From NCBI RefSeq assembly GCF_904831005.1, contig NZ_LR882982.1, positions 1,550,001-1,614,000 on the forward strand: a stretch of 64,000 nucleotides of DNA, in the 5' to 3' direction. Position 1 is the stretch's first letter; the number at the start of each line of letters is the position of its first letter. The position numbers were made by a program, and so were the translations under genes. Source of the DNA: Microbacterium hydrocarbonoxydans (lineage in GTDB: Bacteria; Actinomycetota; Actinomycetes; Actinomycetales; Microbacteriaceae). Below are positions 1-64,000 of this stretch, piece by piece. The notes below the pieces were generated by a model. The model saw only the letters and a list, made by a program, of their open reading frames with translations. It was not told where the DNA came from and ran no database searches.

Positions 1-377
1 CGCGGCTCTCGGCGATGCGCGATCGACTGATCAGCGGCATCCTGTCGCGAGTGCCCCAGGCCGAGCTGCTCGGTGACGCCACGCGTCGGCTGCCGGGCAA
101 CGCGCACGTGCTGTTCCCCGGGGCGGTGGGGGAGAGCCTTCTGTTCCTCCTCGACATGGCGGGCATCGCCGCGTCGACCGGTTCGGCCTGCCAGGCCGGG
201 GTGGCAGAGCCGTCGCATGTCGTGATAGCCATGGGGCGCAGCGAGCAGGACGCGCGCAGCGTGCTCCGGTTCACGCTCGGACGCACGTCGACGGACGCCG
301 ACGTGGATGCTGTGCTCGCGACCATCGCCGACGCGTATCTGAGGGCTTCCGGCTCCGGCTCAGCCGCACGATCGTAG
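1..377 (+). CDS. Cysteine desulfurase, C-terminal part (5' end outside window)
   Basis: The reading frame is open from the left edge (frame 3) to a TAG at 375-377. The visible ~120 residues are the C-terminal domain of a NifS/IscS-type PLP cysteine desulfurase: TGSACQAG is the mobile active-site cysteine loop, and HVLFPG and RFTLGR are conserved small-domain motifs. The enzyme removes sulfur from cysteine and would supply persulfide to the thiolase MnmA encoded 9 bases downstream, a common pairing for tRNA 2-thiouridine synthesis. The PLP lysine and the start lie outside the window. Its stop codon forms the first three bases of the mnmA -10 hexamer. Confidence 0.9.
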   Translation, partial: RLSAMRDRLISGILSRVPQAELLGDATRRLPGNAHVLFPGAVGESLLFLLDMAGIAASTGSACQAGVAEPSHVVIAMGRSEQDARSVLRFTLGRTSTDADVDAVLATIADAYLRASGSGSAARS

Positions 378-380
378 ACT
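375..380 (+). promoter_or_regulatory. -10 element of a leaderless mnmA promoter
   Basis: TAGACT ends exactly 6 bases before the mnmA ATG at 387, so transcription would begin at or next to the start codon. No Shine-Dalgarno sequence precedes the ATG. The TAG is also the stop codon of the upstream desulfurase. Confidence 0.6.
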
Positions 381-386
381 GGTCCC

Positions 387-1484
387 ATGAGGATTCTTGC
401 GGCCATGAGTGGCGGAGTGGACTCCGCAGTCGCGGCCGCACGAGCCGTGGAAGCGGGCCACGACGTCGTCGGGGTGCATCTCGCGCTCTCCCGGGCTGGG
501 GGAACGCTGCGTACCGGAAGCCGCGGATGCTGCACCATCGAGGATGCGCTCGACGCGCGCCGTGCCGCCGATCTCCTGGGCATACCCTTCTACGTCTGGG
601 ACTTCTCGGAGCGATTCCGCGACGACGTGATCGCAGACTTCGTATCGGAGTACCAGGCGGGACGCACGCCCAATCCCTGCATGCGCTGCAACGAGAAGAT
701 CAAGTTCGCAGCGCTTCTCGAGCGCGCGATCGAACTCGGTTTCGATGCGGTCTGCACCGGGCACTACGCGACGCTGATCCCGACCGATGCCGGCCTCGAG
801 CTGCACCGGGCCGCCGACAACGCGAAGGATCAGTCCTATGTGCTGGGCGTCCTGACGGCGGAGCAGCTCGCACACACCTACTTCCCGCTGGGGACGACGC
901 CGTCGAAGGCGGTCGTGCGTGCCGAGGCGGAGGAGCGCGGACTGAGCGTCGCGCAGAAGCCCGACAGCCACGACATCTGCTTCATCCCCGACGGCGACAC
1001 CAGGGGCTGGCTCGCCGAGAAGGTCGGTACCGCGACCGGAGAGATCGTCGACCGCACAGGCTCGGTGGTGGGCTCTCACGAGGGCGCGCACGCCTTCACC
1101 GTCGGTCAGCGCCGCGGTCTGAAGCTCGGTGTGCCGGCGGCCGACGGCAAGCCGCGGTTCGTGCTCGAGGTGCGGCCGGTGTCGAACACCGTCGTCGTCG
1201 GTCCGAAAGAGGCTCTCGCGACTCGTGAGATCTCGGGTGATCGTTTCAGCTGGGCGGGTGCCGCCCCCGTCGAGTCCGAGTTCGACTGCGAAGTGCAGAT
1301 CCGCGCGCATGCGGAGCCCGAAGCGGCCCGGGCCTTCGTCTCGTCCGACGGTGTTCGCGTGGTTCCTCAGCAGCCTCTCAACGGAGTCGCGCCCGGCCAG
1401 ACGGCGGTGCTCTACGTCGGCACTCGCGTGCTCGGGCAGTTCACGATCGACCGCACGGTGTCCGCCGTACCGGTCGACGCGTAG
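387..1484 (+). CDS. mnmA: tRNA-specific 2-thiouridylase MnmA
   Basis: MnmA (365 residues, normal length) activates U34 of Lys, Glu and Gln tRNAs with ATP and inserts sulfur to give 2-thiouridine. The N-terminal PP-loop SGGVDS is at residues 8-13. The two catalytic cysteines are Cys98 in NPCMRCNEK and Cys198 in DICFIPDG. The C-terminal beta-barrel domain is complete. The start is fixed by the promoter hexamer 6 bases upstream and by [10 protein letters not shown] being the usual N-terminus. It follows a cysteine desulfurase that can provide the sulfur and precedes ligA, which has its own promoter. Confidence 0.96.
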
Positions 1485-1498
1485 CGCCTGCCTCGAGA

Positions 1499-3842
<2,344 letters not shown>

Positions 3843-4060
3843 AGCGTATGGTCCGCTGACACCGGATTCCGCGTGTCGAGGGCGCCCCCCGGCTCCTGCA
3901 CCACCTGATCGACGAACCGCAGCAGCGACCGCTGCGTGCCGTGCCCGAACAGCTCATCGATATGGCGGCCAGGCTCGCCTGCCGACGGTGACAGGGCCTC
4001 AGCCCTGACGACCAGACCCGCAGCGCGAGCGCGAGCGAAGCGGCTCCTCCACGAACGCAG
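3843..4060 (+). other. Intergenic stretch without a confident gene
   Basis: No start-to-stop gene is convincing between ligA and the terminator that follows. Both strands nevertheless stay open with coding-like third positions. A minus-strand frame reads through IDELFGHGTQRSLLRFVDQV and continues without a stop toward 3843. A plus-strand frame ends with EQLIDMAARLACRR and a TGA near 3991. Either could be the remnant of a decayed gene. Confidence 0.4.
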
Positions 4061-4099
4061 AAGCGCCGCATCCGGACTGTCGTCCTGGATGCGGCGCTT
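4061..4099 (-). terminator. Strong hairpin terminator downstream of the DEAD-box helicase gene
   Basis: Perfect 13-bp arms AAGCGCCGCATCC (4061-4073) and GGATGCGGCGCTT (4087-4099) enclose a second GGAC/GTCC stem. It starts about 20 bases after the minus-strand stop at 4120 and could stop transcription from both sides. Confidence 0.75.
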
Positions 4100-4119
4100 T
4101 CGCGATGCCCTGCTGCTGG

Positions 4120-5967
4120 TCAGCCCTTGTGGCGGGGCTTGCGGAACGGCTTCTCGCCACGCTCGTCGGTGCGGGCCGGACGATCGTCGCGGTCGTAGCG
4201 GGGACGGTCATCCCGGCGGTCGAAGCCGCCTCGGGCACCTCCATCGCGCGGGCCGTCGCCCCGGCGGGCAGCGGGACCACGATCGGGCTTGATCTCGATG
4301 AGGCGACCCGAGATGCGAGTGTCCTTCAGCTTCTCCAACACAGACGAATCGAGGTTGGCGGGCAGCTCGACGACCGTGAAGTCAGGGCGGATGTTGATCG
4401 CGCCGAAGTCGTCACGACCCAGGCCCCCCTCGTTCGCGAGTGCGCCGACGATCTGGCGGGGCTCGACACGGTGACGGCGTCCGACCTCGATGCGGTACGG
4501 CTTGTAGTCACCGCGCCCACGGCGCTCGCGGGGTTCGCGGGTCTCGCGACGCTCGCGAGTGTTGCTCTCGCGCGGCGGACGGTTGTCGTACTCGACCGCC
4601 TTCGACAGGGCGTCATCGGCCGGGTCGAGCAGCAGTGGCGTGTCGCCCTGGGCGACGACGGCGAGAGCCGCTGCCACATCGGCCTCGGGCACATCGTGGT
4701 TGCGCACGTAGTGGTCGATGATGTCGCGGAACTTCTCGATGCGCGTGGCGTCGCTGAGGGCGCTGGTGATCGCATCGTCGAATCGGGCGAGACGCGTGGT
4801 GTTCACATCGTCGAGGCTCGGCAGCTGCATCTGCGTGGGCTGCTGGCGCGTGGCCTTCTCGATGGACTTCAGCAGGTAGCGCTCGCGCGGGGTGATGAAG
4901 CTGATCGCGTCTCCGGTGCGTCCCGCGCGTCCCGTGCGGCCGATGCGGTGCACGTACGACTCGGTGTCGGTGGGGATGTCGAAGTTGATGACGTGGCTGA
5001 TGCGCTCGACATCGAGACCACGAGCGGCCACGTCGGTCGCGACGAGGATGTCGAGCTTGCTCGCCTTGAGCTGGTTGACGCTGCGCTCACGCTGCACCTG
5101 CGGCACGTCGCCGTTGATGGCAGCGGCAGAATATCCACGGGCACGCAGCTTCTCGGCCAGCGTCTCGGTCTCGTTCTTCGTACGGACGAACACGATCATG
5201 CCGTCGAAGTTCTCGACCTCCAGGATGCGGGTGAGCGCATCGACCTTCTGCGCGTACGACACGACGAGGTAGCGCTGCGTGATGTTCGTGCCGGTGGCGG
5301 TCTTCGACTTGATGCTGATCTCTTCGGGCTCGCGCAGGTACTTCTGCGCGAGTCGGCGGATCTGCGGGGGCATGGTCGCCGAGAACAGGGCGACCTGCTT
5401 CTCTTCGGGCGTCTGCGCGAGGATCTGCTCGACGTCTTCCGCGAAGCCCATCTTGAGCATCTCATCGGCCTCGTCGAGCACCAGGTACTGCAGCTGCGAC
5501 AGATCGAGCGTGCCCTTGGCGAGGTGGTCCATGATGCGACCGGGGGTTCCCACGATCACGTGCACGCCGCGGCGGAGCGCCGACAGCTGCACTCCGTAGC
5601 CCTGACCGCCGTAGACGGGGAGGACGTGGACGCCCTTCATCTTCGAGGCATACGACTCGAAGGCCTCGCAGACCTGCAGGGCGAGTTCACGGGTGGGGGC
5701 AAGCACGAGTGCCTGCGGGGTCTTCTGCGATACGTCGAGGCGCTCGAGAACGGGGAGCGCGAATGCCGCGGTCTTCCCTGTTCCGGTCTGCGCCATGCCT
5801 ACGACATCGCGACCCGAGAGAAGGGTCGGAATGGTCGCGGCCTGGATGGGGGAGGGGGTCTCGTAGCCGAGGTCCTTGATGGCCTTGAGGACGGGGCCGG
5901 TGATGCCGAGCTCCTCGAATCCAGGGGTCTCGGGGGCGTCGGTGGGCACAGCATCTTCAGGAGTCAC
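4120..5967 (-). CDS. deaD: DEAD-box RNA helicase, DeaD/CsdA type
   Basis: An ATP-dependent RNA helicase of 615 residues for ribosome assembly, RNA decay or cold adaptation. The Q motif is followed by AQTGTGKT (Walker A), PTREL, DEAD, SAT, RGLD and HRIGRTGR, giving both RecA-like lobes. The C-terminus has a DbpA-type RNA-binding fold (YRIEVGRRH ... GAINI ... FTVVELP) and then a charged Arg/Asp-rich tail ending RKPRHKG, as in CsdA-like proteins. The GTG start at 5967 is chosen over the longer upstream frame because TACCCT lies 6 bases upstream and MTPEDAVPTD leads directly into FEELGITG. It is a single gene ending at a strong hairpin. Confidence 0.94.
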   Translation of the reverse strand: MTPEDAVPTDAPETPGFEELGITGPVLKAIKDLGYETPSPIQAATIPTLLSGRDVVGMAQTGTGKTAAFALPVLERLDVSQKTPQALVLAPTRELALQVCEAFESYASKMKGVHVLPVYGGQGYGVQLSALRRGVHVIVGTPGRIMDHLAKGTLDLSQLQYLVLDEADEMLKMGFAEDVEQILAQTPEEKQVALFSATMPPQIRRLAQKYLREPEEISIKSKTATGTNITQRYLVVSYAQKVDALTRILEVENFDGMIVFVRTKNETETLAEKLRARGYSAAAINGDVPQVQRERSVNQLKASKLDILVATDVAARGLDVERISHVINFDIPTDTESYVHRIGRTGRAGRTGDAISFITPRERYLLKSIEKATRQQPTQMQLPSLDDVNTTRLARFDDAITSALSDATRIEKFRDIIDHYVRNHDVPEADVAAALAVVAQGDTPLLLDPADDALSKAVEYDNRPPRESNTRERRETREPRERRGRGDYKPYRIEVGRRHRVEPRQIVGALANEGGLGRDDFGAINIRPDFTVVELPANLDSSVLEKLKDTRISGRLIEIKPDRGPAARRGDGPRDGGARGGFDRRDDRPRYDRDDRPARTDERGEKPFRKPRHKG

Positions 5968-5973
5968 TGACCA

Positions 5974-5979
5974 AGGGTA
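5974..5979 (-). promoter_or_regulatory. -10 element of a leaderless deaD promoter
   Basis: On the minus strand TACCCT is followed by six bases (TGGTCA) and the GTG start. There is no Shine-Dalgarno sequence. Confidence 0.55.
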
Positions 5980-6014
5980 GCGCGTCCCGGTACCGCTCAC
6001 CTGTGAGCGCGTCG

Positions 6015-7715
6015 TCAGGCGCCGGAAGTGAGCGCGAGCAGCTTCTCCTTCACCTGTCGTCTGAGCACCTTGCCGATGAGCGACGTGGGGAGCTCGTCGA
6101 CGATGAAGACGCGACGAGGAACCTTGTAGGGGGTGAGGATGCTGCGCGCATACTCGCGGATCGCCTCGACATCGACGTCCGCTCCGGCGTCGACCACGAT
6201 CGCCGCGACGACCTCTTCGCCGGAGTGGTCGCTCGGAAGACCGACCACGGCAGCATCCGCCACCAGCGGATGCTGCCGCAGCGCATTCTCGACCTCGGTC
6301 GGCGCGACGTTGAAGCCACCGGTGATGATGAGCTCTTTGATGCGATCGACGATGCGGATGAATCCGGCATCGTCGACCGTCACGATGTCGCCCGTGCGGA
6401 ACCAGCCGTCGACGAAGACGGCCTCCGTCTCCTCCGGCTTGCCGTAGTACCCCGAGAACACCTGGGGACCGCGTACCAGAAGCTCGCCCGCTGAGCCGGC
6501 AGGAACATCGGCGGTCGGGTTCTCGGGATCGACCACTCGGCATTCGGTGCCGGGAAGAGGCAGCCCGACGGTGCCAGGCACGCGATTGTCCGCCACAGGG
6601 TTGGCCATCAGCACAGGGGAGCACTCACTGAGTCCGTACCCCTCGACCAGGAAGCCGTTCGTCGCGGCCTCGAAAGGAACCACGAGCTCGTGCGGCAGCG
6701 CCATGGCTCCGGAGATCGCGACCTCGATGCCGTCGAGGGAGACGCTCTTGGCGTTCGCGGCCGCGAGCAGCCGTTCGGCGATCGGCGGAACCAGCGGCAG
6801 GAAGGTCGCCGGATGCTTCTTCATCACATCGAGCACGAGATCGGGATCGAACTTCGGGAAGAGCACCAGCCGCGCACCCATCGACATCGCGAACGTCAGG
6901 CAGAGCGTCAGACCATAGGCGTGGAACATCGGCAGCACCGCATACACGACGCAGCCTCGGCCGCGCTGGATCGACGGCACCCAGGCCTGCGACTGAGCCG
7001 CATTCGCGAGCAGATTGCCATGAGTGAGAGCTGCGCCCTTCGGGGTGCCCGTGGTGCCCGAGGTGTACTGGATGATCGCGAGATCGCCCGTCACCGGCCG
7101 GGGGTGCGTGGCCGGGATGGCTGCGGACTGCACCAGCGATTCCCACGTGACGGTGCCCCGCACCCTCTCGGTCAGTGCGGCACGAGAGTCGCGGGCCTTC
7201 GCCACCGGCAGCCGCAGCGCGATGCGTGTGAGGAGCGGCATAGCCCGGGTGACGTCGACGGAGATCAGGTTCGTCACCGCGAGGTCGGTCGGGAACTCCT
7301 GCACCGTGGAGACGACCTTGTTCCATACGATCGCGTGCTTCGCGCCGTGATCCTCGAACTGCTTGCGCAGTTCGCGCGGTGTGTAGAGCGGGTTGTGCTC
7401 GACCACGACGGCGCCGAGACGGAGCACCGCATAGAACGCCACGATGTGCTGCGGGCAGTTCGGAAGCACGATCGCCACGGGGTCACCGGCCCGCACACCG
7501 AGGTCGCGAAGTCCTGCGGCGGCTCGGTCGATCGCATCCTGCAGCTCGGCGTACGTCGTCTCGCGGCCGAAGAACTGCAGCGCCGGGGCGTCAGGGTAGT
7601 CGCGTGCGGATGCGGCGACGATGTCGATCAACGAGCCGGACACGGGGGAGAGGTCCTGCGGGACGCCTGCGGCATAGCTGGCGATCCACGGGCGAGGAGG
7701 CTGATACGAGCTCAC
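6015..7715 (-). CDS. AMP-binding acyl-CoA synthetase (FadD family)
   Basis: 566 residues of the adenylate-forming superfamily, activating a carboxylic acid, probably a medium or long-chain fatty acid, to its CoA thioester. The P-loop YTSGTTGTPKG and the acyl-adenylate motif GYGLSECSP are present, as is the hinge region around RIVDRIKELIITGGFNVAP. The C-terminal lid carries the expected lysine in SLIGKVLRRQ. The GTG at 7715 (MSSYQPPRPWIASYA) is preferred to the longer frame because TATGCT lies 6 bases upstream. Substrate cannot be read from sequence. It is monocistronic and faces away from gatCAB. Confidence 0.9.
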   Translation of the reverse strand: MSSYQPPRPWIASYAAGVPQDLSPVSGSLIDIVAASARDYPDAPALQFFGRETTYAELQDAIDRAAAGLRDLGVRAGDPVAIVLPNCPQHIVAFYAVLRLGAVVVEHNPLYTPRELRKQFEDHGAKHAIVWNKVVSTVQEFPTDLAVTNLISVDVTRAMPLLTRIALRLPVAKARDSRAALTERVRGTVTWESLVQSAAIPATHPRPVTGDLAIIQYTSGTTGTPKGAALTHGNLLANAAQSQAWVPSIQRGRGCVVYAVLPMFHAYGLTLCLTFAMSMGARLVLFPKFDPDLVLDVMKKHPATFLPLVPPIAERLLAAANAKSVSLDGIEVAISGAMALPHELVVPFEAATNGFLVEGYGLSECSPVLMANPVADNRVPGTVGLPLPGTECRVVDPENPTADVPAGSAGELLVRGPQVFSGYYGKPEETEAVFVDGWFRTGDIVTVDDAGFIRIVDRIKELIITGGFNVAPTEVENALRQHPLVADAAVVGLPSDHSGEEVVAAIVVDAGADVDVEAIREYARSILTPYKVPRRVFIVDELPTSLIGKVLRRQVKEKLLALTSGA

Positions 7716-7721
7716 TCGCCC

Positions 7722-7727
7722 AGCATA
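7722..7727 (-). promoter_or_regulatory. -10 element of a leaderless promoter (acyl-CoA synthetase)
   Basis: TATGCT, then GGGCGA, then the GTG start on the minus strand: a 6-base spacing with no ribosome-binding site. Confidence 0.55.
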
Positions 7728-7770
7728 GGGCGGCATCACCGGACCGCAGGGACTCGGCGAGCGCGGCAAC

Positions 7771-7776
7771 TAGACT
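7771..7776 (+). promoter_or_regulatory. -10 element of a leaderless gatCAB promoter
   Basis: TAGACT ends 6 bases before the gatC GTG at 7783. It is the only evident promoter for the overlapping gatC-gatA-gatB genes. Confidence 0.6.
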
Positions 7777-7782
7777 TGGGGC

Positions 7783-8082
7783 GTGTCTGAAATCACCCCT
7801 GATCTTGTGCGCCATCTCGGCGTGCTCGCGCGCATCCAGCTCAACGACGACGAGGTGACCCGACTCACGGGCCAGCTCGATGCCATCGTCGACAACATCG
7901 CGAAGGTGTCGGAGGTCGCAAGCCCCGACGTCGCCGCGACGAGTCATCCGATACCGCTGAGCAACGTCTATCGCCCCGATGTCGTGGGCGAACCGCTCAC
8001 GCATGAGCAGGTGCTCCAGAATGCGCCGGACCAGGCAGACGGCCGGTTCCGCGTCACCGCGATCCTGGGAGAAGAGCAGTGA
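7783..8082 (+). CDS. gatC: Asp/Glu-tRNA amidotransferase subunit C
   Basis: A 99-residue subunit that clamps GatA and GatB together in the complex converting Glu-tRNA(Gln), and often Asp-tRNA(Asn), to the amidated form. It starts with [17 protein letters not shown] and ends with [11 protein letters not shown], both family hallmarks. Its TGA overlaps the gatA GTG (GTGA, 4 bases), implying translational coupling. The presence of gatCAB suggests indirect Gln-tRNA formation, usual in actinobacteria. Confidence 0.96.
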
Positions 8083-9596
8083 GCGACATCATCCGCATGA
8101 CCGCTGCGGAGCTTGCCGACAAGCTCGCCAGCCGTGAGATCTCGAGCGTCGAGGCGACACGGGCGCATCTCGACCGGATCGCCGCCGTCGACGGCGACGT
8201 CCATGCCTTCCTGCACGTCAACGAGGGTGCTCTCGCTGCTGCTGCCGCCGTCGATGCTCAGCGTGCCGCGGGGGAGCAGCTCGGCCCGATCGCGGGCGTG
8301 CCGTTGGCGATCAAGGACGTGCTCGTCACGACGGATCAGCCGACCACCAGCGGCTCGCGGATCCTCGAGGGCTACCGCTCACCGTACGACGCCACGGTCG
8401 TCGCGCGTTCGCGCGCCGCAGGTCTGATCCCGCTCGGAAAGACCAACATGGACGAGTTCGCGATGGGCTCCTCTACTGAGCACTCGGCGTACGGCCCCAC
8501 CCGAAACCCGTGGGACCTCGACCGGATCCCCGGAGGGTCCGGGGGCGGCTCGGCCGCAGCGGTCGCCGCGTTCGAGGCTCCGCTGGCGCTCGGCTCCGAC
8601 ACGGGAGGCTCGATTCGTCAGCCCGCCCATGTGACCGGAACCGTGGGCGTCAAGCCGACCTACGGCGGCGTCAGCCGCTACGGGGCGATCGCGCTCGCGT
8701 CGAGCCTCGACCAGGTCGGACCCGTCACGCGCACAGTGCTCGATGCGGGTCTGCTGCACGATGCGATCGGCGGGCACGACCCGAAGGACTCCACATCGTT
8801 GCGCGACGAGTGGCCGTCGTTCGCGGATGCAGCCCGTGAAGGCGCACGCGGTGACGTGCTCAAGGGGCTCAAGGTGGGAGTCATCCGGGAGCTTCCCGAC
8901 AGTGGATTCCAGCCCGGCGTAGCCGAATCGTTCCGCAGTGCGCTCGCGCTGATGGAGGCGCAGGGTGCGGAGATCGTCGAGATCGGCGCTCCGCACTTCG
9001 AATACGGCGTGGCCGCGTACTACCTGATCCTGCCCGCAGAGGCGTCGAGCAACCTCGCGAAGTTCGACTCCGTGCGGTTCGGACTCCGCGTCACACCGAA
9101 CGGCACTCCCACCGTCGAGGATGTGATGTCCGCGACGCGCGACGCCGGATTCGGCGACGAGGTCAAGCGCCGCATCATCCTCGGCACCTACGCGCTGTCG
9201 GCCGGATACTACGACGCGTACTACGGCAGCGCGCAGAAGGTCCGTACCCTCATCCAGCAGGACTTCGCGAATGCGTTCGCCGAGGTCGACGTCATCGCGA
9301 CGCCCTCGGCCCCGACCACCGCGTTCAAGATCGGCGAGAAGATCGACGATCCGCTGCAGATGTACCTGAACGACATCACGACCATCCCGGTGAACCTCGC
9401 CGGAGTACCGGGGATCTCGGTGCCCAGCGGACTGGCGTCGGAAGACGGTCTGCCCGTCGGAATCCAGTTCATCGCGCCGGCGCGGGAAGACGCGCGTCTC
9501 TACAAGGTCGGTGCCGCGGTCGAGACGCTGCTCGTCGATTCGTGGGGAGCACCGCTTCTCACGCGTGCACCCCAGCTCGTGGGAGGAACCCGCTGA
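8079..9596 (+). CDS. gatA: Asp/Glu-tRNA amidotransferase subunit A (amidase)
   Basis: The glutaminase subunit (505 residues) that releases ammonia from glutamine for the GatB active site. The amidase signature is intact. The Ser-cisSer-Lys triad maps to Lys79 (AIKDV), Ser154 (PGGSGGGS) and Ser178 ([10 protein letters not shown]). The GTG start overlaps the gatC stop. The TGA stop shares one base with the gatB ATG, so the three subunits are translated in strict order. Confidence 0.97.
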
Positions 9597-11110
9597 TGGC
9601 CATCGCCAAGCTCATGGACTTCGACAAGGCTCTCGAACTGTTCGAGCCCGTGCTCGGGTTCGAGGTCCACGTCGAACTCAACACCCACACCAAGATGTTC
9701 TCCGACGCGCCGAACCCGGCGAACGAGCTCTACCACGCCGCAGAGCCGAACACTCTGATCGCACCCGTGGATCTCGGACTGCCCGGTTCGCTGCCGGTGG
9801 TCAACGAGACCGCGATCCGCTCGTCGATCAGCCTCGGTCTCGCTCTCGGGTGCTCGATCGCGCCGTCGAGCCGTTTCGCGCGAAAGAACTACTTCTACCC
9901 GGACCTCGGCAAGAACTACCAGATCTCGCAGTACGACGAGCCGATCGCCTTCGAGGGCTCGGTCGAGGTGGAGCTCGAGGACGGCACGATCGTGCAGATC
10001 CCGATCGAGCGCGCCCACATGGAGGAGGATGCCGGCAAGCTCACCCACATGGGTGGCGCGACCGGACGCATCCAGGGCGCGGAGTACTCCCTCGTCGACT
10101 ACAACCGCGCCGGCGTGCCTCTCGTCGAGATCGTGACCAAGACGATCTTCGGCACCGAGCACCGTGCCCCGGAGGTCGCCAAGGCGTACGTGGCGACGAT
10201 CCGTGACATCGTCCGCAGCCTCGGGATCTCCGAGGCGCGTCTGGAACGCGGCAACCTCCGCTGCGATGCGAACGTCTCACTGCGCCCACGCGGCCAGGAG
10301 AAGCTCGGGACGCGCACCGAGACGAAGAACGTGAACTCGATGCGCTCCGTCGAGCGCGCCGTGCGGTACGAGATCCAGCGCCAGGCGCAGATCCTCGCCG
10401 ACGGCGGCACGATCACGCAGGAGACTCGGCATTGGCACGAGGACACCGGGACGACGTCTCCGGGACGCCCGAAATCGGATGCCGACGACTACCGCTACTT
10501 CCCCGAGCCGGATCTGGTTCCGGTGGAACCCGCCGCAGACCTGATCGAGGCGCTGCGCGCCGAGCTTCCGGAACAGCCTGTGGCTCGCCGACGCCGTCTG
10601 ATGGCCGAGTGGGGGTTCACCGACCTGGAGTTCCAGGATGTGCGTAACGGGGGACTGACCGAGGTCGTCGAGGCGACCATCGCCGCAGGCGCGACCCCGG
10701 CCACCGCGCGCAAGTGGTGGACGGGTGAGATCACTCGACTCGCCAACGCGCAGGAGAAGGATGTCACCGAGCTGGTGTCGCCCGAGAACGTCGCCGCCCT
10801 CCAGAAACTCGTCGATGCGGGAACGCTCACCGACAAGCTGGCCCGTCAGGTGCTCGAAGGGGTCATCGCCGGCGAGGGCACGCCTCAGGAGGTCGTCGAC
10901 GGCCGTGGACTCGCCGTCGTGTCGGACGACGGTGCCCTGATCGCTGCGATCGACGAGGCACTCGCTGCCCAGCCCGATGTGCTCGCCAAGATCAAGGACG
11001 GCAAGGTGCAGGCGGCCGGCGCCGTGATCGGTGCGGTGATGAAGGCGATGAAGGGGCAGGCGGACGCTGCCCGTGTGCGCGAACTCGTGCTCGAGCGCGC
11101 TGCGCAGTAA
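9596..11110 (+). CDS. gatB: Asp/Glu-tRNA amidotransferase subunit B
   Basis: This 504-residue subunit binds the tRNA, phosphorylates its misacylated Glu/Asp and transfers ammonia. Family motifs include [27 protein letters not shown] and the C-terminal YqeY-like tail domain (about 360-504). The ATG at 9596 overlaps the gatA TGA (TGATG) and is preceded by a GGGAGG ribosome-binding site at about 9581. The frame extends further upstream but only within gatA. A hairpin terminator follows 7 bases after the stop. Confidence 0.97.
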
Positions 11111-11116
11111 CCACAT

Positions 11117-11146
11117 CCCCCGGACCTCATGTCCGAGGTCCGGGGG
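11117..11146 (+). terminator. Hairpin terminator after gatB, abutting the dinB promoter
   Basis: CCCCCGGACCTC (11117-11128) and GAGGTCCGGGGG (11135-11146) form a perfect 12-bp stem with a 6-base loop. No T-run follows. The dinB start codon lies only 11 bases downstream. Confidence 0.7.
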
Positions 11147-11151
11147 AGAAT
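11146..11151 (+). promoter_or_regulatory. Probable -10 element of leaderless dinB
   Basis: GAGAAT ends 6 bases before the ATG at 11158. Its first base is the last base of the gatB terminator stem. TGTCCGAG at 11130-11137 lies 8 bases upstream, at PafBC-promoter spacing, but with C at the purine position, so damage regulation is only a weak possibility. Confidence 0.4.
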
Positions 11152-11157
11152 GGTCTC

Positions 11158-12414
11158 ATGGGGCACGGTGACGGCAGCGGGCGCATCGTGTCGTCTGCCG
11201 ATGCCGACGACACGGGAACGAGCATCCTTCATGTCGACATGGATGCGTTCTACGCGGCAGTCGAAGTGCTCGATGATCCGAGTCTGCGCGGCCGTCCACT
11301 GATCATCGGTGCGCCGGAGAGCCGTTCGGTGGTATCGAGCGCGTCATACGAGGCTCGCCGATACGGGGTCCGAGCCGCCATGCCGGTGTCCCAAGCGCTT
11401 CGCCTGTGTCCGAGCGCCACCATCGTGATGCCGCACTTCCATCGCTATCAGGAAGTGTCCCGACAGGTCATGTCTATCTTCGAGTCCATCACTCCGCTCG
11501 TCGAGCCGCTCTCCGTCGACGAGGCGTTCCTCGATGTGCGTGGTGTGCGCCGGCTCTGGGGCAGCCCCGCGAAGATCGCCCATCTCGTGCGTGAGCGAGT
11601 CCGAGACGAGGTCGGCATCACGTGCAGCGTCGGCGTCGCCGCCACCAAACATGTGGCGAAGATGGCTTCGACGATCTCGAAACCCGACGGGATGCTCGTC
11701 ATCGCCGCGTCCGACACTCAGGAGTTCCTCGATCCCCGTCCGGTGCGAGCCATGTGGGGGGTGGGGCCGAAGACGGCCGAGGCATTGGAGGGACGCGGGA
11801 TCCGCACGGTGCGTGACATCCGCTCGACGTCTCAGGCGATGCTCGACCGTGCCGTGGGTCCGTCTCTGAGCGCACGGCTCGCGGAGCTCGCTCGTGGGGA
11901 AGACCCCCGTGCGGTCGAGACCGAACGCGTGGAGAAGAGCGTCGGGCATGAGGAGACCTTCGACACGGACATCTCCGACCGGTCTTTCGTGCGAGCGGAG
12001 CTTCTGCGTCTCGCGGACCGCGTGGCGGCGCGTCTGCGCAAAGCCGAGTGGGAGACCTCGACCGTCGCCATCAAGATCAGGTTCGACGACTTCCGCACCA
12101 TCAGCCGCTCGCAGACGCTTCCGGAACCGACCGCGGTCGGGCAGCGCATCGGCGAGGCCGCGCAGGCGCTCTTCGATCAGGTCGAGCGTCGCGATCCCGT
12201 GCGACTCGTCGGCGTGCGCGCCGAGAAGCTGCGTCCCGCGGGTGGCGGCGGCTTCGGACTGTGGGACGACGATGAGGACTGGCGTCGGGTCGAGGGTGCC
12301 GTCGACGACGCGGTCGCCCGATTCGGGTCCGCGACGATCACGCGTGCCAGGCACATCGGCAGGGACGACGGGAGAGGCGCTGCGCGCCATCCGAAGGCAC
12401 ACGGCATCGATTGA
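11158..12414 (+). CDS. dinB: DNA polymerase IV (Y-family translesion polymerase)
   Basis: An error-prone lesion-bypass polymerase of 418 residues. The catalytic carboxylates are in HVDMDAFYAAVE near the N-terminus and in SVDEAFLDV. The palm and fingers are followed by a helix-hairpin-helix region (MWGVGPKTAEALEGRGI) and the little-finger domain. The C-terminus lacks an obvious hexapeptide beta-clamp motif, although a QALF-like stretch occurs inside the little finger. Its start, directly after the gatB terminator, is the first ATG and has no Shine-Dalgarno. Confidence 0.94.
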   Translation: MGHGDGSGRIVSSADADDTGTSILHVDMDAFYAAVEVLDDPSLRGRPLIIGAPESRSVVSSASYEARRYGVRAAMPVSQALRLCPSATIVMPHFHRYQEVSRQVMSIFESITPLVEPLSVDEAFLDVRGVRRLWGSPAKIAHLVRERVRDEVGITCSVGVAATKHVAKMASTISKPDGMLVIAASDTQEFLDPRPVRAMWGVGPKTAEALEGRGIRTVRDIRSTSQAMLDRAVGPSLSARLAELARGEDPRAVETERVEKSVGHEETFDTDISDRSFVRAELLRLADRVAARLRKAEWETSTVAIKIRFDDFRTISRSQTLPEPTAVGQRIGEAAQALFDQVERRDPVRLVGVRAEKLRPAGGGGFGLWDDDEDWRRVEGAVDDAVARFGSATITRARHIGRDDGRGAARHPKAHGID

Positions 12415-12439
12415 CCCTTCGGCGATCTGTTTCCTGGAC

Positions 12440-12445
12440 TAGCGT
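12440..12445 (+). promoter_or_regulatory. -10 element of a leaderless promoter
   Basis: TAGCGT, then GGAACC, then the ATG at 12452: a 6-base spacing. Confidence 0.55.
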
Positions 12446-12451
12446 GGAACC

Positions 12452-12769
12452 ATGCCCAACATTGCACTGGAACTCGGTAAGCAGGCATCCGCCTTCGGCG
12501 TGAAGAGCGCGTACGGCGAACCGCAGGACGTCGACGGCGTGAGCATCACACCGGTCGCTCTGACATACTCCGGCTTCGGCGGAGGCAGCGGAGAGGGCGC
12601 GGAAGGCGGTGGGGGCGGAGGAGTCTCCATCCCGGTGGGCGTCTACGTGCGCCGCGAGGAGGGCCTTCGGTTCGAGCCGAACATCATCACTCTGCTGGTG
12701 GTCGCTGTGCCCTTCGTCTGGGTGACAGGACGTGCACTCTCGCGCATCATCCGTGCCCTCAAGAAGTGA
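12452..12769 (+). CDS. Small GerW/YtfJ-like protein with C-terminal membrane helix
   Basis: 105 residues. The layout is an N-terminal helix-rich part with VDGVSITPVALTYSGFGGG, a Gly-rich linker (about 47-66), ISIPVGVYVRREEGLRFEP-like beta segments and a hydrophobic stretch (NIITLLVVAVPFVWVTG) near the C-terminus, followed by basic residues. This matches the organisation of YtfJ/GerW proteins, which are sporulation-related in Bacillus but also occur in non-sporulating actinobacteria, where the role is unknown. The assignment rests on composition and order rather than catalytic residues. The next gene overlaps its end. Confidence 0.55.
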   Translation: MPNIALELGKQASAFGVKSAYGEPQDVDGVSITPVALTYSGFGGGSGEGAEGGGGGGVSIPVGVYVRREEGLRFEPNIITLLVVAVPFVWVTGRALSRIIRALKK

Positions 12770-13334
12770 CGATCCCGTCGCGACGGCGCTGCGGCATGCT
12801 GCAACGCTGATCGTCGACGACATCCACGCCCTCGCGGCTGCCAACCCGGTCGTCCTGATCGACGGGCAGAGCGGGGCAGGCAAGACGACTCTCGCGCGTA
12901 TGTTGATCGACCGATGGCCGATCGCCGGACGCGTGCAGCTCGTCGCGTTGGATTCGATCTACCCGGGCTGGGATGGCCTCCACGATGGGGTGGAGCGCGC
13001 GCTCGACGGCATCCTTCGTCCGCACGGTCGCGGCTACTTGGGTGAGTGGCGCCGCTGGGATTGGGAGCTCGGAGCCGAAGCGGAGAGCCACGCCGTCGAC
13101 CCGTCACTCGGCGTTCTCATCGAGGGCAGCGGGATACTCACGCCTGCGACGGCGATGGTCGCCGACGTCCGCGTGTGGTTGGAGTCGCCCGAGAGCCGTC
13201 GGAAGTCCCGCGCATTGACGCGGGACGGAGACGTGTATCGGCCGCATTGGGCTCGGTGGGCCGAACAGGAACAGGCTCATATCGATCGCGACGATCCGCG
13301 CTCGCTCGCGACCCGGGTGATCGACGTCCCCTGA
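12753..13334 (+). CDS. P-loop kinase-like ATP-binding protein (uridine kinase-like fold)
   Basis: A protein of about 193 residues with a Walker A motif in VLIDGQSGAGKTTLARML, followed by a hydrophobic strand (VQLVALDSIYPGWDGL) resembling the uridine kinase or AAA phosphotransferase fold. DWELGAEAESHAVDPS and LIEGSGILTP resemble the actinobacterial small ATP-binding proteins often annotated as uridine kinase-like. Start is uncertain: GTG at 12753 overlaps the previous gene by 17 bases, and a GTG at 12732 is also possible. Neither has a clear ribosome-binding site. The substrate is not evident. Confidence 0.7.
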   Translation: MPSRSDDPVATALRHAATLIVDDIHALAAANPVVLIDGQSGAGKTTLARMLIDRWPIAGRVQLVALDSIYPGWDGLHDGVERALDGILRPHGRGYLGEWRRWDWELGAEAESHAVDPSLGVLIEGSGILTPATAMVADVRVWLESPESRRKSRALTRDGDVYRPHWARWAEQEQAHIDRDDPRSLATRVIDVP

Positions 13335-13336
13335 GG

Positions 13337-13828
13337 TCAGAGGAACTCGTCCGCTGCATCGATGAGGAGTTCGAGGCGATAGCCGAGCCAGTCGTAGACG
13401 TCGAATCGGGCGTCTTCCGGGTCGCGATCGTCATCGCTCTCGATCCCGAGTCTCTCCGCGATCACGAGCCGGAGCGCTGTGAGTGTGCGGAGCCATGCAT
13501 CGATGTCGGCGTACGGGATCCCCAGTTCGTGTTCCGCCACAGCTTCTGCCGGAGACATCTCCTGCACGTCGCCCCGCAGATTGCTGAGAGTCGCGCGAAC
13601 AACCTCGGCGTCGAGCGCACGTCGGTCGAGAAGGTCGTCACGGGTCGCTTCTCGGAATGATCGCGACTCATCCTCGTCGTCCGGGTACGGATCTGGGGCG
13701 AGACGGTCGATCGCGGGATCGCTGATGTCACGATCGGTGCCGACCAGATCGCGGAAGTCATCGACCAGTCGAGCGAGCTGAACCCCCTCGACTCGGGCGA
13801 GCCGCACTCGAACCGTCTGTCCGCTCAT
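13337..13828 (-). CDS. DUF2017 family protein, ClpS-linked
   Basis: 163 residues, acidic, helical, of the actinobacterial DUF2017 family of unknown function. It starts with VRVRLARVEGVQLARLVDDF and ends in a helical segment YDWLGYRLELLIDAADEFL. Its ATG overlaps the clpS stop by 4 bases (ATGA), the usual partner arrangement in actinobacteria, which suggests a role linked to ClpS/ClpAP proteolysis. It is the last gene of a three-gene overlapping operon that begins at 14462. Confidence 0.82.
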   Translation of the reverse strand: MSGQTVRVRLARVEGVQLARLVDDFRDLVGTDRDISDPAIDRLAPDPYPDDEDESRSFREATRDDLLDRRALDAEVVRATLSNLRGDVQEMSPAEAVAEHELGIPYADIDAWLRTLTALRLVIAERLGIESDDDRDPEDARFDVYDWLGYRLELLIDAADEFL

Positions 13829-14118
13829 CGCGCCGCCTTCCGCACCGTCGCCCAGAGGCCGTAGTCATGCATGGCCTGAGCATGCACCTCCATCGTCTCT
13901 CGCGGTCCGGCCGCGACGACGGCATGGCCCTCGTGATGGACTGCCCTCATGAGCTGCGTCGCGCGTTCGACGGAGTACCCGAAGTACGTGCGAAAGACCC
14001 TCACGACGTATGTCATCAGGTTGACAGGGTCGTTCCAGACGACGACCTCCCACGGGTCCATCGGCGCTGCGCCGAGATCGACGTCCTCCTCGAGATCGGG
14101 AGCTGCCAACGGCGTCAT
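13825..14118 (-). CDS. clpS: ATP-dependent Clp protease adaptor ClpS
   Basis: The 97-residue N-end rule adaptor that delivers substrates with bulky hydrophobic N-termini to ClpA/ClpC. The core WEVVVWNDPVNLMTYVV contains the conserved Asn-Asp pair of the amino-acid binding pocket, and the helix with AVHHEGHAVV follows. The ATG at 14118 is chosen because it forms an ATGA overlap with the preceding zincin stop; an in-frame GTG 6 bases earlier is possible. Confidence 0.93.
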   Translation of the reverse strand: MTPLAAPDLEEDVDLGAAPMDPWEVVVWNDPVNLMTYVVRVFRTYFGYSVERATQLMRAVHHEGHAVVAAGPRETMEVHAQAMHDYGLWATVRKAAR

Positions 14119-14462
14119 GCCCACCCCAGCCGGTGCAGTTGGTCATCGTCGATGCCGTAGAAGTGTGCGATCTCGTGCACCAGCGTCGTATGGATCTCGT
14201 CCCGCAGCGCTGCTTCGTCGTCACAGGCCGCCAGGTGCGGTTCCCGATAGACGACGATGCGATCGGGCAGTTCACCGGTGCCATACTGTGTGCGCTCGGT
14301 CAGCGCCAACCCGTCGTACAGGCCGAGGAGATCCAGGCTTCCATCCTCCGGGCGATCCTCCACGACGAAGACGACGTTCTCGAGGCCGTCGACCATCTCG
14401 TCGGGCAGGCGGTCGAGCTCGTCGATCACGAGTTCCTCGAAGGGGGCAGCATCCATCTCCAT
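14115..14462 (-). CDS. Small zincin metallopeptidase-like protein (PF06262 type)
   Basis: 115 residues of the minimal zincin family. HEIAHFYGIDD near the C-terminus contains HExxH with a downstream Asp, a likely third zinc ligand or family signature. FEELVIDELDRLPDE at the N-terminus is also typical. It is probably cytoplasmic (no signal peptide). It leads the zincin-clpS-DUF2017 operon, with 4-base overlaps throughout. Peptidase activity is assumed from the motif, and the substrate is unknown. Confidence 0.85.
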   Translation of the reverse strand: MEMDAAPFEELVIDELDRLPDEMVDGLENVVFVVEDRPEDGSLDLLGLYDGLALTERTQYGTGELPDRIVVYREPHLAACDDEAALRDEIHTTLVHEIAHFYGIDDDQLHRLGWA

Positions 14463-14469
14463 CGCATCC

Positions 14470-14475
14470 AGCCTA
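14470..14475 (-). promoter_or_regulatory. -10 element of the zincin-clpS-DUF2017 operon
   Basis: On the minus strand TAGGCT is followed by 7 bases (GGATGCG) and the ATG at 14462, consistent with leaderless transcription. Confidence 0.5.
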
Positions 14476-14498
14476 TTGCGATGAGGGACAGTGGGGTG

Positions 14499-15125
14499 TC
14501 AGTGCAGGAAGACGAGCAGCGCGGCGACGGCGATGAACAGCACCCCGAAGACCGTGTTCAGCATCCGCTGGCCCCGTGCAGACCGGGTGAAGCGTCGGAA
14601 GGGACGCGCCGCCGCCGCGAAGAACCCCCACATCACCGCGACGTCGACCACGATGACCGTGACGATCAGAGTGATGTACTGCGGCAACTGCGGCTGGTCC
14701 AGGTCGATGAACTGGGGGAGGAAAGCGAGGAAGAAGACGACCGCCTTGGGATTCAGGAGATTCACCCAGAAGCCTCGTCGGATCATCGACCAATGCCCTT
14801 CATGGACATCGACCGGAGAGGCGTCGTCGATCACCGGGTCGGGTTTCGCGACGATCAGCCTGATCCCGAGGAAGACGAGATACGCCGCACCTGCATATCG
14901 GATTGCGTTGAAGAGCACTTCCGACTGAGACACGATGAGGCCGAGACCCGCCGCGACGATGGCGACATGGACTATGAGGGCGAGCTGCTGCCCGACGATG
15001 CCCCAGATGGAACGGCGCCAGCCCTGACTGAGCGAGTTCGACATGGTGTTGATCGCGCCGGCGCCCGGAGTGAAGCTGATCACCACGCAGGCGGTCAGGA
15101 GCGAGAACCACACGGCGAGTGACAC
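14499..15125 (-). CDS. LysE/RhtB-family amino acid exporter
   Basis: A 208-residue inner-membrane protein of the LysE translocator family. FTPGAGAINTMSNSLSQG follows the first membrane helix, as in RhtB-type exporters, and about six hydrophobic segments are visible. FLGIRLIVAKPDP and NLLNPKAVVFFLAFLPQFI are family motifs. It likely exports an amino acid or derivative; the substrate cannot be assigned. The GTG start is fixed by TAAGAT 6 bases upstream. Confidence 0.88.
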   Translation of the reverse strand: MSLAVWFSLLTACVVISFTPGAGAINTMSNSLSQGWRRSIWGIVGQQLALIVHVAIVAAGLGLIVSQSEVLFNAIRYAGAAYLVFLGIRLIVAKPDPVIDDASPVDVHEGHWSMIRRGFWVNLLNPKAVVFFLAFLPQFIDLDQPQLPQYITLIVTVIVVDVAVMWGFFAAAARPFRRFTRSARGQRMLNTVFGVLFIAVAALLVFLH

Positions 15126-15131
15126 CCCGCA

Positions 15132-15137
15132 ATCTTA
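15132..15137 (-). promoter_or_regulatory. -10 element of a leaderless lysE-family promoter
   Basis: TAAGAT, then TGCGGG, then the GTG start at 15125 on the minus strand. Confidence 0.55.
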
Positions 15138-15180
15138 GGGGTGTGGACGCGGCGGTTCGGGCCACGAGTGTGGAGATGCA

Positions 15181-15214
15181 GAAGAGGCCCGAGCCATAGG
15201 ACTCGAGCCTCTTC
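15181..15214 (-). terminator. Terminator of tRNA-His
   Basis: Arms at 15181-15193 and 15202-15214 pair over 13 positions with a single mismatch, 4 bases beyond the tRNA 3' end on the minus strand. Confidence 0.65.
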
Positions 15215-15218
15215 ATAC

Positions 15219-15295
15219 TGGGGTGAGTAACGGGACTCGAACCCGCGACATCCGGCACCACAAGCCAGCGCTCTACCAGCTGAGCTATACCCACC
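15219..15295 (-). tRNA. tRNA-His (GTG anticodon)
   Basis: Seven-base acceptor stem GTGGGTA/TACTCAC (one G-U pair), anticodon loop TTGTGGT with anticodon GTG, T-arm GGTTCGAGTCC. The extra G at -1 opposite C73, diagnostic for tRNA-His, is encoded, and CCA is encoded at the 3' end (15221-15219). Confidence 0.95.
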
Positions 15296-15330
15296 ATGTA
15301 CCAACCTGGGTTGGCGACCTGACAAGTCTA

Positions 15331-15957
15331 TTACATGTTCGGAGTGAACTCTGACACGGTGCGGGCAGCGATGACGCGCGCATCGTCGCTGCTCGGGCCC
15401 GGCTCGGCGACGAAGACCGCCTCGCGGTAGTAGCGGAGTTCGCGGATCGATTCGAGGATGTCTGCGAGCGCCCGGTGGCCACCGTCCTTGGCCGGCGCCT
15501 GGAAGAATACGCGCGGATACCAACGACGAGAGAGCTCTTTGATGCTCGAGACATCGACATTCCGGTAGTGCAGCCACTGATCGACGTCGGGCATGTACTT
15601 CGCGAGGAACATCCGGTCGGTGCCGATGGTGTTGCCGGCGAGCGGCGCCTTCCTCTCGAGCGGGACGAATCGCTTGATGTAGGCGAGAGTCTGCGCCTGT
15701 GCCTCCTGGAGAGAGACACCGTCGGGGATCTCTGTGATCAGACCGGAGCTCTCATGCATCTTCGTCACGAAATCGTTCATGTTCTCGAGGGCGGCGTCTC
15801 CCGGTCGGATCACGATCTGGAAGCCCGGATCGACGGGATGCAGCTCGAAATCGGTGATCACCACCGCGATCTCGACGAGTTCGTCCACGGAGAGATCGAG
15901 TCCCGTCATCTCGCAGTCGATCCAGACGAGGCGATCGTTCTCTGACGCAGATACCAT
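15331..15957 (-). CDS. orn: Oligoribonuclease
   Basis: The essential 3'-to-5' exoribonuclease that degrades 2- to 5-mer RNAs and linear dinucleotides such as pGpG. It has 208 residues with the DEDDh nuclease motifs: WIDCEMTGLD (Asp and Glu metal ligands) at the N-terminus, an Exo II region near FLAKYMPDVDQWLHYRNVDV, and HRALADILESIRELRYYR with the catalytic His and final Asp. It has its own promoter 6 bases upstream. The neighbourhood (tRNAs, ssb, ettA) matches that of M. tuberculosis orn. Confidence 0.96.
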   Translation of the reverse strand: MVSASENDRLVWIDCEMTGLDLSVDELVEIAVVITDFELHPVDPGFQIVIRPGDAALENMNDFVTKMHESSGLITEIPDGVSLQEAQAQTLAYIKRFVPLERKAPLAGNTIGTDRMFLAKYMPDVDQWLHYRNVDVSSIKELSRRWYPRVFFQAPAKDGGHRALADILESIRELRYYREAVFVAEPGPSSDDARVIAARTVSEFTPNM

Positions 15958-15963
15958 GCGGCC

Positions 15964-15969
15964 ATACTA
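15964..15969 (-). promoter_or_regulatory. -10 element of leaderless orn
   Basis: TAGTAT, then GGCCGC, then the ATG at 15957. TGTCGGAG occurs 7 bases upstream of it, one base short of PafBC spacing. Confidence 0.55.
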
Positions 15970-16017
15970 TCGACGGCTCCGACATCGGCCTCCGGCGCGG
16001 TACGGTAGAAGCTCCCC

Positions 16018-16090
16018 GCCTCCGTAGCTCAGGGGATAGAGCAGGAGCCTTCTAATCTCTTGGTCGCAGGTTCGAATCCTGCCGGGGGCA
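16018..16090 (+). tRNA. tRNA-Arg (TCT anticodon)
   Basis: Acceptor GCCTCCG/CGGGGGC with one G-U pair, D-arm AGCTCAGGGGATAGAGC, anticodon loop CTTCTAA (anticodon TCT, reading AGA), T-arm GCAGGTTCGAATCCTGC. No CCA is encoded. The base of the anticodon loop has a C31-T39 mismatch, and the stem closes with a G27-T43 wobble, which is unusual but compatible with function. Confidence 0.88.
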
Positions 16091-16122
16091 CCGTGGACCG
16101 GGTGGCTTCGTCGTTCCGGCGC

Positions 16123-16392
16123 TCAGCCGTTGCGCAGCGCCGCCACCGCATCGTCAGCTCGCCAGAAGTCGCCGACGAGTCGGAACGAAGCCGTCGCGAG
16201 GTGCAGACGCTCAGCACGGTACCTGATGCCGAGAGGGTCGTTCACGATGCGGAGATGGCCGAGGGTCCGGCCGGATGAATCCTGCACACGCCACAGGTGC
16301 GCGGCGGCGCGGGTCAGGTGCTCCCTCCGTGACGTGAGCGTCGGTGCGGCGTAAGGGACCTCGGGACGGGAACTGATCAAGGTGTCGGACAT
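16123..16392 (-). CDS. 89-residue protein of unknown function with a PafBC-type promoter
   Basis: I do not recognise a characterised family. The protein is basic and soluble, with no signal or membrane segment. The N-terminal 25 residues look disordered. The remainder (LWRVQDSSGRTLGHLRIV ... RYRAERLHLATASFRLVGDFW ... ADDAVAALR) looks like a small beta-sheet domain ending in a helix. The ATG has a strong GAGAGGAGAT ribosome-binding site (16397-16409). It is monocistronic and divergent from an ssb paralogue. Its promoter carries a full TGTCGGTG-N8-TATGTT motif, the arrangement of mycobacterial PafBC-activated DNA-damage genes. A role in damage response is inferred from this context only. Confidence 0.75.
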   Translation of the reverse strand: MSDTLISSRPEVPYAAPTLTSRREHLTRAAAHLWRVQDSSGRTLGHLRIVNDPLGIRYRAERLHLATASFRLVGDFWRADDAVAALRNG

Positions 16393-16413
16393 CGGTATCT
16401 CCTCTCTTCTTCG

Positions 16414-16435
16414 AACATATGGGCGACCACCGACA
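16414..16435 (-). promoter_or_regulatory. PafBC-type (RecA-NDp) promoter of the 89-residue gene
   Basis: On the minus strand TGTCGGTG (16435-16428), 8 bases, then TATGTT (16419-16414). This matches the core TGTCRGTG-N8-TANNNT fully. It leaves a leader of about 14 bases containing the ribosome-binding site. Confidence 0.65.
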
Positions 16436-16600
16436 TTCGACGCGCCGATCGTCCGAGACAGCTCGAGTCCTCGTCTGCACGGATCAGAGTGAGCGTGAAT
16501 CCATGCACAACCACCGTCTTCGCGACGGCCGGTGCGTCGCTCGCACCCGCACTCTGAGTGCACCCGGGCGTCCGGTCCGGCACACAGAGGAGAGAAGCAG

Positions 16601-17131
16601 ATGCATGACACTGTCACCATCGTCGGCAACGTCGCCACCGACCCGACACAGGGGCGCACCGCGAGCGGCATCCCCGTCACGAACTTCCGTCTGGCCAGCA
16701 CCCATCGACGATTCGACGATGCGACCCAGACCTGGGTCGACGTCATCACCAACTGGTATTCGGTCGCCGCCTTCCGGCAGCTCGCCGAGAATGCGAAAGC
16801 GTCCCTGAGATCCGGTGACAGCGTGATCGTCACAGGCAGGATGAAGATCCGATCCTGGGAGAACAACGGCAAGCAGGGAACGAGCGTGGACATCGATGCG
16901 GACGCGATCGGCCATGATCTGCGGTGGGGAATGACCGCCTACCGACGCAACCCGCGAACGGTGGCGACGGACAGAGCCCGCGACCAGGCGCCTCAGCACA
17001 CCGAGGAGCGGAATGAGGAACGGCCGACGGACGCCGACGGGGGACCGGTGATCGACACGTCGTGGGCGACGACGGACGAACGGGCTCCCGACTTCGACAC
17101 CGATTTCGCCTCGGCGACCGCGGCACTCTGA
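16601..17131 (+). CDS. ssb: Single-stranded DNA-binding protein paralogue (SsbB-like)
   Basis: 176 residues. The OB-fold covers residues 1-110 (VTIVGNVATDPTQGRTASGIPVTNFRLAS, NWYSVAAFRQLAENA, VIVTGRMKIRSWENNGKQGTSVDI). The remainder is a hydrophilic linker. The C-terminus is FDTDFASATAAL, without the acidic DDxxPF tip that canonical SSB uses to bind repair partners, so this is probably the accessory SSB rather than the replicative one. In M. tuberculosis the equivalent SSBb gene (Rv2478c) also precedes ettA. The ATG has a GAGGAG ribosome-binding site 7 bases upstream. The 16393-16600 spacer holds the divergent promoters. Confidence 0.9.
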   Translation: MHDTVTIVGNVATDPTQGRTASGIPVTNFRLASTHRRFDDATQTWVDVITNWYSVAAFRQLAENAKASLRSGDSVIVTGRMKIRSWENNGKQGTSVDIDADAIGHDLRWGMTAYRRNPRTVATDRARDQAPQHTEERNEERPTDADGGPVIDTSWATTDERAPDFDTDFASATAAL

Positions 17132-17191
17132 GCGCGTATCGCGCATCGCGGGCCGGCGAGCCCGAAGGCGATGGCGGGGGAGGCCGACCCG

Positions 17192-17197
17192 TAGACT
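17192..17197 (+). promoter_or_regulatory. -10 element of a leaderless lipoprotein gene
   Basis: TAGACT, CGATCC, GTG at 17204: a 6-base spacing. Confidence 0.6.
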
Positions 17198-17203
17198 CGA
17201 TCC

Positions 17204-17707
17204 GTGTTTCGACCCTCGGGCTCCTCCGTCCTCCGCTCAATGATCGCTGCCGCTGTTGCAGCCACCCTCCTGGGGGCACTCGCGGCCTGCACACCTGAGC
17301 CCGTGTCGGACCCCGCCCCGACAGAGACTTCTCCTGCGGCAGGTCAGACCCCGGCGCCGTCAGAGACGGGTCCTGCTCTCGTCGCCGACGGCAGCGCCGA
17401 CGACAACCTGGCGCTCTTCACCGCGGTGACCACTCAGGTGTGGTCGTCGGATTCCCGTGGTTCCGGGCGCGCATATGTCGACGCTCTTATCGCCGCCGGC
17501 TTCGACCGAGCTGCGATGCAGGTCACCCAGGATGTGACGACCGTGGGGAACCCGGTCGAGAGTCTGCAGTTCTCGGTGCGTTGGGGCGAGACGGAGTGTC
17601 TGGTCGGTCAGGTCGGTCCGTCGACGGGCGAGCCCGTCACCGCCGTGTTGCCGCAGCTCGCGGAGGGCCGTTGCCTCGTGGGAGCGACTCGCGCGATCGA
17701 CTGGTGA
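17204..17707 (+). CDS. Predicted lipoprotein of unknown function
   Basis: 167 residues. The N-terminus is a type II signal peptide: basic start, hydrophobic MIAAAVAATLLGALA and lipobox LAAC with the lipidated Cys29. A Pro/Thr/Ser-rich linker (about 30-60) leads to a compact C-terminal domain (about 65-167) with Cys residues in ECLVGQV and GRCLVGA that could form a disulfide. It probably sits on the outer face of the membrane. It resembles short lipoproteins common in Microbacteriaceae genomes, with no assigned activity. Confidence 0.85.
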   Translation: MFRPSGSSVLRSMIAAAVAATLLGALAACTPEPVSDPAPTETSPAAGQTPAPSETGPALVADGSADDNLALFTAVTTQVWSSDSRGSGRAYVDALIAAGFDRAAMQVTQDVTTVGNPVESLQFSVRWGETECLVGQVGPSTGEPVTAVLPQLAEGRCLVGATRAIDW

Positions 17708-17765
17708 TGCCCGAGCGGCCATCGAAGCTGGGACTGCATACGGCGGGAGCGGAGCGCGAGGCCGG

Positions 17766-17771
17766 TAGGCT
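17766..17771 (+). promoter_or_regulatory. Probable -10 element of ettA (leadered transcript)
   Basis: TAGGCT lies 40 bases before the ettA GTG, leaving a leader of about 33 bases that carries AGAAGGAG (17797-17804). This contrasts with the leaderless genes around it. Confidence 0.45.
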
Positions 17772-17811
17772 GGAGTGTCGATCCTCGACGCCAACAGAAG
17801 GAGTTTTTTCG

Positions 17812-19491
17812 GTGGCTGAGTACATCTACTCGATGGTCCGAGCGCGCAAGGCGGTGGGCGAGAAGCTCATCCTCGACGACGTGACGATGTCGTTCCTCCC
17901 CGGCGCGAAGATCGGCATGGTCGGTCCGAACGGCGCCGGTAAGTCGACGATCCTCAAGATCATGGCAGGGCTCGACACGCCGTCCAACGGCGAGGCGAAG
18001 CTGACACCGGGATTCACCGTCGGAATCCTGATGCAGGAGCCGGAACTCGACGAGACGAAGACGGTCCTCGAGAACGTGCAGGACGGCATCGCGATCAAGG
18101 CGAAGGTCGACCGGTTCAACGAGATCTCGATGTTGATGGCCGATCCCGATGCTGATTTCGACTCGCTCCTCGCCGAGATGGGCACCCTGCAGGAGGAGAT
18201 CGACGCAGCGGACGGCTGGGACCTCGACTCGCAGCTCGAGCAGGCCATGGATGCGCTGCGCACTCCTCCCGGCGATGCGGCTATCGCGCCCCTCTCCGGT
18301 GGTGAGAAGCGCCGTGTGGCACTCGCGAAGCTCCTGTTGCAGAAGCCTGATCTGCTCCTGCTCGACGAGCCGACCAACCACCTCGACGCGGAGAGCGTGC
18401 TCTGGCTCGAGCAGCATCTGCAGGCGTACAAGGGCGCAGTGATCGCCATCACCCACGACCGGTACTTCCTCGACCATGTGGCCGAGTGGATCGCCGAGGT
18501 CGACCGCGGGCGCCTCATCGGATACGAGGGTAACTACTCGACCTATCTGGAGAAGAAGGGCGAGCGTCTCGAGATCCAGGGCAAGAAGGATGCGAAGCTC
18601 GCCAAGCGACTCAAGGAAGAGCTGGAGTGGGTGCGCTCCAGTGCCAAGGGACGCCAGACGAAGTCGAAGGCCCGACTCGCTCGCTATGAAGAGATGGCGA
18701 CGGAGGCCGAGCGGACCAGGAAGCTCGATTTCGAGGAGATCCAGATTCCTGCCGGCCCGCGTCTGGGCAGTGTGGTGATCGAGGCCAAGAAGCTGCAGAA
18801 GGGCTTCGACGGACGCTCGCTCATCGATGGGCTGAGCTTCAGCCTTCCGCCGAACGGGATCGTCGGAGTGATCGGCCCGAACGGTGTGGGAAAGACGACT
18901 CTGTTCAAGACGATCGTCGGCCTCGAGCCGCTCGACGGCGGCGATCTCAAGATCGGCGAGACCGTCAAGATCAGCTATGTCGACCAGTCGCGCTCGAACA
19001 TCGACCCCGACAAGACGCTGTGGGAGGTCGTCTCCGACGGCCTCGACTTCATCACGGTCGGCAAGACCGAGATCCCGTCGCGCGCATACGTCTCGAAGTT
19101 CGGTTTCAAGGGTCCGGACCAGCAGAAGAAGGCGGGCGTGCTGTCGGGTGGAGAGCGGAACCGCCTGAACCTCGCGCTCACGCTCAAAGAGGGCGGCAAC
19201 CTCCTCCTCCTCGATGAGCCGACGAACGACCTGGACGTCGAAACCCTGAGCTCGCTCGAGAACGCTCTTCTCGAGTTCCCCGGCTGCGCCGTGGTCATCA
19301 CGCACGACCGGTGGTTCCTCGACCGCATCGCGACACACATCCTCGCGTACGAGGGCACCGACGAGAAGCCTGATCAGTGGTACTGGTTCGAGGGCAACTT
19401 CGAGGCGTATGAGGAGAACAAGATCCAGCGTCTGGGGGCGGATGCCGCGAAGCCGCATCGCTCCACGCACCGCAAGCTCACGCGCGACTGA
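17812..19491 (+). CDS. ettA: Energy-dependent translational throttle protein EttA (ABC-F ATPase)
   Basis: 559 residues with two ABC ATPase domains and no membrane part. EttA binds the ribosomal E site and gates entry into elongation according to the ATP/ADP ratio. Domain 1 has Walker A GPNGAGKST, LSGGEKRRVALA and Walker B LLLLDEPTNHLD. The linker (about 240-300) is rich in Lys and Arg (AKGRQTKSKARLARYEEM). Domain 2 has GPNGVGKTT, LSGGERNRLNLA and LLLLDEPTNDLD. The GTG start follows an AGAAGGAG ribosome-binding site. The start MAEYIYSMVRARKAVG is typical. A thioesterase gene follows 8 bases later. Confidence 0.95.
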   Translation: MAEYIYSMVRARKAVGEKLILDDVTMSFLPGAKIGMVGPNGAGKSTILKIMAGLDTPSNGEAKLTPGFTVGILMQEPELDETKTVLENVQDGIAIKAKVDRFNEISMLMADPDADFDSLLAEMGTLQEEIDAADGWDLDSQLEQAMDALRTPPGDAAIAPLSGGEKRRVALAKLLLQKPDLLLLDEPTNHLDAESVLWLEQHLQAYKGAVIAITHDRYFLDHVAEWIAEVDRGRLIGYEGNYSTYLEKKGERLEIQGKKDAKLAKRLKEELEWVRSSAKGRQTKSKARLARYEEMATEAERTRKLDFEEIQIPAGPRLGSVVIEAKKLQKGFDGRSLIDGLSFSLPPNGIVGVIGPNGVGKTTLFKTIVGLEPLDGGDLKIGETVKISYVDQSRSNIDPDKTLWEVVSDGLDFITVGKTEIPSRAYVSKFGFKGPDQQKKAGVLSGGERNRLNLALTLKEGGNLLLLDEPTNDLDVETLSSLENALLEFPGCAVVITHDRWFLDRIATHILAYEGTDEKPDQWYWFEGNFEAYEENKIQRLGADAAKPHRSTHRKLTRD

Positions 19492-19499
19492 TCCACGTC

Positions 19500-19988
19500 G
19501 TGTCGGAGTCGTCACCGGGTGCCCGGCTGCACATCCCGATCCACCTTCGCTGGGGGGATCTGGATGCGTTCAATCACGTCAACAACACTTCGATGCTCAA
19601 GTTGCTCGAGGAAGCGCGTGTGCGCGCGTTCTGGCGTGCGGGCCCCGGTGAGGAGGCGCCGTCGACAGCGGTGCTCGACTCGGGGATCGACGAGGGGATC
19701 CTGACGCTGATCGCCCGACAGGAGATCGAGTACCTGGCTCCGGTGCCATACCAGCGGCGCCCGCTCGAGGTTCAGATGTGGTTCGGCAAGCTCGGGGGCT
19801 CGAGCGTCGAGGTCTGCTATGAGGTGCACAACGATCCCGCGGCTGAGCCTCGGACCGTCTACGCGCGTTCGACAGCGATCATCGTCCTCGTCGACGCCGT
19901 CACAGGACGCCCGATCCGGCTCTCTCAGGAGATGCGCGAAGCGTGGCAGCCGTTCATCGGGGCATCGATCGAGTACGCGCACCGCTGA
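19500..19988 (+). CDS. 4HBT hotdog-fold acyl-CoA thioesterase
   Basis: 162 residues. RWGDLDAFNHVNNTSMLKLLEEAR is the catalytic segment of the 4-hydroxybenzoyl-CoA thioesterase group, with the Asp nucleophile/base in the D-x-F/Y-x-HVNN context. It hydrolyses an acyl-CoA of unknown chain length. The GTG start lies 8 bases after ettA, with no clear ribosome-binding site, so it is probably co-transcribed. M. tuberculosis has a thioesterase (Rv2475c) close to its ettA. Confidence 0.88.
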   Translation: MSESSPGARLHIPIHLRWGDLDAFNHVNNTSMLKLLEEARVRAFWRAGPGEEAPSTAVLDSGIDEGILTLIARQEIEYLAPVPYQRRPLEVQMWFGKLGGSSVEVCYEVHNDPAAEPRTVYARSTAIIVLVDAVTGRPIRLSQEMREAWQPFIGASIEYAHR

Positions 19989-20003
19989 TCGAGCTGTGCT
20001 CGC

Positions 20004-20891
20004 TCACGCCTCAGCGGGGACTCGCACCATGATCTCCTGCGCGACGGAGGCGATCAGCTCGCCCGTCCGACTGAAGATCCGGCCCTGAGCGAGCCCGCGG
20101 CCACCGCGGGCATTCGGTGATTCCTGCATGTAGAGCAGCCACTCGTCGACGCGCGCAGGGCGATGCCACCACATGGCGTGGTCCAGGCTCGCGACCTTCA
20201 GCCCGGCGAGCGACCAGTGCAGGCCATGGGCTCGCAGGATCGACTCCTGGATGGTCATGTCGCTCAGGTACGCCAGGGCTGCTCTGTGGATGCGCTGGTC
20301 GTCGGGAAGACGAGACCGCATCCGCATCCAGACCCCCTGATGAGGCACTCGCTCGTCATCGCTGGGAAGGAAGAGCGGGCTGTCGATGTGGCGGACGTCG
20401 GCGGCTCGGTCGCTGAGCATTCTCGCAGCGCCCGGCGGAAGCCCCTCGACTCGCTGCTCGTCGGGACGCAGCGATTCGGGTGACGGTACGCGGTCGGGCA
20501 TCGTCACGGCATGCTCGACGCCCGGATCCTGGTCCTGGAACGAGGCGATCATGGAGAAGATGGGCACACCGCCCTGATAAGCCTGAGAGCGGCGTGTCGA
20601 GAACGAGCGCCCGTCATGAATCCGGTCGACAGCGATGGTGAGACCTTGGCTCGCGTCACCCGGCCGAAGGAAGTATCCATGCATCGAGTGCACGGCCCTG
20701 TCCTCGGGAAGGGTCCGTTCTGCCGCGAGAAGGCTCTGAGCGAGGACCTGACCGCCGTAGATACGCCCTGAGGGCATCGGATGGGACGCCCCCGTGAAGA
20801 TGTCCTCTGTCGTCCTGGCCTGCGTCGAGTCGAGGTCGAGCACTGCCAGAAGCTGTTCGACGGTGCGGATCGCGTGTTCGTCGGCGGTCAT
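20004..20891 (-). CDS. tesB: Acyl-CoA thioesterase II
   Basis: 295 residues with a double hotdog fold, hydrolysing medium and long-chain acyl-CoA. The N-terminal hotdog contains RIYGGQVLAQSLLAAERTLP and HSMHGYFLRPGD. The C-terminal hotdog contains the catalytic Asp region ASLDHAMWWHRP and the downstream Gln/Thr region. It is convergent with the smaller thioesterase. The ATG at 20891 has an AAGGAAG ribosome-binding site 3-4 bases upstream; the longer upstream frame is not coding. Confidence 0.94.
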   Translation of the reverse strand: MTADEHAIRTVEQLLAVLDLDSTQARTTEDIFTGASHPMPSGRIYGGQVLAQSLLAAERTLPEDRAVHSMHGYFLRPGDASQGLTIAVDRIHDGRSFSTRRSQAYQGGVPIFSMIASFQDQDPGVEHAVTMPDRVPSPESLRPDEQRVEGLPPGAARMLSDRAADVRHIDSPLFLPSDDERVPHQGVWMRMRSRLPDDQRIHRAALAYLSDMTIQESILRAHGLHWSLAGLKVASLDHAMWWHRPARVDEWLLYMQESPNARGGRGLAQGRIFSRTGELIASVAQEIMVRVPAEA

Positions 20892-20928
20892 GACTTCCTT
20901 CCCGCGACTGCGGTCGCTACGGCGTTGA

Positions 20929-20934
20929 TAGTTT
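20929..20934 (+). promoter_or_regulatory. -10 element of a near-leaderless promoter
   Basis: TAGTTT ends 7 bases before the GTG at 20942, in the 50-base divergent region shared with tesB. Confidence 0.45.
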
Positions 20935-20941
20935 AGAGGGT

Positions 20942-21607
20942 GTGCCCCACCAGCTTCTCCTCGCGGACGCCGAGACCTCCAAGGACGTACTGACCTTCGT
21001 GGGACGCGCGGCGCGCATCTCCGACGAAGGAGTACGCCTCCAGGCCGCCCACGGCGTACTCGCATTGACCGCAGCGGCACTGGCCCCACACGGGATCTTC
21101 GACCAGACGCCGACCGTGCTGGCGATGCGCATCGTGCATGCCGATCCCGAACTCGAATGCGATGTCGTGGTGTCGTCGCTGTCGGAGACCGACGACGACC
21201 GAGCGCTGACGTTGCCGGAGACCGGGCTCTCGCCGTCGTGGGCCGGCGTCGCTCCGCCGCGAGGCGCATGGCGGGCGACGACCAGCGTGTCGGCGTCCGT
21301 CGTCGCGCAGCGCGCGCAATGGGGCATCAGCGCCGTCGCGCGAGGAGCGTCTCCCGGGTCCGGTGAGGAAGCAGTTCGAGCGTTGCGCGCAGCGATCTGG
21401 GGCGAGCCCGACGCAGATCTCGAGGGCCTGCCGCGCGGTGTGGCGTTCGCCGCAGATGCGTTCGGGTTCATCTCGGGGGAGGAGCAGGTGCCGATCACCG
21501 TCTCGGGGCGGTGGACTCGACTGGCTTTCCGTCGAGGCCATGTTCTGTCTCGAGGGCCCGTCGCCACCGGACTCACGGCTGTTCGAGGAACCGGCTCGGG
21601 GGACTAG
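20942..21607 (+). CDS. Conserved-looking protein of unknown function
   Basis: 221 residues that I do not recognise. There is no signal peptide or membrane segment. An N-terminal alpha/beta part (QLLLADAETSKDVLTFVGRAARISDEGVRL) resembles small actinobacterial proteins, and a middle region with several Trp and Val strands (SPSWAGVAPPRGAWRATTSVSAS) follows. Codon usage (GC3) is like its neighbours, supporting a real gene. It diverges from tesB and converges with the flavoprotein gene. Confidence 0.7.
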   Translation: MPHQLLLADAETSKDVLTFVGRAARISDEGVRLQAAHGVLALTAAALAPHGIFDQTPTVLAMRIVHADPELECDVVVSSLSETDDDRALTLPETGLSPSWAGVAPPRGAWRATTSVSASVVAQRAQWGISAVARGASPGSGEEAVRALRAAIWGEPDADLEGLPRGVAFAADAFGFISGEEQVPITVSGRWTRLAFRRGHVLSRGPVATGLTAVRGTGSGD

Positions 21608-21613
21608 CGGACG

Positions 21614-23272
21614 TCAGCGCGACGCTGCCCGCCCTGCCTGCCTTCCCGAGAACAGGCATCCGCCGAGGAACGTCCCTTCCAGGGCGCGGTAGCCGTGCAC
21701 GCCACCCCCGCCGAATCCGCTCGCTTCACCGGCGGCGAACAGGCCGGGGATCGCTTCGCCGTCGGACCCGAGGGCGCGCCCGTCGAGATCCGTGTTGATG
21801 CCGCCGAGCGACTTGCGAGTCAGGACGTGCAGTTTCACCGCGATCATCGGCCCTGCAGAGGGATCCTGAAGGCGATGGGGGGCGGCTGTGCGGATCAGCT
21901 TGTCACCGCGGTATGCGCGCATCGAACGCAGCATCGAGATCTGGGCGTCCTTCGAGAAGTCGTTCTCGATCTCCAGATCCCGGGCGACGATCTCGCGACG
22001 TACCTGATCGATGTCGAGGACTTCCCCTCCCGCATGGCGGCGCATCTGTTCGAGCAGGGATTCGAGGTCGTCCTCGACGATGAAGTCGGCTCCCTCGTCG
22101 AGGAAGGACTGCACGGGACCGGTAGGCCCCTTGGCCAGACGAGACTTCAGCAGCAGGCTCAGGTCTTTGCCCGTCAGATCGGGATTCTGTTCGCTGCCCG
22201 ACAGAGCGAACTCCTTCTCGACGATCTGACGAGAGGTGACGAACCAGGAATGGTCATGTCCGGTCGTGCGCAGATGGGCGAGGGTGCCCAGCGTGTCGAA
22301 ACCGGGGAAGAGCGGAACCGGCAGACGGGTGCCCGTGGCGTCGAGCCAGAGGGACGACGGCCCTGGAAGGATGCGGATGCCGTGCGACGGCCACACCGGA
22401 TCCCAGTTGGTGATCCCTTCGACGTAATGCCACATGCGGTCGCCGTTGATGAGCCGTGCACCCGCGGCCCGACTCACGGCGTGCATCGAGCCGTCGACGT
22501 AGGCGGGCACGCCGGCGAGCATGTGCTGCGGCGGAGCGCCCAGGCGCTCCGGCCAGGCAGCGCGCACCAGGTCGTGATCGCCACCGATCCCGCCCGAACT
22601 CACGATGGTCGCACCTGCAGCGATCTCGAAGTCGCCGATGATCTCTCGTGAGGTCTCGACGCCTCGGGCCGCGGCGGTGGACGCCAGTACCGAGCCGCGC
22701 GCGCCGGTGACCGCTCCGTCGGTGGTGACGAGTTCCGTCACGCGGTGCCGGGGGAGCACGATCAGATGGCCCTCCCTCTCGCCCTGCTCGACCGCGGCGA
22801 TGAACGGCGCCACGACGCCAGGTCCCGTGCCCCAGGTGATGTGGAAGCGGGGAACGGAGTTGCCCGGCCCCAGAGCGCCATAGCCGCCGCGTTCGGCCCA
22901 GCCGACGACGGGGAAGAAGCCGACACCGCGTTCGCGGAGCCACGCGCGCTTCTCTCCCGCCGCGAACTCGAGGTAGGCCTCGGCCCATCGTCGCGGCCAG
23001 TGGTCTTCGGGGCGGTCGAACGCCGCGTTCCCGAACCAGTCCTGCGCAGCGAGCGCGGGGGAGTCCCTGATGCCCATGCGACGCTGCTCCGGGGAATCGA
23101 TGAGGAACAGGCCCCCGAAGGACCACCACGCCTGCCCTCCGAGGTTCGTGCGCGGCTCCTGATCCACCAGGATCACTCGTCGTCCAGCCTCCAGCGCCTC
23201 ACTTGCGGCCACGAGGCCCGCGAGCCCCCATCCGATGACCAGGACGTCGGTGGACAGGGGGGTCTTCGTCAT
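21614..23272 (-). CDS. FAD-binding dehydrogenase (KstD/fumarate reductase-like flavoprotein)
   Basis: 552 residues. The N-terminal Rossmann motif [18 protein letters not shown] is followed by [25 protein letters not shown], and the C-terminal FAD closure is [29 protein letters not shown]. This is the FAD_binding_2 family containing 3-ketosteroid dehydrogenases, usually annotated as FAD-binding dehydrogenase. The substrate is unknown. The ATG at 23272 overlaps the haemoglobin stop by 4 bases and has a GGAGAAG ribosome-binding site; the longer frame upstream is the haemoglobin in another phase. It is last in an MscS-globin-flavoprotein operon. Confidence 0.88.
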
Positions 23273-23718
23273 GGCTTCTCCGTTGATTCCTGACTGGATC
23301 GGGTTTCGAGAGTCGGGCGTCCTGCAGCACCGGGGCCGATGCCGGACGGCTCGAATGTGTTCACCATGGCATACGCCGCGCGCTCCAGGTAGTCCCAGAG
23401 CGTCGATTCGTGGAGGGGCGACAACTGCGCCTCGTCGACGGCCGTCCGCATGTGCCGAAGCCACCTGTCTCGCGCGTCAGGGTCGACATGGAACGGCATG
23501 TGGCGCATCCTGAGCCGTGGGTGTCCTCGGGTCTCGCCGTACGTCGTGGGTCCGCCCCAGTACTGCTCGAGGAACATCAGAAGGCGCTCTTCGGCGGGAC
23601 CGAGATCGTCTTCCGGGTACATGGGCTTCAGCACCGGATCGAGAGCGACCTCGCGGTAGAACACCGACACGATCCTCGCGAAGGTCTCGCGGCCCCCGAC
23701 CTCGTCGTAGAAGGTCAC
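23269..23718 (-). CDS. glbO: Group II truncated haemoglobin
   Basis: 149 residues of the 2-on-2 globin family, group II (TrHbO). It begins [23 protein letters not shown] and has [25 protein letters not shown], with the Trp-Gly-Gly-Pro turn typical of the family. [27 protein letters not shown] contains the proximal His and the G8 Trp of group II. Likely roles are oxygen or NO and peroxide chemistry, perhaps with the flavoprotein encoded next. A Ser/Glu-rich C-terminal tail of about 25 residues is extra. The GTG start overlaps the MscS stop by 4 bases. Confidence 0.93.
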
Positions 23719-24791
23719 TTCTGGGTGCTCCCGTCATCGTTCGTCTTCTTGCGTCGCCAGATTCCACGATCCGGGATCACGGGCACACCGGTGACCGCGT
23801 TGGGACGAGTCCTGGGCGGGTTCGCCCCGCGCACCCGCCGAGCGCCGTCGAGACCTGTCGGGATGACGGTCGTCATGCTCGGGAACGCGATCTCGTTCTC
23901 GAGCATCGCGGCGCGCAGACGCTTGCGCAGTTCCTGAGCGACATCGTCCTTCGCATTCGCCCGTGCCTTGATCACCACTCGCACCACGAGGGCGTCGCCG
24001 TCGACGGACTCCAGCCCCCACAGTTCGGGCTTCTCGATGATGCGCGTGCGCCACTTGGGATCTTTCGCGAGGCTCTGAGCCGTTTCGAGCATGATCTTCT
24101 CGACCTGTTCGAGATCGGAATCGACGGGGACCCCGAGATCGATGATCGCTCTCGCCCACCCCTGAGACATGTTCCCGATCCGGAGGACTTCACCGTTGCG
24201 CACGTACCAGAGTGTGCCGTTCACGTCGCGGACCTGGGTGATGCGCACGCTGACGTACTCGACCACGCCGGACGCGAGACCGAGGTCGACGACATCGCCG
24301 ATGCCGATCTGGTCTTCCGCCACGATGAACATGCCGTTCAGGACGTCTTTGACGATGTTCTGTGCGCCGAAGCCGAGGCCCGCACCGACTGCCGCCGTGA
24401 GGAGTGTCAGCGAGCCGAGCAGGCTGTTGTCGAGAGCGTTCACGATCAGCACGAGGGCGATCACGACGAGCATCACATTGACGATGTTCTGCAGGATCGT
24501 GCCCAGCGTGCGCGTGCGCTGCACGAGACGCATGTCGGCGAGCGGCGAGCGCTCCAGCGCCTGGGTGTCATCGACGTCGGCCTTGCTCTTTGCGGAATCG
24601 ACGATGCGATGCACGACCCTGCGGATGACGACCCGCAGCACGAGCGCGATGACCACGCAGGACACGATGATCACCGCGACGTGAAGCGCCCTCAGCCCCA
24701 CAATGCCGAGGACGTTGAGGACGTCGGCCCACCACTTCGGCACCTCGGTGACGGTGGGTGCAGGGGATACTTCGAACGGCAGCATGATCAT
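23715..24791 (-). CDS. MscS-family mechanosensitive ion channel
   Basis: 358 residues. One N-terminal membrane helix (about 28-55) and two more (about 100-160) lead into the pore-lining TM3 and beta domain: [26 protein letters not shown] is the MscS signature. The cytoplasmic domain and a basic tail (RRKKTNDDG) follow. It releases solutes on osmotic downshock. Two ATGs compete: 24791, 7 bases after TACTCT (leaderless), and 24785, with GGAGGGG 6 bases upstream. It heads the operon with glbO and the flavoprotein. Confidence 0.93.
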
Positions 24792-24798
24792 CCCCTCC

Positions 24799-24804
24799 AG
24801 AGTA
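24799..24804 (-). promoter_or_regulatory. -10 element for the MscS-glbO-flavoprotein operon
   Basis: TACTCT, 7 bases (GGAGGGG), ATG at 24791 on the minus strand. Confidence 0.5.
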
Positions 24805-24810
24805 GCGATC

Positions 24811-24848
24811 AGGCCTCTGCGCGGGCTGGATGCGCCACGCAGAGGCCT
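24811..24848 (-). terminator. Terminator after pepN
   Basis: AGGCCTCTGCG (24811-24821) and CGCAGAGGCCT (24838-24848) form a perfect 11-bp stem 15 bases beyond the pepN stop. Confidence 0.7.
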
Positions 24849-24863
24849 GAAGGGAACGGCGTG

Positions 24864-27416
24864 TCAGTCCTCCGAGTCGCGGACCTGCGCCGCCAGTGCA
24901 CGCTCGACGTCGGCGAGGTTCTCGAGCACGAGACGACGCAGCGCGGGAGCGGCGTCCTGGTTCGCGGCGAGCCAGGAACGAGTGGCGTCACGCAGCTCGA
25001 TGTCGGCGATCGCGGTCGGGAACAGACCGACGATGAGATACTGCGCGATCTGGTACGTGCGCGACTCCCAGATCGGAAGCAGCATGTCGAAGTACGGCTG
25101 CACGAACTCCCGCAGGGCGTCGGCGCCGGCGGGGTGCACGAACCCGAGAGCCGCGGAGCGCACGATCGTGTTCGGTGCGTCATCTCTTTCGATCAGCGAC
25201 TCCCACGCGGCTCGCTTCGAGGCGAGATCCGGCAGTGCGGCGCGTGCCTGCGCGGCGAACTCGCCGCCCTTGGAGGTGTTGTCGGACGAGAGAGCGGCGT
25301 CGATCGACGCCGCATCGGTCGCGCCGATGGTGGCGAGGCCGACGAGCAGCTGCCAGCTGAGATCTGCGTCGATCTCGAGGCCCGGGAGCGTCTCCTCACC
25401 GGAGCGAAGCCGACCCACGATGCCGGCATGCTCGGGCGTCACGAGGGCGTTCGCGAAGGCCGTCACGAACTGGAGCTGGCTGTCGCTGCCCGATTCTGCG
25501 GCCTCCGCCAACGCCCACAGGCCATCTGCGACCTTCTGCCGCGCGGCGAGTCGATCTGCCGGCGCCACGTAGAGCGTGGCGGCAGTGCGCAGCTGCGCGA
25601 GCGTGGTGCGCACCGTCGTCGACTCGGTCTCCCGGCCGATGTTGCCCAGCACCAGGTCGATGTAGTCCGACGCGGCCGTCTCGGCATCACGCGTCTGGTC
25701 CCAGGCGGCGCCCCAGACGAGGGAGCGGGCGAGGGGATCGCTGATGTCAGCGAGGTGCGCGATCGCCGTGGCGAGTGAACGCTCGTCCAGGCGGATCTTC
25801 GCGTAGGCGAGGTCGTTGTCGTTGAGCAGCACGAGATCGGGGCGCTTGTGGCCGTGCAGCTCAGGGATCTCGGTGCGGTCGCCGTCCACGTCGACCTCGG
25901 CGTAATGGGTGCGTACGAGCGCGCCGTCGCGGAGCGAGTAGAAACCGATGCCGAGGCGGTGCGGCCGGATGGTCGGGTAGTCCGCGGGTGCGGTCTGCGT
26001 GACCGCGAACCGAGAGATCGTGCCGTCGGAATCCTCCGCGATGACCGGCTCGAGCGTGTTGACGCCCGCGGTCTCGAGCCACTTCCTCGACCAGGTGCTC
26101 AGGTCGCGTCCGCTCGTGGCCTCGAGCTCGACCAGGAGATCGCTGAGCTCGGTGTTCCCCCACGAGTGCTTCTGAAAGTACTGCGAGACGCCCGCGAAGA
26201 ACTCCTCGATGCCGACCCAGGCGGCCAGCTGCTTGAGGACGGATCCGCCCTTCGCATAGGTGATGCCGTCGAAGTTCACCTGCACGTCTTCGAGGTCGTT
26301 GATCTCGGCGACGATGGGATGGGTCGACGGAAGCTGATCCTGGCGGTACGCCCAGGTCTTCTCCATCGCGTTGAACGTCGTCCAGGCCTCGGTCCACTCG
26401 GTGGCCTCGGCGGTGGCGATCGTCGACGCCCATTCGGCGAACGATTCGTTCAGCCAGAGGTCGTTCCACCACTTCATGGTGACGAGATCGCCGAACCACA
26501 TGTGCGCGAGCTCATGCAGGATCGTGACGACGCGGCGCTCCTTGACGGCGTCGGTCACCTTGCTGCGGAAGACGTAGGTCTCGGTGAAGGTCACCGCTCC
26601 CGCGTTCTCCATGGCGCCCGCGTTGAACTCGGGGACGAAGAGCTGATCGTACTTCGCGAACGGATACGGGACGCCGAACTTCGACTCGTAGTACGCGAAG
26701 CCCTCACGCGTCTTGTCGAAGATGTAGTCGGCGTCGAGGTGCTGCCACAGGCTCTTGCGGCCGTACACGCCGAGGGGGATCACCCGCCCTGTGGAACTGG
26801 TGAGCTCGGAGAAGGTCGACTCGTACGGGCCTGCGACGAGCGCCGTGATGTACGAGGAGATGCGCGGCGTCGGCTCGAAGCCCCAGGTGGCGACCGAATC
26901 GTCGTCGTGGACGATGGGCTCGGGCGTGGGGGAGTTGGAGACGACCTTCCACGATGCCGGTGCCGTCACGGTGAACTGGAACGTCGCCTTCAGGTCGGGC
27001 TGCTCGAACACGGCGAACACTCGTCGGGAGTCGGGAACCTCGAACTGCGAGTAGAGATAGACCTCGCCGTCGACGGGGTCGACGAAGCGGTGCAGTCCTT
27101 CGCCGGTGTTCGTGTACAGGCAGTCGGCGTCCACGACCAGCACGTTCTCGGCCTGGAGGCCGGTCAGCGTGATGCGGGAATCGGCGAAGACCTCGTCGGG
27201 ATCGAGCTGCTCGCCGTTGAGCGAGATCTCACGGACATCGCGCGCGATGAGGTCGATGAAGGTGGTGGCGCCCGGGGTGGCGGTGAAGCGCACGACGCTG
27301 CGCGAGCCGAAGACCTCGGCGCCCTTGGTCAGATCGAGTGAGACCTCGTAGGACTGGGTGTCGATGACGTCGCGGCGCTCCTGCGCTTCGAGGCGGGTGA
27401 GATTCTCTCCAGGCAC
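24864..27416 (-). CDS. pepN: Aminopeptidase N (M1 family)
   Basis: An 850-residue cytosolic zinc aminopeptidase that trims N-terminal residues from peptides. GAMEN (267-271) binds the peptide N-terminus. HELAH (301-305) with Glu324 in WLNESFAEW forms the zinc site. The C-terminal ERAP1-like helical domain is complete (about 520-850). The GTG at 27416 is preferred because it has a GGGAG ribosome-binding site 7 bases upstream and gives MPGENLTRLEAQERRDVID, the usual actinobacterial N-terminus. A strong hairpin follows. The locus corresponds to M. tuberculosis pepN near rpiB and glbO. Confidence 0.96.
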   Translation of the reverse strand: MPGENLTRLEAQERRDVIDTQSYEVSLDLTKGAEVFGSRSVVRFTATPGATTFIDLIARDVREISLNGEQLDPDEVFADSRITLTGLQAENVLVVDADCLYTNTGEGLHRFVDPVDGEVYLYSQFEVPDSRRVFAVFEQPDLKATFQFTVTAPASWKVVSNSPTPEPIVHDDDSVATWGFEPTPRISSYITALVAGPYESTFSELTSSTGRVIPLGVYGRKSLWQHLDADYIFDKTREGFAYYESKFGVPYPFAKYDQLFVPEFNAGAMENAGAVTFTETYVFRSKVTDAVKERRVVTILHELAHMWFGDLVTMKWWNDLWLNESFAEWASTIATAEATEWTEAWTTFNAMEKTWAYRQDQLPSTHPIVAEINDLEDVQVNFDGITYAKGGSVLKQLAAWVGIEEFFAGVSQYFQKHSWGNTELSDLLVELEATSGRDLSTWSRKWLETAGVNTLEPVIAEDSDGTISRFAVTQTAPADYPTIRPHRLGIGFYSLRDGALVRTHYAEVDVDGDRTEIPELHGHKRPDLVLLNDNDLAYAKIRLDERSLATAIAHLADISDPLARSLVWGAAWDQTRDAETAASDYIDLVLGNIGRETESTTVRTTLAQLRTAATLYVAPADRLAARQKVADGLWALAEAAESGSDSQLQFVTAFANALVTPEHAGIVGRLRSGEETLPGLEIDADLSWQLLVGLATIGATDAASIDAALSSDNTSKGGEFAAQARAALPDLASKRAAWESLIERDDAPNTIVRSAALGFVHPAGADALREFVQPYFDMLLPIWESRTYQIAQYLIVGLFPTAIADIELRDATRSWLAANQDAAPALRRLVLENLADVERALAAQVRDSED

Positions 27417-27528
27417 AGCTTTACTCCCAGGGGTGAGGGGATGCTGCCGCAACCCAGCGCAGTTGGCGCCCACGGCAACCATGACAGCCTACGCCAGCGC
27501 GACGGCCTGTCCCACTCTCGGAAGGTGC

Positions 27529-27534
27529 GAGGAT
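27529..27534 (+). promoter_or_regulatory. -10 element of leaderless hemH
   Basis: GAGGAT, then GGACAT, then the GTG at 27541: a 6-base spacing, no ribosome-binding site. Confidence 0.5.
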
Positions 27535-27540
27535 GGACAT

Positions 27541-28725
27541 GTGACCGCGATCGAGCCGAACACCGTCCTCTTTGCCTCTCCCGCTGCCGCTGCAGGGGTG
27601 CCGTACGTGACGACCCCCACCGCGTACGACGGAATACTCCTCGCCGGCTTCGGCGGGCCGGAAGGGCAGGACGACGTCATCCCGTTCCTGCGCAACGTCA
27701 CACGCGGGCGGGGCATCCCCGACGAGCGACTCGAAGAGGTGGCACACCACTATCGGCACTTCGGCGGAGTGAGCCCGATCAACGGTCAGAACCGCATCCT
27801 GAAGGAGGCACTGGAGGGCGAACTCGCCCGCCGTGGCATCGATCTTCCGGTGTACTGGGGTAACCGCAACTGGAGCCCGTATCTCGAGGAGGTCGTGACC
27901 GAGGCTGCCGCCGACGGCAGGACCACGCTGCTCGCCTTCGCGACGAGCGCATACAGCTCGTTCTCGAGTTGCAGGCAGTACCGCGAGGACTTCGCGCGGG
28001 TGTTGGAGGAGACCGGGCTCGGGGACACGGTGACGATCGACAAGATCCGTCCCTTCTACGACCACCCCGGGTTCGTCGAATCCTTCGAGACCGGAGTCCG
28101 TGAGGCCGTGGAGAGCTTCCTCGGGCAGGGCATCGCTCCCGCCGACATCCAGATCCTGTTCTCGACACACAGCATCCCGACCGCAGACGCAGAGCGCTCC
28201 GGCGCTCGCGACATCGAGTGGGGCGAGGGCGGTGCGTACGCCGCTCAGCATCTGGCGGTCGCCGCTTGGGTCATGGACCGAGTGCGCGAGAGCGTGCCCG
28301 AGGCCGCCGAGGTCTCGTGGGAACTGGTCTACCAGTCCCGTTCGGGCCCCGCGTCGCAGCCCTGGCTCGAGCCCGACGTGTGCGATGTCATCGGCGAGCT
28401 TCCCGAGCGCGGTCGCAAGGCGGTGGCGGTCGTTCCGGTCGGTTTCATGAGCGACCACATGGAGGTGCTCTGGGACCTCGACACCGAAGCGGCAGAAGCC
28501 GCCGAAGAGGCGGGCCTGGCATTCACTCGCACCCCGACCCCGGGAGTCGCCCCGTCGTTCGTCACGGGGATCGTCGATCTGATCGTCGAGCGCCTGGAAG
28601 GCCGGCCCAACGAGGATCGCCCGCATGTGACATCGCTGCCCGGGGCCTTCGACGTCTGCCGCCCCGGCTGCTGCGAGAACGTCCGCGCGGGCTTTAAGCC
28701 GGCTGCGGCCGGTGTGGTTCCGTGA
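27541..28725 (+). CDS. hemH: Coproporphyrin/protoporphyrin ferrochelatase with Fe-S cysteines
   Basis: 394 residues. It inserts Fe2+ into a porphyrin; in actinobacteria the substrate is coproporphyrin III (CpfC, coproporphyrin-dependent haem pathway). The fold is recognised by ILLAGFGGPEGQDDVIPFLRNV, HYRHFGGVSPIN, LFSTHSIP with the catalytic His, and WELVYQSRSGP. Cys144 together with Cys373 and Cys377/Cys378 in the C-terminal CRPGCCENV are the expected [2Fe-2S] ligands of actinobacterial enzymes. The GTG at 27541 is chosen from the promoter spacing; an upstream in-frame ATG would run into the pepN promoter. Confidence 0.95.
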   Translation: MTAIEPNTVLFASPAAAAGVPYVTTPTAYDGILLAGFGGPEGQDDVIPFLRNVTRGRGIPDERLEEVAHHYRHFGGVSPINGQNRILKEALEGELARRGIDLPVYWGNRNWSPYLEEVVTEAAADGRTTLLAFATSAYSSFSSCRQYREDFARVLEETGLGDTVTIDKIRPFYDHPGFVESFETGVREAVESFLGQGIAPADIQILFSTHSIPTADAERSGARDIEWGEGGAYAAQHLAVAAWVMDRVRESVPEAAEVSWELVYQSRSGPASQPWLEPDVCDVIGELPERGRKAVAVVPVGFMSDHMEVLWDLDTEAAEAAEEAGLAFTRTPTPGVAPSFVTGIVDLIVERLEGRPNEDRPHVTSLPGAFDVCRPGCCENVRAGFKPAAAGVVP

Positions 28726-28749
28726 GCACCCGCTGACCCGAGGCGCTTC

Positions 28750-28755
28750 TAGGAT
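28750..28755 (+). promoter_or_regulatory. -10 element of the rpiB-nei pair
   Basis: TAGGAT, 7 bases, ATG at 28763. Confidence 0.5.
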
Positions 28756-28762
28756 GGATGCC

Positions 28763-29248
28763 ATGCGCATCCATATCGCCACCGATCACGCGGGTCTCGA
28801 CTTCTCCACGCAGCTGCAGGATCATCTGCGCAGCGCGGGACACGAGGTCGTCGATCACGGGCCGGTCGAGTACGACGCGCTCGACGACTACCCCGCCTTC
28901 TGCATTCGGGCGGCTCAGGCCGTCGTCGCCGATCAGGCTGCCGGTGTCGAGACGCTCGGCGTGGTGTTCGGCGGGTCGGGCAATGGCGAGCAGATCGCCG
29001 CCAACAAGGTGGAGGGCGTCCGTGCCGCTCTGGTGTGGAACACGTCGACCGCCGAGCTCGCCCGCCAGCACAATGACGCGAACGTGATCTCGATCGGGGC
29101 GCGCCAGCACTCCTTCGACGAGGTCACGTCGTTCATCGACACCTTCATCGCGACGCCGTTCTCGCGGGACGAGCGTCACATCCGCAGGATCGGCCAGATC
29201 GCGGACTTCGAGCGCGATGGCTCGCTGCTCCCGGATCCGCGAGCCTGA
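28763..29248 (+). CDS. rpiB: Ribose-5-phosphate isomerase B
   Basis: 161 residues. It interconverts ribose-5-phosphate and ribulose-5-phosphate in the pentose phosphate pathway. MRIHIATDHAG and GVVFGGSGNGEQIAANK are the active-site loops of the RpiB/LacAB family, and Cys67-region YPAFCIRAAQ is as in mycobacterial RpiB. An in-frame ATG three codons earlier (28754) overlaps the -10 hexamer, so 28763 is preferred. nei starts one base after the stop codon. Confidence 0.95.
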   Translation: MRIHIATDHAGLDFSTQLQDHLRSAGHEVVDHGPVEYDALDDYPAFCIRAAQAVVADQAAGVETLGVVFGGSGNGEQIAANKVEGVRAALVWNTSTAELARQHNDANVISIGARQHSFDEVTSFIDTFIATPFSRDERHIRRIGQIADFERDGSLLPDPRA

Positions 29249-29249
29249 C

Positions 29250-30248
29250 ATGCCCGAGGGACATTCGGTCCATCGCATCGCGCGTCAGTTCGACCGCAAC
29301 TTCGTCGGCAAGCAGATGCTCGCCTCGAGTCCGCAAGGACGATTCGCCGAAGGCGCAGCGGTTCTGAACGGGCGGGAGGCGATCAGCGTGCAGGCAGTCG
29401 GCAAGCAGATGTTCCTCGAAGCCGAAGGCGATGTGTGGCTCCGGGTGCACCTGGGGCTCTACGGAGCATGGGACTTCGCCGGCGACATCCTGGTGGACCC
29501 CACGATCGCCTCTGCGAACGGCCGCATGGGTCAGACCAATCAGCGCGGCACGGTGGTCGACGAGGAGATCCTCGACGACGCCGGGGAGAACTCTCTCGCC
29601 TCGATCGGTGCGCCTCGCCGCACGCGGGTGCATGTGCGCATGTCCGAGCAGACGAGGGGCCTCGCCGACGACGACCTCGAGTGGCCGCCTCCGGTCGTGG
29701 GCCAGGTTCGGCTGCGTCTCATGACAGACATCACCGCTGCGGATCTGCGCGGTCCCACCGCGTGTGTGCTTCAGACTCCGGAGGAGATGCTCGCCAGCGT
29801 GGCGAAGCTCGGTCCTGATCCGCTCGTGGGGGATCCCGCAGAGAACGAGGAGCGGTTCGTCCGCGCTGTGCGGAAGAAGCAGACGGTCATCGCTCTGCTG
29901 CTCATGGATCAGGCTGTGGTCAGCGGCATCGGCAACGTGTATCGGGCCGAGATGCTGTTCAGACAGCGACTGAATCCGCACACCCCCGGCCGCGACGTTC
30001 CGGAGGAGATCGTGCGCGCGCTCTGGCATGACTGGGTGCGCCTCCTGGCGATCGGTGTCGAGACCGGTCAGATGATGACCATGGACGATCTGTCGCCCGA
30101 CGCGTATCGAGCCGCCATGGCAAGCCGCGACGACAGGCACTGGGTGTACCACCGTGCGGGTCTGCCGTGCCGTATCTGCGGTACGGAGATCGCGCTCGAG
30201 GAGATCGGGGCCCGCAAGCTGTACTGGTGCCCGCGCTGCCAGGCGTGA
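29250..30248 (+). CDS. nei: Endonuclease VIII-type DNA glycosylase (Nei2-like, Fpg/Nei family)
   Basis: 332 residues. A bifunctional base-excision glycosylase/AP lyase for oxidised bases. The N-terminal catalytic Pro-Glu follows the initiator Met (MPEGHSVHRIARQF), the form seen in actinobacterial Nei2. A helix-two-turn-helix region contains MDQAVVSGIGNVYRAEMLF. The C-terminal zinc finger is CRICG ... YWCPRC. The ATG lies one base after the rpiB TGA, so it depends on rpiB translation. The rpiB-nei2 order is the same as M. tuberculosis Rv2465c-Rv2464c. Confidence 0.94.
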   Translation: MPEGHSVHRIARQFDRNFVGKQMLASSPQGRFAEGAAVLNGREAISVQAVGKQMFLEAEGDVWLRVHLGLYGAWDFAGDILVDPTIASANGRMGQTNQRGTVVDEEILDDAGENSLASIGAPRRTRVHVRMSEQTRGLADDDLEWPPPVVGQVRLRLMTDITAADLRGPTACVLQTPEEMLASVAKLGPDPLVGDPAENEERFVRAVRKKQTVIALLLMDQAVVSGIGNVYRAEMLFRQRLNPHTPGRDVPEEIVRALWHDWVRLLAIGVETGQMMTMDDLSPDAYRAAMASRDDRHWVYHRAGLPCRICGTEIALEEIGARKLYWCPRCQA

Positions 30249-30259
30249 TCCTTCGGACA

Positions 30260-30265
30260 TAGGCT
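30260..30265 (+). promoter_or_regulatory. -10 element of a leaderless PaiB-like gene
   Basis: TAGGCT, then GGGAGG, then the ATG at 30272. The 6-base spacer also resembles a Shine-Dalgarno but would be adjacent to the start. Confidence 0.5.
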
Positions 30266-30271
30266 GGGAGG

Positions 30272-30913
30272 ATGCGTCAGAACCCCAGTTTCACTCTCGC
30301 GGACGTCGCGGAGATCCGCCGCGTCGTCGATGGCAATCCGTGGGCCACGATCGTGAGCGACGGCCCCGAGGGGCTCGTGTCCTCGCACTATGTCGTGCTG
30401 CTCGATGACGAGCGTGACGACCTCACCATCGTCGGGCATGTCGGACGCCCGGACGACCTCATCCATGACCTGGGCGAACGCGAACTCCTGGTCATATTCC
30501 AGGGCCCGCATGGGTACATCTCTCCAGGGTGGTACGGCGATGTGCAGGCTGTCCCGACGTGGAACTACATCGCTGCGCATCTGTCGGGAATCCCCGAGAT
30601 CCTGAGCGATGCGGAAAACCTCGCCGTGCTCGATCGTCTCGTGGACCGGTTCGAGGGGCGCATGCCGCAGCCGCGCCGCATGTGGGAGCGTCCGAATGAT
30701 CCGGCCTTCGTCGCTCGCCTCGCCGGAGGAACCGTCGGATTCCGGCTCACGCCGACTCGAGTGGTCGCGAAGCGCAAGCTCAGCCAGAACAAGCCGACCG
30801 ACACGGTCGAGACGATCATCGCGGAGCTCGAGAGCGACGGCCCGTTCGCTCAGCCTGATCTCGCTGCGGAGATGCGGCGGGCCGCGGAGGCGCGCGCGGG
30901 AGCAGTGCGGTGA
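30272..30913 (+). CDS. PaiB-family FMN-binding protein
   Basis: 213 residues of the split-barrel FMN-binding family named after Bacillus PaiB, annotated as a negative transcriptional regulator. Typical features are NPWATIVS near the N-terminus, SSHYVVLLDDERDDLTIVGHVGRPDDL, VIFQGPHGYISPGWYG and VPTWNYIAAHLSG. It probably binds FMN or haem as a homodimer. A DNA-binding role is not evident from sequence. The following amidohydrolase overlaps by 4 bases. Confidence 0.88.
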   Translation: MRQNPSFTLADVAEIRRVVDGNPWATIVSDGPEGLVSSHYVVLLDDERDDLTIVGHVGRPDDLIHDLGERELLVIFQGPHGYISPGWYGDVQAVPTWNYIAAHLSGIPEILSDAENLAVLDRLVDRFEGRMPQPRRMWERPNDPAFVARLAGGTVGFRLTPTRVVAKRKLSQNKPTDTVETIIAELESDGPFAQPDLAAEMRRAAEARAGAVR

Positions 30914-32406
30914 GCGGCCACGGCGCTCACGTCGGGACGATCACCGGGGTGCGGATCGCAGGCCCGGGGAGCGAGTACCTGCCGGACGACGAACCCGTCG
31001 ACATCTTCATCGATGACGGACAGATCAGCGACATCGCGCCCGCCGGCGCGATCACGGCGCGCGGCGAGACGCTCGATGCCGGCGGGGCATGGGCCGTTCC
31101 GGGGCTCTGGGACAACCATGTCCACACCGTGCAATGGGCGCTCGCGGCGGAGCGCGTCTCCTTGAGCGGTGCCGCATCGGCCGCCGAAGCCGCTGCGATC
31201 ATGTCTGCAGCGCAGCCGCTGCCCGACGGCCGCAAGGTCGGCAGCGGATTCCGAGATGCGCTGTGGTCGGATGCGCCCAGTCTCGCATTGCTCGACGACG
31301 TCACCGGGTCGACGCCCACCTATCTGATCAACGCAGACGTTCACAGCACCTGGCTCAACTCGGCCGCGCTCAGACTCGAGGGTTTCGACAGTCCGGACGG
31401 CATGCTCCGGGAGGAGTCTGCCTTCGAGATCTCCCGTCGGCTCAACGCCGTCGACCCGGCCCGCGGCGATCGAGCGGTGAGCGCTGCGGGAGAACGTGCG
31501 GCCTCGCGAGGTGTCACCGGCCTCGTCGACTTCGACATGGCGTGGAATGCAGATGCATGGCCGCGGCGTGTGGCGGGCGGCTTCTCGGCGCATCGCGTGG
31601 AGTTCGCGATCTATCCGTTCGATCTGACCCGCGCTGTGGCGAGCGGTCTTCGGACAGGTGAGCCCCATGAGGAGGCCGATGCACCGGCAGGGGGGCGCGG
31701 CCTCATCCACGTCGGTCCGCTGAAGATCATCAGTGACGGGTCGTTGGGCACGCGCACCGCCGCCTGCTCGCACGCGTACCCGGGAGATCCGTCGAACTTC
31801 GGGATGCTCACTGTGCCGCCTGCGGAACTGACCGAGCTGCTCACGCTCGCGACCGGTGCCGGCCTCGCCGTCGCCGTGCACGCGATCGGCGATCGGGCGG
31901 TCACGGCGGCGCTCGACGCCTTCTCGATCTCAGGTGCCGTGGGGAGCATCGAGCACGCGCAGCTGGTTCGGCATGCGGATGTCTCACGTTTCGGGCGCCT
32001 CGGCGTGGTGGCGAGCGTGCAGCCCCAGCATGCACTCGATGATCGAGATCTGGTCGGCACGCACTGGGCGGAGCAGACCTCGATCGGATACCCGTTGAGT
32101 GCCCTGTGGAACGCAGGAGTCGAGGTCCGCTTCGGATCCGACGCTCCAGTCGCCCCGCTCGACCCATGGCAGGCGATCGCTGCCGCAGTGACGCGCACCG
32201 ATGACGATCGCGAGCCGTGGCATCCCGAGGAGCGGCTCTCGCGTGCGCAGGCTCTTCACGCGAGTGTGCGCACGGCGCTACGGCCGGGTGAGCCGGCTGA
32301 TGTCGTCGTGTGCGGGTACGACCCGTTGTCGGCGTCAGGGGCCGCTCTGCGTGCGATGCCGATCCTTGCGACCATGGTGGCTGGTCGCCTCACTCACGGC
32401 GCCTGA
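30910..32406 (+). CDS. YtcJ-like amidohydrolase
   Basis: 498 residues of the metal-dependent amidohydrolase superfamily (Amidohydro_3, YtcJ group). Metal-binding signatures are DNHVHTVQW after the N-terminal beta sandwich, VHAIGDRAVTAAL, SIEHAQLV and FGSDAPVAPLDPW with the catalytic Asp. It hydrolyses an unidentified C-N bond. The GTG start overlaps the PaiB-like stop (GTGA). A terminator follows 16 bases after the stop. Confidence 0.88.
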   Translation: MSGHGAHVGTITGVRIAGPGSEYLPDDEPVDIFIDDGQISDIAPAGAITARGETLDAGGAWAVPGLWDNHVHTVQWALAAERVSLSGAASAAEAAAIMSAAQPLPDGRKVGSGFRDALWSDAPSLALLDDVTGSTPTYLINADVHSTWLNSAALRLEGFDSPDGMLREESAFEISRRLNAVDPARGDRAVSAAGERAASRGVTGLVDFDMAWNADAWPRRVAGGFSAHRVEFAIYPFDLTRAVASGLRTGEPHEEADAPAGGRGLIHVGPLKIISDGSLGTRTAACSHAYPGDPSNFGMLTVPPAELTELLTLATGAGLAVAVHAIGDRAVTAALDAFSISGAVGSIEHAQLVRHADVSRFGRLGVVASVQPQHALDDRDLVGTHWAEQTSIGYPLSALWNAGVEVRFGSDAPVAPLDPWQAIAAAVTRTDDDREPWHPEERLSRAQALHASVRTALRPGEPADVVVCGYDPLSASGAALRAMPILATMVAGRLTHGA

Positions 32407-32422
32407 CCGACGCAGAGCACAA

Positions 32423-32456
32423 GAGAGGGCACCGAGATCTCCCGGTGCCCTTTCTC
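32423..32456. terminator. Bidirectional terminator between amidohydrolase and dps
   Basis: AGGGCACCG and CGGTGCCCT arms flanked by GAGA/TCTC extend the stem. The hairpin ends in a T-run on one strand and sits between two convergent genes. Confidence 0.7.
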
Positions 32457-32467
32457 GTGCGATTGCC

Positions 32468-32953
32468 TTACGCGGCGATGTGCGACACCAGGAACCAGCG
32501 GTCCTTCTCGAGCCCGCGCATGATCTCGATGGCGACGTCCTGGCTGGTCAGATCGACCTCGTCGAGGCCGTCGATCGCTGCCTTCGTGTCGACGAGAATC
32601 GCGTCGATGTCGGCGATGACCGCACGCACGAGTTCATCGGACTGCGTGAAACCGGCGGGAACAGCGGTGGATCCACCCTTCGCCGAGACTGCGCTGGTGC
32701 GCGCGTCGATCGGAAGCCCGAGGGCGACGATTCGCTCGGCAGCGGTGTCGGCGAAGTCTCCCGCGTGAGCGACGATGGTGTCGAGCAGTTCGTGCACACC
32801 GACGAAGTTCGCGCCGCGGACGTGCCAGTGCGCCTGCTTCCCGTTGACGGTGAGAGCCTGCAGGCCGAGGACGACGGGGGAGAGGAACTGGGCTGCTGCG
32901 GCTGCCACGGTCGGGTCGCTGGCGGTGGTGGAAACGATCTGTGCCTTGCTCAT
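32468..32953 (-). CDS. dps: Dps-type ferritin
   Basis: 161 residues. A DNA-protection ferritin that oxidises Fe2+ with peroxide and stores ferric iron in a dodecamer. The inter-subunit ferroxidase site is formed by HWHVRGANFVGVHELLDTIVAHAGDFADTAAER, with conserved His, Asp and Glu. The N-terminus is short with few basic residues, so strong DNA binding is uncertain. The ATG has a GGAGGAG ribosome-binding site. Unlike many neighbours it has a 40-base leader and a recognisable -35/-10 pair, which suggests stress regulation. Confidence 0.93.
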   Translation of the reverse strand: MSKAQIVSTTASDPTVAAAAAQFLSPVVLGLQALTVNGKQAHWHVRGANFVGVHELLDTIVAHAGDFADTAAERIVALGLPIDARTSAVSAKGGSTAVPAGFTQSDELVRAVIADIDAILVDTKAAIDGLDEVDLTSQDVAIEIMRGLEKDRWFLVSHIAA

Positions 32954-32995
32954 CTTGGCTCCTCCAAGTGGTGTGCTTCGTGCCTGATGATGACA

Positions 32996-33023
32996 ACGTT
33001 ACTCAGCGTGAAACATTCCGCAA
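32996..33023 (-). promoter_or_regulatory. Candidate dps promoter
   Basis: On the minus strand TTGCGG (33023-33018), a 16-base spacer, and TAACGT (33001-32996), giving a leader of roughly 35-40 bases. Confidence 0.4.
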
Positions 33024-33081
33024 GCAAGCGAAGGCTGGGCTTAGTACCGCGGAAACACGCGGCAGAATGCCCATGTGAGGG

Positions 33082-33087
33082 TAGTCT
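33082..33087 (+). promoter_or_regulatory. -10 element of a leaderless gamma carbonic anhydrase-like gene
   Basis: TAGTCT, then CACCTC, then the ATG at 33094. Confidence 0.55.
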
Positions 33088-33093
33088 CACCTC

Positions 33094-33630
33094 ATGCCGA
33101 TCGCACCGGGTGCATCCCTGCTCGCCCTCCACTCAGCCGCGCCGTCCATCGATGACGAAGCCTTCGTGGCTGACGGTGCGCGGATCATCGGAGACGTGAC
33201 CGTGGGACCCCGCTCGAGCGTCTGGTACAACGCGGTGCTCCGAGCGGACTCTGCGGGCATCAGGATCGGACCCCGGAGCAATGTTCAGGACAACGTGTCG
33301 ATCCATGTCGACGCAGGTCATCCCGTCGCGATCGGCGCCGACGTGTCCGTCGGCCATAACGCGGTCGTCCACGGTTGCACGATCGGCGACGGAACCCTCA
33401 TCGGCATGGGCGCCGTGGTTCTCAGCGGCGCAGTGATCGGTGCCGCATGTCTCGTCGCCGGCGGCGCCGTGGTTCTCGGGGGCTCAGTGATCCCCGACGG
33501 CTCCCTCGTCGCGGGCGTTCCCGCGACGGTACGCCGCGCTCTGAACGATGACGAGCGCGCGGGGCTCGTCAGGAACGCGGAGATCTACCTCGCTCACCTG
33601 CAGACTCACGGCGAGGCGCGTCCGCTCTGA
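33094..33630 (+). CDS. Gamma carbonic anhydrase-family (left-handed beta-helix) protein
   Basis: 178 residues. Repeated hexapeptides form a left-handed parallel beta-helix. Three histidines in zinc-ligand context are visible in NVSIHVDAGHP, SVGHNAVVHGC and related turns, as in gamma-class carbonic anhydrase-like proteins (YrdA/PaaY). GMGAVVLSGAVIGAACLVAGGAVV continues the helix. Carbonic anhydrase activity is not assured for this subgroup. The gene is single, followed by a tRNA. Confidence 0.88.
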   Translation: MPIAPGASLLALHSAAPSIDDEAFVADGARIIGDVTVGPRSSVWYNAVLRADSAGIRIGPRSNVQDNVSIHVDAGHPVAIGADVSVGHNAVVHGCTIGDGTLIGMGAVVLSGAVIGAACLVAGGAVVLGGSVIPDGSLVAGVPATVRRALNDDERAGLVRNAEIYLAHLQTHGEARPL

Positions 33631-33662
33631 GCCTCACCGCGCTCGCGCTAGGCTGGAGTCAC

Positions 33663-33736
33663 GGGGCGGTGGCCAAGCTGGTTAAGGCAGTGGGCTCATA
33701 ACCCAACGATCGCGGGTTCAAGTCCCGCCCGCCCTA
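33663..33736 (+). tRNA. tRNA with CAT anticodon (Met, possibly Ile2)
   Basis: Acceptor GGGGCGG/CCGCCCT, D-arm GCCAAGCTGGTTAAGGC, anticodon loop CTCATAA (CAT), T-arm GCGGGTTCAAGTCCCGC, A73, no encoded CCA. It pairs at 1-72 (G-U), so it is not an initiator tRNA. Elongator Met is most likely. A lysidine-modified tRNA-Ile reading AUA would look similar. Confidence 0.85.
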
Positions 33737-33795
33737 CTCGGCACCGCACCGCGGGCCTCTCGAATGCCGCAGACCGCTCAGTGCTCACCCCCGGT

Positions 33796-34125
33796 TCAGG
33801 TCAGCGCAGGCGCGACCGGATCGGCCGTCTCCAGGTGCTCGGCGATGAGGGTGATCCCGCCGCTCGAATTCGCCGAGTGTGCGAGCTCTTCGATCCACCG
33901 ACGGCTCAACTCGGGCGCTTCTGGGTCGTCGAAGACGAATCGCAGCGGGATCGAGGGATGCAGCCACACGGTGGAGCGCCCTTGCTGGTCGCCCTCCTGG
34001 TGCTGCCACGAGAGAGTGAAGCTCTCGTTGCGGCGCAGCTTGGTCGCGACGACCACCTTGAGGTGCGCAAGCGCACGATCTTCGATCGAGATCGGCGCGG
34101 AGGCGCCGTAATACAGGGAACCCAT
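33796..34125 (-). CDS. Small Microbacteriaceae-type protein of unknown function
   Basis: 109 residues. It begins MGSLYYGASAPISIEDRALAHLKVV followed by TKLRRNESFTLSW and a Trp-rich beta region. Proteins with this start are common in Microbacteriaceae and sometimes misannotated as ATP-dependent DNA ligase. No ligase motif is present (no KxDG, no adenylation fold). Function is unknown. It is leaderless and transcribed opposite to the tRNA. Confidence 0.75.
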   Translation of the reverse strand: MGSLYYGASAPISIEDRALAHLKVVVATKLRRNESFTLSWQHQEGDQQGRSTVWLHPSIPLRFVFDDPEAPELSRRWIEELAHSANSSGGITLIAEHLETADPVAPALT

Positions 34126-34131
34126 GATCGG

Positions 34132-34137
34132 AATCTA
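34132..34137 (-). promoter_or_regulatory. -10 element of a leaderless small gene
   Basis: TAGATT, then CCGATC, then the ATG at 34125 on the minus strand. Confidence 0.55.
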
Positions 34138-34164
34138 CGGCGTTCGGATCCTGTCGGCGCGGCA

Positions 34165-34187
34165 GCTGAGCGCGACGCGCGCTCAGC
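34165..34187 (-). terminator. Hairpin after the exonuclease-AraC operon
   Basis: GCTGAGCGCG and CGCGCTCAGC form a perfect 10-bp stem with loop ACG, 24 bases past the AraC stop and upstream of the next minus-strand gene. Confidence 0.6.
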
Positions 34188-34210
34188 GCGAACATCCTGT
34201 GCGCATGATG

Positions 34211-35140
34211 TCATCTGCGCTGTCTGGCGGCTGTCACAGAAGGCAGCACGCCGAAAGCTGCCCTGTACACAGCAGCGAAGCGCGACGGGTGGGAGAACCC
34301 CCAGCGTCGGGCCACGACGGCGACGGATGTCGGAACGCCCGACCGCAGTTCGCGATGCGCGCCGTCGAGTCGCGCCTGGCGTAGGCACTCGGCGGGGGTC
34401 GCGTCGAGCGCGCGCCGGAATGCGTACTGGAGTCCCCTGGTGGAGATATGCACCGATGCCGCGATGTCGTCGACCGTGATGGGCAGATGCGCATTCTCGG
34501 CGATGTAGGCGAGTGCTCGCCGCACGGTCGCCGGAGCGGGGGCCGACTGCACCGTGCGATGAGGGGCGTGCGACATCGACGTCGAGAACGTCGACAGCGT
34601 GGCCACGCCCGCATGTCGTGCATACTCTGCCCGAAGCACGGCGTCGTCATCCGTCAAGGACGAAGCGCTCTGCTCCAGGTACGAGAACGTCCGGTTCCAG
34701 CGCGCGGCCGCATCGGCGGAGCGAGCAGACAGCTCGGACACATGCAGCGACAGCGTGTCGTGACCGCTGATCTGCTGAGCGAGTCGCTGGAGCTGGTCGC
34801 GGTCGAAGATCAGCGCCGCCACACGGGCACCCTCATGCCAGCGGGCGTGCACTCTCGGGCCGTCGGAGATCCAGGGACGCGTCGCGTCGAGATCGTCTCG
34901 ATCGGACCACACCGCGACGTCCGGTCCTTCGACCTTGCAGGCGAGGAACTGATCCATCGGGTCTGCGGTCGAGAGGACCTTGGCGGCAAGATCGTATCGC
35001 ACGAGATTGACGCCGCCGAGATCAGCCGAATGCCAGTCGAAGAGGAAGCGCTGGTGATCCACGTCGTGCAGCACAGCTCCGGGCACGAACCGCTTCCAGG
35101 TGCTCTCGACACGGGCCACGTCGCGAGTACGGAACCTCAT
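34211..35140 (-). CDS. AraC-family transcriptional regulator
   Basis: 309 residues. The N-terminal ~200 form a beta-barrel-like ligand or AraC-binding-like domain (LFDWHSADLGGVNLVRYDL). The C-terminal AraC/XylS DNA-binding domain has two HTH motifs: ITVDDIAASVHISTRGLQYAFRRALDATP and SVAVVARRWGFSHPSRFAAVYRAAFG. The effector is unknown. Its ATG overlaps the exonuclease TGA by 4 bases, so it is the second gene of that operon. The nearest other target candidates are its own flanking genes. Confidence 0.9.
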   Translation of the reverse strand: MRFRTRDVARVESTWKRFVPGAVLHDVDHQRFLFDWHSADLGGVNLVRYDLAAKVLSTADPMDQFLACKVEGPDVAVWSDRDDLDATRPWISDGPRVHARWHEGARVAALIFDRDQLQRLAQQISGHDTLSLHVSELSARSADAAARWNRTFSYLEQSASSLTDDDAVLRAEYARHAGVATLSTFSTSMSHAPHRTVQSAPAPATVRRALAYIAENAHLPITVDDIAASVHISTRGLQYAFRRALDATPAECLRQARLDGAHRELRSGVPTSVAVVARRWGFSHPSRFAAVYRAAFGVLPSVTAARQRR

Positions 35141-35874
35141 CTGCTCTGTCTATCTCCTTGTACACGGTGGGAGCGCACGGGCCAGCTGCCGTCAAGACGC
35201 TCCTCGGGATCCAACCGCCCGACACTGATGAAGTACTCGGTCAGACTCGCCGCCTGAGAACGCGCCCATCCGATCTGACGAGTGTGCAGATCGGTGAGCG
35301 ATTCCGGCAGCGCGAACTGCCGAGCGAGCGCCTGCGCGATGCGCCCCGCTGCGACGGCGTCTGCCGAGGCGTCGTGCGCGGCTTCGAGGCTGACCGCATA
35401 CAGCGCGGCCACGACGGCGAGCGTGCGCTTACCGGGCCGGTATCGATCGTAAGCCTTGTCGATCACCAGTGGATCGATGATCGGCTGCGGATCGACGAGC
35501 GGTGCGATGCCACATCGACGTGCTTCCTGGGCGAGAAGCGAGAAATCGTACGACGCGTTGTACGCGACGACGGGAACCCCCTGCATCAGAAGCGAACGCA
35601 ACGCGGCGACGATCTCGGCCACAGCGAAGACGGTCGGCCGGCCGTTCTGGCGTGCATGCTCGGTGGTGATCCCGTGGATAGCGGTCGCGCCCTCGGGGAT
35701 GGCGACGCCCGGATCCACGAGCCAGGTCTTCGAGACGATCTCGCGTCCCTCCCCGTCGAGCAGACCTACGTGCGCGGAGACGATCCGATCCGTCTCGACG
35801 TCCACTCCCGTCGTCTCGAGATCGAAGACGCCCACTCGTCGTATCCATGGGGGAGCGTCGGGAACCGCGGTCAT
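35137..35874 (-). CDS. DnaQ-like 3'-5' exonuclease
   Basis: 245 residues. The DEDDh exonuclease motifs are VFDLETTGVD (Asp18, Glu20), HGIT plus VVAYNASYDFSLLAQEA (Exo II) and AAHDASADAVAAGRIA (Exo III His and Asp). The ~60-residue C-terminal extension is helical and basic. It resembles stand-alone proofreading-type exonucleases of actinobacteria. The start at 35874 (MTAVPDAPPWIRR) is preferred to the longer frame because TACCCT lies 6 bases upstream. A TGTCGG core at PafBC spacing suggests induction by DNA damage. Confidence 0.9.
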   Translation of the reverse strand: MTAVPDAPPWIRRVGVFDLETTGVDVETDRIVSAHVGLLDGEGREIVSKTWLVDPGVAIPEGATAIHGITTEHARQNGRPTVFAVAEIVAALRSLLMQGVPVVAYNASYDFSLLAQEARRCGIAPLVDPQPIIDPLVIDKAYDRYRPGKRTLAVVAALYAVSLEAAHDASADAVAAGRIAQALARQFALPESLTDLHTRQIGWARSQAASLTEYFISVGRLDPEERLDGSWPVRSHRVQGDRQSR

Positions 35875-35880
35875 GAGTTC

Positions 35881-35902
35881 AGGGTAGAGTCCGCATCCGA
35901 CA
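35881..35902 (-). promoter_or_regulatory. Exonuclease-AraC operon promoter with a PafBC-like core
   Basis: On the minus strand TGTCGGAT (35902-35895), 8 bases, then TACCCT (35886-35881), then 6 bases to the ATG at 35874. TGTCGG matches the PafBC core; the following AT differs from the TG consensus. Confidence 0.5.
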
Positions 35903-35942
35903 TCGGCGTGAAGGCTCACGGTGATCATCGATCGGCCACTCC

Positions 35943-35948
35943 TAGACT
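35943..35948 (+). promoter_or_regulatory. -10 element of a leaderless alpha/beta-hydrolase gene
   Basis: TAGACT, then GGAGGA, then the ATG at 35955. Confidence 0.6.
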
Positions 35949-35954
35949 GGAGGA

Positions 35955-36854
35955 ATGACCGTGCCCTCGCCGTATGCCGATCGCCTGAGCCGCCTGCCGG
36001 TCGTCCGACGCGAGGTCGAGGTGCGCGGCGGTACGACGGCGTTCTGGGAGTACGGTCCCGCCGATGCCGAGACCACGATCATCGCCGTCCACGGATTCCG
36101 CGGAGACCACCATGGGCTCGAGCCGGTCCTCGCCTTTCTTCCCGAGGTCCGTGTGCTCGCGCCTGACCTCCCCGGCTTCGGCGACTCGGCGCCCGTCCCC
36201 GGACGCACCTACGACCTCGACGAGTACGTCGAGTGGCTCACCGCATTCGTGGCGGCCGTGGCGCCGGGGGCGGTGATCCTCGGGCACTCCTTCGGCTCCA
36301 TCGTCACGTCGGCGGCCGTCGCACGCGGACTCGAGACTCCCCGACTGATCCTCATCAATCCGATCGGCGCGCCTGCACTCGAGGGTCCCAAGGGGATCAT
36401 GACCAAGCTCGCCGTGTTCTACTACGCGCTCGGCGCGCGGCTCCCCGAGAGAGTCGGCACTGCACTGCTGCGGAATCGCCTGATCGTGCGTGTGATGAGC
36501 ATCACAATGGCGAAGACCTCGGATCCGGATCTTCGACGCTTCGTCCACGACCAGCACGACACCTACTTCTCGCGTTTCGCGGATCGTGACGTGCTGCGAG
36601 ACGCCTTCGTGGCGAGTGTCTCGCACGACGTGAGTGAAGTGGCACAGGAGATCGATGTGCCGACACTGCTCATCGCCGCGCAGCGTGACGACATCACACC
36701 GATCGAGGTCGAACGGAAGCTCGCGTCACGATTCGCCGATGCCTCTCTCGTGGAGATCGCACACGTCGGGCATCTCATCCACTACGAGACGCCGGCCGAG
36801 GCGGCGGGCGCGATCCGACGATTCCTCAGGATTCCCGTCGCGCGACGCCCATGA
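35955..36854 (+). CDS. Alpha/beta-fold hydrolase
   Basis: 299 residues. Oxyanion-hole motif AVHGFRGDHHGLEPVL, nucleophile elbow GHSFGS, a cap region (about 130-210), an Asp region near ITPIEVE and the catalytic His in HVGHLIHYETP complete a Ser-Asp-His hydrolase. The substrate is unknown. It ends 29 bases inside the convergent Lrp gene. Confidence 0.9.
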   Translation: MTVPSPYADRLSRLPVVRREVEVRGGTTAFWEYGPADAETTIIAVHGFRGDHHGLEPVLAFLPEVRVLAPDLPGFGDSAPVPGRTYDLDEYVEWLTAFVAAVAPGAVILGHSFGSIVTSAAVARGLETPRLILINPIGAPALEGPKGIMTKLAVFYYALGARLPERVGTALLRNRLIVRVMSITMAKTSDPDLRRFVHDQHDTYFSRFADRDVLRDAFVASVSHDVSEVAQEIDVPTLLIAAQRDDITPIEVERKLASRFADASLVEIAHVGHLIHYETPAEAAGAIRRFLRIPVARRP

Positions 36855-37299
36855 GGCCCGCCACGCGGAACGGGATGACCTCGCCCATCGCGAGTGACGT
36901 CTCGGTACGCTCGACGCCGTCCACCGACAGGATCCGCGCATCTGTGTCGAAGAGATGACGCGCGTCGCGACAGGCCACGCGGGCGAGCAGATCGACTGAC
37001 CCGCTGAGGCCGTGCGCCTGCACGATCTCGGGTATCCGCGCGAGCTCGTTGATGATGCGCGGCAGCTCGGTCTGCCGCACGCCGATGCTCACGAACGCCT
37101 GAAGGGGGAATCCCAGGACGTCGGGCGAGAAGGAGCGTTCATAGGAGAGGAAGACACCGGTCTCCTCCAACCGCGCCATCCGCGCCTGGATCGTGTTGCG
37201 CGACAGGCCGAGGTTCTCGGCCAGCGCGACGATGGTGATGCGGGGATCATCGGCGAGTGCGGCGAGCAATTCCAGGTCTATGCGGTCAAGTCCGGCCAT
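36826..37299 (-). CDS. Lrp/AsnC-family transcriptional regulator
   Basis: 157 residues. N-terminal winged HTH (LDRIDLELLAALADDPRITIVALAENLGLSRNTIQARMARL) and C-terminal RAM domain (LQAFVSIGVRQTELPRIINELARIPEIVQAHGLSGSVDLLARV), which binds amino acids and oligomerises. It is divergent from the branched-chain keto-acid dehydrogenase operon, so control of branched-chain amino acid catabolism is a reasonable inference. M. tuberculosis has the BkdR-type Lrp regulator for its equivalent operon. TACTCT is 8 bases before the start. Confidence 0.92.
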   Translation of the reverse strand: MAGLDRIDLELLAALADDPRITIVALAENLGLSRNTIQARMARLEETGVFLSYERSFSPDVLGFPLQAFVSIGVRQTELPRIINELARIPEIVQAHGLSGSVDLLARVACRDARHLFDTDARILSVDGVERTETSLAMGEVIPFRVAGLMGVARRES

Positions 37300-37345
37300 A
37301 GTGCCAAAGAGTAGCAGCGCATTACGAGGTCCAGATTGGCAACAT

Positions 37346-37372
37346 GCTCAATCCCTCGGTCATTGCTTGAGC
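37346..37372 (+). promoter_or_regulatory. Inverted repeat in the lrp-bkd intergenic region, candidate operator
   Basis: GCTCAA (37346-37351) and TTGAGC (37367-37372) are exact reverse complements separated by 15 bases, between divergent lrp and bkdA. Lrp/AsnC operators are often such loose palindromes. Assignment is by position. Confidence 0.35.
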
Positions 37373-37469
37373 GGGCTGCTGACCAGACGTACTCTCGAAG
37401 TGGTCGGCGATGACGCCGGCGGACGCGTGTGAAGCCTCACGAGGGCATCCACGAGCAAGGAGGACGACG

Positions 37470-38585
37470 ATGTCACCGCAGAGCACTCCCACAGTCGATA
37501 CCGCTCAGGATCTTGAGCTGACAGAGCGGATCCTGGCGCCGGACGGGACGCGGATCGCGCACCCGGAGCTCGACCCCTACATCGCAGACGTCGATCCCGC
37601 GATGCTGCGGTGTCTTCTGCGCGACATGATCATCCTTCGACGGATCGATGCAGAGGGCGTCGCCCTGCAGCGTCAAGGACAGCTCGGCCTGTGGGCGCCC
37701 TGCCAGGGCCAGGAAGCGACGCAGATCGGCACCGCCCGGGCGCTCGCAGCGCAGGATTACGTCTTCCCGAGCTACCGCGAGACGGGAGTCATCTACGCTC
37801 GGGGCGCTCAGCCCGCCGACTTCGTCCGCATGTGGCGAGGCGAGGAAGGAGCAGGACATGACCCCGGTGCGCTCAGGGTCGCCCCGCTCCAGATCATCAT
37901 CGGTGCGCAGACCCTGCACGCCGTCGGCTATGCGCTCGGCATCCAGCACGACGGAGCCGACGAGGTCGCTGTGACCTATTTCGGAGATGGTGCCACGAGC
38001 CAGGGCGATGTCAACGAGGCGATGGTGTTCGCATCGTCGTATCGCGCCCCGGTGGTCTTCGTCTGCCAGAACAACCACTGGGCCATCTCGGAGCCGGTCG
38101 CCGTGCAGTCGCAGTTCCCGATCGCCGGACGCGCGCCGGGATTCGGCATCCCGAGCCTGCGCGTCGACGGGAACGACGTGCTCGCGTGCATGGCGGCGAT
38201 GCGGTGGGCTCTGGAGCACGCGCGGTCGGGCAAGGGGCCGGCGTACATCGAGGCAGTGACATATCGGATGGGACCACACACCACGGCCGATGATCCGACG
38301 AGGTACCGTGCCGGCGAAGAGCTGGAAGCGTGGCGACGTCGCGACCCGATCGCGCGTGTCGAGGCCCACCTGCGCGAGCTCGGCGAACTCGGCGACGTGC
38401 ACACGACGGAGATGCAGGCTGCGGCGGACGCGATCGCGAAGGACATGCGCGCACAGTGCCTGGGCATGGTCACTCGACCGCCTCTCGCGGTGTTCGACGG
38501 CGTGTACGCCGAGCCCCACTCGGGGATCGACCGTCAGCGTTCGGAGTACGCCAGCTATCTCGCCTCCTTCGACGTGGAGGCCTGA
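37470..38585 (+). CDS. bkdA: Branched-chain 2-oxoacid dehydrogenase E1 alpha
   Basis: 371 residues. With BkdB it decarboxylates branched-chain 2-oxoacids from Leu, Ile and Val using thiamine diphosphate. The TPP motif runs from YFGDGATSQGDVNEAM to VCQNNHWAIS, and PSYRETG and GPHTTADDPTRYR are E1-alpha features. The ATG has an AAGGAGG ribosome-binding site (37457-37463). An N-terminal extension of about 50 residues precedes the core. bkdB starts 2 bases after the stop. Pyruvate specificity is less likely given the downstream leucine genes. Confidence 0.93.
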   Translation: MSPQSTPTVDTAQDLELTERILAPDGTRIAHPELDPYIADVDPAMLRCLLRDMIILRRIDAEGVALQRQGQLGLWAPCQGQEATQIGTARALAAQDYVFPSYRETGVIYARGAQPADFVRMWRGEEGAGHDPGALRVAPLQIIIGAQTLHAVGYALGIQHDGADEVAVTYFGDGATSQGDVNEAMVFASSYRAPVVFVCQNNHWAISEPVAVQSQFPIAGRAPGFGIPSLRVDGNDVLACMAAMRWALEHARSGKGPAYIEAVTYRMGPHTTADDPTRYRAGEELEAWRRRDPIARVEAHLRELGELGDVHTTEMQAAADAIAKDMRAQCLGMVTRPPLAVFDGVYAEPHSGIDRQRSEYASYLASFDVEA

Positions 38586-38586
38586 G

Positions 38587-39597
38587 ATGACCGAGATCAC
38601 ACTGGGCAAGGCTCTCGGAGCCGGACTCCGGCAGGCCATGCGAGACGACGATCGCGTCGTGCTGCTGGGGGAGGACATCGGTCGTCTGGGCGGAGTTTTC
38701 CGAATCACCGATGGACTCCTCGATGAGTTCGGGTCGCAGCGCGTGATCGACACGCCGCTTGCAGAATCAGGGATCGTCGGGACCGCGGTGGGCCTGGCGT
38801 TCCGTGGGTACCGCCCGGTCGTCGAGATCCAGTTCGACGGTTTCGTGTATCCGGCTTTCGACCAGATCGTGGCTCAGGTCGCCAAGCTGCACTACCGCAC
38901 GCAAGGCCGGGTCAAGATGCCGATCACGATCAGGATCCCCTGGGCGGGGGGCATCGGCGCGGCCGAGCATCACTCGGAGTCTCCCGAAGCGTACTTCGTG
39001 CATACTGCGGGACTGCGCGTGGTCGCGGTCTCCAATCCCGAGGATGCGTACCGCAGTCTGCGTCAGGCCATCGCCTCCGACGATCCGGTCATCTTTTTCG
39101 AGCCGAAGCGGCTCTATCACCACAAAGGCGAGGTCGACCTCGAGGCGCCCCTGGCGGATGCTCCGCCCATGGGTCTCGCGCGTGTCGTGCGCCAGGGGAG
39201 TGATGTGACTCTCATCACGTACGGAGCGATGACGACCACGGCGCTCCAGGCCGCGGAGGCGGCGGAGGACGAAGGCGTCTCGATCGAGGTGATCGACCTG
39301 CGCTCCCTCTCGCCCGTCGACTACGACTCCGTCGCAGCCTCCGTGCGCAAGACCGGCAGGGTGGTCGTCGCTCACGAGGCGTCGCGAGAGGCCGGCGTCG
39401 CCGCCGAAGTCATCGCCAGCGTCACAGAGCGCTGCTTCGAGTATCTGGAGTCGGCGCCGCTGCGGGTGACGGGGCACGACGTGCCGTACCCCCCGGCGAA
39501 GCTCGAGAAGTACCATCTCCCCGATCTCGATCGTCTCCTGGATGCTGTGGACCGCGTGCTCGACCGGCCGAACAGCCTGACGGGGGTCGACGCATGA
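38587..39597 (+). CDS. bkdB: Branched-chain 2-oxoacid dehydrogenase E1 beta
   Basis: 336 residues. The transketolase pyrimidine-binding fold is recognised by LGEDIGRLGGVFRITDGL, RVIDTPLAESGIVG and EIQFDGFVYPAFDQIV. The C-terminal domain has IEVIDLRSLSPVDYD. It pairs with BkdA in an alpha2-beta2 E1 that lipoylates E2 with the acyl group. Its TGA overlaps the bkdC ATG (ATGA). Confidence 0.95.
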   Translation: MTEITLGKALGAGLRQAMRDDDRVVLLGEDIGRLGGVFRITDGLLDEFGSQRVIDTPLAESGIVGTAVGLAFRGYRPVVEIQFDGFVYPAFDQIVAQVAKLHYRTQGRVKMPITIRIPWAGGIGAAEHHSESPEAYFVHTAGLRVVAVSNPEDAYRSLRQAIASDDPVIFFEPKRLYHHKGEVDLEAPLADAPPMGLARVVRQGSDVTLITYGAMTTTALQAAEAAEDEGVSIEVIDLRSLSPVDYDSVAASVRKTGRVVVAHEASREAGVAAEVIASVTERCFEYLESAPLRVTGHDVPYPPAKLEKYHLPDLDRLLDAVDRVLDRPNSLTGVDA

Positions 39598-40946
39598 TCG
39601 CCGAGTTCCGCCTCCCCGACCTGGGGGAGGGCCTGATGGAGGCTGAGGTCGTGCAATGGCTGGTCGCGCCGGGAGACAGCGTCACTCTCAATCAGACGCT
39701 CGCCGAGGTGGAGACGGCCAAGGCGATCGTCGAGCTCCCCTCGCCCTTCGAGGGCACGGTCTCGACACTGCATGCCGAAGCGGGCGAGACCGTCGCTGTG
39801 GGGGCACCCCTGATCGCCTTCGACGTCGACGGCAGCGAGTCCGATGCCTCGGAACCGAGCAGCAGCGCCAGGAGTGAGCCGAATCTCGTCGGCTACGGGG
39901 CGGCCCCGCCTGTCGCAGGACGAGCGACGCGCAGGGCCCGCCGCGTCGGCGCGGCGCCCACCGCGACTGATACGGCTGTCCTCGACGCAGCCCCGCACGA
40001 TGCCTCGCCGACGCCCAGCATCGACACGCTGATCGAACGCCCCCGCTCGACGCCGCCGGTGCGGGCGTACGCGAAGAGCTTGGGCATCGATCTCGTGCTC
40101 GTCGCGGCGACGGTCGGAGACAGGCTCATCACGCGGTCGGATGTCGATGCGTTCGCGGATCGGGTCCATGGCGGTGCTGCTCAGGAACCTCGTCGTGAAG
40201 AGAAGCCCGACTCGCCGCCCTCGTCAGTGACGCTTCTGCCCGACGACGGACGCGAGGTGCGCATCCCCATCCGGGGTGTGCGCAAGCACACGGCGGCAGC
40301 GATGGTCGAGAGCGCGTTCACCGCTCCGCACGTGACGGTCTTCCACACCGTGGACGTCACCGCCACTCTGGATCTGCTGGCGTCGCTCCGGACCGATCGC
40401 GCGCTCGCCGAACATCGCATCGGTCCGCTCGCCGTCGTCGCCAAGGCCGTGTGCCTGGCGCTCGGCAGGAACCCTGAACTCAATTCGCGATGGGACGATG
40501 ATGCCGGCGAGATCGTGCGCCACACGTACGTCGACCTCGGCATCGCCGCGGCGACGGAGCGGGGACTCCTCGTCCCGAACATCCGCGATGCGGAGCGCAT
40601 GACGCTCATCGAACTCGCGGATGCGCTGCGCTCCCTCGCCGAGACCGCACGATCGGGAAGGACCACGCCTGCCGAACTCGCGGGAGGCACGTTCTCGATC
40701 TCGAACATCGGGGTGTTCGGCATCGACGCCGGCACCCCGATCCTCCCGCCAGGACAGTCGGGGATCCTCGCCATCGGAGCGATCCGCCGCCAGCCGTGGG
40801 AGTTCCGCGGCGAGATGGCACTGCGCCACATGATGACGCTGAGCCTGTCGTTCGATCACCGCGTCGTCGACGGCGCCGAGGGCGCGAAGTTCGTGAAGGA
40901 CGTCGCCGACCTCCTCGAGGAACCGGGCCGTGCACTGCTGATGTGA
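39594..40946 (+). CDS. bkdC: Branched-chain dihydrolipoamide acyltransferase (E2)
   Basis: 450 residues. A single N-terminal lipoyl domain carries Lys43 in VETAKAIVELPS. An Ala/Pro-rich linker is followed by a peripheral subunit-binding domain (about 155-190, VRAYAKSLGIDL) and the acyltransferase core. The catalytic His422 and Asp426 are in DHRVVDGAEG. It transfers the isovaleryl or related acyl group to CoA. No E3 (lpd) gene is present here, so the complex must use one encoded elsewhere. The single lipoyl domain matches M. tuberculosis BkdC. Confidence 0.95.
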   Translation: MIAEFRLPDLGEGLMEAEVVQWLVAPGDSVTLNQTLAEVETAKAIVELPSPFEGTVSTLHAEAGETVAVGAPLIAFDVDGSESDASEPSSSARSEPNLVGYGAAPPVAGRATRRARRVGAAPTATDTAVLDAAPHDASPTPSIDTLIERPRSTPPVRAYAKSLGIDLVLVAATVGDRLITRSDVDAFADRVHGGAAQEPRREEKPDSPPSSVTLLPDDGREVRIPIRGVRKHTAAAMVESAFTAPHVTVFHTVDVTATLDLLASLRTDRALAEHRIGPLAVVAKAVCLALGRNPELNSRWDDDAGEIVRHTYVDLGIAAATERGLLVPNIRDAERMTLIELADALRSLAETARSGRTTPAELAGGTFSISNIGVFGIDAGTPILPPGQSGILAIGAIRRQPWEFRGEMALRHMMTLSLSFDHRVVDGAEGAKFVKDVADLLEEPGRALLM

Positions 40947-40957
40947 CGGCGCAGAGA

Positions 40958-41551
40958 TCAGACCGGCGCCCTGAGGGCGCACTCCGCCATCGCGGCCAGC
41001 ACGGTCGCGGTGGCGGAGTGGCGGCGGGCGGCCGCGCTCGTGCTGTGCGGCGTCGAGTTGATGAGGCCGAAACAGGCCTGGACGCGAAGCCGCAGCTCGT
41101 CGGCACCGGCATCGATCAGCGCGGCGAGCGCGTCCATCCAGAGCTCGATGTACGCGCGCTGCAGGCGTCGCACCTCGCTGTGATCGTGCGGCGCGAGATG
41201 AGCGACATCGCTGTCGTGCACGCGGATGACGTCGGCGTGGCGCAGCGCGAACTCCACGTGGAACCCGATCAGTTCGCGGATGCGCTCGTCGGGTGTCGTA
41301 GCGGCGTCGGCCACGCGAGAGCCGCCGTCCACGAGATCACGACTGACCTCGACCAGGACGGCGCCGAGAAGTGCCTGCTTGCCGGCGAAGTGGCGATAGA
41401 CGGCAGGGCCCGACACTCCGACCGCGGCGCCGATGTCCTCCAGGCTGACCCCGTTGTACCCGCGCTCGGCGAAGAGATGCGCCGTGGCGCGCAGGATCGC
41501 GTCCGAGCGCTCCGCCTTGGCGCGATCTCGTGCGGTGATCGGGGTTGTCAT
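40958..41551 (-). CDS. TetR-family regulator of the leucine-degradation genes (BkaR-like)
   Basis: 197 residues. N-terminal HTH: ILRATAHLFAERGYNGVSLEDIGAAVGVSGPAVYRHFAGKQALL. The helical C-terminal ligand domain follows. It lies between the bkd genes and the divergent carboxylase operon, over a region with two palindromic sites. M. tuberculosis Rv2506 (BkaR) is a TetR repressor at the equivalent locus, controlling branched-chain keto-acid genes. The ligand is likely an acyl-CoA of the pathway; this part is inference. Confidence 0.9.
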   Translation of the reverse strand: MTTPITARDRAKAERSDAILRATAHLFAERGYNGVSLEDIGAAVGVSGPAVYRHFAGKQALLGAVLVEVSRDLVDGGSRVADAATTPDERIRELIGFHVEFALRHADVIRVHDSDVAHLAPHDHSEVRRLQRAYIELWMDALAALIDAGADELRLRVQACFGLINSTPHSTSAAARRHSATATVLAAMAECALRAPV

Positions 41552-41555
41552 CTCA

Positions 41556-41600
41556 GTTAATCCTCGCTAACCTGATGTAACTGGTTAGTGCACACTAACC
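41556..41600. promoter_or_regulatory. Twin TetR operator candidate between tetR and the carboxylase gene
   Basis: A perfect palindrome GGTTAGTG-CA-CACTAACC occupies 41583-41600. A weaker site, GTTA-N8-TAAC, lies at 41556-41571. Both have the same GTTA-N8-TAAC skeleton, with equivalent positions 28 bases apart. The second site is 5 bases from the tetR start codon, so autoregulation is likely. Confidence 0.65.
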
Positions 41601-41662
41601 GAAGAAGCACGAGTCGCACCAGAGTGTGACAGATGCGCACGTGTGTCGAGGAGGACATCACG

Positions 41663-43216
41663 ATGCCTGCGACCCAGCAGTCCCTTGCCGCCGAGCTCCG
41701 GGAGCGGCTCGCCGTGGTGGCTCGAGGGGGCCCGGAGTCCTCTCGTCAGCGACATGTCGCGCGCGGCAAGCTTCTCCCGCGTGATCGGGTCGCTCGCCTC
41801 CTCGACGAAGGGAGTCCGTTCCTCGAGATCGCTCCTCTCGCCGCTGACGGACTCTACGACGGCGATGCTCCGGCTGCGGGGGTGATCGCCGGGATCGGCC
41901 TCGTGCACGGCCGACACGTCATGGTGGTCTGCAACGACGCCACGGTGAAGGGCGGCACGTACTATCCGCTCACGGTGAAGAAGCACCTGCGCGCGCAGGA
42001 GATCGCGCTCGAGAATCGTCTGCCCTGCGTGTATCTGGTCGATTCGGGCGGTGCGTTCCTACCCAGGCAGGACGAGGTCTTCCCCGATCGCGACCACTTC
42101 GGACGCATCTTCTTCAATCAGGCCCGCATGTCTGCTCAGGGCATTCCGCAGCTGGCGGCGGTGCTCGGCTCGTGCACCGCGGGCGGTGCGTATGTGCCGG
42201 CGATGAGCGATGAGACCGTGATCGTGCGCGGGCAGGGGACGATCTTCCTCGGAGGGCCTCCACTCGTGAAGGCGGCCATCGGCGAGATCGTCTCGGCAGA
42301 AGAACTCGGGGGCGGTGAGCTGCACGCCCGGCGGAGTGGAGTGGTCGATCACCTGGCCGAGGACGACGAGCACGCGTTGGAGATACTGCGCGACATCGTC
42401 TCGACGCTTCCGGCACCCCTCGAGCCGGCATGGGAGGTCACCGAATCCCGGGCGCCCGCGGCCGTCGGCTCGCTCTATGAGTCGGTCCCCGTCGACGTCA
42501 ACGCCTCGTACGACGTGCGCCTCGTCATCTCTCACCTCCTGGACGGCGATTCGTTCCGGGAGTTCAAGTCCGAGTACGGCACGACGCTCGTCACAGGGTT
42601 CGGTCGCCTCCACGGTCACCCTGTCGGCATCGTCGCCAACAATGGAGTCCTGTTCGGCGAGTCCGCGCTGAAGGGCGCGCACTTCATCGAGCTGTGCGAT
42701 CAGCGCGGCATCCCCCTGGTGTTCCTGCAGAACATCAGCGGTTTCATGGTGGGGACCGAGGCCGAGGCCGGGGGGATCGCGAAGGACGGGGCCAAGATGG
42801 TGACGGCCGTGGCGAGCACCCGTGTCCCGAAGCTCACAGTGATCATCGGCGGCTCGTTCGGTGCCGGCAACTACTCGATGTGCGGACGCGCGTACTCGCC
42901 CCGCTTCCTATGGACCTGGCCTGCGAGTCGGATCTCCGTGATGGGCGGCGCGCAGGCCGCATCCGTCCTCGCCACCGTCAAGGAGGACCAGCTGGCCGCT
43001 CGCGGTGAAGCGTGGGACGCCCAGCAGCGGAGCGATTTCGAGGCGCCGATCCGCAGGCAGTACGACGCGCAGGGGGAGCCGTACTATGCGACCGCTCGGC
43101 TCTGGGACGACGGCATCATCGATCCGGTCGATACGCGTGATCTTCTGGGGCTCGCCCTCGATGTCATCGCGAGGACTCCGCTGCCCGACTCTCGCTTCGG
43201 CCTGTTCAGGATGTGA
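41663..43216 (+). CDS. accD1: Acyl-CoA carboxylase beta subunit, probably 3-methylcrotonyl-CoA carboxylase
   Basis: 517 residues of the biotin-dependent carboxyltransferase family. It transfers CO2 from carboxybiotin to an acyl-CoA. The N- and C-terminal crotonase-like halves are complete, with [25 protein letters not shown], the glycine-rich [16 protein letters not shown] and [13 protein letters not shown]. These signatures are closest to methylcrotonyl-CoA carboxylases, and the neighbours (isovaleryl-CoA dehydrogenase-like, MaoC, lyase) fit the leucine pathway. The ATG at 41663 has a GAGGAGG ribosome-binding site. M. tuberculosis accD1 (Rv2502c) holds the same position. Confidence 0.92.
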
Positions 43217-43223
43217 GCACCCC

Positions 43224-45155
43224 ATGACTGATTTCCAGACACTCACTGCGCAGCCCCCCGCCTCGTCGAAGAGTTTCGACACCGTCCTGGTCGCGAATCG
43301 AGGCGAGATCGCGCGACGCATCATCCGCACGCTGCGAGACAAGGGCATTCGCAGTGTGGCGGTGTACAGCGATGCCGACGTCGCTGCCCCGCACGTGCGC
43401 GAGGCCGATACCTCTGTGCGGATCGGCCCGGCACCAGCCGCCGATTCGTATCTCGACATCGATGCCGTGATCGCCGCGGCTCGCGCCAGCGGCTCCCAGG
43501 CGATCCATCCGGGCTACGGATTCCTGTCCGAGAGCGTCGGGCTCGCCGAGGCCTGCGCCGAGGGAGGCATCGTCTTCATCGGGCCATCGGTCGACGCGCT
43601 GCAGATCATGGGCGACAAGGCCAGAGCGCGTGAGCACGTCTCCCGATCCGGGGTTCCGATCGTTCCGGGCTTCGACGCGCGCGGACTCTCCGACGCCGAG
43701 ATCCGTGACGAGGCCGCACGCGTCGGATTCCCCCTGCTCGTGAAGCCGAGTGCAGGCGGCGGCGGCAAGGGAATGGAGGTGGTCGAAGACGCTTCCGGCT
43801 TGACCTCGGCGCTCGCCTCCGCGCGCCGCGTCGCGGCTGCCGCCTTCGGAGACGATGCACTGATCCTGGAGCGCCTCATACGCCGCCCCCGGCACATCGA
43901 GGTGCAGGTCTTCGGAGACGGACACGGACAGGTGGTCGTTCTCGGCGAACGCGAATGCACCCTCCAGCGGCGTCACCAGAAGGTCATCGAGGAGGCACCC
44001 TCCGCCGGGATACCCGAATCGACGAGAGCTCGTCTGTTCGAGGCCGCCGTGCAGACTGCGCAGAGCGTGGCGTATGTCGGGGCGGGCACCGTCGAGTTCC
44101 TCGTCGATGCAGACGACCAGGACGAGGTGTTCTTCATCGAGATGAACACGCGACTTCAGGTGGAGCACCCCGTGACCGAGGAAGTCACGGGCGTCGATCT
44201 GGTCGCTCTGCAGATCGACGTCGCTGCAGGGGGTTCTGTGCCGCCAGCGCCGCCGACACGCGGGCATGCCGTGGAGGCGCGGATCTACGCCGAGTCCCCG
44301 CAGCGCGGATTCGTGCCGTCGACGGGTCGCCTGCTGCTGTTCGACGCGCCGAAAGGCGTTCGCGTCGACGCTGCGGTCGAGACAGGCTCGGAGGTCACGG
44401 GATACTACGACCCCCTGATCGCGAAGGTGATCGCTCACGCGGACGATCGTGCCACCGCCCTTCGGCTGCTGGATGCGGCGCTCGGCCGGACGACGGTACT
44501 GGGAGTCGACACGAACATCGCCTTCCTGCGACAGCTCTGCAGCGACGCGCGGGTGAGCGCTGGAGACCTCGACACGGGGCTCATCGAATCGCTGCTGCCC
44601 CTGGCTGTGGAGACTCCGTCCGACGCGATGCTGTCGGCGGCGCGCGAGCATCTCCTCGCGTCGCGTTCGCATGAGCGGTCGGCGCGACGCGCAGGGCGGG
44701 TGTGGCAGCGGCTGACAGATCACTCTCGCGAAGAGGTCGTCTTCGCGACGGATCTCGAGCAGGTCCTTGTGGCGCCCACGGGAGCGTCGCACAGCGTCGC
44801 GGTCGCCTCTGACGGGGATGGCGCCGTGTGGGTAGCCGAGGGCGGACGGACGATGCGGCTTCGCCCTCTGGTCCGACGAGAGCGGATGCGTCGTCGCCTG
44901 GCCGGACTCGAAGCACGTGCCGCAGACTCCGACCCCGAGGCGCGTGCTCCGATGCCCGGTGGCGTCGTAGCTGTGCATGTGGCGGATGGCGACCAGGTCA
45001 CGGCCGGGATGGCGCTCGTCTCGATCGAGGCGATGAAGATGGAGCACCCGGTGCCGGCGCCCCGTGACGGAACTGTGAGATTGCTGGTCTCCGCCGGCGA
45101 TCAGGTGCGACGGGATCAGGTGGTCGCTCGCGTGACGATGGAGGAAGAACGATGA
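43224..45155 (+). CDS. accA1: Acyl-CoA carboxylase alpha subunit (biotin carboxylase plus biotin carrier)
   Basis: 643 residues. Biotin carboxylase domains occupy about 1-465 (VLVANRGEIARRIIRTLRDKGI, ATP-grasp GGGGKGMEVV, EMNTRLQVEHPVTEEVTG). A middle linker domain follows, then the biotinyl domain with Lys605 in EAMKMEHP. It carboxylates its own biotin with bicarbonate and ATP for the beta subunit encoded just upstream. It starts 7 bases after accD1, and its TGA overlaps the next ATG. Confidence 0.95.
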   Translation: MTDFQTLTAQPPASSKSFDTVLVANRGEIARRIIRTLRDKGIRSVAVYSDADVAAPHVREADTSVRIGPAPAADSYLDIDAVIAAARASGSQAIHPGYGFLSESVGLAEACAEGGIVFIGPSVDALQIMGDKARAREHVSRSGVPIVPGFDARGLSDAEIRDEAARVGFPLLVKPSAGGGGKGMEVVEDASGLTSALASARRVAAAAFGDDALILERLIRRPRHIEVQVFGDGHGQVVVLGERECTLQRRHQKVIEEAPSAGIPESTRARLFEAAVQTAQSVAYVGAGTVEFLVDADDQDEVFFIEMNTRLQVEHPVTEEVTGVDLVALQIDVAAGGSVPPAPPTRGHAVEARIYAESPQRGFVPSTGRLLLFDAPKGVRVDAAVETGSEVTGYYDPLIAKVIAHADDRATALRLLDAALGRTTVLGVDTNIAFLRQLCSDARVSAGDLDTGLIESLLPLAVETPSDAMLSAAREHLLASRSHERSARRAGRVWQRLTDHSREEVVFATDLEQVLVAPTGASHSVAVASDGDGAVWVAEGGRTMRLRPLVRRERMRRRLAGLEARAADSDPEARAPMPGGVVAVHVADGDQVTAGMALVSIEAMKMEHPVPAPRDGTVRLLVSAGDQVRRDQVVARVTMEEER

Positions 45156-46303
45156 CATTCTTGCTGACGGATGAGGAACAGGAGCTCGCGGCCATGGTGC
45201 GCGAGTTCGCGGACACCGTCGTCGCGCCCCAGGCGTATGAGGCGGACAGGACGCACACGCTCTCGATGGATGTCGTGAGGCAGATGGGGGACCTCGGGCT
45301 CTTCGGTCTGCCGTTCCCTGAGGAGTATGGCGGTCAAGGCGGTGACTACATGGCGCTGGGGATCGCGATCGAGGCGCTCGGACGCGTCGACCAGTCGATC
45401 GCGATCACGCTCGAGGCCGGGGTCAGCCTCGGTGCGATGCCCGTGTTCCGCTTCGGCACGGAAGAGCAGAAGCGTGCGATGCTGCCGGACCTGCTCGCCG
45501 GACGAGCCCTGGCCGGCTTCGGTCTGACCGAGCCCGACGCGGGGAGCGATGCCGGCGCGACGCGCACGACCGCTCGACTCGAGGGGGACGAGTGGGTCAT
45601 CGACGGGGCGAAGCAGTTCATCACCAACTCGGGGACGCCGATCACCCGCTTCGTCACGGTGACCGCGGTGACCGGCTCCGTCGACGGACGAAAAGAGATC
45701 TCGACGATCATCGTTCCGAACGGCACTCCCGGATTCACCGTCGACCCGCCCTACGACAAGGTCGGATGGAACGCCTCCGACACGCATCCGCTCAGTTTCG
45801 ACGGTGCGCGAGTCCCGGTCGGAAATCTCCTCGGCGAGAGGGGGAGCGGCTTCCGCAACTTCCTGAGCATCCTCGATGAGGGCCGCATCGCGATCGCAGC
45901 CCTTGCCACCGGTGCGGCCGAAGGATGCCTGGAAGCAGCGGTCGACTATGCCAAGTCGCGCACGATCTTCGGCAGCGCGCTCAGCACCAGGCAGAACGCG
46001 CAGTTCACCCTCGCCCGCATGCGCGCTCGAGTGCACACGGCCCGTCTCGCGTGGCATCATGCAGCGCGGCTCCGTGACTCGGGGTCGGCCTTCGCCGAAC
46101 AGGCGGCCATCGCCAAGCTCGTTGCGGGTGAGGCTGCGATGGACAACGCCAGGGACGCGACGCAGATCTTCGGAGGGAATGGCTTCATGAACGAGTTCGC
46201 CGTCGGTCGCCACTACCGCGACTCGAAGATCCTCGAGATCGGCGAGGGCACCACCGAAGTGCAGCTGCTCATCATCGCGCGTTCGCTCGGACTCACGGGG
46301 TAG
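45152..46303 (+). CDS. Acyl-CoA dehydrogenase, probably isovaleryl-CoA dehydrogenase
   Basis: 383 residues. An FAD enzyme oxidising an acyl-CoA to the 2-enoyl-CoA. The signatures GFGLTEPDAGSDAGATRTTA and the C-terminal QIFGGNGFMNEFAVGRHYRDSKILEIGEGTTEVQ are complete. The position between the carboxylase genes and MaoC corresponds to fadE19 of M. tuberculosis and supports isovaleryl-CoA as substrate. The ATG overlaps the carboxylase stop (ATGA). Its TAG stop is also the start of the next gene's -10 hexamer. Confidence 0.92.
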   Translation: MTFLLTDEEQELAAMVREFADTVVAPQAYEADRTHTLSMDVVRQMGDLGLFGLPFPEEYGGQGGDYMALGIAIEALGRVDQSIAITLEAGVSLGAMPVFRFGTEEQKRAMLPDLLAGRALAGFGLTEPDAGSDAGATRTTARLEGDEWVIDGAKQFITNSGTPITRFVTVTAVTGSVDGRKEISTIIVPNGTPGFTVDPPYDKVGWNASDTHPLSFDGARVPVGNLLGERGSGFRNFLSILDEGRIAIAALATGAAEGCLEAAVDYAKSRTIFGSALSTRQNAQFTLARMRARVHTARLAWHHAARLRDSGSAFAEQAAIAKLVAGEAAMDNARDATQIFGGNGFMNEFAVGRHYRDSKILEIGEGTTEVQLLIIARSLGLTG

Positions 46304-46306
46304 CGT
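46301..46306 (+). promoter_or_regulatory. Internal -10 element for the MaoC-lyase pair
   Basis: TAGCGT, then GACAGC, then the ATG at 46313. It begins with the stop codon of the acyl-CoA dehydrogenase, so the last two genes could be transcribed without the rest of the operon. Confidence 0.5.
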
Positions 46307-46312
46307 GACAGC

Positions 46313-46798
46313 ATGACTGCGAGAGAGATCGTGCAGCGGGGGCTCTACTACGAGGAGTTCGACGCCGACGCCCGGTATCTGCACCGCCCTGGCCGTACTG
46401 CGACCGAGGCCGACAACGTGGTGTTCACGACCCTCACCATGAACACGCAGGCGCTGCATCTCGATGAGGCGTTCGCCGCGTCGCAGGCCCCGTTCGGCGC
46501 GCGGCTCATGAACTCGATGTGGACGCTCTCGACGATGGTGGGGTCGTCCGTCGCTCAGCTGACTCAGGGCACGCTCGTCGCTCAGCTGGGCCTCACGGAC
46601 ATCACCTTTCCGCATCCGCTCTTCGCCGGCGACACGCTGTACACGGAGAGTGCGGTCGTCGAGAAGCGGCTGTCCGCCTCGCGTCGGGGACAGGGGGTCG
46701 TCACGATCGCCCACATCGGTCGCAATCAGGACGGAACGGTCGTGGCGACCGCCACGCGCACGGTGCTCGTGCACTGTCGGCCCGAGGACGTCGAATGA
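46313..46798 (+). CDS. MaoC-family enoyl-CoA hydratase
   Basis: 161 residues with a single hotdog fold. The hydratase 2-like segment is VFTTLTMNTQALHLDEAFAASQAPFGARLMNSM, with the Asn/His-type catalytic positions, and FPHPLFAGDTLYTESAVVEKRLSASR is a typical MaoC core. Its position matches Rv2499c of the leucine cluster. Hydration of 3-methylglutaconyl-CoA to HMG-CoA is inferred. The following lyase starts in a 4-base overlap. Confidence 0.88.
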   Translation: MTAREIVQRGLYYEEFDADARYLHRPGRTATEADNVVFTTLTMNTQALHLDEAFAASQAPFGARLMNSMWTLSTMVGSSVAQLTQGTLVAQLGLTDITFPHPLFAGDTLYTESAVVEKRLSASRRGQGVVTIAHIGRNQDGTVVATATRTVLVHCRPEDVE

Positions 46799-47601
46799 GT
46801 GTCGACCTCGGACCGGCGCTGCTCTTCTGTCCTGCCGATCGGCCCGAGCGCTTCGGCAAAGCTCTCGAGAAGGCGGATGCGGTCATCCTCGACCTCGAAG
46901 ACGCTGTGCTGCCGGCGGCGAAGGCGACGGCTCGCGGCAACATCATCGATGCGGAGCTCGACCCCGATCGTGTCATAGTCCGCGTGAACCAGCCGGGAAC
47001 AGAGGCATTCGCGTCGGACCTGGCCACGCTGTCTCAGACCGACTTCCGCACCGTCATGGTCGCGAAGACCGAGAATGCGTCGAGCCTGGATGCCTTCGAT
47101 GAGCGGTTCTCAGTGATCGCGCTGTGCGAGACGGCGAGCGGAATCCATGCCGCCGACCGCATCGCGGCGCACAGGCGCGTCGTCGCGATGATGTGGGGGG
47201 CGGAAGACCTCGTCGCGTCGCTCGGCGGCACCTCCAGCCGTCGCGGTGACGGCTCATATCGAGACATCGCCCGATACGCGAGGTCTCGGGTGCTGCTGGA
47301 GGCCGGCGCGCAGGGCAAGGCCGCGATCGACGCGGTGCACATCGCCCTCGGCGATCTCGAAGGACTCAAGGCCGAGGCCGAGGACGCCGCGGCCTCAGGT
47401 TTCGCGGCGACTGCCTGCATCCATCCCGATCAGGTCGCGGTGATCCGCGCCGCCTATGCACCCGATGCCGCTGCAGTCGACTGGGCGCGATCGGTTCTCA
47501 CGGCTGCGGAAGCGGAGCGTGGTGTCTTCCGGTTCGAGGGACGCATGATCGACGAGCCGGTGCTCAGACACGCGCGCTCGGTGCTCGCCCGAGCCCGGTG
47601 A
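46795..47601 (+). CDS. CitE-like beta-hydroxyacyl-CoA lyase (likely HMG-CoA lyase of leucine breakdown)
   Basis: 268 residues, HpcH/HpaI-type TIM barrel. PADRPERFGKALEKADAVILDLEDAV starts the barrel, RVNQPGTEAF and ALCETASGIHAADRIA contain the Arg and Glu ligand residues, and MWGAEDLVASLGG follows. The M. tuberculosis orthologue position (Rv2498c) encodes a lyase shown to act on HMG-CoA and citramalyl-CoA, linking leucine and itaconate catabolism. The same function is inferred here. The next gene is convergent after one base. Confidence 0.88.
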   Translation: MSVDLGPALLFCPADRPERFGKALEKADAVILDLEDAVLPAAKATARGNIIDAELDPDRVIVRVNQPGTEAFASDLATLSQTDFRTVMVAKTENASSLDAFDERFSVIALCETASGIHAADRIAAHRRVVAMMWGAEDLVASLGGTSSRRGDGSYRDIARYARSRVLLEAGAQGKAAIDAVHIALGDLEGLKAEAEDAAASGFAATACIHPDQVAVIRAAYAPDAAAVDWARSVLTAAEAERGVFRFEGRMIDEPVLRHARSVLARAR

Positions 47602-47602
47602 G

Positions 47603-48190
47603 TCAGATCAGGACGGACTGGTCGAGAAGTCGGAGCACGCCCGGGGATGCTTCGAAACGGTGCGCCGAGCCGTTCGTGATCTGATCGCCGGGACGGGGGA
47701 GCGTGCCTCCCGAGACGTGGTCGATGAGCGATCGGATCACTCCGCCGTGTGCGACGACGACCACGGACTCCGCGAACGGAGTCGATCGACGCCGAGAATC
47801 CCGAGCGATCGCATCGAGGGCGTGCAGTGCGCGCGCGGCGACGTCGCCGAGGGTCTCCGCGCCCGGAACCTCGGAATGCCAACCGCCGTAGGTCTCCATG
47901 TACTCCGAGACGAGCATCCCCTCACCCGCGCCGAACTCGCGCTCGCGGATGCCGGGGACCAGAACGGGTGCGCCCAGGCCGAGTTCGGCCGAGATGATCT
48001 CCGCAGTCTCTCTGGCGCGCAGCAGCGGACTCGTGTAGATCGCATGGTGCGTGGTGCCCACGAGATTCGATGCGGCTGTGCGGGCGTCGGCCCTGCCCGT
48101 CTCGTTCAGGGGGATGTCGGTCGATCCCTGGATCCTACGATCCAGGTTCCAGTCGGTCTGACCGTGACGAACGAGCGTGAGCAGAGTCAT
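47603..48190 (-). CDS. Histidine phosphatase-family protein
   Basis: 195 residues. TLVRHGQTDWNLDRRIQGSTDIPLNETG is the RHG motif of the phosphoglycerate mutase-like superfamily, and VVVVAHGGVIRSLIDH carries the second catalytic His. It probably dephosphorylates a small metabolite. The true ATG at 48190 overlaps the sirtuin stop by 4 bases (ATGA), so the two are translationally coupled. The longer upstream frame is not part of it. Confidence 0.9.
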   Translation of the reverse strand: MTLLTLVRHGQTDWNLDRRIQGSTDIPLNETGRADARTAASNLVGTTHHAIYTSPLLRARETAEIISAELGLGAPVLVPGIREREFGAGEGMLVSEYMETYGGWHSEVPGAETLGDVAARALHALDAIARDSRRRSTPFAESVVVVAHGGVIRSLIDHVSGGTLPRPGDQITNGSAHRFEASPGVLRLLDQSVLI

Positions 48191-49026
48191 TCGAGAAGCT
48201 CCTGGATCGCGGGGAGCACGTCGCTGGTGCCGGCGGCGATGGTGACATCTGCCCATCCATCCGCTCGAGTGGGTTCCCGGTTGACGATGATGAGAGGGAT
48301 GCTGCGGCGTCGAGCCCGCTCGACCAGGCGTACTCCCGAGTTCACCACCAGCGACGTTCCCGCGACGATGAGAGCGTCGCTGGAGCGCAGCAGCGATTCA
48401 GCAGCACGGAAGCGGTCCTGCGGCACATACTCGCCGAAGAACACGACGTCGGGCTTCAGCATGCCGCCGCACACGGTGCAGGTGGGGACGATGAAGCCGT
48501 CGGTGCTCTCGGGGAGCACGTCACCGTCGGGATTCAACGCCACGTTCTCGGGCACGCTGATCCACGGGTTCGTCTCCTCGATCTGCACCGCGATGTCGCG
48601 GCGGTCGAACACCTGACCACAGTGCAGGCACAGCACGCGCCTCATGGTGCCGTGAACCTCGATGACGTGCGAGCTGCCCGCCCTCAGATGCAGACCGTCG
48701 ACGTTCTGAGTGATCACCCCGCTCACGCGTCCGGATGACTCCATCTCGGCGAGGGCGATGTGCCCCCGGTTGGGGCCGGCCTGCGCGAATGCACGCCAGC
48801 CGAGATGCCCGCCGACCCAGTATCGCCGCCTGGCCGATTCGTCGCCGAGGTATCGCTGGATCGTCATCGGATCGGCCCGCGTCCGCGCGCCCTCGCCGCG
48901 GTAGGCGGGGATGCCGGAGTCGGTCGAGATGCCGGCTCCCGTGAGGAGCGCGATGCGACGGCCCCGCAGGAGTTCGGCAGCGCGAGCGACGGCGGCCGAC
49001 GACTCGACCGGACTCGTTGCGCTCAC
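48187..49026 (-). CDS. Sir2-family NAD-dependent protein deacylase
   Basis: 279 residues. Rossmann NAD site LLTGAGISTDSGIPAYRG, TQNVDGLHLRAGS, catalytic His in VIEVHGTMRRV, and two zinc CxxC pairs (CLHCG, CTVCGG). It removes acyl groups from lysines, yielding O-acyl-ADP-ribose. The GTG start has an AAGGAGGAGG ribosome-binding site. It heads a two-gene unit with the phosphatase and faces away from the RNA methyltransferase gene. Confidence 0.92.
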   Translation of the reverse strand: MSATSPVESSAAVARAAELLRGRRIALLTGAGISTDSGIPAYRGEGARTRADPMTIQRYLGDESARRRYWVGGHLGWRAFAQAGPNRGHIALAEMESSGRVSGVITQNVDGLHLRAGSSHVIEVHGTMRRVLCLHCGQVFDRRDIAVQIEETNPWISVPENVALNPDGDVLPESTDGFIVPTCTVCGGMLKPDVVFFGEYVPQDRFRAAESLLRSSDALIVAGTSLVVNSGVRLVERARRRSIPLIIVNREPTRADGWADVTIAAGTSDVLPAIQELLE

Positions 49027-49108
49027 GGGACCTCCTCCTTCGAGTCTAGAGCGTGCAGCGCGGCCCGCGCTTCGAGGCCGACCGCGAAGCCGATGGATCG
49101 GGCGATGG

Positions 49109-49114
49109 CAGACT
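49109..49114 (+). promoter_or_regulatory. -10-like element of the RNA methyltransferase gene
   Basis: CAGACT, 7 bases, GTG at 49122. The C for T at the first position makes it weaker than its TAGACT relatives. Confidence 0.35.
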
Positions 49115-49121
49115 GGGGCGC

Positions 49122-49925
49122 GTGGAACTGCTGCGCGTGACGAATCCCGATGATCCCCGACTCGACGACTACCGGGGGCTCACCGACACCGCGCTTCGAA
49201 CGGTGAAGGACCCGGCGGGCGGGCTGTACATCGCAGAGTCGACGAAGGTGATCGCGCGCGCGGTCGCTGCCGGTCACCGCCCGCGCTCCGTCCTCGTGCA
49301 GGAACGCCGCGTGGACGACATCAGGGCTATCGTCGGTGGCTTCGACGTGCCGGTGTACGTGGTGCCGGACGAGGTGGCCGAGGCGGTCACCGGCTTCGCC
49401 GTGCACCGGGGGACGATCGCGTCGATGCATCGGCCCGATCTGCGCCCGGTGCGCGAGGTGCTCGACGGCGCGCGCCTCGTGCTGATCCTCGAGAATGTCG
49501 GCGATCACACCAACGTCGGCGCCGCGTTCCGTGCGGCCGCAGGCCTGGGTGCCGACGCCGTGCTCGTCTCGCCCGGGGGAGCGGACCCGCTGTACCGCCG
49601 CAGCGTGCGCGTGAGCATGGGCACCGTGTTCCAGGTGCCGTGGACGCGGATCGCCGACTGGGAGTCGGCCGTCGATGATCTTCACGCGGCGCGGTTCGAC
49701 ATCGCCGCTCTGGCGCTGCGAGAGGACGCGGTGACGCTCGACGCCTACGCCGCAGAGCGTCCCGAGCGGGTGGCGATCGTGATGGGGACCGAGGGCGACG
49801 GACTCTCCCGCACCGCGCTCGAGAAGGCGGACACGGTCGTGACCATTCCCATGTTCGGCGGTGTCGATTCGTTGAACGTCGCCTCCGCCGCCGCGGTGGC
49901 GCTCTGGGCGCTCGGACCGCGCTGA
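49122..49925 (+). CDS. TrmH/SpoU-family RNA 2'-O-ribose methyltransferase
   Basis: 267 residues. An N-terminal substrate-binding domain (about 1-95) precedes the SPOUT knot. LVLILENVGDHTNVGAAFRAAAGLGADAVLVSP, IVMGTEGDGLSRTALEKADTVVTIPM and GVDSLNVASAAAVALW are the three SpoU motifs (Asn/Arg, Glu-Gly, Ser-Leu-Asn). It uses SAM to methylate rRNA or tRNA; the exact site is unknown. The GTG start is chosen from MELLRVTNPDDPRL and the upstream hexamer. Confidence 0.9.
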   Translation: MELLRVTNPDDPRLDDYRGLTDTALRTVKDPAGGLYIAESTKVIARAVAAGHRPRSVLVQERRVDDIRAIVGGFDVPVYVVPDEVAEAVTGFAVHRGTIASMHRPDLRPVREVLDGARLVLILENVGDHTNVGAAFRAAAGLGADAVLVSPGGADPLYRRSVRVSMGTVFQVPWTRIADWESAVDDLHAARFDIAALALREDAVTLDAYAAERPERVAIVMGTEGDGLSRTALEKADTVVTIPMFGGVDSLNVASAAAVALWALGPR

Positions 49926-49931
49926 CGTCGG

Positions 49932-50759
49932 TCAGTCGCGCTCAGGAAGCACGACGGGTGCGGGTTCGGGACGCTTCGCCACGACGTGATCGCCCGACGA
50001 CTCGTGCCGCAGTCGTCGGAGCACCCACGGCACGAGGTGCTCCCGAGCCCACCCGAGATCCCCCGAACGGGCCTCTCTCCAGGTACGCACCGGCAGGGGC
50101 TCCGGCTGCATCGATTCGAGCTCGTTCGGCACGTTGAGTGCGCGAAGGGCCATCCGCGCGACCTCGTGATGGCCGAGCGCGTTGTAGTGCAGCCGGTCGT
50201 CGTCGAAGAAGCGCATGTCCTGTACGACCTTGAGCGCCCACTGGTCGGCGACGATGCAGTCGTGACGCTCGGCGATCGCGCGGATGTTCTCGTTGTAGAT
50301 CGCGACCTTGCCGCGGAAGGGGCGGAAGACCGGCGTGAACGCGGTGTCGACACCCGTGAAGAGGAGGAGCGCGGCGCCGGTGGACGACAGTCGCGCCACC
50401 GCATCCTCGAGCTGAACCGCGATCGCGTCGGGATCGGTTCCGGGGCGGATCACATCGTTTCCGCCGGCGCAGATCGAGATCAGATCCGGGTGCAACGAGA
50501 CAGCCGGCTCGACCTGGTCCTGGACGATCTGGGCGATGAGCTTGCCGCGCACGGCGAGGTTCGCGTAGGCGAAGTCGTCGACCTGCTGCGACAGGACTTC
50601 GGCGACGCGATCGGCCCAGCCGCGGTGCCGCCCGGGGTGCGAGAGGTCGGGATCGCCGATGCCCTCGGTGAACGAATCGCCGATCGCGACGAAACGGCGC
50701 CACGGATGCGGACTCTCGTTGTCGAGATACGGGGTCCGAGTCGAATCCTGGTCGGTCAT
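49932..50759 (-). CDS. SGNH/GDSL-family hydrolase
   Basis: 275 residues. The catalytic Ser is in AIGDSFTEGIGD (block I), the oxyanion Gly and Asn in LISICAGGNDV (block III), and Asp/His in FFDDDRLHYNALGHHEVA (block V). It is a cytosolic esterase or lipase-like enzyme of unknown substrate, with no signal peptide. GAAGGAGAG is 6 bases before the ATG. It is convergent with the methyltransferase and divergent from the helicase. Confidence 0.9.
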   Translation of the reverse strand: MTDQDSTRTPYLDNESPHPWRRFVAIGDSFTEGIGDPDLSHPGRHRGWADRVAEVLSQQVDDFAYANLAVRGKLIAQIVQDQVEPAVSLHPDLISICAGGNDVIRPGTDPDAIAVQLEDAVARLSSTGAALLLFTGVDTAFTPVFRPFRGKVAIYNENIRAIAERHDCIVADQWALKVVQDMRFFDDDRLHYNALGHHEVARMALRALNVPNELESMQPEPLPVRTWREARSGDLGWAREHLVPWVLRRLRHESSGDHVVAKRPEPAPVVLPERD

Positions 50760-50875
50760 CCAGCTCTCCTTCGCGAACGAGCGCGGCGCATCGATGGTCG
50801 CGGCGCACCGACCGAGCCTACTCGTGCGCCCCAGCAGGACGCGAGACGCCTCGCGCGAGGTCGCCGTCGCGCTCG

Positions 50876-50898
50876 GTGTCGGTGACAGCGATTATCGT
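50876..50898 (+). promoter_or_regulatory. PafBC-type (RecA-NDp) promoter of the SF2 helicase
   Basis: TGTCGGTG at 50877-50884, 8 bases, then TATCGT at 50893-50898, then 7 bases to the ATG at 50906. This matches the core of TGTCRGTG-N8-TANNNT fully, with G instead of the usual leading T. Confidence 0.65.
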
Positions 50899-50905
50899 GG
50901 AGTCG

Positions 50906-52648
50906 ATGCTTTCTCCTTCCTTTCCTCAGCGCGCCCCGTGGGGAACCGCGAACAAGCTGCGCGCCTGGCAGCAAGAGGCTCTGGAGCAGTATTTCGAGGC
51001 CGATCAGCGGGACTTCCTCGTCGCTGCGACGCCGGGCGCGGGCAAGACGACCTTCGCGCTGACCCTCGCCGTCGAACTGATGCGCATGGGCGAGGTCAAT
51101 CGCATCATCGTGGTCGCACCGACCGAGCACCTGAAGACCCAGTGGGCCGACGCGGCGGCGCGCGTGCACATCCGCCTCGACCCGCGCTTCCGCAACAGCG
51201 ATTGGGCTCCGGCGCGGCACTATCACGGTGCCGTCGTGACGTACGCGCAGGTGGCTGCGAAGTCGTCGGTGCACCGGCATCTCACCGAAGACGCACGCAC
51301 CCTGGTCATCCTCGACGAGGTCCATCACGGTGGCGATGCGCTCAGCTGGGGCGATGCGATCCGCGACGCCTACGGGCCCGCGAAGCGGCGGCTGCTGTTG
51401 TCGGGCACGCCCTTCCGCAGCGACACCGCGCCTATCCCCTTCGTCGAATATCACCCCGACGAGTCCGGTGCACGCATCTCGAGGACCGACTACAACTACG
51501 GATACGGTCGAGCTCTCGCCGATGGCGTGGTGCGGCCGGTGCTCTTCCACATGTACGCCGGCAAGATGCGTTGGCGCACGAGCACCGGCGACGAGCTGGA
51601 GACCCACCTCGGGCAGGACAACACCAAAGACGTCACCTCGCAGGCCTGGCGCACAGCGCTCGACCCGGAGGGCGAGTGGATGCCTGCGGTGCTCTCGGCG
51701 GCCGACCGCCGCCTCAGCGAGATCCGGCACCATGTTCCCGACGCCGGCGGGCTCGTGCTCGCGACGGACCAGACGGTCGCGCGGGCATACGCGAAGATCC
51801 TGCACAGCATCACGGGTCAGCAGCCGACCATCGTGCTCTCTGACGATGCGACCGCCTCTGAGCGCATCGAGAAGTTCAGCGCCGGAGACGCCCGCTGGAT
51901 GGTGGCGGTCAGGATGGTCTCCGAGGGCGTGGACGTACCGCGGCTGGCGGTCGGCGTGTACGCGACGTCGTCGTCGACGCCGCTGTTCTTCGCGCAGGCG
52001 ATCGGACGATTCGTGCGAGCGCGTCGACGCGGAGAGGCGGCCAGTGTCTTCCTTCCGCAGGTGCCCGTGCTCATGGGGCTCGCGAACGAGATGGACAAGC
52101 AGCGCGACCACGCGCTCGATCGTCAGTCGAAAGACGACGACGGCCTCGAGGACTCCCTGCTCGAGAGCGCGAACCGCGAAGACGATGCGTCCGATGCGCT
52201 GACCCAGGAGTTCAGCTACCAGGCGCTGTCGTCCGTCGCCCACTTCGATCGGGTCGTGTTCGAGGGGCAGGAGTTCGGCCAGCTGGCTGAGCCCGGAACC
52301 CCGGAGGAGGAGGAGTTCATCGGGTTCCCCGGGCTGCTCGAGCCGGAGCACGTGCATGAGCTGCTCATGCAACGCCAGTCCAGGCAGTCCCGGCTTCGTG
52401 AAGCGCGAGAAGCCAAAGCATCTCCCACCGAGACGACGACTCTTCCCGCGCCGTTGCACCGGACGCTCAAGGAGCAGCGCCAACTGCTCAACAGCCTGGT
52501 CGGCCTGTACGCCAGGCAGAAGGGCGAACCACACGGAGCCGTGCATGCTGAGCTTCGCCGCATCTGCGGCGGGCCCGCCGTCGCACAGGCCACCGTGACG
52601 CAATTGCAGGCCCGCATCGAGGTGCTGCGCAAACGCGTGAGGTCCTGA
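50906..52648 (+). CDS. Superfamily 2 DEAD/DEAH helicase, probably DNA-damage related
   Basis: 580 residues. The N-terminal RecA lobe has ATPGAGKT (41-48), VAPTEHLKTQW, motif II DEVHH and motif III LLSGTPFRS. The second lobe contains SEGVDVPRLAVGVYAT and QAIGRFVRAR. The ~150-residue C-terminal region is acidic, then coiled and basic, with no named domain. It belongs to the ResIII-like group of orphan actinobacterial helicases with unknown substrate. The promoter matches PafBC-activated genes, supporting a repair function. It is monocistronic. Confidence 0.88.
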   Translation: MLSPSFPQRAPWGTANKLRAWQQEALEQYFEADQRDFLVAATPGAGKTTFALTLAVELMRMGEVNRIIVVAPTEHLKTQWADAAARVHIRLDPRFRNSDWAPARHYHGAVVTYAQVAAKSSVHRHLTEDARTLVILDEVHHGGDALSWGDAIRDAYGPAKRRLLLSGTPFRSDTAPIPFVEYHPDESGARISRTDYNYGYGRALADGVVRPVLFHMYAGKMRWRTSTGDELETHLGQDNTKDVTSQAWRTALDPEGEWMPAVLSAADRRLSEIRHHVPDAGGLVLATDQTVARAYAKILHSITGQQPTIVLSDDATASERIEKFSAGDARWMVAVRMVSEGVDVPRLAVGVYATSSSTPLFFAQAIGRFVRARRRGEAASVFLPQVPVLMGLANEMDKQRDHALDRQSKDDDGLEDSLLESANREDDASDALTQEFSYQALSSVAHFDRVVFEGQEFGQLAEPGTPEEEEFIGFPGLLEPEHVHELLMQRQSRQSRLREAREAKASPTETTTLPAPLHRTLKEQRQLLNSLVGLYARQKGEPHGAVHAELRRICGGPAVAQATVTQLQARIEVLRKRVRS

Positions 52649-52740
52649 CGGCGAGTCGAGGGCGCGTCGCGCCACGTCGTTCGGATTCCCGAAAACCTGG
52701 CAATCCCGCTCTCAGTGCGATCCGGGTCGGGCCTCGCGGC

Positions 52741-52746
52741 TAGCGT
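52741..52746 (+). promoter_or_regulatory. Candidate -10 element of the ferritin-VIT1 gene
   Basis: TAGCGT with a leader of about 35 bases that carries an AGGAG ribosome-binding site (52778-52782). Confidence 0.4.
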
Positions 52747-52787
52747 GGAAGGGCGTCCCGCACGGGGCCCATCACACAGGAGATCGC

Positions 52788-53888
52788 ATGACGGCCCCCG
52801 CTGCCACCACAGAGCCGACCGCTGCTGACCGCCGCCGCTGGGCGCGCTACCTCGTCGAGGAGCGCGCTGAGGGCATGGTCTACCAGAGACTCGCTCAGCG
52901 TCGCACCGGCGAAGAGCAGCAGATCCTGCTGAGCCTTGCGGATGCGGAGCGCCGCCACGAGCAGCATTGGCTCGATCTGCTGGGGGCCGAGCCGGCGCGG
53001 CTGCCGCACGCGGGGCTCCGATCGCGTCTGCTCGGATGGATGGCGGGACGATTCGGGTCGATCTTCGTGCTCGCGCTCGCCCAGAGCGCCGAGGCTCGTT
53101 CGCCCTACGACTCCGAGCAGTATGCCACCCCCGCGATGCGGGCTGACGAGAAGGTGCACTACGAGGTCGTGCGCGGCCTCGCCGCCCGTGGCCGTCGTCG
53201 ACTCTCCGGCTCGTTCCGCGCAGCGGTCTTCGGGGCCAACGACGGTCTTGTGAGCAACCTGGCCCTCGTACTCGGCATCGGAGCCACCGGGGTGAGCTCG
53301 AGCTTCGTGCTCTTCAGCGGTATCGCAGGCCTGCTCGCGGGGGCGCTGTCGATGGGAGCGGGGGAGTTCGTCTCCGTCCGGTCTCAGCGAGAGCTGCTGG
53401 CTGCGACCGAGGCGAATGAGGATGCGGCCGCCTCTGCAGCCGATCTCGACATCGACGAGAACGAGCTGGCGCTCGTCTACCGCGCGCGCGGTGTCGCGCC
53501 GGATGAGGCGCTGGAGCGTGCCGGGCGGATCGTCGCCGCCGCTCGCGCCGGCGTCGAGCGCACCGCCACCGGCCCGGTGCACATCCATGCGGCGATGGAC
53601 CACGAGATCGTGGGCAGCGATTGGACCGCCGCCCTGTCGAGCTTCCTTCTCTTCGCCTCCGGCGCCATCATTCCGGTGCTGCCCTGGATCTTCGGGCTCG
53701 AGGGCGCAGCAGCCGTGATAGTGGCGCTCGCGCTCGTGGGCGTCGCTCTGCTCTCGACCGGCGCCATGGTGGGCGTCCTGTCGGGCGGTCCGCCTCTGCG
53801 GCGGGCGCTGCGGCAGCTGGCGATCGGATTCGGCGCAGCCGCGATCACCTACGGGCTCGGCCTGCTGTTCGGGGTGGGCGCGGTCTGA
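52788..53888 (+). CDS. Ferritin-like domain fused to VIT1/CCC1 iron-manganese transporter (MbfA-like)
   Basis: 366 residues. The N-terminal rubrerythrin-like four-helix domain (about 14-135) has metal ligands in VEERAEGMVYQRL, DAERRHEQHW and ADEKVHYEVV. The C-terminal VIT1 domain has FRAAVFGANDGLVSNLALVLGIGATG, GAGEFVSVRSQREL and about five membrane helices. By analogy with rhizobial MbfA it would export Fe2+ or Mn2+ and limit oxidative stress, with the diiron domain acting as sensor. The ATG has an AGGAG ribosome-binding site. Confidence 0.9.
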   Translation: MTAPAATTEPTAADRRRWARYLVEERAEGMVYQRLAQRRTGEEQQILLSLADAERRHEQHWLDLLGAEPARLPHAGLRSRLLGWMAGRFGSIFVLALAQSAEARSPYDSEQYATPAMRADEKVHYEVVRGLAARGRRRLSGSFRAAVFGANDGLVSNLALVLGIGATGVSSSFVLFSGIAGLLAGALSMGAGEFVSVRSQRELLAATEANEDAAASAADLDIDENELALVYRARGVAPDEALERAGRIVAAARAGVERTATGPVHIHAAMDHEIVGSDWTAALSSFLLFASGAIIPVLPWIFGLEGAAAVIVALALVGVALLSTGAMVGVLSGGPPLRRALRQLAIGFGAAAITYGLGLLFGVGAV

Positions 53889-53924
53889 GACCGTCCGCCG
53901 CCGACGCGGCACCGCCGAAAACGA

Positions 53925-53959
53925 GAGAAGCTCCGGAACACGATGTTCCGGAGCTTCTC
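53925..53959. terminator. Bidirectional terminator between the VIT1 gene and tRNA-Leu
   Basis: Arms 53925-53940 and 53944-53959 form a perfect 16-bp stem with a 3-base loop. On the minus strand a TTTT run follows, suiting tRNA-Leu termination. Confidence 0.8.
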
Positions 53960-53964
53960 GCCTG

Positions 53965-54047
53965 TGCGCGGAGGGGGACTTGAACCCCCACGCCCTTACG
54001 GGCACTACGACCTCAACGTAGCGCGTCTACCATTCCGCCACCCGCGC
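53965..54047 (-). tRNA. tRNA-Leu (GAG anticodon)
   Basis: Acceptor GCGCGGG/TCCGCGC, type II long variable arm TGCCCGTAAGGGCG, anticodon loop TTGAGGT (GAG, reading CUC/CUU), T-arm GGGGGTTCAAGTCCCCC. CCA is not encoded. Confidence 0.94.
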
Positions 54048-54147
54048 AGGTGTTGGATGTTCGTTGCCGAACGAAGATTTACATTAGCACGGGCTTCACC
54101 GCACCCCGAAACCGAGCGCGATTCCCGGGCGCGCCTTCGCGCTTCGA

Positions 54148-54153
54148 TAGCCT
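54148..54153 (+). promoter_or_regulatory. -10 element of a near-leaderless M20 peptidase gene
   Basis: TAGCCT, 7 bases, ATG at 54161. Confidence 0.5.
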
Positions 54154-54160
54154 TGTGTGT

Positions 54161-55456
54161 ATGACAGAACCGTCACTTCCCGAGGTGGTGCGCATCGCGC
54201 AGGACCTGATCCGTTTCGACACATCCAACTTCGGGGGCGGCGATGCCAAGGGCGAGCGCGAGGCTGCCGAGTACGTCGGCGCATACCTGGAGCAGCTCGG
54301 ACTCGAGGTCGAGTACTACGAGCCGATCGATCGTCGCACCAACGTGATGGCCCGCGTGCGGGGCCGAGATCCGCAGAAGCCTGCACTCGTCGTGCACGGG
54401 CACCTTGACGTGGTGCCTGCCGTGGCTGAGGACTGGACGGTCGATCCGTTCGCCGGCGTCGTGAGGGACGGGATGCTCTGGGGGCGTGGAGCGGTCGACA
54501 TGAAGAACATGGACGCGATGATCCTGACCGCCGTCGCGGACATCCTGAGATCCGGGGAACAGCCGGCGCGCGATCTGGTGATCGTCTTCTTCGCCGACGA
54601 GGAGAACGGGGGAGTGGAAGGGTCCGCCCTCGCTGTGCAGCACCGCCCGCAGTGGTTCGAGGGTGCGACCGAGGCGATCAGCGAGGTCGGCGGCTACTCG
54701 ATCAGCGTCGACGATCGTCGTGCATACCTCTTGCAGGTCGGCGAGAAGGCGCTGATCTGGATCCGCCTCGTCGCCAAGGGGCGCGCGGGGCACGGGAGCC
54801 GCCTGCACGACGACAACGCGGTCACCAAGCTCGCCGAGGCCGTGGCGGCGATCGGCCGCACCCGATGGCCGCTCAGGCTCACGTCGACCACAGAGGAGCT
54901 GCTGCGCGGGCTCAGCGATCTCACGGGCCGCCCCATCGACGACCCCGACGCCTTGGCGGCAGCGGCCGGACCGGCCGAGGCGTTCCTGCGCTCTTCGTTC
55001 CGCACCACGACGAACCCGACGGCGCTCACCGCGGGCTACAAGCACAACGTCATCCCCGCGCGGGCCGAGGCGCTCATCGATGTGCGGGTGATCCCCGGTA
55101 CCGAGGACGACGTGCTGACAGAGCTGCAGGCCATCGTGGGCGACGAGATCGAGATCGAGACCGTCGTGCGCGACATCGGAATGGAGACTCCCTTCGCGGG
55201 CGATCTGGTGGAGGCGATGGTCGCGAGCCTGAATCAGCACGATCCGGGTGTTCCGGTGATCCCGTATCTCCTCGGCGCGGGCACGGACAACAAGGCATTG
55301 GCCGCTCTGGGGATCACCGGGTACGGATTCGCACCGCTGCGCCTTCCGGCCGATCTCGACTTCACGGGCATGTTCCACGGAGTCGACGAGCGCGTACCCG
55401 TAGAATCGCTTGTCTTCGGTCAGCGGGTGCTGGCCGATCTGCTGCGCACGTACTGA
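54161..55456 (+). CDS. M20 family metallopeptidase
   Basis: 431 residues. A dizinc peptidase of the ArgE/DapE/CPG2 family. Zinc and catalytic residues are in VVHGHLDVVP (His, Asp), LWGRGAVDMKN (bridging Asp) and FFADEENGG (general-base Glu-Glu). The dimerisation domain spans about 200-320 and the last ligand His is in FTGMFHGVDERVPVE. It likely hydrolyses dipeptides or an acylated amino acid in the cytoplasm. M. tuberculosis Rv2141c belongs to the same family. Confidence 0.93.
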   Translation: MTEPSLPEVVRIAQDLIRFDTSNFGGGDAKGEREAAEYVGAYLEQLGLEVEYYEPIDRRTNVMARVRGRDPQKPALVVHGHLDVVPAVAEDWTVDPFAGVVRDGMLWGRGAVDMKNMDAMILTAVADILRSGEQPARDLVIVFFADEENGGVEGSALAVQHRPQWFEGATEAISEVGGYSISVDDRRAYLLQVGEKALIWIRLVAKGRAGHGSRLHDDNAVTKLAEAVAAIGRTRWPLRLTSTTEELLRGLSDLTGRPIDDPDALAAAAGPAEAFLRSSFRTTTNPTALTAGYKHNVIPARAEALIDVRVIPGTEDDVLTELQAIVGDEIEIETVVRDIGMETPFAGDLVEAMVASLNQHDPGVPVIPYLLGAGTDNKALAALGITGYGFAPLRLPADLDFTGMFHGVDERVPVESLVFGQRVLADLLRTY

Positions 55457-55504
55457 GCGCCCGGCTCCACGTCTGCGCCGCCACACGACCGAGAAGGCCT
55501 ATCC

Positions 55505-56329
55505 ATGCATCTGTTCGAAGCGCTCATCCTCGGGATCGTCCAGGGGCTCACCGAGTTCCTGCCGATCTCCTCCAGCGCCCACCTGCGCATCCTCGGGACC
55601 TTCCTCCCTTCAGGTGAGGACCCTGGGGCTGCATTCACCGCCATCACTCAGATCGGCACGGAGGCGGCCGTCGTGGTCTTCTTCTGGCGAGACATCGTCC
55701 GGATCATCGCGCAGTGGTTCCGTTCATTGACGGGCAAGGTGCCGCGCAGCGATCCCGACGCACGCATGGGATGGATGATCATCATCGGCAGCATCCCGAT
55801 CGTCGTCCTCGGACTGCTGTTCCAGGATCAGATCGAGACGGTCTTCCGGTCGCTGTGGATCGTGGCGATCATGCTCATCGTCTTCGGAATCCTGCTCGGT
55901 ATCGCCGACCACGTCGGCGCGAAGCGACGCACGCTCGACCAGCTCACCTACCCGCACGGCGTCGCCTACGGACTCGCACAGGCGCTGTCGCTCATCCCGG
56001 GAGTCTCACGCTCCGGCGGAACGATCACCATGGGGCTCTTCCTGGGGTACGAGCGCGCCGCAGCAGCTCGCTACGCCTTCCTGCTCGCGATTCCCGCGGT
56101 TTTCGGAAGCGGCTTCTACCAGCTGTTCAAGAGCTGGAACGAGCCTTCGTTCTTCTCGTTCGGCGACACTCTCGCCGCGACCGGAGTCGCGTTCGTCGTG
56201 GCGCTCGCTGTGATCGCCTTCTTCATGAACTACATCTCGAAGCGCAGCTTCCTGCCCTTCGTGATCTACCGCATCCTGCTCGGCTCCGTACTCCTCATCC
56301 TGCTCGGCACCGGCGTGATCGCGGCCTGA
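55505..56329 (+). CDS. uppP: Undecaprenyl-diphosphate phosphatase
   Basis: 274 residues, a polytopic membrane protein (about eight helices). It dephosphorylates undecaprenyl diphosphate to recycle the cell-wall lipid carrier and can give bacitracin resistance. The catalytic signatures [20 protein letters not shown] and [14 protein letters not shown] are intact. The ATG has a GAGAAGG ribosome-binding site 9 bases upstream and lies 48 bases after the peptidase, so co-transcription is possible. Confidence 0.95.
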
Positions 56330-56337
56330 ACCGGGCG

Positions 56338-56369
56338 CCGTCAGGGGTGCGACACCGCGCCCCTGACGG
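56338..56369. terminator. Terminator between convergent uppP and PAC2 genes
   Basis: CCGTCAGGGG (56338-56347) and CCCCTGACGG (56360-56369) pair over 10 bp, between the two stop codons. Confidence 0.7.
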
Positions 56370-56386
56370 GAGACGGACCGGTGGGC

Positions 56387-57235
56387 TCAGCGCTTGTGGT
56401 CGCTCGGACCGTCACCGCGCCGACGAAGGTACCGCTCGAAAGCCTGCGCGATCGCGTCGCCGGACGCATCCGGAGAATCCCAGGTGTCGCGCGTCTGCTC
56501 GAGCTGACGGATGTACTCGGCCATGTCCTCATCGTCGGCCGCGGCGGCATCGATGGACGCCTCCCACGCGGCGGCCTCGGTGCGCAGACTGCTGTGCGCG
56601 AACTCGACGCCGGTGAGCTCTTCGAGCCGGTCGAGCAGTGCCAGAGTCACCTTCGGCGATGGCGTCGCGGACGCCACGTAGTGCGGGACGCTCGCCCACA
56701 GGCTCGCCGTCGGGATGCCCGCGCTCTCGGCGAAGTGCTCGAAGACGCTGAGAATGCCGACGGGGCCTTCATACAGAGACCGCTCGAGACCGTGAGCCTC
56801 GCGCACCTGCTCGTTCTGGCTCGACGCGAAGATCGAGATCGGTCGGGTGTGCGGGACGTCCGAGAGCATGGCGCCCAGCGTGACGAGACCTGTGACATCG
56901 TCTCGGAGCGCGACGTCGATGAACTCGGCGGCGAAGGACTGCCATGTCCGCGCAGGTTCCACCCCGGTCAGCACCCAGAACTCAGGTCCGGGACCCGGGT
57001 CGCGGGGGCGCCAGAGGCCCGCCTCAGGCCAGGTGAGTCGACGACGGCCTTCTGCATCCATCTTCGTGGCCGGACGGGTGTACTGGTAGTCGAAGTACAG
57101 TTCCGGATCGATCGAGTGCACGAGGTCGTACTCCGACTGAGCGCGCAGTGCGGCGATCGCGCCGCTCGCTGCTTCACCGGCATCGTTCCAGCCATCGAAG
57201 GCGGCGATGATGATCCGTGAACCGAGGACATCCAT
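56387..57235 (-). CDS. PAC2-family protein (proteasome-assembly-chaperone-like)
   Basis: 282 residues. RIIIAAFDGWNDAGEAASGAIAAL at the N-terminus and VTLGAMLSDVPHTRPI, FEHFAESAGIPTASLWASVPHYVA are actinobacterial PAC2 signatures. The C-terminus is acidic, then basic. Related proteins include M. tuberculosis Rv2125. The biochemical role in bacteria is unresolved. The ATG at 57235 has a GAAGGGAG ribosome-binding site. The longer upstream frame overlaps the divergent HAD gene and is rejected. Confidence 0.88.
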   Translation of the reverse strand: MDVLGSRIIIAAFDGWNDAGEAASGAIAALRAQSEYDLVHSIDPELYFDYQYTRPATKMDAEGRRRLTWPEAGLWRPRDPGPGPEFWVLTGVEPARTWQSFAAEFIDVALRDDVTGLVTLGAMLSDVPHTRPISIFASSQNEQVREAHGLERSLYEGPVGILSVFEHFAESAGIPTASLWASVPHYVASATPSPKVTLALLDRLEELTGVEFAHSSLRTEAAAWEASIDAAAADDEDMAEYIRQLEQTRDTWDSPDASGDAIAQAFERYLRRRGDGPSDHKR

Positions 57236-57313
57236 CGTGGTCTCCCTTCGTGGTCGCCGGTACCTATCCCTCCAGGCTAGCCCGCTCGGACGAGGACCGG
57301 GCGCAGCCACGGG

Positions 57314-57319
57314 TAACAT
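57314..57319 (+). promoter_or_regulatory. -10 element of a leaderless HAD phosphatase operon
   Basis: TAACAT, then GATCCG, then the GTG at 57326. Confidence 0.55.
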
Positions 57320-57325
57320 GATCCG

Positions 57326-58009
57326 GTGAGCAGACAGCCCCGCGCGATCCTCTGGGACATGGACGGAACACTCGTCGACACCGAGCCGTACTGGATGGCG
57401 GCGGAGACTTCTCTCGTCGAGTCCTTCGGCGGAACGTGGACGCACGCCGATGCCCTGCAGCTCGTCGGCAACGGTCTGATCGACAGCGCGACCATCCTGC
57501 AGCGCGCAGGCGTCGACATGGAGGCCGAGGCGATCGTCTCGCTCCTGACCGATGGTGTGCAGCACGCGCTGCGCACCGAGGGCGTCCCGTTCAGGCCGGG
57601 CGCTCGAGAGCTTCTGCAGGACCTTCGTACTGCGGGGATCCCGACGGGTCTCGTGACGATGTCGCTTCGGCGCATGGCGCTCGGCGTCGTCGAGCTGATC
57701 GACTTCGACGCCTTCGACATCGTCGTCGCGGGCGACGACGTCGAGAATCCGAAGCCGCATCCGGAGCCTTATCTGCATGCCGCGGAGCTCCTCGACATCG
57801 ACATCGCGGACGCCGTCGTGATCGAGGACTCCCCGACGGGACTTCGCGCCGGTATCGCATCAGGCGCTGTCGCGCTCGGCGTACCGCACATCGTCGCCCT
57901 CGATCATGTCGGCGCCCACGAGCTGTGGCCGACGCTCGAGGGTCGCACCGCAGCTGACCTGGTCGACCTCTTCAACCGCCAGACCTCCATGACGGGAGCC
58001 ACCCGATGA
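57326..58009 (+). CDS. HAD-family phosphatase
   Basis: 227 residues. Motif I ILWDMDGTLVDTEPYW, motif II-like GLVTMSLRR, and the motif III/IV region KPHPEPYLHAAELLDIDIADAVVIEDSPTGLRAGIASG. The cap type is the C1 helical bundle, as in beta-phosphoglucomutase/phosphoglycolate phosphatase relatives. It hydrolyses an unidentified small phosphate ester. Its TGA overlaps the trmI ATG (ATGA), coupling the two. Confidence 0.9.
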   Translation: MSRQPRAILWDMDGTLVDTEPYWMAAETSLVESFGGTWTHADALQLVGNGLIDSATILQRAGVDMEAEAIVSLLTDGVQHALRTEGVPFRPGARELLQDLRTAGIPTGLVTMSLRRMALGVVELIDFDAFDIVVAGDDVENPKPHPEPYLHAAELLDIDIADAVVIEDSPTGLRAGIASGAVALGVPHIVALDHVGAHELWPTLEGRTAADLVDLFNRQTSMTGATR

Positions 58010-59061
58010 CCGACGCGACTGCGCCGACGCACACGACCGCACCGACCACGACCGGTGCGGCGCGGCCGAGCGGTCCGTTCCGCGCCGGGGATCGGGTTCA
58101 GCTGACCGGTCCGAAGGGGCGGCTGCACACCGTCACGCTCCGCGAGGACGGAGAGCTTCACACGCACCAGGGCGTGCTTCGTCACCGTGACCTCATCGGG
58201 CTGCCCGACGGCTCTGTCGTGTCGAACAGCTCGGGTCACGACTACCTCGCGCTCCGACCGTTGCTGCGCGACTTCGCCATGTCGATGCCTCGAGGCGCTG
58301 CCATCGTCTACCCCAAGGACGCCGCGCAGATAGTGATGCAGGCCGACATCTTCCCCGGGTCCGTTGTGGTCGAGGCCGGCGTCGGCTCGGGAGCGCTCTC
58401 GCTTTCGCTGCTGAGAGCGATCGGTCCAGCCGGGCGCCTCGTGTCCTTCGAACGCAGGGACGATTTCGCGCAGGTCGCTCGGGGCAACGTCGAGACGTTC
58501 TTCGGTGAGACCCCCGACACCTGGGATGTGGTGGTCGGTGATCTCCTCGACGCGCTGCCTTCCGAGTTCTCGCCGGGGACCGTCGACCGGGTCGTGCTCG
58601 ACATGCTCGCTCCCTGGGAGTGCATCGACGTCGTGGCTGAAGCGCTCACGCCCGGAGGAGTCGTGCTCTGCTATATCGCGACCGCGACACAGCTCTCGCG
58701 CGTGGCCGAGTACATCCGCGGAACCGGCCTGTTCACCGATCCCGATGCGTCGGAGACGATGGTCCGCGGCTGGCACGTGGAGGGACTGGCGGTGCGTCCG
58801 GATCACCGCATGGTCGCGCACACGGGCTTCCTGCTCACCGCACGACGCCTCGCCCCAGGGGCTGTCGCGCCGTCGGTCAAGCGCAGGGCTTCGAAGAGCA
58901 GCTACGGAGACGACGACGTCGAGCTCTGGACGCCCGGGGCCGTCGGCGATCGGGTGATCAACGACAAGAACCTCCGCAAGCGCGCCCGAGAGGCGACGAA
59001 GGCCGCCGAAGGGGCGCGCATCGCTGCAGCATCGCGCGAATCCGACGCTGCGACGGAATAG
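58006..59061 (+). CDS. trmI: tRNA (adenine-N1)-methyltransferase TrmI
   Basis: 351 residues. It methylates A58 in the T-loop of tRNAs with SAM. An N-terminal beta domain (LTGPKGRLHTVTLREDGELHTHQGVLRH) is followed by the Rossmann core with SAM motif VVEAGVGSGALSLSLLRAIGP and LDMLAPWE. The Lys/Arg-rich C-terminal extension (about 290-351) is longer than in mycobacterial TrmI. In mycobacteria the proteasome genes follow; here an FKBP-like lipoprotein follows instead. Its TAG stop starts the next promoter. Confidence 0.94.
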   Translation: MTDATAPTHTTAPTTTGAARPSGPFRAGDRVQLTGPKGRLHTVTLREDGELHTHQGVLRHRDLIGLPDGSVVSNSSGHDYLALRPLLRDFAMSMPRGAAIVYPKDAAQIVMQADIFPGSVVVEAGVGSGALSLSLLRAIGPAGRLVSFERRDDFAQVARGNVETFFGETPDTWDVVVGDLLDALPSEFSPGTVDRVVLDMLAPWECIDVVAEALTPGGVVLCYIATATQLSRVAEYIRGTGLFTDPDASETMVRGWHVEGLAVRPDHRMVAHTGFLLTARRLAPGAVAPSVKRRASKSSYGDDDVELWTPGAVGDRVINDKNLRKRAREATKAAEGARIAAASRESDAATE

Positions 59062-59064
59062 ACT
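59059..59064 (+). promoter_or_regulatory. -10 element of the FKBP-like lipoprotein gene and possibly pafBC
   Basis: TAGACT, 7 bases, GTG at 59072. The TAG is also the trmI stop codon. Confidence 0.55.
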
Positions 59065-59071
59065 GGAGCGC

Positions 59072-59983
59072 GTGCGTAAAACGTCCGCCGTTCTGGCCAC
59101 TCTCAGCCTCGCCGCCCTCGCTCTGACAGGGTGCTCTGCCGCGCCGTCGTACGCCGGTGCGGCGTGCGATCGCACCGGCACTCCTGCGGTCGCGGACTCT
59201 GTGACGGTAGAGGGCGACCTCGGTGAGAACCCTGAGGTGACGGTGTTCACTCCCGTCAAGTCGGACGCCACCGAGTTCTCGGATGTGACGGTCGGAGACG
59301 GTGCGACACTCACGTCAGATGTGCAGCCCATGGTGCTCGACATCTCGTTCTACGGCGGCGACAGCGGCGAGAAGCTCTTCGAGTCGGAGTACAACGGTGA
59401 TCTGAGTCGTGTGCACAACATCGCCTACTGGGCGCAGCGTTCGCCGGGACTCGAGTCGGTGCTCGAGTGCGCGACCGGCGGTACGAGGACGGTCGCGGTG
59501 CTCACGCCTGAGGACTTCGGCGAGAGCAACGTGCAGGCTTTCGGACTCGAGGACGGCGAGAACATCGTCGCGGTCGTCGACGTCCTCGAGGTGCACCTGG
59601 CGAAGGCGGAAGGCGCGTCGCAGTTCAACGACGCGCGCGGCCTGCCCACCGTGGTGCGTGCACCCGACGGCACTCCGGGAATCATCATCCCCGACAGCCC
59701 TGCTCCCGAAGACACCGTGGCGCAGACTCTCATCAAGGGTGACGGCGAGAAGGTCGAGAAGGACTCGGTCGTGGTCACGAACATCATGGCCGTCGGCTGG
59801 GACGACAGGACCGTCGCGACGAGCACGTGGGGCGCCGAGCCGAACATCGGACTGGCCGCCGAAGAGCTGGTCGGTGCAACGGTCGGCTCGCAGCTGCTCG
59901 TCGTCGCACCCGGGGCAGAGGGCGCATCCGCGACTGCGATCGTCGTCGACATCCTGGGGATCGTTCCCGTTCCGGAGCAGTGA
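59072..59983 (+). CDS. FKBP-like lipoprotein with two degenerate modules
   Basis: 303 residues. Type II signal peptide with lipobox LTGC and Cys21. The mature part shows two similar segments (about 45-170 and 205-300). Each contains the TLTSDVQPMVLDISF / VEKDSVVVTNIMAVGW start and the SPGLESVL / GAEPNIGLAAEELVGATVGSQLLVV pattern seen in FKBP peptidyl-prolyl isomerases. Several active-site aromatics are missing, so catalysis is doubtful, especially in module 1. It is located on the outer face of the membrane. It directly precedes pafB, with TGATG overlap. Confidence 0.82.
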   Translation: MRKTSAVLATLSLAALALTGCSAAPSYAGAACDRTGTPAVADSVTVEGDLGENPEVTVFTPVKSDATEFSDVTVGDGATLTSDVQPMVLDISFYGGDSGEKLFESEYNGDLSRVHNIAYWAQRSPGLESVLECATGGTRTVAVLTPEDFGESNVQAFGLEDGENIVAVVDVLEVHLAKAEGASQFNDARGLPTVVRAPDGTPGIIIPDSPAPEDTVAQTLIKGDGEKVEKDSVVVTNIMAVGWDDRTVATSTWGAEPNIGLAAEELVGATVGSQLLVVAPGAEGASATAIVVDILGIVPVPEQ

Positions 59984-60975
59984 TGGCCGCCCGTATTCCC
60001 GCGGAGGAGCGCCTGACGAATCTCGTCGTGGCGCTGATGGCCACGGAGATCGGGTTGACCAAGCAGCAGATCCTCGACAACGTCTCGGGGTACCGCCAGC
60101 GCGCGGACGCCGGAGCGCGGTCGGATGCTCTCGAGAAGATGTTCGAGCGCGACAAGGACGAGCTCCGCACACTCGGGGTGCCGGTTGAGACGATCGGGGA
60201 TCCCGCAGACCCGAACGACCTCCGAGAAGCGAGATATCGCATTCCCCAGGCGGAATACGATCTTCCCGGCGATATCGAGTTCACCGCTGCCGAGCTTGCG
60301 GTCCTGCAGCTGGCCGGCAGTGTGTGGAGCACGGAATCGGCATCGGTCGATGCGAAGGCGGGGGTTCGCAAGATCCGCGCACTCGGGATCGACGGCGATG
60401 AACCCATCATCGGATTCGCGCCGCGGATCACCGCACGCGATGCCGCCTTCCCGCCTCTCCAGGACGCGATCGAGAAGTGCCGGGTGGTCTCTTTCGACTA
60501 CCTGAAGCCGGGCGAGGAGTCGCCGCGTCGGCGCACCATCCGGCCGCTGGCGCTCGTGGACTACGAGGCCCGCTGGCATGTCTACGGTATAGACGTCGAC
60601 ATCGAGGCCGACAGGATGTTCCTGCTCAGCCGCATCGTCGGCGATGTGCGCATCACCTCGACCGCATTCGAGCCGCATCTCCGCGACGGAGCGGGGGAGC
60701 GGGCACTGTCCGGGCTCGAGCGCGTGGCGGCCCAGAATGCGGCGCTGCTGGAGGTCACTCCCGGCACCGAGGCCGCGCTGAGGCTCGGACGACGAGCCAC
60801 GCCCGCCGCACAGGGAATCCATGTGCCGTTCGTGGATCTGCACATCCTCGCCGACGAGCTGGCGTCATACGGTCCCGAGGTGCGCGTCGTCGAGCCCGCC
60901 GCCCTGCGCGATGCCGTGATCGCTCGCCTCACTGCCGTGGTCGCGGCCAATTCCGATCAGGAGGGCGTCCGATGA
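59983..60975 (+). CDS. pafB: PafB, WYL-domain DNA-damage regulator subunit
   Basis: 330 residues. N-terminal winged HTH (LVVALMATEIGLTKQQILDNVSGY) and a WYL domain (RTIRPLALVDYEARWHVYGIDVD). In mycobacteria PafB and PafC form a heterodimer that activates the LexA-independent damage response at TGTCRGTG-N8-TANNNT promoters. The ATG overlaps the lipoprotein TGA (TGATG); pafC follows in an ATGA overlap. The gene does not sit behind pafA, as it does in mycobacteria. Four candidate target promoters are in this window. Confidence 0.93.
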   Translation: MAARIPAEERLTNLVVALMATEIGLTKQQILDNVSGYRQRADAGARSDALEKMFERDKDELRTLGVPVETIGDPADPNDLREARYRIPQAEYDLPGDIEFTAAELAVLQLAGSVWSTESASVDAKAGVRKIRALGIDGDEPIIGFAPRITARDAAFPPLQDAIEKCRVVSFDYLKPGEESPRRRTIRPLALVDYEARWHVYGIDVDIEADRMFLLSRIVGDVRITSTAFEPHLRDGAGERALSGLERVAAQNAALLEVTPGTEAALRLGRRATPAAQGIHVPFVDLHILADELASYGPEVRVVEPAALRDAVIARLTAVVAANSDQEGVR

Positions 60976-61961
60976 GCGCCAAGTCGAAGCCGCTCCTGGC
61001 GTCGGATCGTGTGCGGGTGTACCTGACACTCGTGCCGTACCTCCTGGAGCTCGGGCAGGTGTCACTCGCCGAGGCCGCCGAGGAATTCGGGGTGACGCCG
61101 AACGAGATGCGTCAGATGGTCGAGAAGCTCACCGTCATCGGCCTTCCCGGCGACGCCGGTTTCTGGCAGCAGCCGCAGGAGCTGTTCGACATCAACTGGG
61201 ACCTTCTCGACCAGCAGGACATCATCGAGATCACGAACGATGTCGCTCTGCGCCGGGTCCCGCGCTTCACAGCTCGCGAGGCGGCCGCTCTTCTCGCAGG
61301 GCTCCAGATGGTCGCGGCGGTTCCCGCCGTGTCGGACTCGGGGCTCGTGAGCGGCCTCATCTCCAAGCTCTCCCGCGGTGCGGCGGATGCCCCCGCAGAA
61401 GTCGTGGTGGCACCGAGTGCCGTCGACGAGGTCAGACAGGTCGTCTCGCGCGCCGTGCAGCAGGGCGTCGCGGTCTCGTTCACGTATCAGGCACCGGATG
61501 CCAAGCCGATGACACGCACGGTCGATCCGGTGCAGATCCTCATCACGAATGCGCAGTGGTATCTGCAGGGCTGGTGTCATATGCGCGAGGCGATGCGCAC
61601 CTTCCACCTCGACCGTGTGAGCGATGCGCGACTCACCGAGATCCCGATCACTCACGCAGGAGATCAGGTGCCCGAGGCCTTCTCGTCCGTCGACGATGAG
61701 GGTGAGGTGCGCGTCCGCCTTCCGGAAAGGGTCGCACCGCTTCTGGGCGATTTTCTCACGGCAGACAATGTCGATGTCGAGAACGGCGTCGTGACGGCCC
61801 GACTGAGGCTCGCGGACCCACGAGGCATCAAGCGCTTCGCGGGACGCTTCGGCTGCGCCCTCGAAGTCATCGAACCCGCAGTCGCCCGCACCGCGGCACG
61901 CGAGTGGGCGGCCGCAGGACTCGCCCTCTATCGTGACCCGGACCAGGGCGACGCCGGTTAG
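60972..61961 (+). CDS. pafC: PafC, WYL-domain DNA-damage regulator subunit
   Basis: 329 residues. HTH segment YLLELGQVSLAEAAEEFGVTPNEMRQMVEKL, then a WYL domain with the variant QILITNAQWYLQGWCHMREAMRTFHLDRV, and a C-terminal WCX extension. It is the PafB partner. Its TAG stop forms the first bases of the tatA -10. PafBC was originally linked to the proteasome only by gene neighbourhood; here that neighbourhood is absent. Confidence 0.93.
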   Translation: MSAKSKPLLASDRVRVYLTLVPYLLELGQVSLAEAAEEFGVTPNEMRQMVEKLTVIGLPGDAGFWQQPQELFDINWDLLDQQDIIEITNDVALRRVPRFTAREAAALLAGLQMVAAVPAVSDSGLVSGLISKLSRGAADAPAEVVVAPSAVDEVRQVVSRAVQQGVAVSFTYQAPDAKPMTRTVDPVQILITNAQWYLQGWCHMREAMRTFHLDRVSDARLTEIPITHAGDQVPEAFSSVDDEGEVRVRLPERVAPLLGDFLTADNVDVENGVVTARLRLADPRGIKRFAGRFGCALEVIEPAVARTAAREWAAAGLALYRDPDQGDAG

Positions 61962-61964
61962 ACT
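61959..61964 (+). promoter_or_regulatory. -10 element of tatAC-helY (leadered)
   Basis: TAGACT lies 30 bases before the tatA ATG, giving a leader of about 24 bases with a GAGGAG ribosome-binding site. TAG is also the pafC stop. Confidence 0.5.
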
Positions 61965-61994
61965 GGTGCGGATCCCCGATGTGAGGAGTATCCC

Positions 61995-62234
61995 ATGGCT
62001 GGATTGACCGGCTGGCACCTGCTGGCCCTCGTGGTCATCGTTCTGTTGCTGTTCGGTGCAGCGAAGCTTCCCGCTCTTGCGAAGAGCATGGGCCAGTCCG
62101 CCCGTGTCTTCAAGGGCGAGATGAAGGCGATGCGAGAAGAAGACACCGTCGCCGAACATGCAGAGGCTCCGCAGGCCAAGGGATCCACGGCCCCGGACAC
62201 CGGGACCGCTACGGGTCCTGAACGCCCCAGCTGA
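61995..62234 (+). CDS. tatA: Twin-arginine translocase subunit TatA
   Basis: 79 residues. One membrane helix (GWHLLALVVIVLLLFGAAKLP) followed by an amphipathic helix (ALAKSMGQSARVFKGEMKAM) and an acidic/polar tail. It forms the pore for folded twin-arginine proteins. FGAAKLP is the conserved hinge. tatC follows 5 bases later. The pafBC-tatAC-helY order is conserved with M. tuberculosis Rv2096c-Rv2092c. Confidence 0.96.
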   Translation: MAGLTGWHLLALVVIVLLLFGAAKLPALAKSMGQSARVFKGEMKAMREEDTVAEHAEAPQAKGSTAPDTGTATGPERPS

Positions 62235-62239
62235 TCTCC

Positions 62240-63055
62240 GTGGCTGCCATCGATTCAGCAGCGATGGCTGCGAGCGATGGACGCCGTGATCGGCGGATGT
62301 CTCTGGGAGCCCATCTCGTTGAGCTGCGCAAGCGACTCATCATCGCTGCCATCGCACTCGTGGTCGGTATGGTCGTCGCGTTCCTGGTCACCGACCCGAT
62401 CATCCATTTCATCACCGAGCCGATCCGTCACGTCGCCGACGAGCGTGGTGAGAGCATCGTTGCCCTCACCTTCTCGTCGGTCACGGCGCCGTTCGATCTG
62501 CGCATGCGCATCGCATTCTCGATCGGGCTCTTCCTCTCCGCGCCGGTCTGGCTGTGGCAGATCTGGGCATTCATCATGCCCGGTCTGACGAAGAAGGAGA
62601 CTCTCTACACGGTCAGCTTCGTCGGTGCCGCGATCCCGCTCTTCTTCGCCGGGTGCTACGTCGGCACCCTCGTCGTTCCGCACGTCATCGAACTCATGGC
62701 GGGATTCACCCCGGAGGGCGGCAACAACCTCTACGAGGCGTCTGCCTTCTACGACTTCGTCTTCAAACTGATGATCGTCGTCGGGGTCTCCTTCGTGCTT
62801 CCGGTGTTCCTCGTCGCGCTGAACATCGCGGGAGTCATGAGTGGACGGGACATCCTCAAGGGCTGGCGAGTCGCGATCCTCATCTCCTGTGTCTTCGGTG
62901 CTCTCGCCACCCCGGCTGCCGACCTCGTCAGCATGTTCATGTTGGCCGGCATCCTGGTCGTGCTCTATTTCGCAGCCGCACTCGTCTCGCTGCTCTTCGA
63001 CCGTCGCAAGCGCAAGCGCGACGAGGCGGCCGGCATCGCACCTGTGAGCGCATGA
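62240..63055 (+). CDS. tatC: Twin-arginine translocase subunit TatC
   Basis: 271 residues with six membrane helices. It recognises the RR signal peptide. The N-terminal MSLGAHLVELRKRLI contains the substrate-binding Glu, and SVTAPFDLRMRIAFSIGLFLSAPVWLWQIWAFIMPGL is conserved. The GTG at 62240 gives an extra ~19 residues; an ATG at 62297 (MSLGAHL) is the classical start, so the true start is uncertain. The stop overlaps the helY ATG. Confidence 0.95.
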   Translation: MAAIDSAAMAASDGRRDRRMSLGAHLVELRKRLIIAAIALVVGMVVAFLVTDPIIHFITEPIRHVADERGESIVALTFSSVTAPFDLRMRIAFSIGLFLSAPVWLWQIWAFIMPGLTKKETLYTVSFVGAAIPLFFAGCYVGTLVVPHVIELMAGFTPEGGNNLYEASAFYDFVFKLMIVVGVSFVLPVFLVALNIAGVMSGRDILKGWRVAILISCVFGALATPAADLVSMFMLAGILVVLYFAAALVSLLFDRRKRKRDEAAGIAPVSA

Positions 63056-64000
63056 GCTCGCCCTCAGAGAGGTATGCCGCCGCAAGTCAGGCGGCAGGTC
63101 ATCCCGAGACCGCAGCGTTCGCCGCGAAGCAGCGCTTCGACCTCGATCCGTTCCAGATCGAAGGGTGCCACGCGCTCGAGAGCGGCAACAGCGTTCTCGT
63201 GGCGGCGCCCACCGGAGCGGGAAAGACGATCGTGGGTGAGTTCGCCATTCATCTGGCGATGCGGACTCCGCGCGACAAGGCCTTCTACACGACGCCGATG
63301 AAGGCGCTCTCCAACCAGAAGTTCCGAGAACTGGTCGACGTGTACGGCGCGGATCAGGTCGGTCTTCTCACGGGCGACACCAACATCAACGGCAACGCCC
63401 GGATCGTCGTGATGACGACCGAGGTGCTGCGCAACATGATCTACGCGGATTCCGCGGCGCTGCGTGATCTTCGCTTCGTCGTCATGGACGAGGTCCACTA
63501 CCTCGCCGACCGCTTTCGCGGCGCGGTGTGGGAAGAGGTCATCATCCATCTTCCTCAGCACGTGCGGCTGGTGTCATTGAGTGCCACGGTCTCGAATGCC
63601 GAGGAGTTCGGCGACTGGCTCGACACCGTGCGCGGTGACACCGAGGTCATCGTCTCGGAGATCCGACCCGTCCCACTCGAACAGCACGTTCTCGTGCGCG
63701 ATGACCTGCTTCCGCTGTTCGACGACCGTGCGGGGCTGGCGACGGCGAAGGTGAATCAGGAGCTCATGCGCATCCGCTCCTTCACCGGCTCTAGCTATGA
63801 CAGCAATCGCGAGGCGCAGGCGTACCGCAGCAACCGGCACGCGGGAAGGCAGGCCCAACGACCACCTCGTGGCGGGCGGCGTCCGGTGCGATCGTCGAAT
63901 GTTCGTCGAATCGAGCGCCTCGATCGTCCTGACGTGATCCAACTGCTGGAGCGGGCGAATCTGCTGCCGGCGATCTTCTTCATCTTCAGCCGGGTCGGCT
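63052..64000 (+). CDS. helY: HelY-type Ski2-like helicase (3' end outside window)
   Basis: The first ~316 residues are visible. SF2 motifs: Q-motif-like FDLDPFQIEGC, Walker A AAPTGAGKTIVGEF, TTPMKALSNQK, motif II DEVHYLADR, motif III SLSATVSN. A charged loop (RSNRHAGRQAQRPPRGGRR) interrupts the second lobe start. The family is the Ski2/Mtr4-like RNA/DNA helicase group, and helY of M. tuberculosis occupies the same place after tatC. The ATG overlaps the tatC stop. The role in actinobacteria is poorly defined. Confidence 0.92.
   Translation, partial: MSSPSERYAAASQAAGHPETAAFAAKQRFDLDPFQIEGCHALESGNSVLVAAPTGAGKTIVGEFAIHLAMRTPRDKAFYTTPMKALSNQKFRELVDVYGADQVGLLTGDTNINGNARIVVMTTEVLRNMIYADSAALRDLRFVVMDEVHYLADRFRGAVWEEVIIHLPQHVRLVSLSATVSNAEEFGDWLDTVRGDTEVIVSEIRPVPLEQHVLVRDDLLPLFDDRAGLATAKVNQELMRIRSFTGSSYDSNREAQAYRSNRHAGRQAQRPPRGGRRPVRSSNVRRIERLDRPDVIQLLERANLLPAIFFIFSRVG

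Follow-up and report, generated by a model that had tools for sequence, protein, structure and literature searches.

A small gene of unclassified family behind a conserved PafBC-type promoter in Microbacterium hydrocarbonoxydans and other Microbacteriaceae

The DNA analysed here (the window) is a stretch of 64,000 nucleotides from Microbacterium hydrocarbonoxydans. It belongs to a 3.72-Mb single-contig chromosome whose closest named relatives are Microbacterium. In this study, we focused on a small orphan gene of 89 codons, which runs on the minus strand from an ATG at 16390-16392 to a TGA at 16123-16125, and on the promoter box that precedes it. The locus contains the following features.

15331..15957, minus strand: orn (oligoribonuclease) homologue, the next same-strand gene downstream, from its ORF and synteny; named by sequence recognition, without a family scan
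16018..16092, plus strand: tRNA-Arg (tct), convergent, between the orphan gene and orn
16123..16392, minus strand: orphan gene, stop codon included, from its ORF, homologues, dN/dS and AlphaFold models
16397..16406, minus strand: ribosome-binding site GAGAGGAGAT, from the sequence, between the box and the ATG
16414..16435, minus strand: PafBC-type promoter TGTCGGTG-N8-TATGTT, the whole box, an exact match conserved in orthologues
16414..16419, minus strand: -10 hexamer TATGTT, from the sequence
16428..16435, minus strand: -26 element TGTCGGTG, a sequence match
16601..17131, plus strand: ssb paralogue, divergent, PF00436 E 1e-24

The orphan ORF is practically certain to be a real gene. Homologues were present in 341 of 366 genomes of the same genus. 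In a family-wide sample of 398 genomes from 85 genera, 194 genomes and 49 genera had the gene. A sample of the order yielded 31 carriers among 396 genomes; 30 belong to the same family, and the one outside it was a weak match (E 2e-4). A profile search of a large protein set returned 1311 homologous proteins, and the named entries among the 120 listed were all hypothetical or uncharacterised. Source labels from outside the family among the homologues listed, for example Streptomyces sp. AC495_CC817 (84% identity to the window protein) and Zhihengliuella sp. ISTPL4 (74%), are taken for putative mislabelled records. The distribution of homologues suggests that the protein is restricted almost wholly to Microbacteriaceae. 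The median dN/dS of 0.155 (range 0.093-0.265; 32 of 33 orthologue pairs, one excluded by preset limits) indicates that the gene is under purifying selection. Two to three matches per genome were seen in G440, G502, G553, G700 and G725 (g76), G414 and G483 (g50), G557 (g80) and G022 (g1). One in-frame stop occurs in some matches (G198, G062, G063, G316; G367, G602, G557, G750 and others). Many such matches probably extend beyond the gene start, and the stop in G198 lies inside a full-length match.

The initial annotation of this stretch had described a perfect PafBC motif ahead of the start codon and a leader that holds a ribosome-binding site. Both descriptions hold. The full box reads TGTCGGTG-GTCGCCCA-TATGTT, exact over its whole length and 21 nt from the ATG, and the ribosome-binding site lies between the two. 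The published PafBC promoter consensus, which the box matches, is tTGTCRgtg-8nt-TannnT (PMC5656591). In a scan of the window, the box at the orphan gene was the sole one with zero mismatches, and 4 matches were found at up to 3 mismatches, against a chance level of 1.53 such matches on average, with 4 shuffles reaching 4. A promoter scan of 15900-16700 detected no sigma-70-type -35/-10 pair. The SOS box has the pattern TCGAAC-N4-GTTCGA. At up to one mismatch this pattern occurs at 47 places in the genome, compared with 8 for the control, and none is listed between 1550745 and 1630647 (the orphan gene lies at 1566123-1566392 in these coordinates). LexA control of the orphan gene was rejected because no box lies nearby.

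Conservation of the box with the gene is more than chance would give. For the pooled test, removal of 30 duplicates, 5 loci of ambiguous orientation and 2 with N runs left 127 distinct homologues out of 164 loci, and mismatches to TGTCGGTGG-N7-TANNNT were counted in fixed positions. A match with at most 2 mismatches was found in 124 of the 127, compared with 10 of 2028 length-matched control stretches from the same loci, a figure that measures conservation and not 127 independent trials since the homologues share descent. The best match had 0 mismatches in 76 homologues, 1 in 40, 2 in 8 and 3 in 3; the corresponding numbers in the control stretches were 0, 1, 9 and 106. A first pass over the named loci (74 of 75, L086 being dropped for incomplete sequence) gave the strict motif in 48 of 74 and a looser motif in 70 of 74. 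The family search added 30 loci, 23 of them from other genera. All 29 that were parsed had the box under the loose pattern, and the unparsed one (L129) has it with 1 mismatch. Of 11 loci without the strict box that were read by eye, seven had a best match with 1 mismatch, two had one with 2 and two had one with 3. In 836 kb of flanking DNA from 71 loci, both strands counted, the strict motif occurred 0 times and the loose motif 5 times. At 70 named-locus sites the spacer is near G-Y-C-G-N-Y-C-N, and CGAA follows the -10 hexamer, so that the hexamer plus the next bases end TTCGAA. The spacer and discriminator are more uniform at the orphan gene than across ten sites of its own genome (its own and those of nine repair genes).

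The surroundings of the gene are less constant than its box. The divergent ssb paralogue noted in the initial annotation is confirmed by its family match, and ssb lies alongside the orphan gene in 67 of 75 named loci, orn in 74 of 75. In other genera, ssb was matched within about 1.5 kb in 1 of 23 loci (a partial match) and orn in 1 of 23. The adjacency of ssb is therefore probably incidental. The ssb paralogue ends DFASATAAL, without the acidic -DIPF-type tail that is usual in SSB; a divergent relative at L121 ends DVPF. In ten other-genus loci that were read, the flank on one side is mostly an aldo/keto-reductase-, transporter- or msrA-like gene, these names being given by sequence recognition. 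A membrane protein starting MQWWN or similar is encoded next on the same strand in 9 of the 10 (L124, L125, L126, L130, L131, L133, L134, L136 and L138). Two of these proteins were scanned and had no Pfam match, and the first 220 residues of the one from L124 had no match in the present genome, a single query that shows little alone. Read by eye, the MQWWN-type gene has an apparent leaderless promoter of its own, so the orphan gene looks monocistronic in other genera too. The membrane protein was rejected as an operon partner since it seems to be independently transcribed from this promoter. At the window locus the gene also looks monocistronic, as had been proposed, with the opposite-strand tRNA-Arg and then orn downstream. 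A terminator after the gene was looked for and rejected: folding of the 38 nt at the gene end was no stronger than that of shuffled sequences (z 0.05), and no terminator-like site was found on the minus strand in a scan of 15900-16700.

The window also contains the regulator genes and a second box.

50877..50898, plus strand: another exact PafBC box, directly ahead of a large helicase-like ORF (50906-52648)
59983..60975, plus strand: pafB, from its WYL and WCX domains and its place before pafC
60972..61961, plus strand: pafC, from its HTH_PafC, WYL and WCX domains

The pattern TGTCRGTG-N8-TANNNT has 8 exact matches in the genome, compared with 1 for the reversed control pattern, and the relaxed TGTCNGWGG-N7-TANNNT has 15, compared with 1. 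Together they give 20 distinct sites. Besides the orphan gene's own, 10 of these head repair or helicase genes, namely recA, uvrA, uvrB, mfd, recF, sbcD, pcrA, rarA, a TM0106-type RecB-like nuclease and the helicase-like ORF. ORFs were read at all sites and ten were family-scanned: sbcD, uvrB, the TM0106-type nuclease, recA and recF score above the curated cut-off, pcrA, mfd and uvrA, each truncated where its locus stops, fall under it, as do rarA and the helicase-like ORF. The name rarA comes from AAA-ATPase rows and from a RarA row that scores 188.7 bits against a cut-off of 570. For the helicase-like ORF, the sole NCBIfam row at E 1e-10 belongs to a model of a Dnd-type restriction enzyme and lies far under the cut-off. 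The other 9 of the 20 predicted sites (L006, L008, L178, L179, L181, L183, L185, L186 and L188) precede ORFs without an evident repair link, which are secreted-protein-, glyoxalase-, oxidoreductase-, hydrolase-, acetyltransferase- and MFS-like or unknown, as named by recognition. The recA box has a one-mismatch LexA-like dyad ahead of it, starting 88 bp upstream. The dyad fits dual control of recA and is weak alone, given that the genome has 47 places of this kind, compared with 8 for the control pattern.

An HTH_PafC match was found in 192 of the 194 family genomes that carry the orphan gene. Co-occurrence of the gene with PafC was set aside as uninformative because the match is almost everywhere (390 of 398 family genomes). 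Among the 8 negative genomes, G638 and G659 carry the orphan gene and are 89% and 63% complete. In streamlined family genomes of 1.4-1.5 Mb (G375, G378 and G392), the HTH_PafC match is weaker than most and there is no orphan-gene match. The initial annotation had put the gene forward as the best candidate in this stretch for a new part of the LexA-independent damage response. This proposal is supported, as far as membership of the regulon goes, by the box kept in nearly all of the relatives examined, by the box at repair genes, by PafB and PafC in the window and by the lack of a LexA box. Judged from these sequence features, the orphan gene is very probably under PafBC control, which would make it a new member of the regulon.

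The orphan protein is soluble and usually basic, and the pI exceeds 9 in 51 of 78 family members. Its conserved core consists of LWRV, G-H/Y, G-x-R-Y/F-x-A-K/E-R and GxFW-x3-DA. AlphaFold predicts a beta sheet of five strands followed by one C-terminal helix (pLDDT 87.0; 82.8 for a further model), and R57, R59 and K/R/E61 alternate along one predicted strand. The claim that the protein has no recognised family was borne out when the proposed HMM search was carried out. Pfam gave no match in 28 members. NCBIfam, PHROGs and PADLOC gave no convincing match (best E 0.036 in one member, 0.07 in one and 0.0073 in two), and the names disagree. A PDB sequence search returned one row only, 2oku, with an unconvincing E of 0.025. 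The SSB/OB-fold family PF00436 matches the neighbouring ssb and not the orphan protein, and tblastn with the window protein alone as query found no match in phage and plasmid records. The protein thus stands outside all of the libraries searched (Pfam, NCBIfam, PHROGs, PADLOC and, as far as convincing matches go, the PDB).

The predicted structure was also compared with known folds. The sheet and helix model has a weak resemblance to DNA-binding domains of the AP2/ERF and arm-type integrase kinds (structural rows 7et4, 7wq5, 1gcc and 3ju0). The likeness, a tentative one, consists of a beta-beta-beta-alpha arrangement over residues ~43-89; the orphan protein differs from these domains in having two extra N-terminal strands and no second domain. 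Alignment by hhalign with 13 arm-domain stretches (13 of 14 matched stretches, one from a short locus being dropped) gave a probability of 7.4 over 21 columns and a score of 18.2, compared with 9.3 for the reversed profile and 15.3 for the best of 60 column shuffles. This profile similarity is not significant, and kinship with arm-type integrases was set aside. Small uncharacterised phage proteins such as A0A6J7WI40 have a similar predicted fold (for that entry, Foldseek probability 1.00 and TM 0.78 by target length), with none reaching E 0.001 and no tblastn match in the phage records. The Foldseek searches of PDB and viral structures used the first model only, and the comparison extends to the folds listed.

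In mycobacteria, PafBC is bound by single-stranded DNA at its WYL domains, the helix-turn-helix domain of PafB engages the -26 motif and PafC is in contact with sigma domain 4 (PMC11804915). By the mechanism known from mycobacteria, single-stranded DNA made by damage would bind the WYL domains of PafBC in M. hydrocarbonoxydans, and PafBC would bridge the housekeeping sigma factor to the -26 element TGTCGGTG and the -10 hexamer TATGTT. The transcript would start a few bases past the -10 hexamer and would carry a short leader, a strong ribosome-binding site and the code for one small protein. Computation supports the gene, the box and its conservation, the regulon context and the fold model. Because the PafBC parts are present here as they are in mycobacteria, we infer that transcription of the orphan gene is induced by damage; the exposed sheet face of the protein, its binding partner and its effect are likewise inferred. 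A role of some kind in the damage response is likely. In repair, the protein may act in stoichiometric amounts, its target being nucleic acid or a nucleoprotein complex, and an accessory factor that binds nucleic acid through the basic face of its modelled sheet is our preferred, if tentative, guess. The whole reading, a damage-inducible PafBC effector found almost only in Microbacteriaceae and acting on nucleic acid or nucleoprotein, has a probability of about 0.5. A bolder version is rather doubtful, in which the family as a whole would possess a dedicated single-domain nucleic-acid-binding mini-protein that is permanently tied to PafBC, joins the repair machinery, is without a counterpart in the libraries searched and has a fold common to small uncharacterised phage proteins.

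The same regulation would also suit a protein that modulates a repair or cell-cycle protein, such as RecA, SSB, a nuclease or a division protein, instead of acting on DNA. Small damage-induced modulators exist elsewhere, and this possibility, itself a tentative one, is nearly as likely as nucleic-acid binding. It is improbable that the gene responds to PafBC and acts outside repair, in redox or general stress. Oxidative-stress genes are reported in the mycobacterial PafBC regulon (PMC8223512), and nearly half of the box sites in the present genome (9 of 20) head ORFs without an evident repair link; however, no invariant cysteine or metal-binding pattern was seen in the alignments, which speaks against this reading. 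The ORFs without an evident repair link could also be taken to mean that the box matches by chance or works only as a constitutive promoter, the orphan ORF being unrelated to damage. This is very improbable, since the box accompanies the gene in different genera and in varying genomic contexts, and the strict motif is absent from the flanks. Conservation of the box as code for a peptide (ATG TCG GTG GTN, giving M-S-V-V-x-H-M-F-E) is hardly credible and was rejected: three database entries translate the box in frame with the protein (P0106 starting at its ATG, P0107 and P0117 further upstream), but these starts are probably misannotated, the frame of the box ATG differs from that of the gene in the window, and the variable positions in 70 orthologous sites include second codon positions of the box frame (6, 9, 12, 15 and 18), unlike coding sequence.

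A PafBC-controlled effector acting on nucleic acid remains the reading that we prefer. PafBC is best studied in mycobacteria. Its promoter motif is already known beyond them, in other Actinobacteria (PMC8223512). The motif has now been followed into Microbacteriaceae, where it heads the expected repair genes, and one orphan gene keeps the box across nearly all of the relatives examined, in differing neighbourhoods. Literature searches with limited journal coverage found, among the papers listed, none on the orphan family or on PafBC in Microbacterium. We regard the pathway and the promoter type as known and an unclassified protein as a member of the PafBC regulon as new. The promoter of the orphan gene could be used as a reporter of PafBC activity outside mycobacteria.

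Compared with the mycobacterial system, the orphan protein is without a counterpart outside its family in the order sample, bar the one weak match. The promoter shares with those of the mycobacterial PafBC regulon (RecA-NDp promoters) the same -26 element, the 8-nt spacer and a TANNNT -10 hexamer, with no sigma-70-type pair found here. It differs from the mycobacterial promoters in that the Microbacteriaceae box also occurs as TGTC[GC]G[TA]GG.
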